This document shows, in pieces, positions 1-40,354 of a stretch of DNA of 40,354 bases. The notes under the pieces are model-generated. The model had not been told where the DNA came from. It saw only the letters and a list, made by a program, of their open reading frames with translations, and made no database searches. The stretch comes from an uncultured Bacilli bacterium (GTDB lineage: Bacteria; Bacillota_I; Bacilli_A; RF39; UBA660), in assembly GCA_947627895.1 (NCBI GenBank), contig CANQXV010000003.1:1-40354 (forward strand), read 5' to 3'. How positions within the stretch are numbered: position 1 is the first letter of the stretch; each line of letters starts with the position of its first letter. The position numbers and the translations under genes were made by a program.

Positions 1-3
1 TTG

Positions 4-40
4 AAAAGAAAATCGCCCTGGTAGACGATTATCTTCTTTT
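4..40 (-). terminator. Possible terminator after ftsEX-hydrolase operon
   Basis: Bases 4-15 pair with 26-40 (7 bp plus 5 bp with a 3-nt bulge, 10-nt loop). On the minus strand the stem ends in a T-rich arm. It lies about 100 nt past the stop of the M23 gene. Nothing else was recognised in 1-136. The hairpin is seen; its role is inferred and the stem is AT-rich. Confidence 0.3.
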
Positions 41-136
41 GCAATTTTTAGTCACTATGTCTTGACAAAAATCATTTTATCAGTTTGTTGATTAAATTTT
101 ATAAGTTTTTCAAAATAGTTTTTAGCTAATTAACTC

Positions 137-1342
137 TTAATCAAACCATTGGGTTCTGCTATAAAACCATGCCCCTTTAGTTTTAGGATATCCTGGAGGA
201 TTAATTAAATGGGCAACAAAGTTAGAATAACTTTGATATACTGTTTCCGACACCGAAACATGTAAGTGAGCCCCAGTTGTACATCTGTCATACCCTCCAT
301 GAAGAGTTGAGGTACTATATCCACCCGAGATTCCTATTTGGGTTTGTTGCGTTACTTTTTGCCCCTTTGATACACTTACACTTTTTAAATGAGCATATAA
401 TACGGTATAAGGTTTACCATCAATATAAGATTGAACATAAACTTGGTTACCACCACAATTAGTATGTAATATAGTAACAACTGTTCCATTAGTAGAAGAT
501 AAAACTGTTGTTCCTTCACTTACCCCAATATCAATCCCACTATGGTTGCTTGATACATTAGCATTACCTTGTCTATAACCAAATAAACTAACGATATAAC
601 CTTTAGGTACCGGTTTTAACCAACCCCCATTAGAACTAGTTCTGGCAATACAAGCTTCCAAAGTTTCATCTTCCCGACAACCCATTTGTTCATAGGTTTT
701 AATCGCATCCTTTTGAGATTGAATATCATCTTCAATTGATAAAGAGATATCAGCAAGTTCCAAAAGATCTGAATCTAATTCTTTAATTTTACTTTCATAA
801 GATGTAATATTACTATTAAGTTCATTTTCATATTTTTTTAAATCAACTTGGCGTTGTTCATTTTCTTTAATTAAATCTTCTAAAGTTACTAATTGTTCTT
901 GATTATAGGCAATTAATTGTTCGACCGCATCAATACGCATAATCATCTCCGTCATACTGGATGAGTCAGAAACAAATTCTAGGTAAGAGTTTTCCCCCAT
1001 CATAATTTGATAAAAACTCATTACTTCTTCGGTTTTAGCTTCATATTCTTTTATTTTTTCATTTGTTTCTTCAATACTTTGTTTGGCTTCTTCGATTTTT
1101 ACTTCCGACGCATCAATTTCTTTTTTAGCATTAGCAATATCATTATTTTTTTGAACTATTTCCGATTGCGTCCATTTTTTCTTATTATCATTATTTCTCT
1201 TTTGTTGTTCAAAAGCGGCTAAATCTTTTCTAAGGCCGGCCAAGGTATTGGCACTAGATACAGCTTTAACAGGGATTGGTGCCAAAGATATAAGCATACT
1301 TGCAATTAGGCCTATAAGGCCAATTTTACCTAACTTTTTCAT
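137..1342 (-). CDS. Secreted coiled-coil M23 endopeptidase, PcsB/EnvC-like FtsEX partner
   Basis: Probable peptidoglycan endopeptidase acting outside the membrane at division. Residues 1-27 form a signal peptide (basic start, hydrophobic core, probable cut after VKA). Residues about 32-215 are charged, heptad-like coiled coil. A C-terminal M23/LytM domain (about 240-385) carries the zinc ligands H267, D271 and H361 and the probable catalytic H318 and H359 (HSGID, YAHL and HLH motifs). The start ATG overlaps the ftsX stop by 4 bp, so it is translationally coupled to ftsEX. In streptococci and mycobacteria FtsEX activates coiled-coil wall hydrolases; the same arrangement here supports that role. 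Its closest functional analogues are PcsB, EnvC and CwlO, although the catalytic domain is M23, not CHAP or NlpC. Confidence 0.9.
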   Translation of the reverse strand: MKKLGKIGLIGLIASMLISLAPIPVKAVSSANTLAGLRKDLAAFEQQKRNNDNKKKWTQSEIVQKNNDIANAKKEIDASEVKIEEAKQSIEETNEKIKEYEAKTEEVMSFYQIMMGENSYLEFVSDSSSMTEMIMRIDAVEQLIAYNQEQLVTLEDLIKENEQRQVDLKKYENELNSNITSYESKIKELDSDLLELADISLSIEDDIQSQKDAIKTYEQMGCREDETLEACIARTSSNGGWLKPVPKGYIVSLFGYRQGNANVSSNHSGIDIGVSEGTTVLSSTNGTVVTILHTNCGGNQVYVQSYIDGKPYTVLYAHLKSVSVSKGQKVTQQTQIGISGGYSTSTLHGGYDRCTTGAHLHVSVSETVYQSYSNFVAHLINPPGYPKTKGAWFYSRTQWFD

Positions 1343-2232
1343 ATCTTCAAGTACTTCCTTACAGCTTTTAGACTACCAAACATACCAACTAAAGCCCCAA
1401 TTACCACTAAAACTAGAGCCACTAAGAACACAAAATTATATGGTTCTATTAAAATAATTAAATTTGTGAATAATTGACCTCCCATTTTGGTAAATAAAAT
1501 AACATAACCATAAATGGTAATACAAACTGGGATAATTGAACCAATAATACCAATAACAAAACCTTCAATTAAGAATGGTAATTTGATTGAAGCATTACTT
1601 GCTCCCACTAACCGCATAATTTCGATTTCATTTCTGCGACTAAAGATGGTTAATTTAATCGTATTACTAATTAAGAAAGCTGTAACTAAAATTAGGGCAA
1701 CAACGGCAACAATTACAACTTTTTCAACAACATCGAAAGTGGAAACAACTGTTTCGACCATTCCTTCCCCATATTTAACTGTTTCGACGCCATCAATTGA
1801 TTTAATATATTCGGCCGTATCATGCATTTCTTCTAGATCATAAACTTTAATAATGAACGAATCTAATAAAGGATTTTCCCCAATATAATTTAAAACCGTA
1901 TCAAAAGTTTGGCTATATTCAGCCATTTCTAATTTCCATTCATCTTTACTTTTAAAAGTATATTCTTGAACATTACTTTCTGAGGCAATATCACTTTTAA
2001 TGTTATCAATTTTTTCGGTTGTTACATCTTTATTTAGATAAACAACAATACTTAATTCATCTTCAATTAATTTTGTAGCATTTTCAATATTGGCAGCACA
2101 TACAATCGCTACTGCAACTAAAATTAAAGTAATAGTCGTACACATAATAGAAGCAAAACTTAAACTAAAATTCCGACCTATACTTTTAAAAGCATCGCGA
2201 AAGCTTCTGCCTATTATTCTAATTACCCTCAT
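1339..2232 (-). CDS. ftsX: Cell-division ABC transporter permease FtsX
   Basis: FtsX is the membrane half of FtsEX and passes ATP-driven movement of FtsE to an external wall hydrolase. The protein has a cytoplasmic N-terminus, a first membrane segment at about residues 25-45, an extracellular domain of about 130 residues and three C-terminal membrane segments, with the conserved NEIEIMRLVGAS stretch between them. I chose the ATG at 2232 (297 aa, starting MRVIRIIG) over the one at 2256 because AAGG precedes it. The gene overlaps the end of ftsE by 14 bp and the hydrolase start by 4 bp. The family assignment is firm; the start is less so. Confidence 0.93.
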   Translation of the reverse strand: MRVIRIIGRSFRDAFKSIGRNFSLSFASIMCTTITLILVAVAIVCAANIENATKLIEDELSIVVYLNKDVTTEKIDNIKSDIASESNVQEYTFKSKDEWKLEMAEYSQTFDTVLNYIGENPLLDSFIIKVYDLEEMHDTAEYIKSIDGVETVKYGEGMVETVVSTFDVVEKVVIVAVVALILVTAFLISNTIKLTIFSRRNEIEIMRLVGASNASIKLPFLIEGFVIGIIGSIIPVCITIYGYVILFTKMGGQLFTNLIILIEPYNFVFLVALVLVVIGALVGMFGSLKAVRKYLKI

Positions 2233-2920
2233 GAGCCTTATATCTTCCTTTCGCATAATCGCCCGCTAGAACACCATGATCGATTAAAAGCACTCTTTTT
2301 TTCATTCTATTAACGATATCCTTATCATGCGTTGCCATAATAATCGTGGTTTTTAAATCTTTGTTGATACTATCTATAACATCCATTATTTCTTTACTAG
2401 TTTCGGGGTCTAAGTTTCCCGTTGGTTCATCACAAATAAGAAGTTTTGGTTCATTAACTATGGCTCGGGCAATACAAACCCGTTGTTGTTCCCCACCAGA
2501 TAATTCATTAGGAAAAGATCGCACTTTATCTTTTAAGCCTACTCTTTCTAAAGCATTCATTACTTTAGGCCTTATTTCTTTTTCTTTTAACCCAACACAT
2601 TCTAAAGCAAAAGCCACATTTTCATAAACCGTTAATTTAGGTAATAACTTAAAGTCTTGAAATACAATGCCTATTTTACGTCTTAATTTATAAACGCGAC
2701 CATTACGAATTTTTCCAACATTTAAGCCGCCAACAGTAACAGTACCACTAGTAGGTTTTTCTTCCCGATATAACATTTTAATAAATGTTGATTTTCCACT
2801 GGCAGTTAAACCAATTACAAAAACAAATTCGCCTTTTTCTATTTCCACTGACATATCCGCTAGAGCAGTTACGCCATTTTTATATATTTTATTAACATTT
2901 TTTAACTCAATAAACTTCAT
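2219..2920 (-). CDS. ftsE: Cell-division ATP-binding protein FtsE
   Basis: Cytoplasmic ABC ATPase that pairs with FtsX. The Walker A motif is at residues 37-44 and reads GLTASGKS, where FtsE usually has a serine-rich G-x-S-G-S-G-K-S, so the loop is slightly unusual but keeps the GKS core. The Q-loop (FQDF, about 87-90), the signature LSGGE (140-144) and Walker B with DEPTGNLD (about 164-171) are all present. The length of 233 aa is typical. The start has an AGGAGG ribosome site. It is the first gene of the ftsE-ftsX-hydrolase operon, whose promoter overlaps the end of yitT. Confidence 0.96.
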   Translation of the reverse strand: MKFIELKNVNKIYKNGVTALADMSVEIEKGEFVFVIGLTASGKSTFIKMLYREEKPTSGTVTVGGLNVGKIRNGRVYKLRRKIGIVFQDFKLLPKLTVYENVAFALECVGLKEKEIRPKVMNALERVGLKDKVRSFPNELSGGEQQRVCIARAIVNEPKLLICDEPTGNLDPETSKEIMDVIDSINKDLKTTIIMATHDKDIVNRMKKRVLLIDHGVLAGDYAKGRYKAHEGN

Positions 2921-2936
2921 TTTACCTCCTAGGATA

Positions 2937-2945
2937 ATTATACCA
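2937..2945 (-). promoter_or_regulatory. Extended -10 promoter for ftsEX
   Basis: The minus strand reads TGGTATAAT, an extended -10 element, 17 bases from the ftsE start. The -35 region falls inside the end of yitT and is poor (TTTATT at 17 bp). This suggests ftsEX can be transcribed independently of yitT. Confidence 0.55.
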
Positions 2946-2950
2946 TTATC

Positions 2951-3832
2951 TCAATCCTCAATAAATGGTAAATTTGACCTTTTGACTCCACCATTAACCT
3001 CATAACAATTTTCAATGACAAAAAAAGCATTCGGATCTATTTCTAAAATACGCGTTTTAAACTTATAATAATCTCTATTAGAGGCCACCACCATTAACAA
3101 ACTACTTCTAGTATGGGAATATCCACCTTTAGTTGGTAAAACCGTGAATCCCGTTTGAAATTCATCAAAAATAATTTTTTTAATTTGTTTTGGTTTTCTC
3201 GTAAAAATATAAAATACTTTACTATCCGAAATACCATATAATATTCTTTCTAAGAAAAGGGTACTAATTAACATAATAATTAAAGAATAAATCCCATGTT
3301 CAATTGTAAAAATATAAGTACAACAAATAATAACAATTACATTAACAAATAATAATCCTTTAGATTCGGGTATTTTTAAATATTTATTCATAAGTTGCAT
3401 TAATACATCATTACCACCCGTTGTATAACCACTTTTATAAATTAAACCATTACTAATCCCATAAAGAATAGCTGTTAAAACCACGGTTAATATTAATTCT
3501 GTAAACTGAAAATGGACAAGCAATACTTGAGCAATAGGGTAAGTAAATGTGATCATCACGGGATATAAAATACTTCCTAAAATTGTTTTTTTAGTAATAT
3601 TCCAACCTAAAAATATAAAACTTATCACAATTAAAACCGCATTAGAAATATAGATAAAAAGGGTTGAATCAAAACCTGTAACCTCATGAACTAGTATTGC
3701 AATCCCACTCATGCCAGCGAAAGCAAAATTATTAGGCACTAAAAACAAATTGTAGTTTAAAGCGAGCAAAAAGACTCCCAAAACAAACATAAGGCCTTGG
3801 ATAATTATTTTTCGGTTGCTTATTTCCTTCAT
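2951..3832 (-). CDS. YitT family membrane protein (DUF161/DUF2179)
   Basis: Integral membrane protein of the YitT family, common in Firmicutes; its transport substrate is not known. The first 200 or so residues contain about five or six hydrophobic segments with the family-typical GGNDVLMQ stretch. Residues about 205-290 form the soluble C-terminal DUF2179 domain, ending in an FVIENCYEVNGG-type motif. The 293-aa length is normal. It has its own sigma-A promoter, is divergent from gerQ and lies just upstream of ftsE. Family confidence is high; function is unknown. Confidence 0.9.
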   Translation of the reverse strand: MKEISNRKIIIQGLMFVLGVFLLALNYNLFLVPNNFAFAGMSGIAILVHEVTGFDSTLFIYISNAVLIVISFIFLGWNITKKTILGSILYPVMITFTYPIAQVLLVHFQFTELILTVVLTAILYGISNGLIYKSGYTTGGNDVLMQLMNKYLKIPESKGLLFVNVIVIICCTYIFTIEHGIYSLIIMLISTLFLERILYGISDSKVFYIFTRKPKQIKKIIFDEFQTGFTVLPTKGGYSHTRSSLLMVVASNRDYYKFKTRILEIDPNAFFVIENCYEVNGGVKRSNLPFIED

Positions 3833-3855
3833 ATCACACTACCGCCTTTATGATA

Positions 3856-3884
3856 ATTATAAATGAAATTTAAAAATTTAGCAA
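3856..3884 (-). promoter_or_regulatory. Sigma-A promoter of yitT-like gene
   Basis: Minus strand TTGCTA (3879-3884), 17-bp spacer, TATAAT (3856-3861), about 24 bp before the start codon at 3832. It lies in the divergent region shared with gerQ. Confidence 0.65.
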
Positions 3885-3927
3885 TTATTTAGCCAAAGTT
3901 ACATATATTTTACAGAGGTGAATTATT

Positions 3928-4287
3928 TTGAATGGCAGTTTTTACCAAAATCCAACTTTTCCTAATTCCATGAACTTTGAAACTCCACCCGGAAATATGC
4001 AAGTATCCGAAGTTAGTTCTTCCTTACCTATGGAACAAAGTTTTATTGAAAACATTTTAAGATTAAACAAAGGGAAAAAAGTTAAAGCTTATGTTTCTTA
4101 CCCGGATTCAAGTGCTTGGCAAAACAAAATTTATGAAGGGGTTATTGAGGAAGCAGGAAAAGATCATTTAATTATTCGCGACCCTTTAAATAATAATTGG
4201 TATTTAATTAGAATCATTTATTTAAACTATGTTGAATTTATGGAACCAATAGTTTATTCCCATAGTTATTCGGAAAAAACATATTAA
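3928..4287 (+). CDS. gerQ: GerQ-like spore coat protein
   Basis: In B. subtilis GerQ is an inner-coat protein cross-linked by transglutaminase and needed for CwlJ function at germination. The family core is clear at residues about 38-110: QSFIENILRLNKGKK, then an EGVIEEAGKDHLIIRDP stretch and YLIRIIYLNYV. The N-terminal 35 residues are Pro/Asn/Gln-poor-complexity, as in GerQ. The start is TTG at 3928, justified by an AGAGGTG ribosome site 7 nt upstream; no ATG with a site exists before residue 15. The gene stands alone on the plus strand and ends in a terminator. It implies that this organism, or its recent ancestor, forms endospores. Confidence 0.88.
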   Translation: MNGSFYQNPTFPNSMNFETPPGNMQVSEVSSSLPMEQSFIENILRLNKGKKVKAYVSYPDSSAWQNKIYEGVIEEAGKDHLIIRDPLNNNWYLIRIIYLNYVEFMEPIVYSHSYSEKTY

Positions 4288-4311
4288 AAAAGCCACCTAA
4301 AGTGGTTTTTT
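4286..4311. terminator. Bidirectional terminator, gerQ / ATPase A
   Basis: A-run plus GCCAC (4286-4296) pairs with GTGG plus a T-run (4302-4311) around a 5-nt loop. It directly follows the gerQ stop on the plus strand and faces the end of the convergent ATPase (4317), so it can serve both. Confidence 0.8.
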
Positions 4312-4316
4312 GCTAG

Positions 4317-5522
4317 TTAGAAATCTTCACTTAAAAGAAAATCAATTAAATTTAAGTGTTTAATACCTTCTTGGGATAAATCTATTTTATCTAAAGAAAT
4401 AACATATTTAGGATAACTATCATTAATAGTTTTGTAAGCGCCAAATTCTCTAGTTAATGCATCTTCATTCCCAGCTATTTCATAAGTTACTTGAATATAT
4501 TTAACAAATCCATCCTTTTTAGCTAAAAAATCAACTTCTCCCGTTTTAGTTTTACCAATATATACTTCATATCCTCGGTAAATTAATTCATTATAAACAA
4601 TATTTTCTAAAACAATATAATTTTTAAATTCCGAATTATTATTTTTAATTTGGGCAATTCCTAAATCCGTAACATAATATTTATTTAAAGTTTTTAAAAT
4701 ACTTTTACCGACTATATCATAACGATATACTTTTTTTAAAATTAAAGCCTTACACAAAGCATCAATATAAGTATATAAAGTTTCATTTGATATTTTTTTA
4801 TTTTTTTGATTTAAATATTTAATAATATTTTCGGCCGAAAATTCGCGGCCAGCTGTCGAAATTAAATATTGTAATATCATATCGAATAAAACAGTATCTT
4901 TTAAATTTAATCTTTTTACAACATCTCTTAAGATAATAGAATCATAAACACTATGCAGATAGTTTTTAATATCCGCTTCATTAGTAAATTCGCATCTATT
5001 AGGAAGGCCTCCCCATTTAGCGTAATCCCAAAAGGTAGTTAAATCTTCCCCATTTTTACCTGCCAATGCCACATATTCTTTATATGACAAAGGATTAATA
5101 TTAAATAAAACATATCTTCCTGATAAAACAGTTGATAATTCATCAGATAACATTTTACTATTAGAACCCGTTAAAAAAATACTTATATTTTTTATTGAAG
5201 CTTGTAAGGAATTAATAACTTTTTCAAAATTATCCACATTTTGAACCTCATCTAAAAATAAATAATAAATTTTCGTATCTTTAATCTTATCTTTAACATA
5301 ACTATTTAATTTTTTATAATCTAATAATTCTTCAAATTCAATAAATTCAAAATTAATAACGATAATATGGTCACTTGCTATTCTTTTTTTCTTTTTTAAT
5401 TCTTCAATAATTTGATTTAAGATAACTGATTTGCCACATCTTCTTATTCCTACCAAAATTTTGATTAAATTGGAATCATAAAACCCTCTTATTTTAGATA
5501 AATAATTTTCTCTAATAAGCAT
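4317..5522 (-). CDS. AAA_14/DUF4143 family ATPase (copy A)
   Basis: COG1373-type protein of unknown cellular role. The N-terminal AAA domain has Walker A GIRRCGKS (25-32), Walker B YYLFLDEV (86-93) and a sensor-1-like LTGSN (117-121) with a following GRY. A middle winged-helix-like region (about 205-270) is followed by a C-terminal DUF4143 part with a PD-(D/E)XK-like pattern (GEVDFLAKK, then YIQV). The 401-aa length is typical. It is paralogous to the gene at 12794-13990; the two share Walker motifs and tail pattern. It stands alone with its own near-perfect promoter and an adjacent palindrome. Family is certain; whether it acts in stress, defence or gene control is unknown. Confidence 0.9.
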   Translation of the reverse strand: MLIRENYLSKIRGFYDSNLIKILVGIRRCGKSVILNQIIEELKKKKRIASDHIIVINFEFIEFEELLDYKKLNSYVKDKIKDTKIYYLFLDEVQNVDNFEKVINSLQASIKNISIFLTGSNSKMLSDELSTVLSGRYVLFNINPLSYKEYVALAGKNGEDLTTFWDYAKWGGLPNRCEFTNEADIKNYLHSVYDSIILRDVVKRLNLKDTVLFDMILQYLISTAGREFSAENIIKYLNQKNKKISNETLYTYIDALCKALILKKVYRYDIVGKSILKTLNKYYVTDLGIAQIKNNNSEFKNYIVLENIVYNELIYRGYEVYIGKTKTGEVDFLAKKDGFVKYIQVTYEIAGNEDALTREFGAYKTINDSYPKYVISLDKIDLSQEGIKHLNLIDFLLSEDF

Positions 5523-5542
5523 GTTATCACCCTCTTAATAAC

Positions 5543-5571
5543 ATTATAAAACATTTGTGGTTCTTTGTAAA
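5543..5571 (-). promoter_or_regulatory. Consensus promoter of ATPase A
   Basis: Minus strand TTTACA (5566-5571), exactly 17 bp, TATAAT (5543-5548), then GAGGGTG as ribosome site before the ATG at 5522. The -35 overlaps the 11-bp inverted repeat at 5569-5598. Confidence 0.85.
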
Positions 5572-5598
5572 GTTATTACGATAGGGTGTAATAACTTT
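5569..5598. promoter_or_regulatory. Perfect inverted repeat overlapping the ATPase A -35
   Basis: AAAGTTATTAC (5569-5579) and GTAATAACTTT (5588-5598) are perfect arms around an 8-nt spacer. The repeat overlaps the -35 box. A further imperfect pair GTTAT...ATAAC (5523-5527, 5538-5542) sits between the -10 and the start codon. This resembles a repressor operator. It also lies 3 bp after the stop of the hydrolase gene at 5601, so a weak terminator role is possible; the AT-only stem argues against an efficient one. Confidence 0.6.
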
Positions 5599-5600
5599 TT

Positions 5601-6098
5601 TTAATAATATAATTCAAATCTTGGTTTTTCTTCGCCTAAAGTTGTAGATTTTCCATGTCCTGGATAAACCGTTATATCATCGGGATAAGTTTTAATTTTT
5701 TCAAGACTTTCTTGCATTTCTTTATCGTCTCCGGTTTCTAAATCTGTTCTCCCAATAGAATGGTAGAATAAAAAGTCTCCACTAAATAAAACTTTTTCGG
5801 AAGGAAAATAATAACTTAGGGAATCACTCGTATGGCCAGGTGTTTTAATAATTTCAAAATCAAAACCAGGAACCATAGTACTTTCCTTAATTCCAAAATG
5901 TTTTTCAATTTGTTTTAAGGCGGTAACATGATCAAAATGATGATGAGTTATCAGAACTCCTACCACCTTTTTATTTTCGCAGGCCGCGATTATTTTTTCT
6001 CCTTCATCCCCAGGGTCAATAATTATTGTTTTATCATTACAAGTTACTAAGTAACAGTTGGTTGCAAGAGCCCCAACCACAATTCTTTCTATTTGCAT
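5601..6098 (-). CDS. Metallo-beta-lactamase-fold hydrolase, GloB/YqgX-like
   Basis: Cytoplasmic zinc hydrolase of the glyoxalase II-like branch. Metal motifs are complete: HHHFDH (52-57), PGH with H89, SGD with D108 and PGHG with H148. At 165 aa it lacks the long C-terminal substrate domain of true glyoxalase II, as is common for short Firmicutes homologues, so the substrate is open. It starts 7 bp after the MBOAT gene stop and is probably the last gene of the same transcript. Whether it works with the acetylation genes is not shown. Confidence 0.88.
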   Translation of the reverse strand: MQIERIVVGALATNCYLVTCNDKTIIIDPGDEGEKIIAACENKKVVGVLITHHHFDHVTALKQIEKHFGIKESTMVPGFDFEIIKTPGHTSDSLSYYFPSEKVLFSGDFLFYHSIGRTDLETGDDKEMQESLEKIKTYPDDITVYPGHGKSTTLGEEKPRFELYY

Positions 6099-6105
6099 AA
6101 ATCAC

Positions 6106-7482
6106 CTAAAACCTAAAGTAAATAAAAGGATTATAAGAACCAATTATTATTTCTAAAAGAGATAAAACAAACAAAATACCTAGAAAAACATCAGTTAAAC
6201 GCGGATACTTTTTTCTTAATTTTTGTCCTAAAGGAACTACCATAAAAATAGTTAAAATAAGAGCTAGATATGTACTAAAAGTAAAAGCATTAATATAGAT
6301 TAAAAGATTAATATTACCGAAACCAAAACCACCAAACATGGCCTTAAAAATTGTTGATATTTCGGTGAATGTCAAACTTCTAAATAAAACCCAACCAAAG
6401 ATAATGATAATTATAGCATATAAGTGTTGGCAAAAACGCGGTAATTTTTCTAAATATTTTTTTAAAAATAATTTTTCAATAATTAAAATAACCCCATAAT
6501 AAAGACCCCATAGTAAGAAATTAACACTAGCCCCATGCCAAAGACCCGTTAAAGCCCAAACGATTAAAAGGTTAAGAATAAGTCTTGGCGTTTTGACACG
6601 GTTACCTCCCAGAGGAATATAAACATAATCTTTAAAGAAACTGCTTAAGGATATGTGCCAACGGCGCCAGAAATCCGTAATACTTGTCGCAATATAAGGA
6701 TAGTTAAAGTTTTCTAAATAATGGAAACCTAACATTCGGCCAATTCCAATCGCCATATCAGAATAGCCTGAAAAATCAAAAAGAATTTGTAAACTATAAC
6801 AAATCATGGCTATCCAGGAACCAACAAAGCCATAAACACTAGCACTTTGGCTTAAGATTTCGGTTGCAATTAAACCCATAACATTAGCAATTAAGATTTT
6901 TTTAGCTAACCCGACAATAAATCTTCTAACACCAATGGTAAAATCCGTCATGTTTTCTTTACGATTATCTAGTTCATCTTCAATTGTTGCATACCGAACA
7001 ATAGGTCCCGCGATTAACTGAGGAAAAGCAATAATATAGCAACCTAAATAAATAATATTTTTTTGCACCCCTACTTTATCTCGATAAACATCAATAACAT
7101 AAGATAACATTTGGAAAGTATAAAAACTAATACCAATTGGTAACACAATACTCGGAATAGGAATATGTAAATTAGTTATAGTATTAAAACTACTAACTAA
7201 AAATGGAACATATTTAAAAATAATTAAAATTGCAATATCAAATACTAATGTTAAGATAAAGATAAACTTACTTTTATTTTTAGCAATTAACTTCGTTAAA
7301 AAAAAGTTAACAAAGATGGAAAATAAAACTAAGAAAACATATAAAGGTTCTCCCCAAGCATAGAAAAATAAACTAAAAAGAAATAAAACAATATTCCGAC
7401 TTTTTCTCTTTTTACAAACAAAGTAAGTTAGTAAAAATAAAGGGAAGAAAACAAATAAGAAAATTAAACTTGTAAATTCCAT
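6106..7482 (-). CDS. MBOAT O-acyltransferase (AlgI/DltB type)
   Basis: Multi-pass membrane enzyme that moves acyl groups across the membrane to extracellular polymers. It has about ten or eleven membrane segments, the conserved DFWRRWHISLS stretch (270-280, containing H276) and the catalytic H316 in LTGLWHGAS. The 458-aa length fits the AlgI group. Its start overlaps the stop of the DHHW protein gene (TAATG), with the ribosome site GGAGG inside that gene's last codons, so the two are coupled. Together they form an AlgI plus AlgX/AlgJ-like pair, normally used for O-acetylation of an exopolysaccharide, wall polymer or teichoic acid. The polymer cannot be named from here. Confidence 0.93.
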   Translation of the reverse strand: MEFTSLIFLFVFFPLFLLTYFVCKKRKSRNIVLFLFSLFFYAWGEPLYVFLVLFSIFVNFFLTKLIAKNKSKFIFILTLVFDIAILIIFKYVPFLVSSFNTITNLHIPIPSIVLPIGISFYTFQMLSYVIDVYRDKVGVQKNIIYLGCYIIAFPQLIAGPIVRYATIEDELDNRKENMTDFTIGVRRFIVGLAKKILIANVMGLIATEILSQSASVYGFVGSWIAMICYSLQILFDFSGYSDMAIGIGRMLGFHYLENFNYPYIATSITDFWRRWHISLSSFFKDYVYIPLGGNRVKTPRLILNLLIVWALTGLWHGASVNFLLWGLYYGVILIIEKLFLKKYLEKLPRFCQHLYAIIIIIFGWVLFRSLTFTEISTIFKAMFGGFGFGNINLLIYINAFTFSTYLALILTIFMVVPLGQKLRKKYPRLTDVFLGILFVLSLLEIIIGSYNPFIYFRF

Positions 7483-8651
7483 TAGATACCTCCGAGACTA
7501 GCCACATACCCATAATCATAATTATCAAAAATTGTCGTTTGGGTTTCCATTAATACCAATACTTTAGTAATATTATTTTCTTGAAGATAATTTTTTAAAT
7601 TCATTTTTTCAATATATTTAGGATTTAAAACATAAGTTTTAGCAAAGTTTTGGGCCAATAAATAATCTATTTGCCAAGCATAGGAATCACCTAAAATAAA
7701 TAAATTATCTTCCCCCGTACCTTCATAAGTAACTTCACTGTAAAGACCATTATAGTAACCAACATATTGGTCATAAAATAAGCCTTTATCTGTTTTTATT
7801 TTTCGGGGTTTAAAATTAGTAGGGCTTGCCGCGCCTTCTACTGTTGCTTTCAATGTAATATCTTCATCAATAAAAGTAAAGTAATCAGTGGTTTTCGCAT
7901 CAGCCACCATTTTGCCAATAGAACCCCGATATAAAATATCTGAGGTTACCGCTTGATACACCTCACAATCAAGATTAAGCATTTGGCAAATATCATTATA
8001 TCCTTGCAAAGCTCCATAAGCATTCCAATGATGATCAGTATGATAAAACAATTTTTGGTATTCATCTCTTTCTTTTACTTTTAATTCGCCAACTGTAACA
8101 TTATCTAATTTAGCTAAAAACTCTTGCTTTAAATCCGCCATATTGCGTATGGTAACTGCATCATTAAAATCTTGAAACTCATACCTACTTGGTAAATAAA
8201 TATAAAGGTCTACTATTTTACCTAAGTTATTATAAAACAAAATATTTTCATTCATTTTACTATTTATATAATCATCATTTTGATTAGTTTGTAAAATATA
8301 AAAACCATCTTTATTTTGGAAAATATATTCCCCATCACTATTAGTACCTAAAGACTTAAATTCATTATTATATAAATTAAAACTATTTTTTAATGGTCTA
8401 TAACTACCATTAACCTCACTATATAAAAATAAATAATTACTTAATTTATTATTAATATTATTTTTAATATTTGTGGTTTTATTATTAAGTTTTGTTAAGA
8501 TATTTCCTTCTTCCGAAATAACCGTATAAATATTACTAAATTCTGGCGTAATTATTCCTTTTTGAATTAAAACAAACATCACGGGATACATTACTAAAAA
8601 AAGAAATAAAACTCCAATAAAAAAATAAGTAATAAAGTTTTTATTTTTCAT
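7482..8651 (-). CDS. DHHW/AlgX-like membrane-anchored SGNH O-acetyltransferase
   Basis: Extracellular partner of the MBOAT protein. Residues about 8-30 form an N-terminal anchor. Residues 206-209 read DHHW, supplying the Asp-His pair of the AlgX/AlgJ group, and the nucleophile serine lies later in GDSY (S323), the order expected in this group. The central region 45-140 is Asn/Tyr-rich and not recognised. Expected role: final transfer of acetyl groups to a polysaccharide after the MBOAT enzyme delivers them. It is first in the operon; no clear promoter was found in the 50-bp gap upstream. Confidence 0.88.
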   Translation of the reverse strand: MKNKNFITYFFIGVLFLFLVMYPVMFVLIQKGIITPEFSNIYTVISEEGNILTKLNNKTTNIKNNINNKLSNYLFLYSEVNGSYRPLKNSFNLYNNEFKSLGTNSDGEYIFQNKDGFYILQTNQNDDYINSKMNENILFYNNLGKIVDLYIYLPSRYEFQDFNDAVTIRNMADLKQEFLAKLDNVTVGELKVKERDEYQKLFYHTDHHWNAYGALQGYNDICQMLNLDCEVYQAVTSDILYRGSIGKMVADAKTTDYFTFIDEDITLKATVEGAASPTNFKPRKIKTDKGLFYDQYVGYYNGLYSEVTYEGTGEDNLFILGDSYAWQIDYLLAQNFAKTYVLNPKYIEKMNLKNYLQENNITKVLVLMETQTTIFDNYDYGYVASLGGI

Positions 8652-8704
8652 ATCTATTCTCCCTACTTATTAATTTTAACAAAATATTCCAATATTATCA
8701 CTAT

Positions 8705-8935
8705 TTAATTAAAAAAATTTTTAATATTGACCTCTAAAACATCCGCAATACGACCAAGTATTGCTAAACTAAAACTTTTGCGACGCTTTAAACTTTCAAT
8801 TTCGGCGAGATAATCCATTGACATTTCCGCTTCTTCCGATAATTTTTGCAATGTATATCCTTTTTGTTTACGATATTTTTTAATATTTTTACGGACAATA
8901 TCGTAGTAATATTCGTCATTATGTTTTAGGGCCAT
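8705..8935 (-). CDS. Small XRE-family HTH regulator
   Basis: DNA-binding protein of 76 aa with one Cro/C1-type helix-turn-helix at about residues 12-70 (IKKYRKQKGYTLQKLSEEAE, then YLAEIE). It starts at the ATG at 8935, nine bases after AGGAG; the upstream TTG at 8944 abuts the ribosome site and is unlikely. It is divergent from the beta-helix surface protein gene at 9049 and may control it or the acetylation operon. The target is unknown. The gap 8936-9048 holds a weak AAGCC/GGCTT stem. Confidence 0.85.
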   Translation of the reverse strand: MALKHNDEYYYDIVRKNIKKYRKQKGYTLQKLSEEAEMSMDYLAEIESLKRRKSFSLAILGRIADVLEVNIKNFFN

Positions 8936-9021
8936 AAGTACCAACTCCTATTATTATTTTCTAATAAAAGCCAAAATTATTTTATGGGCTTATAGCACTA
9001 GATTTTATATTAATTTTATGC

Positions 9022-9027
9022 TATATT
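9022..9027 (+). promoter_or_regulatory. Extended -10 for surface protein gene
   Basis: TGCTATATT, with the -10 hexamer at 9022-9027, lies 21 bp before the ATG at 9049. The -35 at the best spacing matches only 3 of 6 positions. Confidence 0.4.
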
Positions 9028-9048
9028 GTTTATAAATAAGGTGAGCAT

Positions 9049-11124
9049 ATGAAAAAAGTAATAATTTCTTATTTATTGGGATTTACTATGTGTTTATGTG
9101 TTTGTATAATAACCATATTTTATACAAATAGAAAAATACAAAAAGAAGAACAATACTATGATTTAGAAAATAATAATTTAATTAGTATGATGATACAAAA
9201 TGAATCAGGCGAATATGAAAAAGCTAATCAAAGTAATTGGCCAACTGATGGTTATAATTTTAATAAAACATTAAGTAAATGTGAAAATGGCAGTAAGCTT
9301 TCATGGCGTAATGATAAAGTTGTAGTTAATACCACAACATCAGATAAGTGTTATGTTTATTTTGATTTGGCAAATGGAACCGAACAATTTCCTTATCAAA
9401 TAGATTCTATTGAAGACTTAGTAAGATTATCTAAAGAAGTAGCTGAAGGAGATACGAAAGCAGGTATGACTTATGTTTTAACTAGAGATTTAGACTTTCA
9501 AGACCCGAGTTCATATGAAGATAGTTCAAGCACAACTTTTGGAGATATAAACGGAAATGAAGAAGACGAACCATTAATAACAGAATTAACAACGGGAAGA
9601 GGATTTAAATCAATAGGATTTTTTTACGGAATACTGAATGGTGGAAATAATAGAATAGATAATTTATTTATTAACACTGAAATTAATGGATATGCGGCAT
9701 TTATTTCAGTGTTAATAAATGGAGAAGTAAAAAATTTAACAATAAGTGGAGAAACAACAAGTTATAATGGTCATGATGTAGGCGGCATAGTGGCAGCTAT
9801 GGAAAATAGTAAAATTGAAAATTGTGTTAGTGAAGTTAATGTTACTAGCAATGGACCTTATTTTAATGTTGGAGGGATTGTAGGTCTTGTAGCAGGACAA
9901 AACGATAGTATAATCAAAGATTGTGTTAATAAAGGAAATATAACAGGCGGAGGAACAAGTGGCGGAATTGTAGGAGGAAATAGTTCTAGTACTAGTACGC
10001 TAACTATAAAAAATTGTTCTAATGAAGGCATAATAAATAATAATACAGGACAACATACGGGTGGCATAATAGGTTCTAGTATTGGAAGCTCTAGTGATGA
10101 GGCGTCTAATTTAAAAATTGAAGGGTGCCATAATAATGGAAAAGTTAAAAGCGAAACAGCGTATCTAGTAGGAGGCATACTTGGATATGGAAATGGAAAT
10201 GGAAATATAACTATTAATAATACTTATAATGCTGGAGAAATAACAATAAATAGCAAAACAGATTTTGGTAACGTCAGTATTGCTGGGATAATTGGTAATA
10301 TTAATATAACAAATGATTTATCAATAACAAATAGTTATAATAAAGGAATTATCAAAAATGAAGATATAGTAAATAAATTTACACATATGGGAGGTGCATT
10401 GGGACTATCAAGTGCAAGAAATACAATAATAGAAAACTTCCATAATGATAATGTCATTGATGGTGGCAACAATGGCAACAGGGTTGGTGGCATAGCCGGA
10501 GCTATTTCTAATGGAAATAATATAATAAATAAATGTTACAATACGGCAGATATTTATGGCGATTATGGTGTTGGTGGACTTATTGGACATGGATCTGGCA
10601 AAATATTTTTATTAAATAGCTATAATATAGGAAATGTCAATGGTAATACCCCAGAAGTGAGTGGCTTGATTGCTAGACAATCGCCAGGTTATTATTCTAC
10701 AGTTATAAATAGCTATAATGTAGGCAATGTTATAAGTAAAAATATTCGAGCAAATGGAATTTTAGAAATTTTAGGTGGTGCTTATTTAAATAATGTATAT
10801 AATGCTGGAAAATTATCAGAAAAAGAAACATATGGAATAGGTTATAAAGCAAGTCAAATTAGTTTACAATCATATAATATTTACTACGCAAATGGTGTAA
10901 CTGCTGGTTCAAATATAGAAAATATTGGTACTAATTATGATGAAAAATATATTAAAAGTACATCTTTTACTGAAGAATTAAATAATAATTTAGTCAATGA
11001 TACAACAATAAAAGAAGGGAGTGTCGATAAACCGTTAATGGATATTGACCCATCACTTGAAGGTTATACCTTAAGTCAATGGAAACTTGGCGATGACGGT
11101 TATCCAACATTAGTAAATAATTAG
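9049..11124 (+). CDS. Membrane-anchored beta-helix surface protein with GLUG-like repeats
   Basis: Probable extracellular adhesin or scaffold of 691 aa. An N-terminal membrane segment (about 4-26) contains three alternating cysteines, C15, C17 and C19, but no proper lipobox. Residues about 75-107 form a small two-Cys module seen in many secreted proteins of uncultured gut Firmicutes (from my memory of such proteins). From about 200 to 630 run many short repeats of the GGIVG / IxNCxNxGxI type, typical of GLUG right-handed beta-helix proteins. No LPXTG motif is present, so anchoring is probably by the N-terminal segment. The HTH gene upstream is divergent. No enzymatic residues were recognised. 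Confidence 0.8.
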   Translation: MKKVIISYLLGFTMCLCVCIITIFYTNRKIQKEEQYYDLENNNLISMMIQNESGEYEKANQSNWPTDGYNFNKTLSKCENGSKLSWRNDKVVVNTTTSDKCYVYFDLANGTEQFPYQIDSIEDLVRLSKEVAEGDTKAGMTYVLTRDLDFQDPSSYEDSSSTTFGDINGNEEDEPLITELTTGRGFKSIGFFYGILNGGNNRIDNLFINTEINGYAAFISVLINGEVKNLTISGETTSYNGHDVGGIVAAMENSKIENCVSEVNVTSNGPYFNVGGIVGLVAGQNDSIIKDCVNKGNITGGGTSGGIVGGNSSSTSTLTIKNCSNEGIINNNTGQHTGGIIGSSIGSSSDEASNLKIEGCHNNGKVKSETAYLVGGILGYGNGNGNITINNTYNAGEITINSKTDFGNVSIAGIIGNINITNDLSITNSYNKGIIKNEDIVNKFTHMGGALGLSSARNTIIENFHNDNVIDGGNNGNRVGGIAGAISNGNNIINKCYNTADIYGDYGVGGLIGHGSGKIFLLNSYNIGNVNGNTPEVSGLIARQSPGYYSTVINSYNVGNVISKNIRANGILEILGGAYLNNVYNAGKLSEKETYGIGYKASQISLQSYNIYYANGVTAGSNIENIGTNYDEKYIKSTSFTEELNNNLVNDTTIKEGSVDKPLMDIDPSLEGYTLSQWKLGDDGYPTLVNN

Positions 11125-11133
11125 TTAATATAA

Positions 11134-11162
11134 TTGTTTTTATTCCTATTTTTGGCTATAAT
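11134..11162 (+). promoter_or_regulatory. Sigma-A promoter of flippase gene
   Basis: TTGTTT (11134-11139), 17-bp spacer, TATAAT (11157-11162), followed by AAGGAG at 11169 and the ATG at 11184. The untranslated leader is therefore very short. Confidence 0.75.
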
Positions 11163-11183
11163 AATATCAAGGAGTTTTTGAAA

Positions 11184-12797
11184 ATGAAGAAAAATGGCTT
11201 AATGGATGGTGCCTTTATTGCTACTTTAGCAATTATTATTTCCAAAATATTAGGTGTTTTATATGTTATTCCTTTTTATAATATTATTGGTGAAGCTGGT
11301 GGGGCTTTATATGGTTATGCCTATAATATTTATAACTTCTTTTTAATTATATCTAGTGCTGGTATTCCTTTAGCAATTAGCAAAATTACCAGTGAATATA
11401 ATACTTTAAAATTAAATAAAGAAAAATCTTTTATGTTTGATTATTCCAAAAAAATAATTAGAATTTTTTCAATAGTTTGTTTCTTAATTTGTTTTTTTGG
11501 AGCCCCTATTTTAGCTAATTTAATTGTTGGTGACTTAACTAATGGTAATACGGTTAGTGATGTTGCTTTTGTTATTAGATGTGTATCATTTGCTATTTTA
11601 GTAGTTCCTCTTTTAAGTATTTCTAGAGGTTACCTACAAGGACACAAATATATAGCTCCACCAGCAATTGGCCAAGTAATTGAACAATTTGTTCGAGTTT
11701 TAGTTATTGTAGTTGGTTCCTTTGTTGCTTTAAAAGTATTTAATTTAAGTGTGGTTCAAGCCGTTGGTATTGCTGTTTTTGGTGCTTGTGCGGGAGCCAT
11801 AGTCTCTTATATTTATTTACTTTTAAAAATGCGCAAAGTCAAAAAAGAAATTTTAGTTCCTTATGATGATGTTGCTAAAAGTGAAAAGAAAGCCATACTA
11901 AAAAAATTAGTTGTTTATTGTATTCCTTTTATTATTATTAATGTAGCTAACACAATTTATAACTTTGTTGATATGGTGTTAGTAATAAGAGGATTAAATC
12001 ATTTAGGTTTCCCAGCTGCCGATATTGAAACAATAAGCAGTATTTTTACCACTTGGGGTGCTAAATTAATTAGTGTTGTAACAGCGATTGCAACGGGTCT
12101 TGTTATAAGTTTAATTCCAAATATTGTGGAAGCTTACACTAAAAAGGATGAAAAAAAAGTTAATGAACATTTTAATAAAATATTACAAGTATTATTATAT
12201 GTTATTTTACCTTTAACTATTTTCTTAAGTATTTATGCAACTCCTGTATGGAGTGTTTTCTACAATGAAAGCCATTACGGACCCTTAATTTTTAAATATA
12301 CGATTTTACTTGCAACATTAGATAGTGCTTACATTATGATTTGTAGTGCCCTTCAAGGTTTAAGTAAAACGAAACTTATTTATGTATCGGTTGCAACTGG
12401 CTTAATCACCAAAACAATCTTAGATTTACCACTTATATATTTATTTAATAATCTTGGTATTGCCCCTTACTATGGAGCCATTGCGGCCACAACCATCGGT
12501 TATTTATTATCCTTAATTATTCCTCTTATTACCTTACATAAAAAATATAACTTTAGTTATAAACAAACTTTAAAATCACTACCAAAATTAATTTTAACTA
12601 CGAGTATTTTAGTAATTATTAATCAAATTATAAGGCCTCTTATCTTTAGTCATTTAACTTCTAAAATTGAAATGCTTTTAGGCCTTGCTGGAGTAGGAAT
12701 ATTATCTTTTGTAATTTACTTTATTTTAAATAAAAAACTTTTAATTGAATTAATGGGTGAAAAATTCTTTAAATTTAAAAAGAAAAAGAATGCTTAA
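11184..12797 (+). CDS. SpoVB/YtgP/MurJ-type lipid flippase (MOP superfamily)
   Basis: Integral membrane protein of 537 aa with about 14 hydrophobic segments. It belongs to the polysaccharide-export/MurJ branch of the MOP superfamily, to which SpoVB (spore cortex) and YtgP/MurJ (lipid II flipping) belong. The N-terminal block GAFIATLAIIISKILGVLYV is characteristic of SpoVB/YtgP. I chose the ATG at 11184, nine bases after AAGGAG, over the TTG at 11178. Its last 4 bases overlap the stop of the convergent ATPase. The sequence alone does not separate a spore-specific SpoVB from the housekeeping lipid II flippase. Confidence 0.88.
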   Translation: MKKNGLMDGAFIATLAIIISKILGVLYVIPFYNIIGEAGGALYGYAYNIYNFFLIISSAGIPLAISKITSEYNTLKLNKEKSFMFDYSKKIIRIFSIVCFLICFFGAPILANLIVGDLTNGNTVSDVAFVIRCVSFAILVVPLLSISRGYLQGHKYIAPPAIGQVIEQFVRVLVIVVGSFVALKVFNLSVVQAVGIAVFGACAGAIVSYIYLLLKMRKVKKEILVPYDDVAKSEKKAILKKLVVYCIPFIIINVANTIYNFVDMVLVIRGLNHLGFPAADIETISSIFTTWGAKLISVVTAIATGLVISLIPNIVEAYTKKDEKKVNEHFNKILQVLLYVILPLTIFLSIYATPVWSVFYNESHYGPLIFKYTILLATLDSAYIMICSALQGLSKTKLIYVSVATGLITKTILDLPLIYLFNNLGIAPYYGAIAATTIGYLLSLIIPLITLHKKYNFSYKQTLKSLPKLILTTSILVIINQIIRPLIFSHLTSKIEMLLGLAGVGILSFVIYFILNKKLLIELMGEKFFKFKKKKNA

Positions 12798-12809
12798 ATA
12801 TCAGCATTC
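12788..12809 (-). terminator. Terminator at convergent flippase/ATPase B ends
   Basis: GAATGC (12788-12793) pairs with GCATTC (12804-12809) around a 10-nt loop; the minus-strand transcript then runs into TTTTTCTTTTT. It lies within both coding ends and serves mainly ATPase B. Confidence 0.7.
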
Positions 12810-13990
12810 CCTAGTAAAAAATCTAAAGCATTAATTTCTTTAATACCATCGAATGAGGCTTTATCATTATCCAAAGTTATAATGTATTTAGGATAATTAT
12901 CATTAATATTTTTAAGGGGCGCAAGCTCCCTTTTTAATGTTTCGGCACCCCGAATACTTAAAGCAACTTGAATGTATTTTAAACCATCATCTTTTTTGAC
13001 AACAAAATCAATTTCTTGATTACCAATTTTTCCAATATGAATATCATAACCCCGGCGCTTTAATTCTAAAAAGATGACATTTTCTAAAATACTACCTAAA
13101 TCACTTACTTCTCCTAATAGATATTTTCTTAAACCAAGATCACATACATAGTATTTATCGCCAGTTTTTAAGTATTCCTTACCTTTAATATCATAACGAC
13201 CAACATTATAAATAATGTAACTATCCTTTAACCAAGATAAATAATTTTCAATGGTATTAACCGAATTTTTTCGATTATGGGAATTTAGAGTATCACTTAT
13301 TTTTTTAGTTGAAACTAAATTGCCAATATTAGCAAAAATAAATTTAACAACGCTTTCTAAAATCATAACATCTTTAACTTTATTACGAATAATAACATCT
13401 CTCATTAAAACAGTATTATATATTCCATCTAAATAGTTACGAATTAAATCCGCATCATTATCTAAATTTATAAGATAGGGAAAACTACCATTTTCAATAT
13501 AATAATTATAGGCCTCTTCTTTATCCTTGATATTCCAGCCTTCAAAAAACTCTTTAAATGATAAGGGTAACATATGGATTTGCATATAACGACCAGTTAA
13601 AAAAGTTGCTAGTTCGCCCGATAGCATATAAGAATTAGAACCAGTTATATAGATATCCACATTATCTAGCGTAAATAAGCCATTAACCATTTTTTCAAAT
13701 TCTGGCACAATTTGCACTTCATCTAAAAATATATAATTCATTTTACTTTTTAAAAGTTTCTTTTCAATTGCATTATATAAATCGCGCCAATTAGAATAAA
13801 TATTATCACTAGGTTTTTCAAAATTCATACTGATTATTTGTTTTTCACTAACATTGTTTTGTTTTAAATAATCACGGTATAACGCTAAAAGAGTTGACTT
13901 ACCACAGCGTCTAATTCCGGTGATAATTTTGATTATTTTTTTATCCTTTAACTTTATTAAATAATTCAAATAGTCTTCTCTCTTAATCAT
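12794..13990 (-). CDS. AAA_14/DUF4143 family ATPase (copy B)
   Basis: Paralogue of the ATPase at 4317-5522, 398 aa. Walker A GIRRCGKS (25-32), Walker B NYIFLDEV (85-92), ITGSNS sensor-1-like motif (115-120) and a GRY are all in place. The C-terminal part has the nuclease-fold-like pattern GNQEIDFVVKKDDG then YIQVA. It starts with ATG after AGGTGAGG. Like copy A it is a single-gene unit with a perfect promoter and its own palindromes, but the palindrome sequence differs, so the two are probably regulated separately. The stop overlaps the flippase stop by 4 bp. The physiological role of this family is unknown. Confidence 0.9.
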   Translation of the reverse strand: MIKREDYLNYLIKLKDKKIIKIITGIRRCGKSTLLALYRDYLKQNNVSEKQIISMNFEKPSDNIYSNWRDLYNAIEKKLLKSKMNYIFLDEVQIVPEFEKMVNGLFTLDNVDIYITGSNSYMLSGELATFLTGRYMQIHMLPLSFKEFFEGWNIKDKEEAYNYYIENGSFPYLINLDNDADLIRNYLDGIYNTVLMRDVIIRNKVKDVMILESVVKFIFANIGNLVSTKKISDTLNSHNRKNSVNTIENYLSWLKDSYIIYNVGRYDIKGKEYLKTGDKYYVCDLGLRKYLLGEVSDLGSILENVIFLELKRRGYDIHIGKIGNQEIDFVVKKDDGLKYIQVALSIRGAETLKRELAPLKNINDNYPKYIITLDNDKASFDGIKEINALDFLLGNADI

Positions 13991-14008
13991 TTTGCCTCAC
14001 CTAAATTA

Positions 14009-14037
14009 ATTATAATACCATTTTATTAGTTTGTAAA
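14009..14037 (-). promoter_or_regulatory. Consensus promoter of ATPase B
   Basis: Minus strand TTTACA (14032-14037), exactly 17 bp, TATAAT (14009-14014), then AGGTGAGG before the ATG at 13990. It shares the 11-base block AACTTTACAAA around its -35 with the ATPase A promoter. Confidence 0.85.
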
Positions 14038-14038
14038 G

Positions 14039-14096
14039 TTTTTTCAGTTAAATGAAATATTTTTTAATTTTTAATACTTTTTTCAGTTAAATGAAA
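14039..14096. repeat. Tandem near-palindromic direct repeats upstream of ATPase B
   Basis: The 19-base sequence TTTTTTCAGTTAAATGAAA occurs exactly at 14039-14057 and 14078-14096, 39 bp apart. Its 16-bp core TTTCAGTTAAATGAAA is a palindrome except for one mismatched pair. The proximal copy ends close to the -35 box. In the ATPase direction the hairpins are not followed by T-runs, so these look like protein-binding operators rather than terminators. Confidence 0.7.
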
Positions 14097-14101
14097 ATAT
14101 T

Positions 14102-15349
14102 TTATTTTAGTAATTTATAAAATTTTAGAGCTATTTTATATAAATAATAAGCTGGTTTATCAACAATATAGTCAAATTCCCCGAGTAATTCCACTATTTC
14201 AGGATTAAAGCCTTTCTTTATTTCATAAATCGAATAGTAAGGGTTATTGGGATCTAAATCACTAGAAATACCATAGAAATTACAATATTTCTTTTTTTGT
14301 TTCAAACATTCTTTAATATGTTCATTATAAAAGACATACTTTGGTCCAAAATCTTTATATAGACTAGAGGTACCACTCATAAATGTTATGCCCTCATCGC
14401 CAATAAAAAGGCTCATTAAAGCGCCAATATTAATTGGAATGCCACCATCTTTTATCTTTTTAGCTTGAGTTAATTCTTGTTCTTTTTTAGTTATTTTTAT
14501 TTTTAATTCTTCTTCATGTTTTTTTAACTTAGGCCCAATATTTAGTTTCGCCATTTGTTTTTCTAAATTTAATAGTTCCTTTTTTAATTCATCTAAACTC
14601 ATAATAACATGTTCATAATATTTATTAGGGTCAATATAAACTACATAAAGACGCATATAATCGGACATTAAATCATACATTTTTTGATAATAACTCACGG
14701 GTCTTATCACAAAATGTTTTTTATCCGCGGTTTCTTGTAAAATAGAAACAAATAAATCCATTTCTTTAGAATCAATAGTTCTAGTTAAAACTCCCATATT
14801 ACTATATTTAACAATATTCTTACGGGTGTTTTTGCTAAAACTTTGTAAGGTATCTTCATAAGTATCCGCAAGTTTAAACCGGCATAAATTACGCGGTTGT
14901 AACGTTTCAAAATTTTTGGTAAAACCTAAATGATTGTAGCCGAGGCTTAAAAATTCTTGAAGTGTGTCTTCCCCTACAATACGCGGGTTTTCACCATTAC
15001 TATCCGTAATTTGATAAATTACATTAGGATCTACTTTTAACATAAACCCTTTGTGTTCTTTAACATATTTTATAATCTCATTATGAAATTTTGCAAGTAA
15101 GCCTGTCTCTTTATAATCAAGTAAAAAGCCCCGAGGTGCATAAAACAAACTCTTTTTTATGAGCGTACTTTTTTCTAATAATAAAGATACGCCTTTTATA
15201 ATCTCGCCATCATATAAACCTACTAAATGTCTTTTCCAGCCTGTTGTCTCTTTTAATAAACCCCATTCTGGTAATTGATAAATTGAGATATAAGGACTTT
15301 TTAAAGCCCAAGCTTTAAGGGATTGTTCATCTATTTGTTTTAATTCCAT
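14102..15349 (-). CDS. FemAB-type peptidyltransferase (second of pair)
   Basis: Cytoplasmic enzyme that adds amino acids from aminoacyl-tRNA to the lipid II stem peptide to build the interpeptide bridge (FemX/MurM family). The two GNAT-like lobes are separated by a helical coiled-coil hairpin at about residues 220-285, as in FemA and MurM. The APRGFLLDY motif is at about residues 71-79 and the C-terminal KKGFNPEIVELLGEFDY motif near 380-395. The 415-aa length is normal. It begins 2 bp after the first FemAB gene, whose last codons hold its AGAGG ribosome site. Two tandem copies suggest a bridge of at least two residues. Confidence 0.92.
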   Translation of the reverse strand: MELKQIDEQSLKAWALKSPYISIYQLPEWGLLKETTGWKRHLVGLYDGEIIKGVSLLLEKSTLIKKSLFYAPRGFLLDYKETGLLAKFHNEIIKYVKEHKGFMLKVDPNVIYQITDSNGENPRIVGEDTLQEFLSLGYNHLGFTKNFETLQPRNLCRFKLADTYEDTLQSFSKNTRKNIVKYSNMGVLTRTIDSKEMDLFVSILQETADKKHFVIRPVSYYQKMYDLMSDYMRLYVVYIDPNKYYEHVIMSLDELKKELLNLEKQMAKLNIGPKLKKHEEELKIKITKKEQELTQAKKIKDGGIPINIGALMSLFIGDEGITFMSGTSSLYKDFGPKYVFYNEHIKECLKQKKKYCNFYGISSDLDPNNPYYSIYEIKKGFNPEIVELLGEFDYIVDKPAYYLYKIALKFYKLLK

Positions 15350-15351
15350 AA

Positions 15352-16575
15352 TTAACCTCTTAATTTACGATATATTTTTAAAAGAAATGGTAAAATTTTA
15401 TATAAGAATTTTTTATTAACTAAATCAAATTCCCCAATAAATTCAATATATTCATCACCAAATTTTCTTTTAAAATCATAAATCCTAGCTAAATTTTTAT
15501 AAGTTGTATGGGGATCTCCTACCACCCCAAAAAGATCAAAAAAGTCTAGGTCCTTTTCAAAAGCATCTTTTATTGCCACATAATAACAATAAGAAACAGC
15601 AAAAGTAAAATTAGCAAGTTCATTACTACCAATATATAGGCTCCACGCTCTATTCGCCGTATAAGTACAGATTAAAGAACAAATAGTTAATTCATCTTTA
15701 TCTATTTTTAAAAACTCTTCTTTTTCTTTATTTAGTCTCGCAATCTGATTTTTAATATCTTCTTGTTTTTTAGAAGACTCCTTTAATAATTGTTCTTGTT
15801 CGTGAATTTTAAGTTCTATTTTTTCTAGTAGTTCTTTAGGTCTTATTTTAATATTAAAAAATTTCATATTATTATCTTTAACCATTTCTTCGGCGAATAT
15901 TTGATAAAATTCTTTACTTCGAGGATCAAACTCATCTTTACTGCTATTTTCTTGTAATAAGTTATAAAAGGTATCAACATCAATTTCGTTATCTACTTTT
16001 AAATCATATTGACTACTCCGACGAATTGATTTCATAAAAGTTTTTGAAAAAGCATTTTCAACCTCTTCCCAGTTTCTTTTTAAATTGATTCTAAAAGTAT
16101 AACGAGGTTGATTTCCTTCATATAGTTTATAAAAACCCCCATGTTTATAACCTAAAGATAATAAATAATTATATAATTCATAATTATTTTCGCCACCCTC
16201 AACTTTTTGGCCTTCACTATCAATATCTTGATATTTAATATCAGGGTCAAATTTAATATAAATTATTTTATTTTTTTGCATATATTCTTTTAAATAATTA
16301 GTAAAAACTTTAATATAGGCATGATTAGTATAATCAATTAAAAAACCTCTTGGACAATAAACATAACTATACCCTAGGGGTGTTTTCTTTTCTAAAAGTA
16401 AAGCGGATGCCACCAGTTCTTCCTTATCATTATGCATCCCTACATAATGCGGAATTTGCCCTTTAGCCTTTTTACAAAACTCTCCCCATTCATAAGATTG
16501 TAAAAAATGAGATTTCTCATGATTACGCGTAAAATATTGGTATTCTGCTTTGGGAACGTCTTCTATGAATCTCAT
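15352..16575 (-). CDS. FemAB-type peptidyltransferase (first of pair)
   Basis: Paralogue of the following gene and the same class of bridge-forming, tRNA-dependent ligase. It has the CPRGFLIDY motif near residue 70-80, a coiled-coil insertion at about 245-295 and the C-terminal KRKFGDEYIEFIGEFDL motif. I chose the ATG at 16575, seven bases after AGGTGAT; the GTG at 16584 lies inside that ribosome site. The two copies are clearly diverged, so they probably add different residues or act in sequence. Promoter candidate on the minus strand: TTGTAA, 17 bp, TAAAAT just upstream. Amino-acid specificity cannot be read from sequence. Confidence 0.92.
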   Translation of the reverse strand: MRFIEDVPKAEYQYFTRNHEKSHFLQSYEWGEFCKKAKGQIPHYVGMHNDKEELVASALLLEKKTPLGYSYVYCPRGFLIDYTNHAYIKVFTNYLKEYMQKNKIIYIKFDPDIKYQDIDSEGQKVEGGENNYELYNYLLSLGYKHGGFYKLYEGNQPRYTFRINLKRNWEEVENAFSKTFMKSIRRSSQYDLKVDNEIDVDTFYNLLQENSSKDEFDPRSKEFYQIFAEEMVKDNNMKFFNIKIRPKELLEKIELKIHEQEQLLKESSKKQEDIKNQIARLNKEKEEFLKIDKDELTICSLICTYTANRAWSLYIGSNELANFTFAVSYCYYVAIKDAFEKDLDFFDLFGVVGDPHTTYKNLARIYDFKRKFGDEYIEFIGEFDLVNKKFLYKILPFLLKIYRKLRG

Positions 16576-16616
16576 TAATATCACCTACTTAAAAATTTTA
16601 ACATAATCCTTTTACC

Positions 16617-16645
16617 TTTACAAGTTGCCAAACTTTTTTTATAAT
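16617..16645 (+). promoter_or_regulatory. Consensus promoter of LemA-family gene
   Basis: TTTACA (16617-16622), 17-bp spacer, TATAAT (16640-16645). The expected transcription start near 16652 falls on the ribosome site GGTGG, leaving a leader of only about 7-10 nt before the ATG. Confidence 0.75.
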
Positions 16646-16658
16646 ATTTATGGTGGTT

Positions 16659-17201
16659 ATGATGAATTATACTAGTGTAATCTTAGTTCTAATTATTATT
16701 GTTGGTCTACTTGTTATCTTTTATGCAACAATCTATAATAAAATTGTCGTTTATAAACTAAAAATCGATAAAGCGGAAAGTGTTATTGATGAGGCTTTAA
16801 GACAAAAATACGATTGTATCGCTAGACTTAATGGTTATATAAAGAAAGTTGTAGCTAAAAAAGATTATTTAAAAGAATATATTGATTTAAAGAATAAAAA
16901 AATTAGTAATTATGACTTAGATCGGAAACTAACGGAAGCTGTTAATACTATTCTAGAACTTAAAAACGATTATAGTGAACTTGATACTAAAGAATTTAAT
17001 AAAGAATTAAAAACAATCAATAAAATTAATGAAGAATTAACTTCAAGTAAAAATTATTACAATAAAAATACTTCGGATTTAAACGAAGTAATTAAAAAAT
17101 TTCCTAATAATATCGTAGCTAAAATTCATCATTATAGTATTAAACCTTTCTTTGATGGCAAAAATATGCAAGATGAAATAATAGATGATTTTAAACTTTA
17201 G
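16659..17201 (+). CDS. LemA family membrane-anchored coiled-coil protein
   Basis: Small protein of about 180 aa with one N-terminal membrane segment (about 3-25) and a long helical domain. The order of features matches LemA: a YN and basic block after the membrane segment, an ID-x-A-L-R-Q-KYD block, and the C-terminal YYN...NEVIKKFPNNIVAKIHHY...PFFD block (about 130-165). LemA proteins are widespread; their function is unsettled. I chose the ATG at 16659 (or 16662) because the ATG at 16650 would lie upstream of the probable transcription start. The 3' end overlaps the convergent gene by 11 bp. Confidence 0.8.
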   Translation: MMNYTSVILVLIIIVGLLVIFYATIYNKIVVYKLKIDKAESVIDEALRQKYDCIARLNGYIKKVVAKKDYLKEYIDLKNKKISNYDLDRKLTEAVNTILELKNDYSELDTKEFNKELKTINKINEELTSSKNYYNKNTSDLNEVIKKFPNNIVAKIHHYSIKPFFDGKNMQDEIIDDFKL

Positions 17202-17943
17202 TAGCTTCTCTTATTGGAAGCGATTTTTTTTCGCGTTTTAGTTCTTGACCCTTTAGAACTTTAACAAAATCTTCATTTAAGACGATATCACCAGATTGTA
17301 CATAATCATCAAGAGCACTTGCTAAAACTGTTGTATCAGTAATTAGTTTATAAATATCAAAATCAATAGCAAGTTCATTACAATTTTGTATTAAATTGCC
17401 CCTTAAAACAAAATGTATATTCCTTCCTTCAAAATTTTCAGAATCGGGAAAAACAGTTTTAATTAAACCATAATCTAAAGCGTCTTTTAAGAATAAAACT
17501 CGTTCGCGTGTTTTTTCTTCTCGCATTTTAATATCAACATTATAACGAGCTCGAGCTATTTTTTGAACTCTTTTACATGAATCCGAAATTAATAAACGAT
17601 AATCTAAGTAAGCTGCACAATAAAGTCTAATAGCATCAATAGAACTAGTATAAAGTTTTACAACTATTGGATAACTTTCTTTTAAGTCAAATGTTGCTAC
17701 GGCCTTAATTATGCCATTTATAAGGGTAATATAATATTCATGGGAAAAACTATTTATAGGATTAGTTAAGCCAAAACTAGCATATTTCAAAATATAAAGT
17801 AAACAATTTATATCTTTACTCTTCTTAGCGCCTTCAATGGCAGCTAAAAGATAATCCATATCTAGTACTTTAAACCAACTATCAATTTGTAAATTAGTTA
17901 AATTTCCGTTCCTTAATTCCGTAATTTCCTCTTTTATAGTCAT
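17191..17943 (-). CDS. Conserved helical protein of unknown function
   Basis: I do not recognise this 250-aa protein. It is soluble and mostly helical, with no signal peptide or membrane segment, a HEAT-like alternation in the first 130 residues and a basic patch around 130-155 (RVQKIARARYNVDIKMREEK). It starts at the ATG at 17943, preceded by AAGGAG; the TTG at 17961 would fall at the transcription start. It has its own promoter overlapping the ung stop codon and lies immediately downstream of the walJ-rlmH-ung genes. The 3' end overlaps the LemA gene convergently. Confidence 0.7.
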   Translation of the reverse strand: MTIKEEITELRNGNLTNLQIDSWFKVLDMDYLLAAIEGAKKSKDINCLLYILKYASFGLTNPINSFSHEYYITLINGIIKAVATFDLKESYPIVVKLYTSSIDAIRLYCAAYLDYRLLISDSCKRVQKIARARYNVDIKMREEKTRERVLFLKDALDYGLIKTVFPDSENFEGRNIHFVLRGNLIQNCNELAIDFDIYKLITDTTVLASALDDYVQSGDIVLNEDFVKVLKGQELKREKKSLPIREATKV

Positions 17944-17967
17944 ATTTTTTCTCCTTAACAATTTATT

Positions 17968-17995
17968 ATTATAATCCTAAACTATCAAAAGTCAA
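17968..17995 (-). promoter_or_regulatory. Promoter of the gene at 17191-17943
   Basis: Minus strand TTGACT (17990-17995), 16-bp spacer, TATAAT (17968-17973). The -35 overlaps the stop codon of ung. Confidence 0.7.
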
Positions 17996-18654
17996 TTTAA
18001 ATTCCAATTAATAGGTTTTTGGTTATTTTTGATAAGAAAATCATTGGTTTTAGAAAAAGGTTTACTACCAAAAAATCCTGAATAGGCGGATAATGGTGAC
18101 GGATGCGGGCTCGTGATAATATAGTGCTTTGGATTCGTAATATATTTGGCTTTTTCTTTAGCAAAATTGCCCCAGAGAATAAAAACAACTGATTCTTCTT
18201 TCATATTTAAAACTTTAATTATATAATCCGTCAAAGGTTCCCAACCCAAATTTCGATGTGAGGCTGGCTTATCTTTTTCAACTGTTAAAACGGCATTTAA
18301 AAGTAACACGCCATTTTTCGCCCAATTAGTTAAATCACCATCTTCTTTAGGAGGTATTCCCAAATCACTTTGTAATTCCTTATAAATATTTTGAAGAGAT
18401 GGGGGAATTTTAATTCCTTTATTGACGGAAAAAGAAAGCCCCATGGCTTCACCTACCCCATGATAAGGGTCTTGACCAACAATAACAACTCGAGTATCTT
18501 TAAATGAGGTTAATTTTAAGGCATTAAAAATATAATCCTTCGGAGGAAATATTTCTTTTTTATTATATTCATTTAAGATAGTATGATAAAAATTATTAAA
18601 GCCTGGACTATCCCAAATAACTTTTAATTTTTCGTCCCAATCATTACCAATCAT
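17992..18654 (-). CDS. ung: Uracil-DNA glycosylase, family 1
   Basis: Removes uracil from DNA in base-excision repair. The catalytic water-activating motif GQDPYHG is at residues 60-66 (D62, H65) and the DNA-intercalation motif HPSPLSA at 184-190. The length is 220 aa from the chosen ATG at 18654, which has AAGGAG nine bases upstream; an alternative start at 18690 would overlap rlmH by 20 bp and adds 12 residues not typical of the family. It is the last gene of the rplI-dnaB-M23-walJ-rlmH-ung series. Confidence 0.96.
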   Translation of the reverse strand: MIGNDWDEKLKVIWDSPGFNNFYHTILNEYNKKEIFPPKDYIFNALKLTSFKDTRVVIVGQDPYHGVGEAMGLSFSVNKGIKIPPSLQNIYKELQSDLGIPPKEDGDLTNWAKNGVLLLNAVLTVEKDKPASHRNLGWEPLTDYIIKVLNMKEESVVFILWGNFAKEKAKYITNPKHYIITSPHPSPLSAYSGFFGSKPFSKTNDFLIKNNQKPINWNLN

Positions 18655-18670
18655 TTTTTCATTCTCCTTT

Positions 18671-19108
18671 TTATTTATGATAAGTTTCATTATTTATTAT
18701 TTTAAAACTTCGGTATATTTGTTCAAGTAAAATGCCACGGAATAAACCATGCGGAAAAGTAAGAGCTGAAAAACTAATAAGTTCATTGACCTTACTTCTT
18801 ACTTCATCATTTAAGCCAAGAGAACCCCCTATAATAAAGGTAATATTCCCATTGGTCATTAGTTTTTCATTTATTTTATTAGCTAGTTTTTCACTAGTTA
18901 CAACTTCACCTTTTAAATCTAGAGCAATGTTATAATCATGCGGATTAATTTTGGCAAGTAACCCACTTATTTCCTTTTCATAATTAACATTATCTTTTAA
19001 TTCGACAATTTCTATTTTATGATATTTACTAATTCTTTTTAAATAATCATTAACTAAATCTTGTAAATAAGCCTCTTTTAATTTTCCCACACAAAGTATT
19101 TTAATCAT
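18671..19108 (-). CDS. rlmH: 23S rRNA pseudouridine-1915 N3-methyltransferase RlmH
   Basis: SPOUT-class methyltransferase acting on assembled ribosomes. The N-terminal MIKILCVGKLKE, the SAM-knot FIIGGSLGL (about 92-100) and the C-terminal block ending YRSFKIINNETYHK are diagnostic. At 145 aa it is slightly shorter than the usual 155-159 because the central part is trimmed; both ends are intact. Its ATG overlaps the walJ stop by 4 bp. walJ-rlmH adjacency is conserved in Firmicutes. Confidence 0.96.
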   Translation of the reverse strand: MIKILCVGKLKEAYLQDLVNDYLKRISKYHKIEIVELKDNVNYEKEISGLLAKINPHDYNIALDLKGEVVTSEKLANKINEKLMTNGNITFIIGGSLGLNDEVRSKVNELISFSALTFPHGLFRGILLEQIYRSFKIINNETYHK

Positions 19109-19869
19109 ATTTCCACCACTTCACTTGCTTCTCTTTGCCGCGCACAAACAATATTATTAAATTCTACTCCGCGATCAATAAAAGTATTTCGCACGGTTTC
19201 TAACGCAATTTCTTCTAAATTATTAGTTTCACTTAAGTGCATCAAAATTATTTTTTGCGTATCCGGCCCAATTAGTTTTGCTAAATAAAAGGCGGCAGCT
19301 TTATTTGATAAGTGACCATTGTCGGATAAAACTCGTCTTTTAAGCCAAGCCGGATATGGCCCTTGCTGTAATAATTCAATATCATGATTACTTTCAAATA
19401 AATAAATATTTAAATTAGTTAAATCATTAAAATATTTTTTATTAATATAACCCGTATCCGTAATATAGGCTAAAGTTTTACCATTATCATTTAAAATAAA
19501 GTTTCTAGAATCAATGGCATCATGACTCGAATGAATAGGTTTTATAGTTACCCCATCTAAATCAATTTCTTTATCATAAATTAAAGTATGCGGATAATCA
19601 TTTAATCCTTCTAGGTCATAGAAGATTTTTTGACTCACAACTAAGGTTGGGTGGTGTTTGGTAACAAATGTTTTCAAAGCTGCGGTATGGTCAGTATGGG
19701 TATGACTTAAAAGAATATATTTAATTTCATTTAAGTCTACCCCTATATTTTCTAATTTTTCTTTAATATATTTATAATTAGAACCAATATCAATTAAAAT
19801 TTTATTTTGACTGGTTTCAATAAAGGTGCAATTGCCTTTTGAACCACTACATAAAACTACTACTCTCAT
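19105..19869 (-). CDS. walJ: WalJ/YycJ metallo-beta-lactamase-fold nuclease-like protein
   Basis: MBL-fold protein of the YycJ group, which in Bacillus and Streptococcus sits after walRKHI and has been linked to DNA exonuclease activity and coordination of division with replication. The metal motif HTHTDH is at residues 56-61, with further ligands in HSSHD and LSDNGHLSN. The 254-aa length is normal. The gene lies between the LysM-G5-M23 peptidase and rlmH, but no walR, walK, walH or walI is present here. Confidence 0.92.
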   Translation of the reverse strand: MRVVVLCSGSKGNCTFIETSQNKILIDIGSNYKYIKEKLENIGVDLNEIKYILLSHTHTDHTAALKTFVTKHHPTLVVSQKIFYDLEGLNDYPHTLIYDKEIDLDGVTIKPIHSSHDAIDSRNFILNDNGKTLAYITDTGYINKKYFNDLTNLNIYLFESNHDIELLQQGPYPAWLKRRVLSDNGHLSNKAAAFYLAKLIGPDTQKIILMHLSETNNLEEIALETVRNTFIDRGVEFNNIVCARQREASEVVEI

Positions 19870-19876
19870 AACTTAC

Positions 19877-21364
19877 CTATAACTTAATATAATTAAGGGG
19901 ATTTTGGAAACTATAAGATCCATGATATGGCCAACCAATGCAAACACCAAAGTGAAGGTGGGTTCCAGTTACATAACCACTATTACCCATTTGGGCAATT
20001 CTTTGACTCCGACTTACCTTTTGACCAACACTAACTAAAGCCTTAGAAAGGTGAGCATATTGGGTATAAATATTATTTTCATGTTCAATAATTACATAAT
20101 TACCATCAACTGACCGGTATCCTACTTCAACAACAGTACCATCATCAACCGCGTAAATTGGAGAGCCATAACCAGTACCGGAAATATCAAGGCCTAAATG
20201 TCTAGAACCACCACGCCAACCAAAGCCAGAGGTTAAATAATATGGGTAGTTGGTTGGATAAGCCCAGTTTAAGTTAGATTCGACAGGAGCTCCATGAATT
20301 GAAGATTTAGGCCCGACCGTAACAATTTGTTCGACCATTTCCCGAATAATAACTCTATCTTCCTTAATAGTTCTAACTTCGCTGCTAGCTTCCCCATTTA
20401 TTACTTGGTAAGTAACATGGTCAAGAGCAAGGCCATCAACACCTGAAGTTGTAACCTTCCGATATCCCGGATTCTTAGAACTATCAACCACTTCATTCGT
20501 CGTAAATGAAGTAATATTTTCATTAATTTGATCAACTTCATAAATAAAAGTTAACACCGGATTAATCAAAGTAATATTAACTTTAGTACCTTCGGTAAGT
20601 AAAGCTGATTCATCACGATATTCTGGATTGGCAATAATAAATTCTTGTGGGTTAATTTGATATTTTTCACTAATAGTTTCAATATTATCCCCCATTTCAA
20701 CTTTATAAGTATCCATTTTAGCATCAGGACCAAATAATAAATATTGGCTTAAAGATTCAACATCAGTAAATATTTTATCATGAACACTAATATAACCTTC
20801 TTTAATGGTAATTACTTCATTAAAATACATACTACTAATAGTTGAACCAATTTCTGATTTATTTATCGTTCTATTGCCCTCTAAATAATTATCGAGTCTT
20901 TCTTCATCAATAAAAGATAATATAAATCGATTCATCGCTTCTTCAAATATTTCTTTATCTAAAACGTTAATAGTTATATTTTCTTTATTTTCTTCTTCAG
21001 GGAATTTAATGGTAATAATATAACCTTCAATGGCAAAATCATCTACTTGAGCAATATTATTATATATTTCATTCACGGGAGTATAATCTGTATTAAAAGT
21101 ATTAGTTTTAACTAAATTAAAACCCGCCGGAGGATAAACATCAGCAACATTATATTCATAACGAATAGATTCTTGTTCTTTATTAATTAAGTCATATAAT
21201 TCATCAGCACTTTTAATTAAACCTATTGTTTCCCCATTTAAGTAAACTAAATAAGCATCTTCTGCTCTACTATCTATATCATTATTAAAAATATAACAAA
21301 CGCTATATAAAAGAACAAAAGCTATCGTAATTAAAGTTGTAATTATAATATCTTTTCTTTTCAT
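19877..21364 (-). CDS. Membrane-anchored LysM-G5-M23 peptidoglycan endopeptidase
   Basis: Wall hydrolase or remodelling enzyme of 495 aa. Residues about 7-27 form an N-terminal anchor; 30-215 is an unrecognised extracellular region; 218-264 is a LysM domain (YKVEMGDNIETISEKYQI); 270-350 is a G5-like domain; and 370-495 is an M23 domain with H389, D393 and H471 as zinc ligands plus H438 and H469. All catalytic residues are present, so it should be active. The ATG overlaps the dnaB stop by 4 bp. It occupies the place taken by walRKHI in many relatives, next to walJ, which is noteworthy because the Wal system controls such hydrolases. Confidence 0.92.
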   Translation of the reverse strand: MKRKDIIITTLITIAFVLLYSVCYIFNNDIDSRAEDAYLVYLNGETIGLIKSADELYDLINKEQESIRYEYNVADVYPPAGFNLVKTNTFNTDYTPVNEIYNNIAQVDDFAIEGYIITIKFPEEENKENITINVLDKEIFEEAMNRFILSFIDEERLDNYLEGNRTINKSEIGSTISSMYFNEVITIKEGYISVHDKIFTDVESLSQYLLFGPDAKMDTYKVEMGDNIETISEKYQINPQEFIIANPEYRDESALLTEGTKVNITLINPVLTFIYEVDQINENITSFTTNEVVDSSKNPGYRKVTTSGVDGLALDHVTYQVINGEASSEVRTIKEDRVIIREMVEQIVTVGPKSSIHGAPVESNLNWAYPTNYPYYLTSGFGWRGGSRHLGLDISGTGYGSPIYAVDDGTVVEVGYRSVDGNYVIIEHENNIYTQYAHLSKALVSVGQKVSRSQRIAQMGNSGYVTGTHLHFGVCIGWPYHGSYSFQNPLNYIKL

Positions 21365-22701
21365 GATTCTTCCTTATTTTCTTGAAGCATATTTCTAAAA
21401 CTACACATATTTAATTCTAATAGTAAGTTCACAACACCCGTACTACCTTTACGATGTTTCGCAATTACTAATTCCGCAGGAACTATTTTTTGTTTCGCAT
21501 CTTTTACTTTTTCATAATAATCTTTGCGATTAATAAATAGAACCATATCAGCATCTTGTTCCAAAGAACCGGATTCTCTTAAGTCGGCCAACATTGGTTG
21601 ATTACTTTCTCTTTTTTCCGCACTCCGAGATAATTGACTTAAAGCAATAACTGGAACTTTTAATTCCAAAGCCATCGTCTTTAAATTACGGGAAATTTCT
21701 GATACTTCCACTTGTCTTGATTCATATCTTTTAAAACCACTATTAACAAGTTGCAAATAGTCAATAATAACTAAACCTAAGCCTTGTTCACTATTAGCAA
21801 GTCTTCTACATTTGGCTCTAATTTCTTGAACGGTTGCGGCCGAATTATCTTCAATATAAATGTTGGTATCTGCAAGTTGGGATAATGCTTCATTATATCT
21901 TTTCCAATCATTTTCATGCATATTACCAGTTTGTAATTTATAAGCATCAATTTGCCCAATAGAACTAATCATCCGATTAACTAACATTTCCGCGGGCATT
22001 TCTAAGTTAAATATGGCAATTGCTTTTTTAGTAGTTGATGCCGCATATGTTGCCATGTTTAAAGCCAGGTTTGTTTTACCCATCCCGGGACGGGCCGCCA
22101 AAATAATCATTTCCCCAGGTTGAAATCCGGTTGAAATTCGGTCAAAATCAATGAATCCCGTCTCTAAACCCGTAATAACTTTTTTATTTTTAGCTAGTTC
22201 TTCTAACTTTTCTTGAGCTCTTCTTAATACTTCTTGAATTGGTAAGAATTCGCCAACACTTCTAGCTCTAACTACATTATTTATTTTCTTTTCGGCACTA
22301 TCAAGTAAATAATTTAAATCATCACTTTCATAAGAATCAGTTACAATTTCGGTTGCCGTATTAATTAAATTTCTTCTTATGGCAAAATCTTTAACAATAC
22401 TTATATAATGGTCTAAGTTTGCCGTTGTTACAACTGAATCAATAACTTCACTTAAATATTCAATCGAAACAGCATTTAATTTTTTATCTTTATCAAGTTC
22501 ATTTTTTATTGTCATTATATCCACAGGTGTATTGGTATCATGAAGATTCTTTATAGCATTAAATATAAATTTGTTTCGCTCATCAAAAAACATTTCAGGT
22601 ACTACTTCTTCGACAATCTTATTAACTGTTGTATTATCGATAAAAGCAACTCCTAAAACACTCATTTCTGCTTCTAAATTCTTAGGCATCGTTCGAGCCA
22701 T
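21361..22701 (-). CDS. dnaB: Replicative DNA helicase DnaB (dnaC in B. subtilis)
   Basis: Hexameric helicase unwinding DNA at the replication fork. The N-terminal domain runs about 5-105, the linker helix about 150-172 and the RecA-like domain from about 175. Walker A is ARPGMGKT (203-210), followed by NLEMPAEML, the Walker B-containing VIIDYLQL and a terminal LIVAKHRKG-type stretch. At 446 aa it is complete and shows no intein. It follows rplI by 15 bp, the conserved Firmicutes order. Confidence 0.97.
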   Translation of the reverse strand: MARTMPKNLEAEMSVLGVAFIDNTTVNKIVEEVVPEMFFDERNKFIFNAIKNLHDTNTPVDIMTIKNELDKDKKLNAVSIEYLSEVIDSVVTTANLDHYISIVKDFAIRRNLINTATEIVTDSYESDDLNYLLDSAEKKINNVVRARSVGEFLPIQEVLRRAQEKLEELAKNKKVITGLETGFIDFDRISTGFQPGEMIILAARPGMGKTNLALNMATYAASTTKKAIAIFNLEMPAEMLVNRMISSIGQIDAYKLQTGNMHENDWKRYNEALSQLADTNIYIEDNSAATVQEIRAKCRRLANSEQGLGLVIIDYLQLVNSGFKRYESRQVEVSEISRNLKTMALELKVPVIALSQLSRSAEKRESNQPMLADLRESGSLEQDADMVLFINRKDYYEKVKDAKQKIVPAELVIAKHRKGSTGVVNLLLELNMCSFRNMLQENKEES

Positions 22702-22716
22702 TTATCTTCACACCCT

Positions 22717-23157
22717 TTATTTTACTAATACAATTTTTACTAAAAATTTTACTTTCTTATGTAACTCAATTTCTACATTAGTTGTTCCTAAAGATGAAAT
22801 TGGCACTTCAATCTTAATAGCTTTTTTATCTATTTTATAACCCATTTCTTTTAATTTATCACTTATTTGTTTACTAGAAATAGTCCCAAATATTTGATCA
22901 TTTTTTCCTGTTTTAACTTTAAAAGTTAATTCTTTATTTTCTAAACTATCCTTTATTTTATTAAATTCTTTTATTCTTTCTTCTTCGGCATCTTCTCTTA
23001 TTTTTATTTCTTCATCTAGTATTTCTTTACTCCTTTTAGAGTAAGGAACAGCAAGTCCATTTTTAATTAAATAATTATTAGCATAACCATCAGATACATC
23101 CAATATAGCATCCTTTTTACCTTGGCTTTTAACATCTTTAAGTAATATTACTTTCAT
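22717..23157 (-). CDS. rplI: 50S ribosomal protein L9
   Basis: L9 of 146 aa, complete. The N-terminal rRNA-binding domain reads [16 protein letters not shown] with GYANNYLI, followed by the long central helix (about 42-75, Glu/Lys-rich) and the C-terminal domain. An AAGGAGG ribosome site and its own extended -10 promoter precede it. It begins the rplI-dnaB-peptidase-walJ-rlmH-ung unit. In many Firmicutes gdpP lies just upstream; here that position is taken by the TasA-like cassette. Confidence 0.97.
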
Positions 23158-23180
23158 AAATCCTCCTTAAAGTCACAACT

Positions 23181-23189
23181 ATTATATCA
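23181..23189 (-). promoter_or_regulatory. Extended -10 promoter of rplI operon
   Basis: Minus strand TGATATAAT, 24 bp before the rplI start; the best -35 (TTAATT) is weak. It lies between the terminator of the TasA-like gene and rplI, so the operon has its own start. Confidence 0.6.
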
Positions 23190-23213
23190 TACATTTGCAA
23201 AATAATTAAAAAA

Positions 23214-23236
23214 AGAAACCAATTTCTTGGTTACTA
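23214..23236 (-). terminator. Terminator of TasA-like gene (copy of rpsR terminator)
   Basis: Minus strand AACCAA-GAAA-TTGGTT hairpin followed by TCTTTTTTT. The 20 bases at 23217-23236 are identical to 25438-25457 at the end of rpsR. Confidence 0.85.
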
Positions 23237-23240
23237 AGTT

Positions 23241-25109
23241 TTAAGCTATTCGATATGGATTTGTTTCAGTTCCATCTCCTGAGGCAATTTTTGCGTCAGA
23301 TGAAAGATAGAAGGAAGGTCTAACACAATATAAATTATAAACATCATTGCCTATACCATTTGTCATACCTGCATAATCGATAAATCTTGCCCCGGCTCCA
23401 TATTCTGGCCAACGAGAAAGTGTCCATTCGTTAATACCCAGGTATAACCAATTATTATTTTTGACCACATCTTCATTATAATTACTTGCCTTAATATTCC
23501 AATATTCTGGTAAAGTTCCGTACATATAATCGCTTATATACATTAAACCAATATTTGAGTTAAACAATAAATCATTATCGCTGTTACATAATCTCGGTTC
23601 TTGATTTAAGGCCAATCCGTTTCCTTGCGTATAACATAAATTACTTTCTTTTGTTAATTTACTATCACCTAATTCACTCTCATATACTTCTTTAGCATTA
23701 TTAAAACTTGATGTCCCTCCGACTTCCCATATGTGACTAACAATTTTTTTTTGATAAATTTCATCTATATTATTATAGAAATACTCATTTAAGTTTTTAC
23801 TATTTAGGTCGCTTTCCTTCCACATATTTACATTAGTACTGTTCTCATATAATATGTGTTCTTTGTCCGTACTATTCCAACTATAACTTGCCAAACTATC
23901 CCAATTTGTGCCCTTATAATACATATGATTAGTACTATTATTTAAACTATATAAACTATAAGTTGCTCCACCTCCTACTTCACTATTACCTAATTGAGCT
24001 GCTGTTGCACCTTCCGCTTTAATCAATTTCATTTCATATTGTTGATTCGCATTTTTAAATAACCCTATTATTCTATATAAATCTTCATTTGTTGTACATT
24101 GTTGTGGTTCCTCTGATACTTCTGTAACATCATCTAAACATACATAGTTATTTACTATTTCACTGGCCCCACTATACCTATAGGAATTATCATTAGCTCC
24201 GTTTGTTAAGTTTTCATTATGTAATAATAATGTATTGGCTTCTGAATCTGCTAATAATTTTTCTTGTATTTCTTCTTGTTTAGTTTCTTTTTGGATTATT
24301 ACTTCCCCACTTACTTGTTTTCCGGTATTTAATTCTTGATCAGTTGGTAGGTTTATAAATGTTATGGTTATTTCCCATGTATCTGTTGTTGGCCCTGGTT
24401 GAGTATTTGGATCAGATGGTGCTGTTACTTCTATTGGTACTCCACTTGCTATGGTTATTAATCCTCCTACTTCAGTTATATCATACCCACTTATTTTCTT
24501 TGTTTGTTGTTCTTCTCCTTCTGTATATTTTATTTCTATATCATCTTTATGAGTTAATCCAACTACTCCTTCATACTCCTCAGTACCCTTTTTAACACTT
24601 AATATTAATTCTGACACTGGAGTATTATATGTTCCTTTATCTGCATCACTCAATGGTACTTGTTTAACATCTCCAGTGTCATTTTTATAACTTGAATACT
24701 CTAATTCTTTAGTATTTAATCTTAAATACACATTATAAGTTTCTCTTGCTGCTCTGGTAGCACTATTAGCTGTTAGTACTGCTTTGGCTGTTACCCCATC
24801 AGCTATACTTTGATCATTTGCTTCAAAGTTTTCCACTGTTGCTTTTATATTTATTGGTGTTAAATCATCAGTTCCTTGTTTGGGATCATTATCAATAATA
24901 TGATTTCCTTCATCAGTTGCATCCTTATCTACAATGCTAAAAGTTAAGGAATCATTAGTTCCCGTTTTAGCACTAACATCAAGGGTTTGATTATCACCAG
25001 TTTGGGCAGCAAAAAAAGCATATGTTGCTCCGGCTACTACTATTAATAATGTTAATACCCCTATTATTAATAACATTAAGTTTTTTCTTTTTTTGTCATT
25101 ATCTTTCAT
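23241..25109 (-). CDS. TasA/camelysin-like secreted protein with a C-terminal shared domain
   Basis: Extracellular protein of 622 aa. Residues 1-10 are basic, 11-34 hydrophobic and end in GATYAFFAA followed by a polar DNQTLDV block, the pattern of SipW-processed TasA/camelysin precursors. Residues about 40-275 contain a beta-rich domain with the TW-x-ITITF-x-NLP stretch also seen in that group. Residues 309-622 are a separate module with RYSG, NYVC, LYRIIG, GLMYISDYMY, EWTLS, VRPSFYL and NPYRI motifs, shared with the 1243-aa protein at 36563-40294; the VRP and closing motifs recall DUF6273-like domains. No sipW gene is nearby. It is regulated, by inference, from the palindrome over its -10 and the divergent HTH gene. 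Confidence 0.75.
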   Translation of the reverse strand: MKDNDKKRKNLMLLIIGVLTLLIVVAGATYAFFAAQTGDNQTLDVSAKTGTNDSLTFSIVDKDATDEGNHIIDNDPKQGTDDLTPINIKATVENFEANDQSIADGVTAKAVLTANSATRAARETYNVYLRLNTKELEYSSYKNDTGDVKQVPLSDADKGTYNTPVSELILSVKKGTEEYEGVVGLTHKDDIEIKYTEGEEQQTKKISGYDITEVGGLITIASGVPIEVTAPSDPNTQPGPTTDTWEITITFINLPTDQELNTGKQVSGEVIIQKETKQEEIQEKLLADSEANTLLLHNENLTNGANDNSYRYSGASEIVNNYVCLDDVTEVSEEPQQCTTNEDLYRIIGLFKNANQQYEMKLIKAEGATAAQLGNSEVGGGATYSLYSLNNSTNHMYYKGTNWDSLASYSWNSTDKEHILYENSTNVNMWKESDLNSKNLNEYFYNNIDEIYQKKIVSHIWEVGGTSSFNNAKEVYESELGDSKLTKESNLCYTQGNGLALNQEPRLCNSDNDLLFNSNIGLMYISDYMYGTLPEYWNIKASNYNEDVVKNNNWLYLGINEWTLSRWPEYGAGARFIDYAGMTNGIGNDVYNLYCVRPSFYLSSDAKIASGDGTETNPYRIA

Positions 25110-25129
25110 CGTATTATCACCTATTATTA

Positions 25130-25158
25130 ATTATATAACCATTTGGTTATATGGTCAA
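25130..25158 (-). promoter_or_regulatory. Promoter of TasA-like gene
   Basis: Minus strand TTGACC (25153-25158), 17-bp spacer, TATAAT (25130-25135), then AGGTGAT before the ATG at 25109. The palindrome at 25134-25151 covers the spacer and reaches into the -10. Confidence 0.75.
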
Positions 25159-25178
25159 GATAATCAAATGGTTATATG
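25134..25178. promoter_or_regulatory. Operator-like palindrome and half-site between TasA-like and HTH genes
   Basis: TATAACCATTTGGTTATA (25134-25151) has perfect 8-bp arms around a 2-bp centre. The 10-mer TGGTTATATG occurs in its right part (25144-25153) and again at 25169-25178, 25 bp on. Binding of the adjacent HTH protein would block the TasA-like promoter and probably its own. The palindrome is seen; the binding protein is inferred. Confidence 0.65.
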
Positions 25179-25201
25179 TAAAAATATAAATGGTGATTAA
25201 A

Positions 25202-25432
25202 ATGAACTTAATAAGACTAAAAGAAATAAGAGAAGACCATGATTTACTCCAAAAAGATATTGCGAAAGTTTTAAAAATTTCTCAAGTTCAATATAGTCGA
25301 TATGAAACTGGTATTAGACTAATACCCATTGATAAATTAAATATTTTAGCATCATTTTATAAAGTTTCCGTAGATTATCTTATCTGTAGAACCGATTGTA
25401 AGAAGCCTTATCCCAAATCTATTATAAAATAA
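25202..25432 (+). CDS. Small XRE-family HTH regulator, SinR-like in size and position
   Basis: DNA-binding protein of 76 aa with a Cro/C1-type helix-turn-helix at about residues 4-62 (LQKDIAKVLKISQVQYSRYE). The C-terminus is short and basic with two cysteines (ICRTDC). The start is the ATG at 25202, preceded by GGTGAT; the ATG at 25190 has no ribosome site. It is divergent from the TasA-like gene across a palindromic operator. In B. subtilis SinR represses tasA, so the arrangement is suggestive, but the sequence alone does not show orthology. Confidence 0.85.
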   Translation: MNLIRLKEIREDHDLLQKDIAKVLKISQVQYSRYETGIRLIPIDKLNILASFYKVSVDYLICRTDCKKPYPKSIIK

Positions 25433-25457
25433 AAAATAACCAATTTCTTGGTTACTA
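25431..25457 (-). terminator. Terminator of rpsF-ssb-rpsR operon
   Basis: Overlapping the rpsR stop, the minus strand has TAACCAA-GAAA-TTGGTTA followed by TTTTTTATTTT. It is a clean intrinsic terminator with a GAAA loop and may act on the convergent HTH gene too. Confidence 0.85.
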
Positions 25458-25670
25458 TTTAACAAATGGTATTAAAGCCATATATCTTGCATATTTAACT
25501 TGATTTGCAATATGTCTTTGATGTTTCGCACAAGCACCAGTCATTCTTCTTGGTAAAATCTTGCCTTTATCATTAATATATTTATTAATAATCATAACAT
25601 CTTTGTAATCAACACTTTTTCCAGCGCACATTTGACATATTTTCTTTTTCTTACGATAAAATTCTGCCAT
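25455..25670 (-). CDS. rpsR: 30S ribosomal protein S18
   Basis: S18 of 71 aa, complete. It has the family core from the CQMCAG and YKD motifs through ILPRRMTGACAKHQRHIANQ to the end, with three zinc-ribbon-like cysteines (C13 and C16 plus C46). The ribosome site AAGGAGG is strong. It is the third gene of the rpsF-ssb-rpsR operon and the S6 partner in the 30S platform. Confidence 0.97.
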   Translation of the reverse strand: MAEFYRKKKKICQMCAGKSVDYKDVMIINKYINDKGKILPRRMTGACAKHQRHIANQVKYARYMALIPFVK

Positions 25671-25686
25671 CTTCTTTCCTCCTTAA

Positions 25687-26175
25687 CTAAAATGGTAAGT
25701 CATCACTACTTAAGGTTACCTCATCCCCGAAATCTTTATATGGGTCTTCACTAACATCAGTTGTTTCAATATTAGCTTCAGGTGATGGTGAATAAGCATA
25801 ACTATTATCTACTGGTTCACTTGGGCCAAAATCGACAGTACTATTGCTACTATTATTATTTCTAGCTCCTAAGAATTCCATTTGTTCGGCGACAACATCA
25901 GTTGTATATCTTTTAGAACCATCTTGAGCATCATAACTACTATTTCTAATCCGACCAGTAATACTAATTAAAGAACCTTTACGACAATATTTATTAATTG
26001 TACCGGCTAAACGATTAAACGCAACACAATTTATAAATTCAGTATCTCTTTCACCGTTACGATTTAAAAAATCATTTTGACAAGCCAAGGAAAATCTTGC
26101 AACTTCCACATTATTTTGACTCATTCTTGACTCAGGATCTCTCGTTAACCTTCCTGTTAATATAACTCTATTCAT
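25687..26175 (-). CDS. ssb: Single-stranded DNA-binding protein
   Basis: SSB of 162 aa. The OB-fold domain spans residues 1-105 (MNRVILTGRLTRDPE, then FINCVAF, GSLISITGRI). A flexible Ser/Asn/Pro linker follows, and the acidic tip ends DDLPF, which recruits repair and replication partners. It lies between rpsF and rpsR with a 2-bp gap after rpsF, the typical Firmicutes arrangement. This is the main replication SSB by context. Confidence 0.97.
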   Translation of the reverse strand: MNRVILTGRLTRDPESRMSQNNVEVARFSLACQNDFLNRNGERDTEFINCVAFNRLAGTINKYCRKGSLISITGRIRNSSYDAQDGSKRYTTDVVAEQMEFLGARNNNSSNSTVDFGPSEPVDNSYAYSPSPEANIETTDVSEDPYKDFGDEVTLSSDDLPF

Positions 26176-26177
26176 TA

Positions 26178-26468
26178 TTACTCGCTTTCTATCTTAATGA
26201 TTAAATGTCTTAATACATTTTCATTAATAGATACTTTTCTATCAAATTCTTTAATGGTTTCATGATCAGTTTCAACTTTCATAACATAGTAAAAACCACT
26301 TAATTCCTTATTAATTGGATAAGCAAGTTTTTTTCTACCCATTTCTGTAAATTCGATAACTTTGGATTTTTTACCGTTAATTAATTTTTGTAATTCTTCA
26401 GCGGTCTTCTTAATTTCGCTTTCTTCCATCGATGCTTTAACGATAAACATAATTTCATAATTAGTCAT
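26178..26468 (-). CDS. rpsF: 30S ribosomal protein S6
   Basis: S6 of 96 aa, complete. N-terminal MTNYEIMFIVKASMEE, central GRKKLAYPINKELSGFYYVM and a closing VLRHLIIKIE are diagnostic. No C-terminal glutamate tail is present. The ribosome site is a perfect AAGGAGGTG. It heads the rpsF-ssb-rpsR operon and has a structured leader (see the separate entry). Confidence 0.97.
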   Translation of the reverse strand: MTNYEIMFIVKASMEESEIKKTAEELQKLINGKKSKVIEFTEMGRKKLAYPINKELSGFYYVMKVETDHETIKEFDRKVSINENVLRHLIIKIESE

Positions 26469-26532
26469 CTTTTTTTCACCTCCTTATGGTCTTTTGGCTT
26501 CGAAATGAAGCAAGGAGTAACTTTTTTTACTC
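26469..26532 (-). ncRNA. rpsF leader with alternative hairpins, candidate S6:S18 autoregulatory element
   Basis: In the minus-strand leader, GAGTAA (26532-26527) pairs with TTACTC (26520-26515), and GCTTC pairs with GAAGC (26511-26497) around ATTTC. CTCCTT (26517-26512) is the exact complement of the ribosome site AAGGAG (26485-26480) and overlaps the first hairpin's right arm, so the two pairings compete. S6:S18-binding leaders are known in front of rpsF in many bacteria; I did not find their typical CCG loop, so class membership is unconfirmed. Confidence 0.5.
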
Positions 26533-26538
26533 GCGATT

Positions 26539-26567
26539 ATTATAACAAATAATATTACTCATTTCAA
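26539..26567 (-). promoter_or_regulatory. Sigma-A promoter of rpsF operon
   Basis: Minus strand TTGAAA (26562-26567), 17-bp spacer, TATAAT (26539-26544). Transcription should start near 26532, at the first base of the leader hairpin. Confidence 0.85.
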
Positions 26568-26582
26568 GCACTTATGCATGAA

Positions 26583-26604
26583 AAAAGTGCCCTTAAGCAC
26601 TTTT
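26583..26604 (-). terminator. Terminator of acyltransferase gene
   Basis: On the minus strand AAAAGTGC pairs with GCACTTTT around a 6-nt loop, followed by more T. It overlaps the end of the acyltransferase reading frame. A third copy of GCACTT at 26568-26573 could compete for pairing. Confidence 0.8.
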
Positions 26605-27714
26605 CCTTCTCCCTCTTTTTTTGATTTCTTTGGTAACTTTTTCTTCTATTTTTTCTAACTTGCTTGCTCTAAATACTGGAGTAATAACATAGTCATCAAA
26701 GTATATCATAATAAATGCCCAACATAGAGTAAACATAATATTAAAGACAATACTTGGAATATAATCCATTTCAGGGAATAAATAAGCAAGTAAATATACA
26801 AAAGCAATATGACTAACAAAATAATATAATGAAAGACGACCTAATATATTTATAAATTCATTATCATCATATAAAGCTGAAATGTAGTCTTTATCAATTA
26901 ATAAAATGGCCGTAAAGATGAATAATAATATATCATAAACGGAATCATGCCAAGTAGCTCCATGAAACCAGAAGTAAATAATAACCATCGCAAGAGCAAT
27001 ATGTAACACACTTAACGTCATCGTCATATTTTCGGTAAACTTCTTATCTTTAAAATAACGAACCATATAATACATTAACATTCCAGCACACATACCAGCC
27101 ATTAGTCTTAATAAATTACTTGGAATGCCTAATATATAAGAAGTATCCGCGGTATTAGCCAAACCTAAAGCTCCATATACAACGACAAGGAAAACGACAG
27201 CGAAGAATTTAAAGAAATCTTCATTTTTACTAACAATATAATATAAAATAAAGCCCACGATAAATAAAGCTGAGATGTACCATAAAGGACTATTCCATAA
27301 AGTTGCCGCATTCATACTTAATTGGGATAAGCCTAAGAATTCAAATATAGAATTCATAAATACGGTAAATAATTCTGTCATTTTAGTTTCCGCGATTACA
27401 TTTCGAACCATGAAAGCTAGTAAAACGCCCCCAAATAAAGATGGGTATAAAGCACTAATTTTTTTCTTTGTATATTTCCAAGCAGCAGTTGATGCTTTCT
27501 CACTTTCAATACTTTTTTTATTTTTTTGATAATTAGCCATTAAGAAATAACCAGATAGAAACATAAAGAAAGCAATAAATTTATAACCTGTAAAAATTAA
27601 ATCAACATTTCCTTTATTCCATATAATGGTATTTAAATGACCAATAGCAATGGCAATTGTGAATATAAAACGCCATAATTCAACCGCCGAATTTTTCTTT
27701 TGTTTTTCTATCAT
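26593..27714 (-). CDS. Acyltransferase 3 (OafA-like) membrane protein
   Basis: Multi-pass membrane acyltransferase of 373 aa with about ten hydrophobic segments. The N-terminal family motif ELWRFIFTIAIAIGHL contains the essential-type histidine, followed by FFMFLSGYF. It probably acetylates or otherwise acylates a surface glycan. I chose the ATG at 27714, nine bases after GAGGG; ATGs at 27723 and 27720 sit on or too near that site. There is a basic C-terminal tail (KKRGRRKSA). It follows the anchored protein gene at 27735 by about 20 bp and ends in a terminator. Confidence 0.88.
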   Translation of the reverse strand: MIEKQKKNSAVELWRFIFTIAIAIGHLNTIIWNKGNVDLIFTGYKFIAFFMFLSGYFLMANYQKNKKSIESEKASTAAWKYTKKKISALYPSLFGGVLLAFMVRNVIAETKMTELFTVFMNSIFEFLGLSQLSMNAATLWNSPLWYISALFIVGFILYYIVSKNEDFFKFFAVVFLVVVYGALGLANTADTSYILGIPSNLLRLMAGMCAGMLMYYMVRYFKDKKFTENMTMTLSVLHIALAMVIIYFWFHGATWHDSVYDILLFIFTAILLIDKDYISALYDDNEFINILGRLSLYYFVSHIAFVYLLAYLFPEMDYIPSIVFNIMFTLCWAFIMIYFDDYVITPVFRASKLEKIEEKVTKEIKKRGRRKSA

Positions 27715-27734
27715 TTTCATCATCCCTCTTATTC

Positions 27735-29018
27735 TTACAATACTTGATCAAATATATTTCCTAGATCTTCTGAATCATAAGTTGGTGTATTTCCTTCTTT
27801 ACGCGCTTTACTAGTATCAATATCTTTAACTAAATTTTCACCATATTGAACATCAAGATTGAAATTAACACTAAAGTTCTCTACGCCCACATTGGCTCTA
27901 ACAACCCCATCAATAGTGGTATTATTATCACTTTTTTTATTTATATTTGCTTCTAGGCGAACATCCATCGATTCATTTGCCATATTTATTTTTAAACTTT
28001 CTTCATTTTTATAAGTAATACTAAAAGTATTTTCGTCTTTAGTAATAATTAAATCCATATCTTTGTTTTTATTATAGTTTAAAACTACTTTAGCATCGTC
28101 ATAAACAGTTGTAACTTTGATTGCATCATCCCGAACATATACATCTAAAGGACTACCATCAGTTCCTGTAATAACAAACTTTTCACCATCTTCTTTACCT
28201 GTTATAGTAGCTTCAGCATTTTCCAAAGTAAAGCCTTTAACTTCATCATTTAAAGGATTAACTGTAACTCTAACTTCCATTTCCGTGAAAACATCTAAAT
28301 CATCTGTCGTCATTAATTTACTAACTTTTTCATCATTGGTTACTAATTCTTTAAATTTAGCATTAACCGCATCAACATTACTTTCATCAATAATAAGAAC
28401 ATATTCTTTTTCCGTAATACCCTTTAATTCAGTTGATGTTTTAGCTTCTTTTAAAGCCGTGAACATATATTCTATAACTTTTTCTTCGGCATTCATTAAA
28501 TCATTTATATTAGTAATACCTTCTTGAGTTAAATTAATATCCCCAATTTCTACTAAACCTTGTTCATCTTCAGCATATAATTTTCCATTTTGGAAATAAA
28601 TACTTTGTTTTTCCGCTCCTTGGCCATTAATATTATAATTTAAATTAACATAACCATTAGTTTTTTGATTTAAGCCTATTTCTAAATTAGCATTAGCAAT
28701 ATTTGGTAATTCTATACCGCCTTTTACAACAACATCTTTGCCTTTTATGGCCTCAAGATCTTTAGTTTCATTATTTAACAAAGTTGTAACATTATTACTT
28801 ATTTTTTCTAAATATTTATTAGTATTTTGATAATAGAAAAAGTAATAATAAGCCCCTCCAACTACTAATAAAATAATAATTACAAAAATAAGTATGCCAA
28901 CCCATGCTTTTGATTTAACTTCTTTTTGTAAATTTTGATCATCTGGCATATGGTTTACCGCGCCACTCGAATTTTGAACCATTGATTCATCTGGTTTTTG
29001 AATATTTTGTTCTTCCAT
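27735..29018 (-). CDS. Membrane-anchored extracellular protein of unknown function
   Basis: I do not recognise this 427-aa protein. It has an acidic, Gln/Asn-rich cytoplasmic N-terminus (1-38), one membrane segment (about 40-63) and an extracellular part rich in beta-strand patterns and acidic residues, with no cysteine in the outer part. The pattern of repeated K-x-D/N turns and amphipathic strands suggests a lipoprotein-like beta sandwich. It sits between the RDD gene and the acyltransferase gene, between ychF and rpsF, and has an AAGGTG ribosome site. A weak TATGAT promoter region precedes it. Confidence 0.7.
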   Translation of the reverse strand: MEEQNIQKPDESMVQNSSGAVNHMPDDQNLQKEVKSKAWVGILIFVIIILLVVGGAYYYFFYYQNTNKYLEKISNNVTTLLNNETKDLEAIKGKDVVVKGGIELPNIANANLEIGLNQKTNGYVNLNYNINGQGAEKQSIYFQNGKLYAEDEQGLVEIGDINLTQEGITNINDLMNAEEKVIEYMFTALKEAKTSTELKGITEKEYVLIIDESNVDAVNAKFKELVTNDEKVSKLMTTDDLDVFTEMEVRVTVNPLNDEVKGFTLENAEATITGKEDGEKFVITGTDGSPLDVYVRDDAIKVTTVYDDAKVVLNYNKNKDMDLIITKDENTFSITYKNEESLKINMANESMDVRLEANINKKSDNNTTIDGVVRANVGVENFSVNFNLDVQYGENLVKDIDTSKARKEGNTPTYDSEDLGNIFDQVL

Positions 29019-29074
29019 TTCTCACACCTTCTATATTAACTCTATCTTATCATAAAAAAGCCAAGAAAAAAATA

Positions 29075-29869
29075 CTAATTTTGATTTTTAGTATTTTTTG
29101 AATTATTATTTTTAGCCCTAGTTGTTGTTTTATTCGCCCTAGTCGCACTTGAAGTTTTAGTACTTTTGCTAGTTTTAGTTTTTTTAATTTCTTTAGCCTC
29201 TTTTACCTCAATTACTTTTGGTTCTTCTACTCTTTCTTCCTTAGGTGTAACTGGGGTTTCTTCAGGAACTACTGGAACCGTACTTACTACTTTAGTCCCA
29301 GCGATATAATCATGAAGACCACGGCCATCTTTTCGTAACATAATCATAACGAAAATAGCACATTCAACTACTCCTTCTAAGATTTCCATGACATAACTAT
29401 AGGTATTAAAAGTACTGGCATTTGTTATAAACGGACCAATAAGTAATAAAATTCGAAATATTATATTATTTAAAATAACACATCTTAAAATATATAATCC
29501 GGCATTTACTTTTTCGGCTTTAGTACCCACGATTTTGATTTTCATCATTTTCTTACCTATTGTTTGACCACCAGCAAGGCCTTGATAAATACCAAAATAA
29601 GCAACTAATAAAGCAATGGTTACGCCACTTGCAATAGTGCTATCTTTGCTTAATTCATAATTAAGGGGAATAAATTCCTTTTGATATTCTTCTTCATCAA
29701 TTTCTTCATTTTGATACTTTGTTAATAATTCTACATACTTATCATAATTTTCATTATATCTTTCATAATAAGGATTAAAAACTTTAACATTAGTTATTAA
29801 AGTTGCAATTAAAGTAACAAAGACAATATCTAAAAGATACGCAACTATTCTTTTTAAACTGATATCCAT
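29075..29869 (-). CDS. RDD family membrane protein with a long basic tail
   Basis: RDD-domain protein of 264 aa. The N-terminal KRIVAYLLDIVFVTLIATL matches the family's Arg-Asp pattern; the second and third membrane segments follow a 45-residue acidic loop, and GGQTIGKKMMKIKIV is the usual motif after the second segment. Residues about 200-264 form a Lys/Thr/Ser/Asn-rich low-complexity tail ending in TTTRAKNNNSKNTKNQN-like sequence, longer than usual. Some family members act as ion antiporters. The start overlaps the BI-1 gene stop (TAATG). Confidence 0.85.
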   Translation of the reverse strand: MDISLKRIVAYLLDIVFVTLIATLITNVKVFNPYYERYNENYDKYVELLTKYQNEEIDEEEYQKEFIPLNYELSKDSTIASGVTIALLVAYFGIYQGLAGGQTIGKKMMKIKIVGTKAEKVNAGLYILRCVILNNIIFRILLLIGPFITNASTFNTYSYVMEILEGVVECAIFVMIMLRKDGRGLHDYIAGTKVVSTVPVVPEETPVTPKEERVEEPKVIEVKEAKEIKKTKTSKSTKTSSATRANKTTTRAKNNNSKNTKNQN

Positions 29870-30510
29870 TAATTATCACTCCTTCCAAATAATGATAACA
29901 TATTAACAAATATGTTAATAAAATCTAAATATAAATCTAAGGCTCCCCAGATAACGAGGTTTTCTTCAGGAAAGTTAGTCTCCGTGAGTCTTTTTAATTT
30001 TTGCACATCATACATTGTAATACCTACGAATATTAAAATACAAACTATCGATATAATTAAATCGAGTAGGGAATTATTTAAAAAGATATTGATAAGACCT
30101 GCCACAAGTAAAGCAATAAGGCCCACGATAACATAAGTTCTCATCTTGGTTAAATCAGTTTTTAACACATAGCCTAAGAATGAAAGTATGGCAAAGAAGC
30201 CCGCGGTTATTAAAAAGACATAAAGAACTGATGTGAGTTCATAAAAAATAAAGATGGATGAAAAAGTAAGACCACTTACAACTGAATATAATAAGAAAGT
30301 ACAACGAGCCGTACTTACTTGCATTCGCATAACTTTAAACGATAAAAATATGACTAAAAGGACTTCAAATATGGCTAAAATTATATACCATGGTCCCCGA
30401 TAAATATTTTCATACATTGTCCCATTATGACTAACAAAGAAGCCTGTTACAAAAGTGATAATTAAACCTAAAGTCATCCACATAAAAGTTTTACTCATTA
30501 TTTTATTCAT
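29869..30510 (-). CDS. Bax inhibitor-1/YccA family membrane protein
   Basis: Protein of 213 aa with seven hydrophobic segments. It matches the BI-1 (TMBIM) family, including the near-terminal YDVQKLKR and DLYLDFINIFVNMLSLFG motifs. In bacteria YetJ of this family is a calcium channel and YccA an FtsH modulator; neither role can be assigned here. I chose the ATG at 30510 because AGGAGG lies six bases before it; a start at 30528 would overlap the end of ychF and lacks a site. Confidence 0.92.
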   Translation of the reverse strand: MNKIMSKTFMWMTLGLIITFVTGFFVSHNGTMYENIYRGPWYIILAIFEVLLVIFLSFKVMRMQVSTARCTFLLYSVVSGLTFSSIFIFYELTSVLYVFLITAGFFAILSFLGYVLKTDLTKMRTYVIVGLIALLVAGLINIFLNNSLLDLIISIVCILIFVGITMYDVQKLKRLTETNFPEENLVIWGALDLYLDFINIFVNMLSLFGRSDN

Positions 30511-30520
30511 ATTCTGCCTC

Positions 30521-31621
30521 CTAGACATTAAATCGGAAATAACAGATATCTCCGTCTTGAACTATATAATCTTTACCTTCAATTCTAAGGCGTCCCGCTT
30601 CTTTTACTTTCTTTTCATCACCTAGTTCGACTAAGTCATCATAACTCATAACCTCAGCTTTAATAAATCCCCGTTCAAAATCATTATGAATTATGCCCGC
30701 GCATTTTGGAGCTTTCATTCCCTTACGGAAAGTCCATGCCCGACATTCATCTTTGCCCGCAGTAAAGAAAGTAGCCAAGCCTAATAAATCATATGTTGCA
30801 AATATTAATTTATCCAATCCACTATTATTTATCCCAATTGAGGCTAAAAAGTCTGCTCTTTCACTATCTTCAACATTCGATAAATCTTCTTCTAACTTGG
30901 CACACATAACAATAACACCATTATTTTCTTTTTCAGCATAATCTTTTACTTTTAAAGTGTAATCATTATCCCCAACTACTACCGTTTCTTCATCAACATT
31001 AGCCACATAAATAATTGGCTTTATCGTTAAAAAATTAAAATTCTTTAAAGCAAGTAGCTCATCTTTATCAAAATCAACTTGTCTTAAAGCAATATTTTTT
31101 TCTAAGGCATCTTTCGCTTTTCTTAAAACATCGCGTTCAAAGACCACATCTTTTTCTTTCGTCGTATCCGCTTTTTTCTCAATTTTACCTAATCTATTTA
31201 TAACAATATCAAGGTCCGCTAAAATAAGTTCAACATTAATAATTTCAATATCCCGAATAGGATCAGTTGCCCCACTTACATGCGTAATATTCTCATCGTC
31301 AAAACATCTAACCACCTCAACAATGGCATCAACTTCTCTGATGTGGGATAAAAACTTATTTCCTAATCCTTCCCCTGAGGCTGCCCCTTTTACTAAACCA
31401 GCAATGTCCGTGAATTCAAAAGTTGTTGGCACTAAACTCGCCGGTTCATATAAAGTGTTTAAAAAATCTAATCTCTTATCAGGCACAAAAACAACTCCCA
31501 CATTGGGTTCAATGGTCGCAAATGGATAATTAGCCGCCAAAATATTTTTCTTAGTTATCGCATTAAATAAAGTTGATTTTCCAACATTGGGTAATCCTAC
31601 AATTCCTGCTTTTAATGACAT
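30521..31621 (-). CDS. ychF: Ribosome-binding GTPase/ATPase YchF (OLA1 family)
   Basis: Conserved P-loop protein with a preference for ATP that associates with ribosomes. Motif G1 GLPNVGKS is at residues 9-16, followed by DIAGLVKGAASGEGLGN and the C-terminal TGS domain with the FRFNV end. The ATG at 31621 follows GGGGG and gives 366 aa, the family length; the 23 extra N-terminal residues available in frame (from 31690) are not part of the protein. ychF following parAB and preceding rpsF is the B. subtilis (yyaF) order. Confidence 0.97.
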   Translation of the reverse strand: MSLKAGIVGLPNVGKSTLFNAITKKNILAANYPFATIEPNVGVVFVPDKRLDFLNTLYEPASLVPTTFEFTDIAGLVKGAASGEGLGNKFLSHIREVDAIVEVVRCFDDENITHVSGATDPIRDIEIINVELILADLDIVINRLGKIEKKADTTKEKDVVFERDVLRKAKDALEKNIALRQVDFDKDELLALKNFNFLTIKPIIYVANVDEETVVVGDNDYTLKVKDYAEKENNGVIVMCAKLEEDLSNVEDSERADFLASIGINNSGLDKLIFATYDLLGLATFFTAGKDECRAWTFRKGMKAPKCAGIIHNDFERGFIKAEVMSYDDLVELGDEKKVKEAGRLRIEGKDYIVQDGDICYFRFNV

Positions 31622-31638
31622 TTTTTTATTCCCCCTAA

Positions 31639-33183
31639 CTATAATGAAATTCCGGTATTTAAACCTAATGGTAAACCAATAATATACCAAATAACAATTA
31701 GAACTAAAAAGACTAAGAAAGTAACAATATTATATGGTAATTGAACTTTAATCGCATTAGTTACTCTAATATTACCACTATTTTGACTATATTTTTCTAA
31801 ATAAGCTAAATATACAACAAAGTAAGCAAATATTGGGGTTAAACCTAAAGATACGGATTCACCAAAGCGAAATACTACTTGCGCAAATTCGGGCGTAATT
31901 CCGGCATTTATAATATGTGGTATAGCCGTTGTCGCAATTATTGACCATTTAGATACCGAACTTGGTAAAAAGATTGTCGCCATAATTGAAACTAAAAAGA
32001 TAAGTAATAAAAGTGGTAAACCACTAAATGATACTCGACCTAAAACATTAGCAAGACCAACCGTAATAACATTACCAATATTCGTTTGTTTAAAAATACT
32101 AATGAAAGTAGCTGCGGCAAAAATCATAACTAATATTTTTCCCATATCATTTAAGGAATGACTTAAGCCATCAATAAAATCTTTATTATTCTTAATTGTT
32201 CTAGCCCCAATTCCATAACTTAAACCAAGTAATACAAAGAAAAAGGCGACAATGAAGACAAAACCATTAGTAAAAAATGATTCATAACTAAATAATTTAT
32301 CAATATATAATTCCTGACTATAATCAAGAAAATTACCCGAAAAAGGCAAGCCTGGGATAATATTATATATAAATATTAATAAATAAATTAACCCAACAAT
32401 TCCTGCCAGTAACAATCCACGCATTTTGGGTTTGGTTAAAACTAAATCTTCTTCCACTTCTTCTTCCGCGAAGTCATATTTTTCTAATCTCTTAGCAATT
32501 ATATTTTCGGTAATATTAGTAAGTAAAAAAGCTAAAGTTATAATTGCTACAATCATAATAAGTAAGAAAGCCCAACTATTAATTGCATAACTACCAAGTA
32601 ATATTTGCGAGTTTAATTCCGTGATATTTATTAAACTGGAATCAACACTAGTTAAAATCATACTTAAAGCCGAACCACAAGTTAAGGCCGCAAAAGAAGC
32701 AATAATTCCAAGTATTGGATTCCTTTTACCATATAAAAATAGCAAGGCACTTAAAGGAATAAATATTAAATAAGATAAATCCCCAATAATACTTGTTGAT
32801 AAACAAATTAAGATTAACACAAAGGTAACAGTTGTTTTTTTAGCCTTTTTAGTTAATAATGTAATAACTGTTTTTAAGAACCCACTCTTTTCCATTAAAC
32901 CAATACCTAATAAAATAATTATTAAGTGGCTTAACACCGCAAAGTTAGCAAAGTTAGAAACCGTATTGGTAAAAATATATTTTAAACCACGAAGACTAAA
33001 AAGGGATGTAACTGCTTCAGTTGTAACGCTATATTCTCCCGTTATCGGTGATATTTGATTATAAGTTGCTTGAACATTAAACCACGATAAAATCCCACTT
33101 AAGATAATAACAATTAAGCTTAAGATTAAATACACCATCACGGGATGTAAATTAACTTTTTCTCTATTTTTCCTTTTTTTCAA
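31639..33183 (-). CDS. AbgT-family transporter
   Basis: Membrane transporter of 514 aa of the AbgT family, which includes p-aminobenzoyl-glutamate importers and sulfonamide exporters. It has about 11-13 hydrophobic segments with the family-typical NFANFAVLSHLIIILLGIGL region and the later FLPSSVSKWSI hairpin motif. The start is uncertain: a TTG at 33183 has AAGGTGAT seven bases upstream and is preferred; a TTG at 33189 is too close. It overlaps the DUF951 gene by about 20 bp. It is an extra gene between DUF951 and ychF relative to B. subtilis. The substrate is unknown. Confidence 0.88.
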   Translation of the reverse strand: MKKRKNREKVNLHPVMVYLILSLIVIILSGILSWFNVQATYNQISPITGEYSVTTEAVTSLFSLRGLKYIFTNTVSNFANFAVLSHLIIILLGIGLMEKSGFLKTVITLLTKKAKKTTVTFVLILICLSTSIIGDLSYLIFIPLSALLFLYGKRNPILGIIASFAALTCGSALSMILTSVDSSLINITELNSQILLGSYAINSWAFLLIMIVAIITLAFLLTNITENIIAKRLEKYDFAEEEVEEDLVLTKPKMRGLLLAGIVGLIYLLIFIYNIIPGLPFSGNFLDYSQELYIDKLFSYESFFTNGFVFIVAFFFVLLGLSYGIGARTIKNNKDFIDGLSHSLNDMGKILVMIFAAATFISIFKQTNIGNVITVGLANVLGRVSFSGLPLLLLIFLVSIMATIFLPSSVSKWSIIATTAIPHIINAGITPEFAQVVFRFGESVSLGLTPIFAYFVVYLAYLEKYSQNSGNIRVTNAIKVQLPYNIVTFLVFLVLIVIWYIIGLPLGLNTGISL

Positions 33184-33364
33184 AATCAATCACCTTTTTT
33201 AATTTTCGCATAAATTCTAATCTATCCATCATTATTTCCCGACCACAATTATTGCATTTTATTTTTATATCAACGCCATCTCTAATTATGGTCCATAAAT
33301 TAGTACCACAAGCATGTTGTTTTTTCATTATTACTTGATTACCAAGTTTAAATTCTCTATTCAT
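33164..33364 (-). CDS. DUF951 zinc-ribbon-like small protein
   Basis: Protein of 66 aa of the DUF951 (YyzM) family, found next to parB and ychF in many Firmicutes. The pattern KKQHACGTNLW...IKCNNCGREIMM has three cysteines arranged as a probable metal knuckle. It begins at an ATG overlapping the parB stop (TAATG) and overlaps the AbgT gene at its end, so all are co-transcribed. Function is unknown; nucleic-acid or ribosome association is a guess. Confidence 0.9.
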   Translation of the reverse strand: MNREFKLGNQVIMKKQHACGTNLWTIIRDGVDIKIKCNNCGREIMMDRLEFMRKLKKVIDFEKKEK

Positions 33365-34236
33365 TAGTCATCCTCAACTTTAATATCAAGTCTTTCTAAT
33401 AATTGTTCTAATTCCTCTTTATTGGAAAAATATATTTCCATTTTATTTTTAGTTATTCTAACCTTGGTATTTAATTTTTCAACCGCTAAATTTTCATATA
33501 ACCGATAATTATTTTCAGTTTTTATTTTATTTTTCTTAGGTAATACATCGGTAGTTGTCATTTTTTCTAAATCTCGAACATTAATATCTTCATTGATAAT
33601 TTTATGAGCTAAATTAATTATTTGCTCGTCGTCATCTAATTTACTTAATACCCGGGCATGAGACATAGAAATTTCCTTTTTTTCAACCATTTTTTTTACT
33701 TCTTCGGGTAATTTCAATAAACCTAAAATATTAGTTACATAACTTCTACTTTTACCCATTTTGCTAGCAAATTCTTCTTGCGTATACCCTCTTAATTTAA
33801 TAATATTGTTAATAGATGTCGCTTCATCTATTGGATTTAAATCTTCTCTTTGAATATTTTCGATTAAAGCCAGTTCCATCATTTCTTGATCAGTAAAATC
33901 TTTAATTATGGCAGGAACCTTAGTTAAACCGGCAATTCTCGCTGCTTTAGTTCTTCTTTCACCGGCGACTAGTTCATAACCTTTAATACTTTTTTTAACA
34001 ATAACTGGTTGCAAAAGTCCATATTCTTTAATTGATGCCGCCATTTCATTTAAAGTTTCAGGATCAAAGCTTTTTCTTGGTTGATAAGGATTACTTCTTA
34101 TTTCATCCAAATTAATTTCAACAATATTATTCACATTTTCTTCAACTATTGATTGTTCAAAATTATCGAAATCAATAACCGAATTAGAAAATAATTGTTC
34201 TAATCCTTTACCTAAGGCTTTCTTTTTAGTTTCCAT
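33364..34236 (-). CDS. parB: Chromosome-partitioning protein ParB/Spo0J
   Basis: DNA-binding CTPase of 290 aa that loads on parS near the origin and drives origin segregation. The ParB/Srx domain (about 40-130) has NPYQPRK and the CTP-binding GERRTKAAR, followed by ENIQREDLNP and the central HTH (YTQEEFASKMGKSRSYVTNIL). The C-terminal dimer region ends the protein. It overlaps parA by 11 bp. I did not see a parS-like TGTTTCACGTGAAACA by eye in the window. Spo0J rather than Noc is indicated by the parA neighbour. Confidence 0.96.
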   Translation of the reverse strand: METKKKALGKGLEQLFSNSVIDFDNFEQSIVEENVNNIVEINLDEIRSNPYQPRKSFDPETLNEMAASIKEYGLLQPVIVKKSIKGYELVAGERRTKAARIAGLTKVPAIIKDFTDQEMMELALIENIQREDLNPIDEATSINNIIKLRGYTQEEFASKMGKSRSYVTNILGLLKLPEEVKKMVEKKEISMSHARVLSKLDDDEQIINLAHKIINEDINVRDLEKMTTTDVLPKKNKIKTENNYRLYENLAVEKLNTKVRITKNKMEIYFSNKEELEQLLERLDIKVEDD

Positions 34237-35011
34237 CGCGACTAATCACTTCCTTTGCTAAATTGGCATATGCTTCGGTAGCTCTACTAGTAGGATCATA
34301 TTCATTAATTGGTTTACCATGGCTAGGCGCTTCTACTAATCTAACCAACCGCGGAATAATGGTATTAAATACTTTATCTCCAAAATATTTTCTTATTTCT
34401 TCTATAACTTCTAAACCAATGTTAGTCCGCCCATCTAACATTGTTAAAAGTACTCCTTCAATTCTTAAATTAGCATTCATACTATTTTGAATCGTAATAA
34501 TAGTAGTTAATAGTTGCGTAATCCCTTCCAACGCATAAAATTCACATTGCACCGGAATAATCACGGAATCACTAGCAACTAAGGCATTCATTGTCCCAAG
34601 ACCTAATGATGGTTGACAATCAATAATTATATAATCAAAATTTTCTTTTACTTTTTCTAATTGATTTTTTAATTGAAAATTTTGTTTAAAACTTTTATCT
34701 GTTAACATTTTTTTTACGAATTCCACATCAACACCAGCCAAATTAATAGTTGAGGGAATAATACTTAAATTTTGAAATTTAGTTTTTATTATAGCTTTAC
34801 TTATATCACATTGGTTAGTTATCAGTTCATAAATATCATTATCAAAATCATTTGAATTTAAACCTAAACCTGTCGTAGCATTACTTTGAGGATCCATATC
34901 GATTAATAAAACTTTTTTATTTAACCGACCTAAAGCAGCAGCTAGATTAATACTAGTAGTTGTTTTGCCAACGCCACCTTTTTGATTTACCAAGGAAATA
35001 ATTTTAGCCAT
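34226..35011 (-). CDS. parA: Chromosome-partitioning ATPase ParA/Soj
   Basis: Walker-type ATPase of 261 aa. The deviant Walker A KGGVGKTT is at residues 11-18, with MDPQSNATTGLG and IIDCQPSLG. It partners with ParB in origin positioning and, in Bacillus, regulates DnaA. The ATG at 35011 is chosen because AGAGGTG lies six bases upstream; the GTG at 35020 is part of that site. It begins the parA-parB-DUF951-AbgT-ychF-BI-1-RDD transcript. Upstream minus-strand TAAAAT near 35050 may be the -10, without a good -35. Confidence 0.96.
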   Translation of the reverse strand: MAKIISLVNQKGGVGKTTTSINLAAALGRLNKKVLLIDMDPQSNATTGLGLNSNDFDNDIYELITNQCDISKAIIKTKFQNLSIIPSTINLAGVDVEFVKKMLTDKSFKQNFQLKNQLEKVKENFDYIIIDCQPSLGLGTMNALVASDSVIIPVQCEFYALEGITQLLTTIITIQNSMNANLRIEGVLLTMLDGRTNIGLEVIEEIRKYFGDKVFNTIIPRLVRLVEAPSHGKPINEYDPTSRATEAYANLAKEVISRDGN

Positions 35012-35080
35012 AACAAGCACCTCTTTTAAATATTTCGCTACTTCTTATTTTATCATATATTTCTCATAAATTGAAAAAAA

Positions 35081-35103
35081 GTTAATGACTTTTTATCATT
35101 AAC
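35081..35103 (-). terminator. Terminator after the pilin-like protein operon
   Basis: On the minus strand GTTAATGA pairs with TCATTAAC around a 7-nt loop, followed by seven T. It overlaps the stop codon of the last small membrane protein gene and separates this operon from parA. Confidence 0.85.
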
Positions 35104-35587
35104 TATTTCTACTACATACATAACCAAGTTCTTCTAAAGATTTTCGAAACTCACTAAAATTAAGTGTTACTTCTTCGCCTTCAGCATTCTTGGTATAATC
35201 AATTTCATCACCAACAGTGTATTCGATACTTAAAGCATCATCATTATAAAAGACCTTCCCCGGATATTCGTCTTCTTTACCTAATTTGTATTCTTCTAAA
35301 GTTGCATAAGTTAATACTATTGATGATTGACTACTTATTACTTTTTCGCCATCAATTTTTAAATTTTCAATGTGAGTTTCTCGATAGTTAGCATCAATTT
35401 CGTTATCTACCGTACATTTAATATTATAGCCTTCTAAAGATTCCGTTTGATGATTCTCTGGTTCTGGACTAGTTTCCGTTTTTTTTACTTCAGGTTTATT
35501 ATTTAACACAATTATAATAGCAATTACCAAAATAACAACTAAAGCAACAATACTTCCCATAATAATTAATTTTTTCTTATTAGTCAT
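35099..35587 (-). CDS. One-TM two-Cys extracellular protein (paralogue 2)
   Basis: Not a family I recognise. It has 162 aa: a short basic start, one membrane segment (about 8-31), a Thr/Glu/Pro linker to about 50, then an outer domain bounded by one cysteine at each end (YNIKC near the start, LGYVC at the end), suggesting a single disulfide. It aligns along its whole outer domain with the gene just upstream (35603-36124): same two cysteines, an NLKI/VEGD/E-like strand, YT/EDYTK segments and a shared closing E-x-x-GY-x-C. The ATG at 35587 follows GAAGGG; the TTG at 35602 is less likely. It is last in the operon. Confidence 0.75.
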   Translation of the reverse strand: MTNKKKLIIMGSIVALVVILVIAIIIVLNNKPEVKKTETSPEPENHQTESLEGYNIKCTVDNEIDANYRETHIENLKIDGEKVISSQSSIVLTYATLEEYKLGKEDEYPGKVFYNDDALSIEYTVGDEIDYTKNAEGEEVTLNFSEFRKSLEELGYVCSRNS

Positions 35588-35602
35588 AATTTTTCCCTTC
35601 AA

Positions 35603-36124
35603 TTATTGTTCATTAGCAGTTGTACACGTATAACCATTGTTTTCTAATATTGCCTTATAATTACTATAGCTTTGTACTACTTCATTACCATCAGCATCTT
35701 TTGTAAAATCAGCATTTTCTTCGGTATCAATATATTCAATAATTTTTTCAGCATCATTAAATTCTACTCTATTACCATAATTATCGTTTTTAGCTTCATT
35801 ATATAATTCTTCATCTGTATATTCGACTCTAACAGACGATAATGAATTTAATAATCTATCCCCTTCTACTTTTAAATTATTGGTATATATTTCCCGATAA
35901 CCTTCGTTTTCAGTAATAATTTCACATTTAGCAGTGTATGATTTTAAAATTTCCAAACCTTCTTGTTGTTCAGTTTGTTGCCCTTCTTGTGTTTCATTTT
36001 CCTTAGGAACTTCTTGTTTATTCACTTTAGCCACAATTAATAAAACGACAATTACAATAGCAAGCAATAATACTGTTAAACCTATGGATATGATTTGATT
36101 ATTTTTTCTCTTTTCCTCTTTCAT
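35603..36124 (-). CDS. One-TM two-Cys extracellular protein (paralogue 1)
   Basis: Tandem paralogue of the following gene, 173 aa. It has one membrane segment (about 13-35), a Gln/Glu-rich linker (about 40-60), and an outer domain running from YTAKC to NGYTC. The spacing to the next gene is about 15 bp, so they are co-transcribed and arose by local duplication. The ATG at 36124 has GAGGG upstream. No catalytic residues were recognised. Position behind the pilin-like protein suggests an envelope role or a minor partner, which is inference. Confidence 0.75.
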   Translation of the reverse strand: MKEEKRKNNQIISIGLTVLLLAIVIVVLLIVAKVNKQEVPKENETQEGQQTEQQEGLEILKSYTAKCEIITENEGYREIYTNNLKVEGDRLLNSLSSVRVEYTDEELYNEAKNDNYGNRVEFNDAEKIIEYIDTEENADFTKDADGNEVVQSYSNYKAILENNGYTCTTANEQ

Positions 36125-36125
36125 T

Positions 36126-36551
36126 TTATAACCCTCTTTCAAAATAATATATTATTTTTGAATTATTATCTATTGTTTGTTCTAATTGAATACTACCATT
36201 TTCATCAAATGTTACTACGCCGTTTATATCTAAATAATCGCCTTTCGATACAACATATATCGAATCATCCCTATAATACTCGCTCATAGAGCAAACACTA
36301 TTATCTTCATAAAAAGTGCATATACTAACATGATTTTCCATAAAATTAAGGAATAATTGTACATTACTTTCTTCTTCTGACATTGTTTCATTTTTATATT
36401 GCACAACTTTATTTAAATTCCATTTTGTTCCTACTAAATCATAAGTCTCCTTTTTCAAAGTTCCTTTTTTAATATATATTAATATCCAAATCGATATTAA
36501 TATTATTAACAAACCAGCAATTACACAGAGCTCTTTAATATATTTTTTCAT
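36126..36551 (-). CDS. Small one-TM extracellular protein of unknown function
   Basis: Protein of about 141 aa with one membrane segment (about 7-28) and an outer domain containing two cysteines close together (SICTF and SVCSM), different from the two following paralogues. The stretch YDLVGTKWNLNKVV, with later beta-strand patterns, loosely recalls lipocalin-like or META-type small domains; I cannot assign one. I chose the ATG at 36551, eight bases after AAAGGA and 11 bp past the stop of the large gene; a start at 36608 would overlap that gene by about 45 bp. It ends next to the paralogue start. Confidence 0.65.
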   Translation of the reverse strand: MKKYIKELCVIAGLLIILISIWILIYIKKGTLKKETYDLVGTKWNLNKVVQYKNETMSEEESNVQLFLNFMENHVSICTFYEDNSVCSMSEYYRDDSIYVVSKGDYLDINGVVTFDENGSIQLEQTIDNNSKIIYYFERGL

Positions 36552-36562
36552 AATCTTTTCCT

Positions 36563-39500
36563 TTACCAGCAAGACCCTGATCCACTTGCATATCCTTGAT
36601 ATTGACATGCAGAATTACAATCGTTTGCACAGAAACTTTTTTGATGAGCCTTATAAGTGGTGTCCTCATAACAGTAGCAACTACATGTACGATATGGACT
36701 ACATGAATTACTGCTTCCTCCACCCGAAGAGGAACAAGTTGTTTGACAACCATCATTGCCATAACAATATCCTCCTATCGAAGTGTTTTTTTGCATACCA
36801 TCAGATTCGGAAATATAATAATAACAATATCCTTTATTAGCACCAGCCTCGGTACTTTTAGGTAAATATTGTCGTCCAGTTTGAAGACAACCATTGCTTG
36901 TACTTAAGAACCACCAACGATATTCGGATGACCAAGTACTACTATCAATTCTTAACCAACGCCAGCCCCCTAACCAAGAACCACTTTCAAAGTATTTCCA
37001 ACAAGAGCCTTCCCATTGCCATCCTTCTTTTACAACAGGTTTCTTTTCGGTTCGAGCTGAACTATATGCATAATCAGAATTGCCTTGAGTATCATATACA
37101 TCTACTTCAATAGAATAAGAGGTATCCTCGCTTAAGCCCGTCATATCACATGATACGGTACCACTACCACTTTTTGTACATTTTAGGGAATAATTAGCGT
37201 AGAATTGGACACTTGATATCGAATATGTTCCTTTAGTAACATAGGCATCAACATGAATAGAATTTGGTCCCGTAGCATATGCACTTGATATCCGTACCTG
37301 TGGTTCGTCTACATCAAGGGTATAGGCAGAACTATAATCAGAGTCCCAATTTCCTTGGGTATCATAGATATAGACTGTTATACTATGATAACTATTCATA
37401 GATAACCCAGAAATGGTACATGAAGAAGAACTAGAATCATATCTTGTACATTCCTTATAGCCATCCACATAATATTCATATCTATCTATTGAATATGTCC
37501 CTTTGGTTCCCCGAGCACTAACATATATTGAATCTGCTGATGTACCATAAGCATTAGTTATTTCAACCTGTGGGTCCACTACTGATAATGTTCGAGCTGA
37601 ACTACTAGCGGTTGAGTAGTTCCCTTTTGTATCATAAATATAAACTGTAATAGAATAATACGTATCAATGCTTAAACCAGTTACATCACAAGATGCAGAA
37701 GTACCAGATGTACTTTTCGTACATTTTTTATTTCCAACATAAAATTCGTATCTATCTATTGAATATGTTCCTTTAGTTCCTGTAGCACTAACATATATCG
37801 AATTTGTTCCCGTTCCATAAGCATTAGTAATTCTTACAGTTGGTTTTTTAACATCTGCAGTTTTTATTGTTTTGGAAGCCGACGTAGACTTATTATAACT
37901 ATTGGTTGCCTCAACACTTATTGTATAATTAGTACTCATTGTTAAATTAGTAAATGTATATGAACTACAATTACCAGTTACCCAAGCATTGGTTCCTATT
38001 TTATACCTACATGAGGATAAAGTACCACTTCTAGCAGTCGCATTTGGATAAACAGTTATACTATCAGTTTCAGAACTTGAAGTTATATTTAATGTTGGTG
38101 TTAAAATCTGATTTGTTTTTTGAGTTAGTGACCTTTCACCAGTATGACCATTAACGTCAGTTACTACTACTTTTAAAGTGTAAGAAGTATTTTCATTTAA
38201 ACTTTGATATACATAGGTATTACTTGCGGCCATATTATTGGTATAAACGTATTTTCCATTTAAATAGTAATCATATTTTTTGATAGTTCCTGATCCTGCT
38301 GTTCCAATGGCCCTTAAAGATATACTATAGTAATCAACTACTGAAACTGCTAAATCTACCTTTGGATCTTCATAATCTGTTTTAGCTTTTACACTTGCTT
38401 CGGCTGTCAATCCCTTTTGGTCTGTTACTCTTACCGTAAAGGTATATTCCGTATTACTTGTTAATCCTGTAAAGGTATGCGTATCAACTATTGCACTACT
38501 ATTTACTGTTACCCATGAACCATTTCCTACTTTATATTCATACTTCGCTATTGTCCCGCTTCCTATTGTTGTCGTTGCTTTTACTACTACTTGATTTATT
38601 GTTTGACTTACATGTTCTAATACTACCTTTGGTCCTTCATATAATGTATGGCATGGCAATTCATATTCTTCCGAATAATTTCCTCGATTATTTAAGGCTT
38701 TGACTCTTATTTTATAATCTTTATCACTTTCTAGACCATCAAACGTATATTTATAGCTTTCACTTTCTTTCCACGTTTTTCCTTCATCTATACTATAGAA
38801 ATATTTACTTATTCTTCCATCTTGGCTTTCCGCGGTTACTTCTACTTCTATGCTATGGAATGATTCGTTTTTCCCTACACTTTTGATTATGACTCCTACA
38901 TCTGCTACCCGATAGGGATTGGATCTTGTTCCTTCTCCTCCTGTTAGGATTATGGTATCTTTTAAATTGATTGTTCCCCTTGCCATACTTACGGTACTAC
39001 TTGGGTTCCATCCCACATTTCCTTCAATATTTATAGCATAGTAGTTACTCGTTCCTACTTCTTTACTTACACTCCATTCTATTAATCCCGCTTGATACAT
39101 CCAGTTCTTTTCTCTGGCTTGGCTATAGGCTGTTCCGATTGTTTCCCAATATGATGGATGTGCACTATACATATATTCATTTACATACATAAGTCCTGTC
39201 TTACTATTCGTGGTTGCTCCTTTTATTTCTGCTGCATACACTTCTTTCGCCGTTTTTCCTATTTCACTTCTTGCAAATCCAGTGGTATACCATGCTGCAT
39301 TTGTTACCATATTTTGCCATTTGGATTCATACCCATTTATCATATCACTTCTCGTTGTTACACCACTGTTGGCTTTATTTATATCTTTTTCTTTTATTAG
39401 TTTGATATTATTTCCATAGACTCCAATTATTCGATACATATTTTCATCTGGACATGTATCTTCATCTGTTCCAAAGCATATATAGTTTTTTACATTTACA

Positions 39501-40294
39501 CCGGCATAACGATATGAATAATCTCCTGCTTCATCTTCTCCATATCCTGAGTCTTCTCCATCTTTATCATGATAGTAGATTCCTCCTTCTTCATTATTTT
39601 CTAGTTTATAATTATCTTTTAAACATTTGGCAAAGTTCTTTCCCTTACATACTTCTCCTAAACTACTTTCTCCTACTTCAATTTCTTTATTAATATCTAG
39701 TTTTAAGGTTACATAAAAGCTTTGACAATTTTCTTCATTTTCATTACATTTTGCTACACCATCTTCGGTAGATTTTTCTTTATATTCTGTAACTAGATAG
39801 TAGTTTACTCTGTCATCTTCGTCTCTTTCCACATTCATGGTTTCGATATATCTACTTAAACCTTCACTTAAGCCTTCATATGAGGCATCACATTTTTTAT
39901 TCGCAGCCGCATTAAAGCATTCCGTGATTATTTCATCCGATACCACCAACATTTTATTTACGTTAAATTTTTTGGTTATATTTTCAAGCTCCGCGGGATA
40001 ATCTTCACTTGCTTGATATTCAGTAAATAGTTCACTATATACATCTTTATTTATTTCTAATGTATATTTTTCATTAAATCCCGTATCTTTTAAATCATTT
40101 ATTTCCGTTTTATTTATTAAAAAATCGGCAAGATAATAGTTTCGATACAAATATCCTATATCATCATAATATACTTTGGTTTTTTCTTCCGTGATCGCAT
40201 TTCTATAACTTCCATACAATACTAGTAATGCCGCGGCCAAGAATACTATGGTTATTATTGTTTCGATAAATACAAATCCATTTTTCTTTTTCAC
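36563..40294 (-). CDS. Giant prepilin-like protein with shared domain, seven FN3-like units and Cys-rich tail
   Basis: Surface protein of 1243 aa. The N-terminus MKKKNG-FVFIE then a 20-residue hydrophobic helix fits a type IV prepilin leader (Gly at -1, Phe at +1, Glu at +5). Residues about 30-255 are an unrecognised helical, acidic region. Residues 261-464 carry the RYAG, NYIC, MYRIIG, GLMYVNEYMY, EWSVS and NPYRV motifs shared with the protein at 23241. Seven fibronectin-III-like units of about 85 residues follow (467-1082), the last three very similar. Residues 1089-1243 are Trp/Gly-rich then Cys-rich (14 Cys). The start is GTG with AAAGGTG nine bases upstream. First gene of a four-gene operon. 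No pilus-assembly genes are in the window, and a plain membrane-anchor reading remains possible. Confidence 0.75.
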   Translation of the reverse strand: MKKKNGFVFIETIITIVFLAAALLVLYGSYRNAITEEKTKVYYDDIGYLYRNYYLADFLINKTEINDLKDTGFNEKYTLEINKDVYSELFTEYQASEDYPAELENITKKFNVNKMLVVSDEIITECFNAAANKKCDASYEGLSEGLSRYIETMNVERDEDDRVNYYLVTEYKEKSTEDGVAKCNENEENCQSFYVTLKLDINKEIEVGESSLGEVCKGKNFAKCLKDNYKLENNEEGGIYYHDKDGEDSGYGEDEAGDYSYRYAGVNVKNYICFGTDEDTCPDENMYRIIGVYGNNIKLIKEKDINKANSGVTTRSDMINGYESKWQNMVTNAAWYTTGFARSEIGKTAKEVYAAEIKGATTNSKTGLMYVNEYMYSAHPSYWETIGTAYSQAREKNWMYQAGLIEWSVSKEVGTSNYYAINIEGNVGWNPSSTVSMARGTINLKDTIILTGGEGTRSNPYRVADVGVIIKSVGKNESFHSIEVEVTAESQDGRISKYFYSIDEGKTWKESESYKYTFDGLESDKDYKIRVKALNNRGNYSEEYELPCHTLYEGPKVVLEHVSQTINQVVVKATTTIGSGTIAKYEYKVGNGSWVTVNSSAIVDTHTFTGLTSNTEYTFTVRVTDQKGLTAEASVKAKTDYEDPKVDLAVSVVDYYSISLRAIGTAGSGTIKKYDYYLNGKYVYTNNMAASNTYVYQSLNENTSYTLKVVVTDVNGHTGERSLTQKTNQILTPTLNITSSSETDSITVYPNATARSGTLSSCRYKIGTNAWVTGNCSSYTFTNLTMSTNYTISVEATNSYNKSTSASKTIKTADVKKPTVRITNAYGTGTNSIYVSATGTKGTYSIDRYEFYVGNKKCTKSTSGTSASCDVTGLSIDTYYSITVYIYDTKGNYSTASSSARTLSVVDPQVEITNAYGTSADSIYVSARGTKGTYSIDRYEYYVDGYKECTRYDSSSSSCTISGLSMNSYHSITVYIYDTQGNWDSDYSSAYTLDVDEPQVRISSAYATGPNSIHVDAYVTKGTYSISSVQFYANYSLKCTKSGSGTVSCDMTGLSEDTSYSIEVDVYDTQGNSDYAYSSARTEKKPVVKEGWQWEGSCWKYFESGSWLGGWRWLRIDSSTWSSEYRWWFLSTSNGCLQTGRQYLPKSTEAGANKGYCYYYISESDGMQKNTSIGGYCYGNDGCQTTCSSSGGGSSNSCSPYRTCSCYCYEDTTYKAHQKSFCANDCNSACQYQGYASGSGSCW
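37049..37843 (-). repeat. Three close FN3-unit repeats within the giant protein gene
   Basis: Units encoded at about 37586-37843, 37319-37576 and 37049-37306 are alike at protein and DNA level. All contain a GTGT/GTSA-like NSIYVSA strand, KGTYSIDRYE-type strand (diverged in the third), a Cys pair and a SITVYIYDT-G-N strand. The first two share long DNA stretches, so they look like recent tandem duplications. Each has its own pair of cysteines, which is uncommon in FN3 domains. Confidence 0.75.
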
Positions 40295-40324
40295 TACTAT
40301 CTACACCTTTCCCTATCCTATTCC

Positions 40325-40352
40325 ATTATACCAAACTTTTTCTCTTTTACAA
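40325..40352 (-). promoter_or_regulatory. Promoter of the giant prepilin-like gene
   Basis: Minus strand TTGTAA (40347-40352), 16-bp spacer, TATAAT (40325-40330) with TGG before it (extended -10). It lies 30 bp before the GTG start, so the operon starts in this window. Confidence 0.7.
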
Positions 40353-40354
40353 TT

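Follow-up and report, generated by a model that had tools for sequence, protein, structure and literature searches.

The window, by which we mean the whole stretch of DNA analysed (40,354 nucleotides), is an entire contig (C3) of a 1.18-Mb draft genome (G000; 93 contigs, 93% complete) from an uncultured Bacilli bacterium. Near its right end, an open reading frame on the minus strand (36563-40294, GTG start) encodes a protein of 1243 residues, referred to below as the giant. The ribosome-binding-like sequence GGGAAAGGTG lies just 5′ of the GTG, and a promoter-like element falls within the 60 bp of readable sequence upstream, in a scan that stood at chance level overall (25 sites versus 31.5 in shuffles). 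On the same strand 3′ of the giant come three ORFs for small proteins with one transmembrane segment (one-TM) and after them parA and parB, as the first-pass annotation had described. The first of the three most likely starts at the ATG at 36551, just beyond the giant's stop. The features of the locus are:

40325..40352, minus strand: promoter-like element TTGTAA-16-TATAAT (promoter scan)
40277..40294, minus strand: prepilin leader MKKKNG, residues 1-6, cleavage expected after G6 (motif, conservation)
40163..40276, minus strand: hydrophobic alpha-1 helix, residues 7-44, with F7 (+1) and E11 (+5) (AlphaFold2 480-aa model; invariant columns)
39680..40294, minus strand: pilin module A, residues 1-205, elsewhere a stand-alone gene of about 195 aa (homologue searches, model)
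38867..39679, minus strand: predicted DUF6273/C-type-lectin-like domain, residues 206-476 (PF19789 matches in family; model)
37046..38866, minus strand: seven FN3-like units, residues 477-1083; self-profile span 473-1088 (self-profile and Pfam)
36566..37045, minus strand: cysteine-rich tail, residues 1084-1243, 14 Cys (residue count)
36126..36551, minus strand: small one-TM protein, family ii, about 141 aa if started at the ATG at 36551; the listed ORF begins at 36608
35603..36142, minus strand: small one-TM protein, family i, 179 aa (ORF list, family comparison)
35099..35602, minus strand: small one-TM protein, family i, 167 aa (ORF list, family comparison)

None of the window's three one-TM proteins has a Pfam or NCBIfam match above cut-off. 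Two families of such proteins, with two conserved cysteines, accompany giants in several species (loci: window 35099-36608, minus strand; L015, L016, L163, L165, L171, L173 and L174). The promoter region of the giant and its first five codons are repeated elsewhere in the genome (L154; contig C6, 20659-20733), with 95% agreement over about 75 bp. This repeat precedes a small one-TM gene and has a TrpRS-like gene and a 296-aa gene upstream; in genome G023, a giant occupies the place corresponding to L154 of C6.

The N-terminus of the giant reads MKKKNG up to the expected cleavage point and FVFIETIITIVFLAAALLVLYGSY beyond it. The junction MKKKNG/FVFIE has the attributes of a class III signal peptide: a short charged leader, a glycine at its end, a hydrophobic residue at +1, glutamate at +5 and a helix. 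The prepilin leader and hydrophobic helix that the first-pass annotation had seen at the head of the 1243-residue ORF are thus present, with G6/F7 and E11 in place, and the conservation of these three residues, which it had proposed to examine, shows no variation. They are invariant in 13 homologues from the genus, in 57 aligned homologues and in all 78 homologues of module A collected (the window protein and 77 from named genomes). The homologue scan used two peptide patterns, one of which was the leader itself; the other was a leader-independent YDD motif, and among the carriers recruited by this motif G-1, F+1 and E+5 are present in 41/41. In contrast, the neighbouring pilin B (see below) keeps the hydrophobic segment, with Glu5 absent in 44/44. 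The reading as a plain membrane anchor is rejected on the conservation of the leader across the 78 homologues. Neither Pfam N_methyl (PF07963) nor NCBIfam TIGR02532 matches the window protein at E<=1, the models being short and the counter-evidence weak; a relative, L062, matches PF07963 at E 0.005, below cut-off. The leader is therefore assigned from the motif and its conservation rather than from matches to curated models.

What had been taken for one 200-residue domain of unknown function following the leader resolves into two modules, the pilin module A (residues 1-205) and a second one at 206-476. Residues 1-202 occur as a stand-alone gene of about 195 aa in most species of the genus (59 related genomes searched), usually followed by B and then C. 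B combines a prepilin-like GF leader and a helix, often with a DUF6273 domain, and has no Glu5; C is a GxTLIE-type pilin. At 44 of the 74 A loci with downstream sequence a B-type leader comes directly next, its +5 residue always being S, T or A. Frequent surroundings of the A operon are a gene that we take to be CotS-like before it and, on the other strand after it, one that we take to be YlbJ-like. In the window's genome, B and C lie together on contig C54 without A, and the sole clear A module found is that of the giant.

A model of the 205-aa module (mean pLDDT 89.1) opens with a long helix, after which come further helices and strands; helices are placed at 6-39 and 46-62 in this model and at 7-44 and 46-62 in the 480-aa model. 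A Foldseek search of module A against the PDB gave no match (best E 0.24, probability 0.07), a profile search for PDB sequence relatives gave none of significance, and the NCBIfam equivalog models did not recognise A, B or C as H, I, J or K. As no PDB fold matches, the pilin identity of A is based on leader, operon and machinery. The missing PDB pilin match for the globular part and the silence of the N_methyl models on the window protein would suit a plain uncleaved signal-anchor protein whose N-terminus merely resembles a prepilin leader. We hold this to be extremely improbable: G-1, F+1 and E+5 are conserved in 78/78, and the module is homologous to stand-alone pilin genes within a pilin operon.

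The machinery that the first-pass annotation had named as a check is all encoded in the genome: PilD, a platform protein of the PilC type and an ATPase of the PilB type. The search returned a single A24 prepilin peptidase (PilD; contig C59, 43.7 bits), whose N-terminal region contains two CxxC pairs; its gene is directly downstream of a PilC/GspF-type gene. The PilB/GspE-type ATPase is on C17 (408 bits). PilT was not found in this 93%-complete draft, the two T2SSE matches being PilB and a Tad ATPase; the second of them (C2), considered as a PilT candidate, belongs to a Tad-like locus. This locus (L006; C2:7000-16000) comprises genes named by eye as TadA, TadB/C and CpaB-like, as well as a 576-aa protein in which a membrane helix, an FN3 unit and an apparent VanY-type peptidase domain were recognised by eye. 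Seven N_methyl matches, one of them doubtful, mark other pilins in the genome; the match on C15 fits no plausible pilin ORF there and is probably spurious.

Pfam found no match in residues 206-476 of the window protein taken alone. Among 32 aligned family members, 15 match PF19789 (DUF6273; best 1.3e-8), and L062 exceeds the curated cut-off of this model. A model of residues 1-480 made from 78 sequences (mean pLDDT 90.4) has a sole Foldseek match in the PDB at E <= 0.001, 9qa6 (E 7e-6, probability 1.0). This entry is an IgA peptidase of Thomasclavelia ramosa, the N-terminal domain of which is DUF6273 (PMC12402451). Weaker matches were to the C-terminal domain of Legionella Lcl and to C-type lectins; a profile search for PDB sequence relatives of the domain returned none of significance. 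From the family matches and the model, residues 206-476 are predicted to form a DUF6273, C-type-lectin-like domain. The genome holds 28 matches to the DUF6273 profile, in roughly 25 genes. A second DUF6273 protein in the window (23241-25109, minus strand, 622 aa) begins with an unrelated signal-anchor part that looks camelysin/TasA-like by eye.

The seven FN3-like units counted in the first-pass annotation were recovered with a profile built from the protein itself, and Pfam fn3 matches the giant in five stretches (E 4.7e-18, 65.6 bits). Its count of the tail cysteines was likewise exact (14 in 1084-1243), and Cys-rich ends recur among other giants. These domains bear on the idea that the giant is part of a DNA-uptake (Com-like) system or of a secretion pseudopilus, in which the binding partner of DUF6273 and the FN3 units would be DNA or a secreted substrate. 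The PilB-type ATPase also gives scores with the ComGA and GspE models, no PilT was found, and some small pilins resemble the N-termini of ComGC, ComGD and GspH, all of which would agree with such a role. However, no equivalog model reaches cut-off, and DUF6273 is a C-type-lectin-like domain described in phage receptor-binding proteins (PMC10743442), with its best solved-structure match in a gut IgA peptidase. We consider a role of this kind very improbable.

In the tree built from 77 A modules, the giants group as a single clade (100/99) within the genus, and this giant clade has a single origin. Counted on starred branches, the tree calls for no fewer than four changes of the fused state, so grafts onto A were either gained or lost more than once. 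L094 and L102, two long-branch fused rows, meet on the tree and their placement is unsure. L094 is an A pilin with an ALK/LTK glycine-rich domain in place of DUF6273, and by virtue of this different graft A behaves as a carrier. L062 is an intermediate of 460 aa, made of A and DUF6273, with B and C still following. In the window's lineage, A has moved to a new place and has acquired DUF6273, FN3 units and a Cys tail by fusion. The DUF6273 domains of the giants likewise make up a single clade (100/99). The row closest to it is the B of this genome, a weakly supported placement (87/42) that makes B a possible donor. Across species, identity is 63-69% in A, 52-53% in DUF6273 and 28-41% in the stalk.

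The genome also contains a textbook diversity-generating retroelement (DGR) on contig C71 (L228). Its parts are:

1-393: end of the target ORF
225-309: VR
758-842: TR
1353-1727: accessory ORF
1711-2793: RT

Comparison of the 85-bp TR with the VR shows differences at 16 of 23 adenines and at none of the 62 other positions, and the VR lies at the end of a DUF6273 gene. The giant's DUF6273 was considered as a target of this DGR and rejected: even when up to 20 of the 62 non-A positions were allowed to differ, the C71 template repeat had no match in the window, and the target is the other DUF6273 gene, on C71. Another RT of this kind, apparently broken (L229; C22:16681-17350), has its matches split over two frames, one with an in-frame TAG.

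Related genomes appear to hold two or three giants, with identical 5′ blocks in common, and within the giant clade the 5′ ends of the A genes frequently fall where a contig stops. In G006 and in G024, a pair of contigs that differ in their upstream genes converges on one shared 77-base stretch of the A gene; in G006, two contigs with different downstream genes have 77 bases of the FN3 part in common. Shared stretches of exactly 77 bases are consistent with a branching point in the assembly, and a mixture of strains may add to them. G006 appears to hold about three giants; G020 has two copies that are 98.5% identical over 1365 bp, plus a third. The matching contig ends C101 and C79 of G023 (77 bp), considered as two genes, are more likely adjacent pieces of one gene. 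A speculative and, in our estimate, unlikely extension is that the giants make up a variable repertoire of tip adhesins, with near-identical 5′ and pilin-module blocks and differing stalk and tip, in which recombination would alter what the pilus binds; the retroelement would also diversify other DUF6273 proteins in such genomes. If true, this would constitute a pilus-tip variation system on one carrier pilin.

The reading that we favour, with a probability of roughly 0.65, is that the giant belongs to the modular pilins, as a minor type IV pilin that stands at or near the tip of the pilus and serves there as an adhesin. PilD would remove the leader MKKKNG after Gly6, and Glu5 and the alpha-1 helix would bring module 1-205 into a minor-pilin complex that starts the type IV filament. 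Its partners there would be B, as a Glu5-lacking cap, and C, both with their genes on a different contig of this genome. The graft would be exposed outside the wall: the DUF6273 lectin-like domain beside the pilin, then the seven-FN3 stalk (about 25 nm by general FN3 dimensions) and a cysteine-rich knob. Against the minor-pilin reading, the globular part of A has no PDB match, which leaves a classical pilin fold putative; A is split from B and C in this genome, so that their joint expression is only presumed; no PilT was found and the N_methyl models do not match the window protein; and a subunit as large as 1243 aa would have to be polymerised.

The main rival holds that the processed prepilin stays outside the filament, in the membrane, as a wall-spanning adhesin whose FN3 stalk passes through the peptidoglycan. 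Its length and stalk would be enough to cross a Gram-positive wall, the giant gene has left the A-B-C operon, and it travels with one-TM surface proteins. Yet Glu5, which serves assembly and not anchoring, is invariant in the giants too, and no other A pilin was found in the genome to fill the conserved role. We regard retention in the membrane as possible though doubtful, and retain the minor-pilin reading.

The earlier proposal of a pilus-tip or surface adhesin has stood up to both tests set for it, conservation and machinery, while its "unusual design" must be tempered, as the class of modular pilins, with domains grafted on, was already in the literature (PMC8179133). A survey of more than 1,200 such proteins lists FN3 (IPR003961) among the 15 commonest grafts and names one of 860 aa as the most extreme (PMC8179133). 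The giant joins a pilin module to domains not specific to pili (A with DUF6273 and FN3) and thus belongs to this class. Like PilB and PilC of Streptococcus sanguinis, it starts with a pilin module that bears a class III signal peptide and continues with adhesive or non-pilus domains (PMC8179133). Unlike the surveyed proteins, it reaches 1243 aa (versus 860 aa), combines DUF6273, FN3 and a Cys tail, builds on a pilin family without a matched structure, and has relatives with several giants per genome. Tentaclins are phage proteins with DUF6273 (C-type lectin) and Ig/FN3 domains that serve as DGR targets (PMC10743442). As in these, the giant's lectin-like DUF6273 precedes the FN3 units, but it sits on a bacterial pilin, with more units, a Cys tail and no DGR template match. 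Tip complexes capped by a Glu5-lacking subunit have been described (PMC10191384), which is why B is read as the tip cap. The A/B/C set resembles PilHIJK/GspHIJK and S. sanguinis PilA-PilB-PilC in having one Glu5-less member and in carrying extra domains (PMC10191384); unlike in PilHIJK/GspHIJK, B carries DUF6273, and the correspondence of A/B/C is one that we infer, the equivalog models not matching. Like the PilY1/PilC tip adhesins, the giant is large, multi-domain and presumably located at the pilus tip; PilY1, however, is a non-pilin with a beta-propeller, and Pfam finds no C-terminal beta-propeller of the PilY1/PilC type in the giant. DUF6273 figures in the literature examined in phage proteins or IgA peptidase, not in pilins. 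The design principle is thus known; what appears to be new is the size, the lectin-like domain and the way in which grafts have repeatedly been placed on one pilin family.

These findings tie an orphan domain, DUF6273, to type IV pili. They also let stepwise grafting be followed within one genus, from A alone to A with DUF6273 and on to A with DUF6273, FN3 units and a Cys tail. For these uncultured, small-genome gut Bacilli, the giant provides a plausible attachment organelle.
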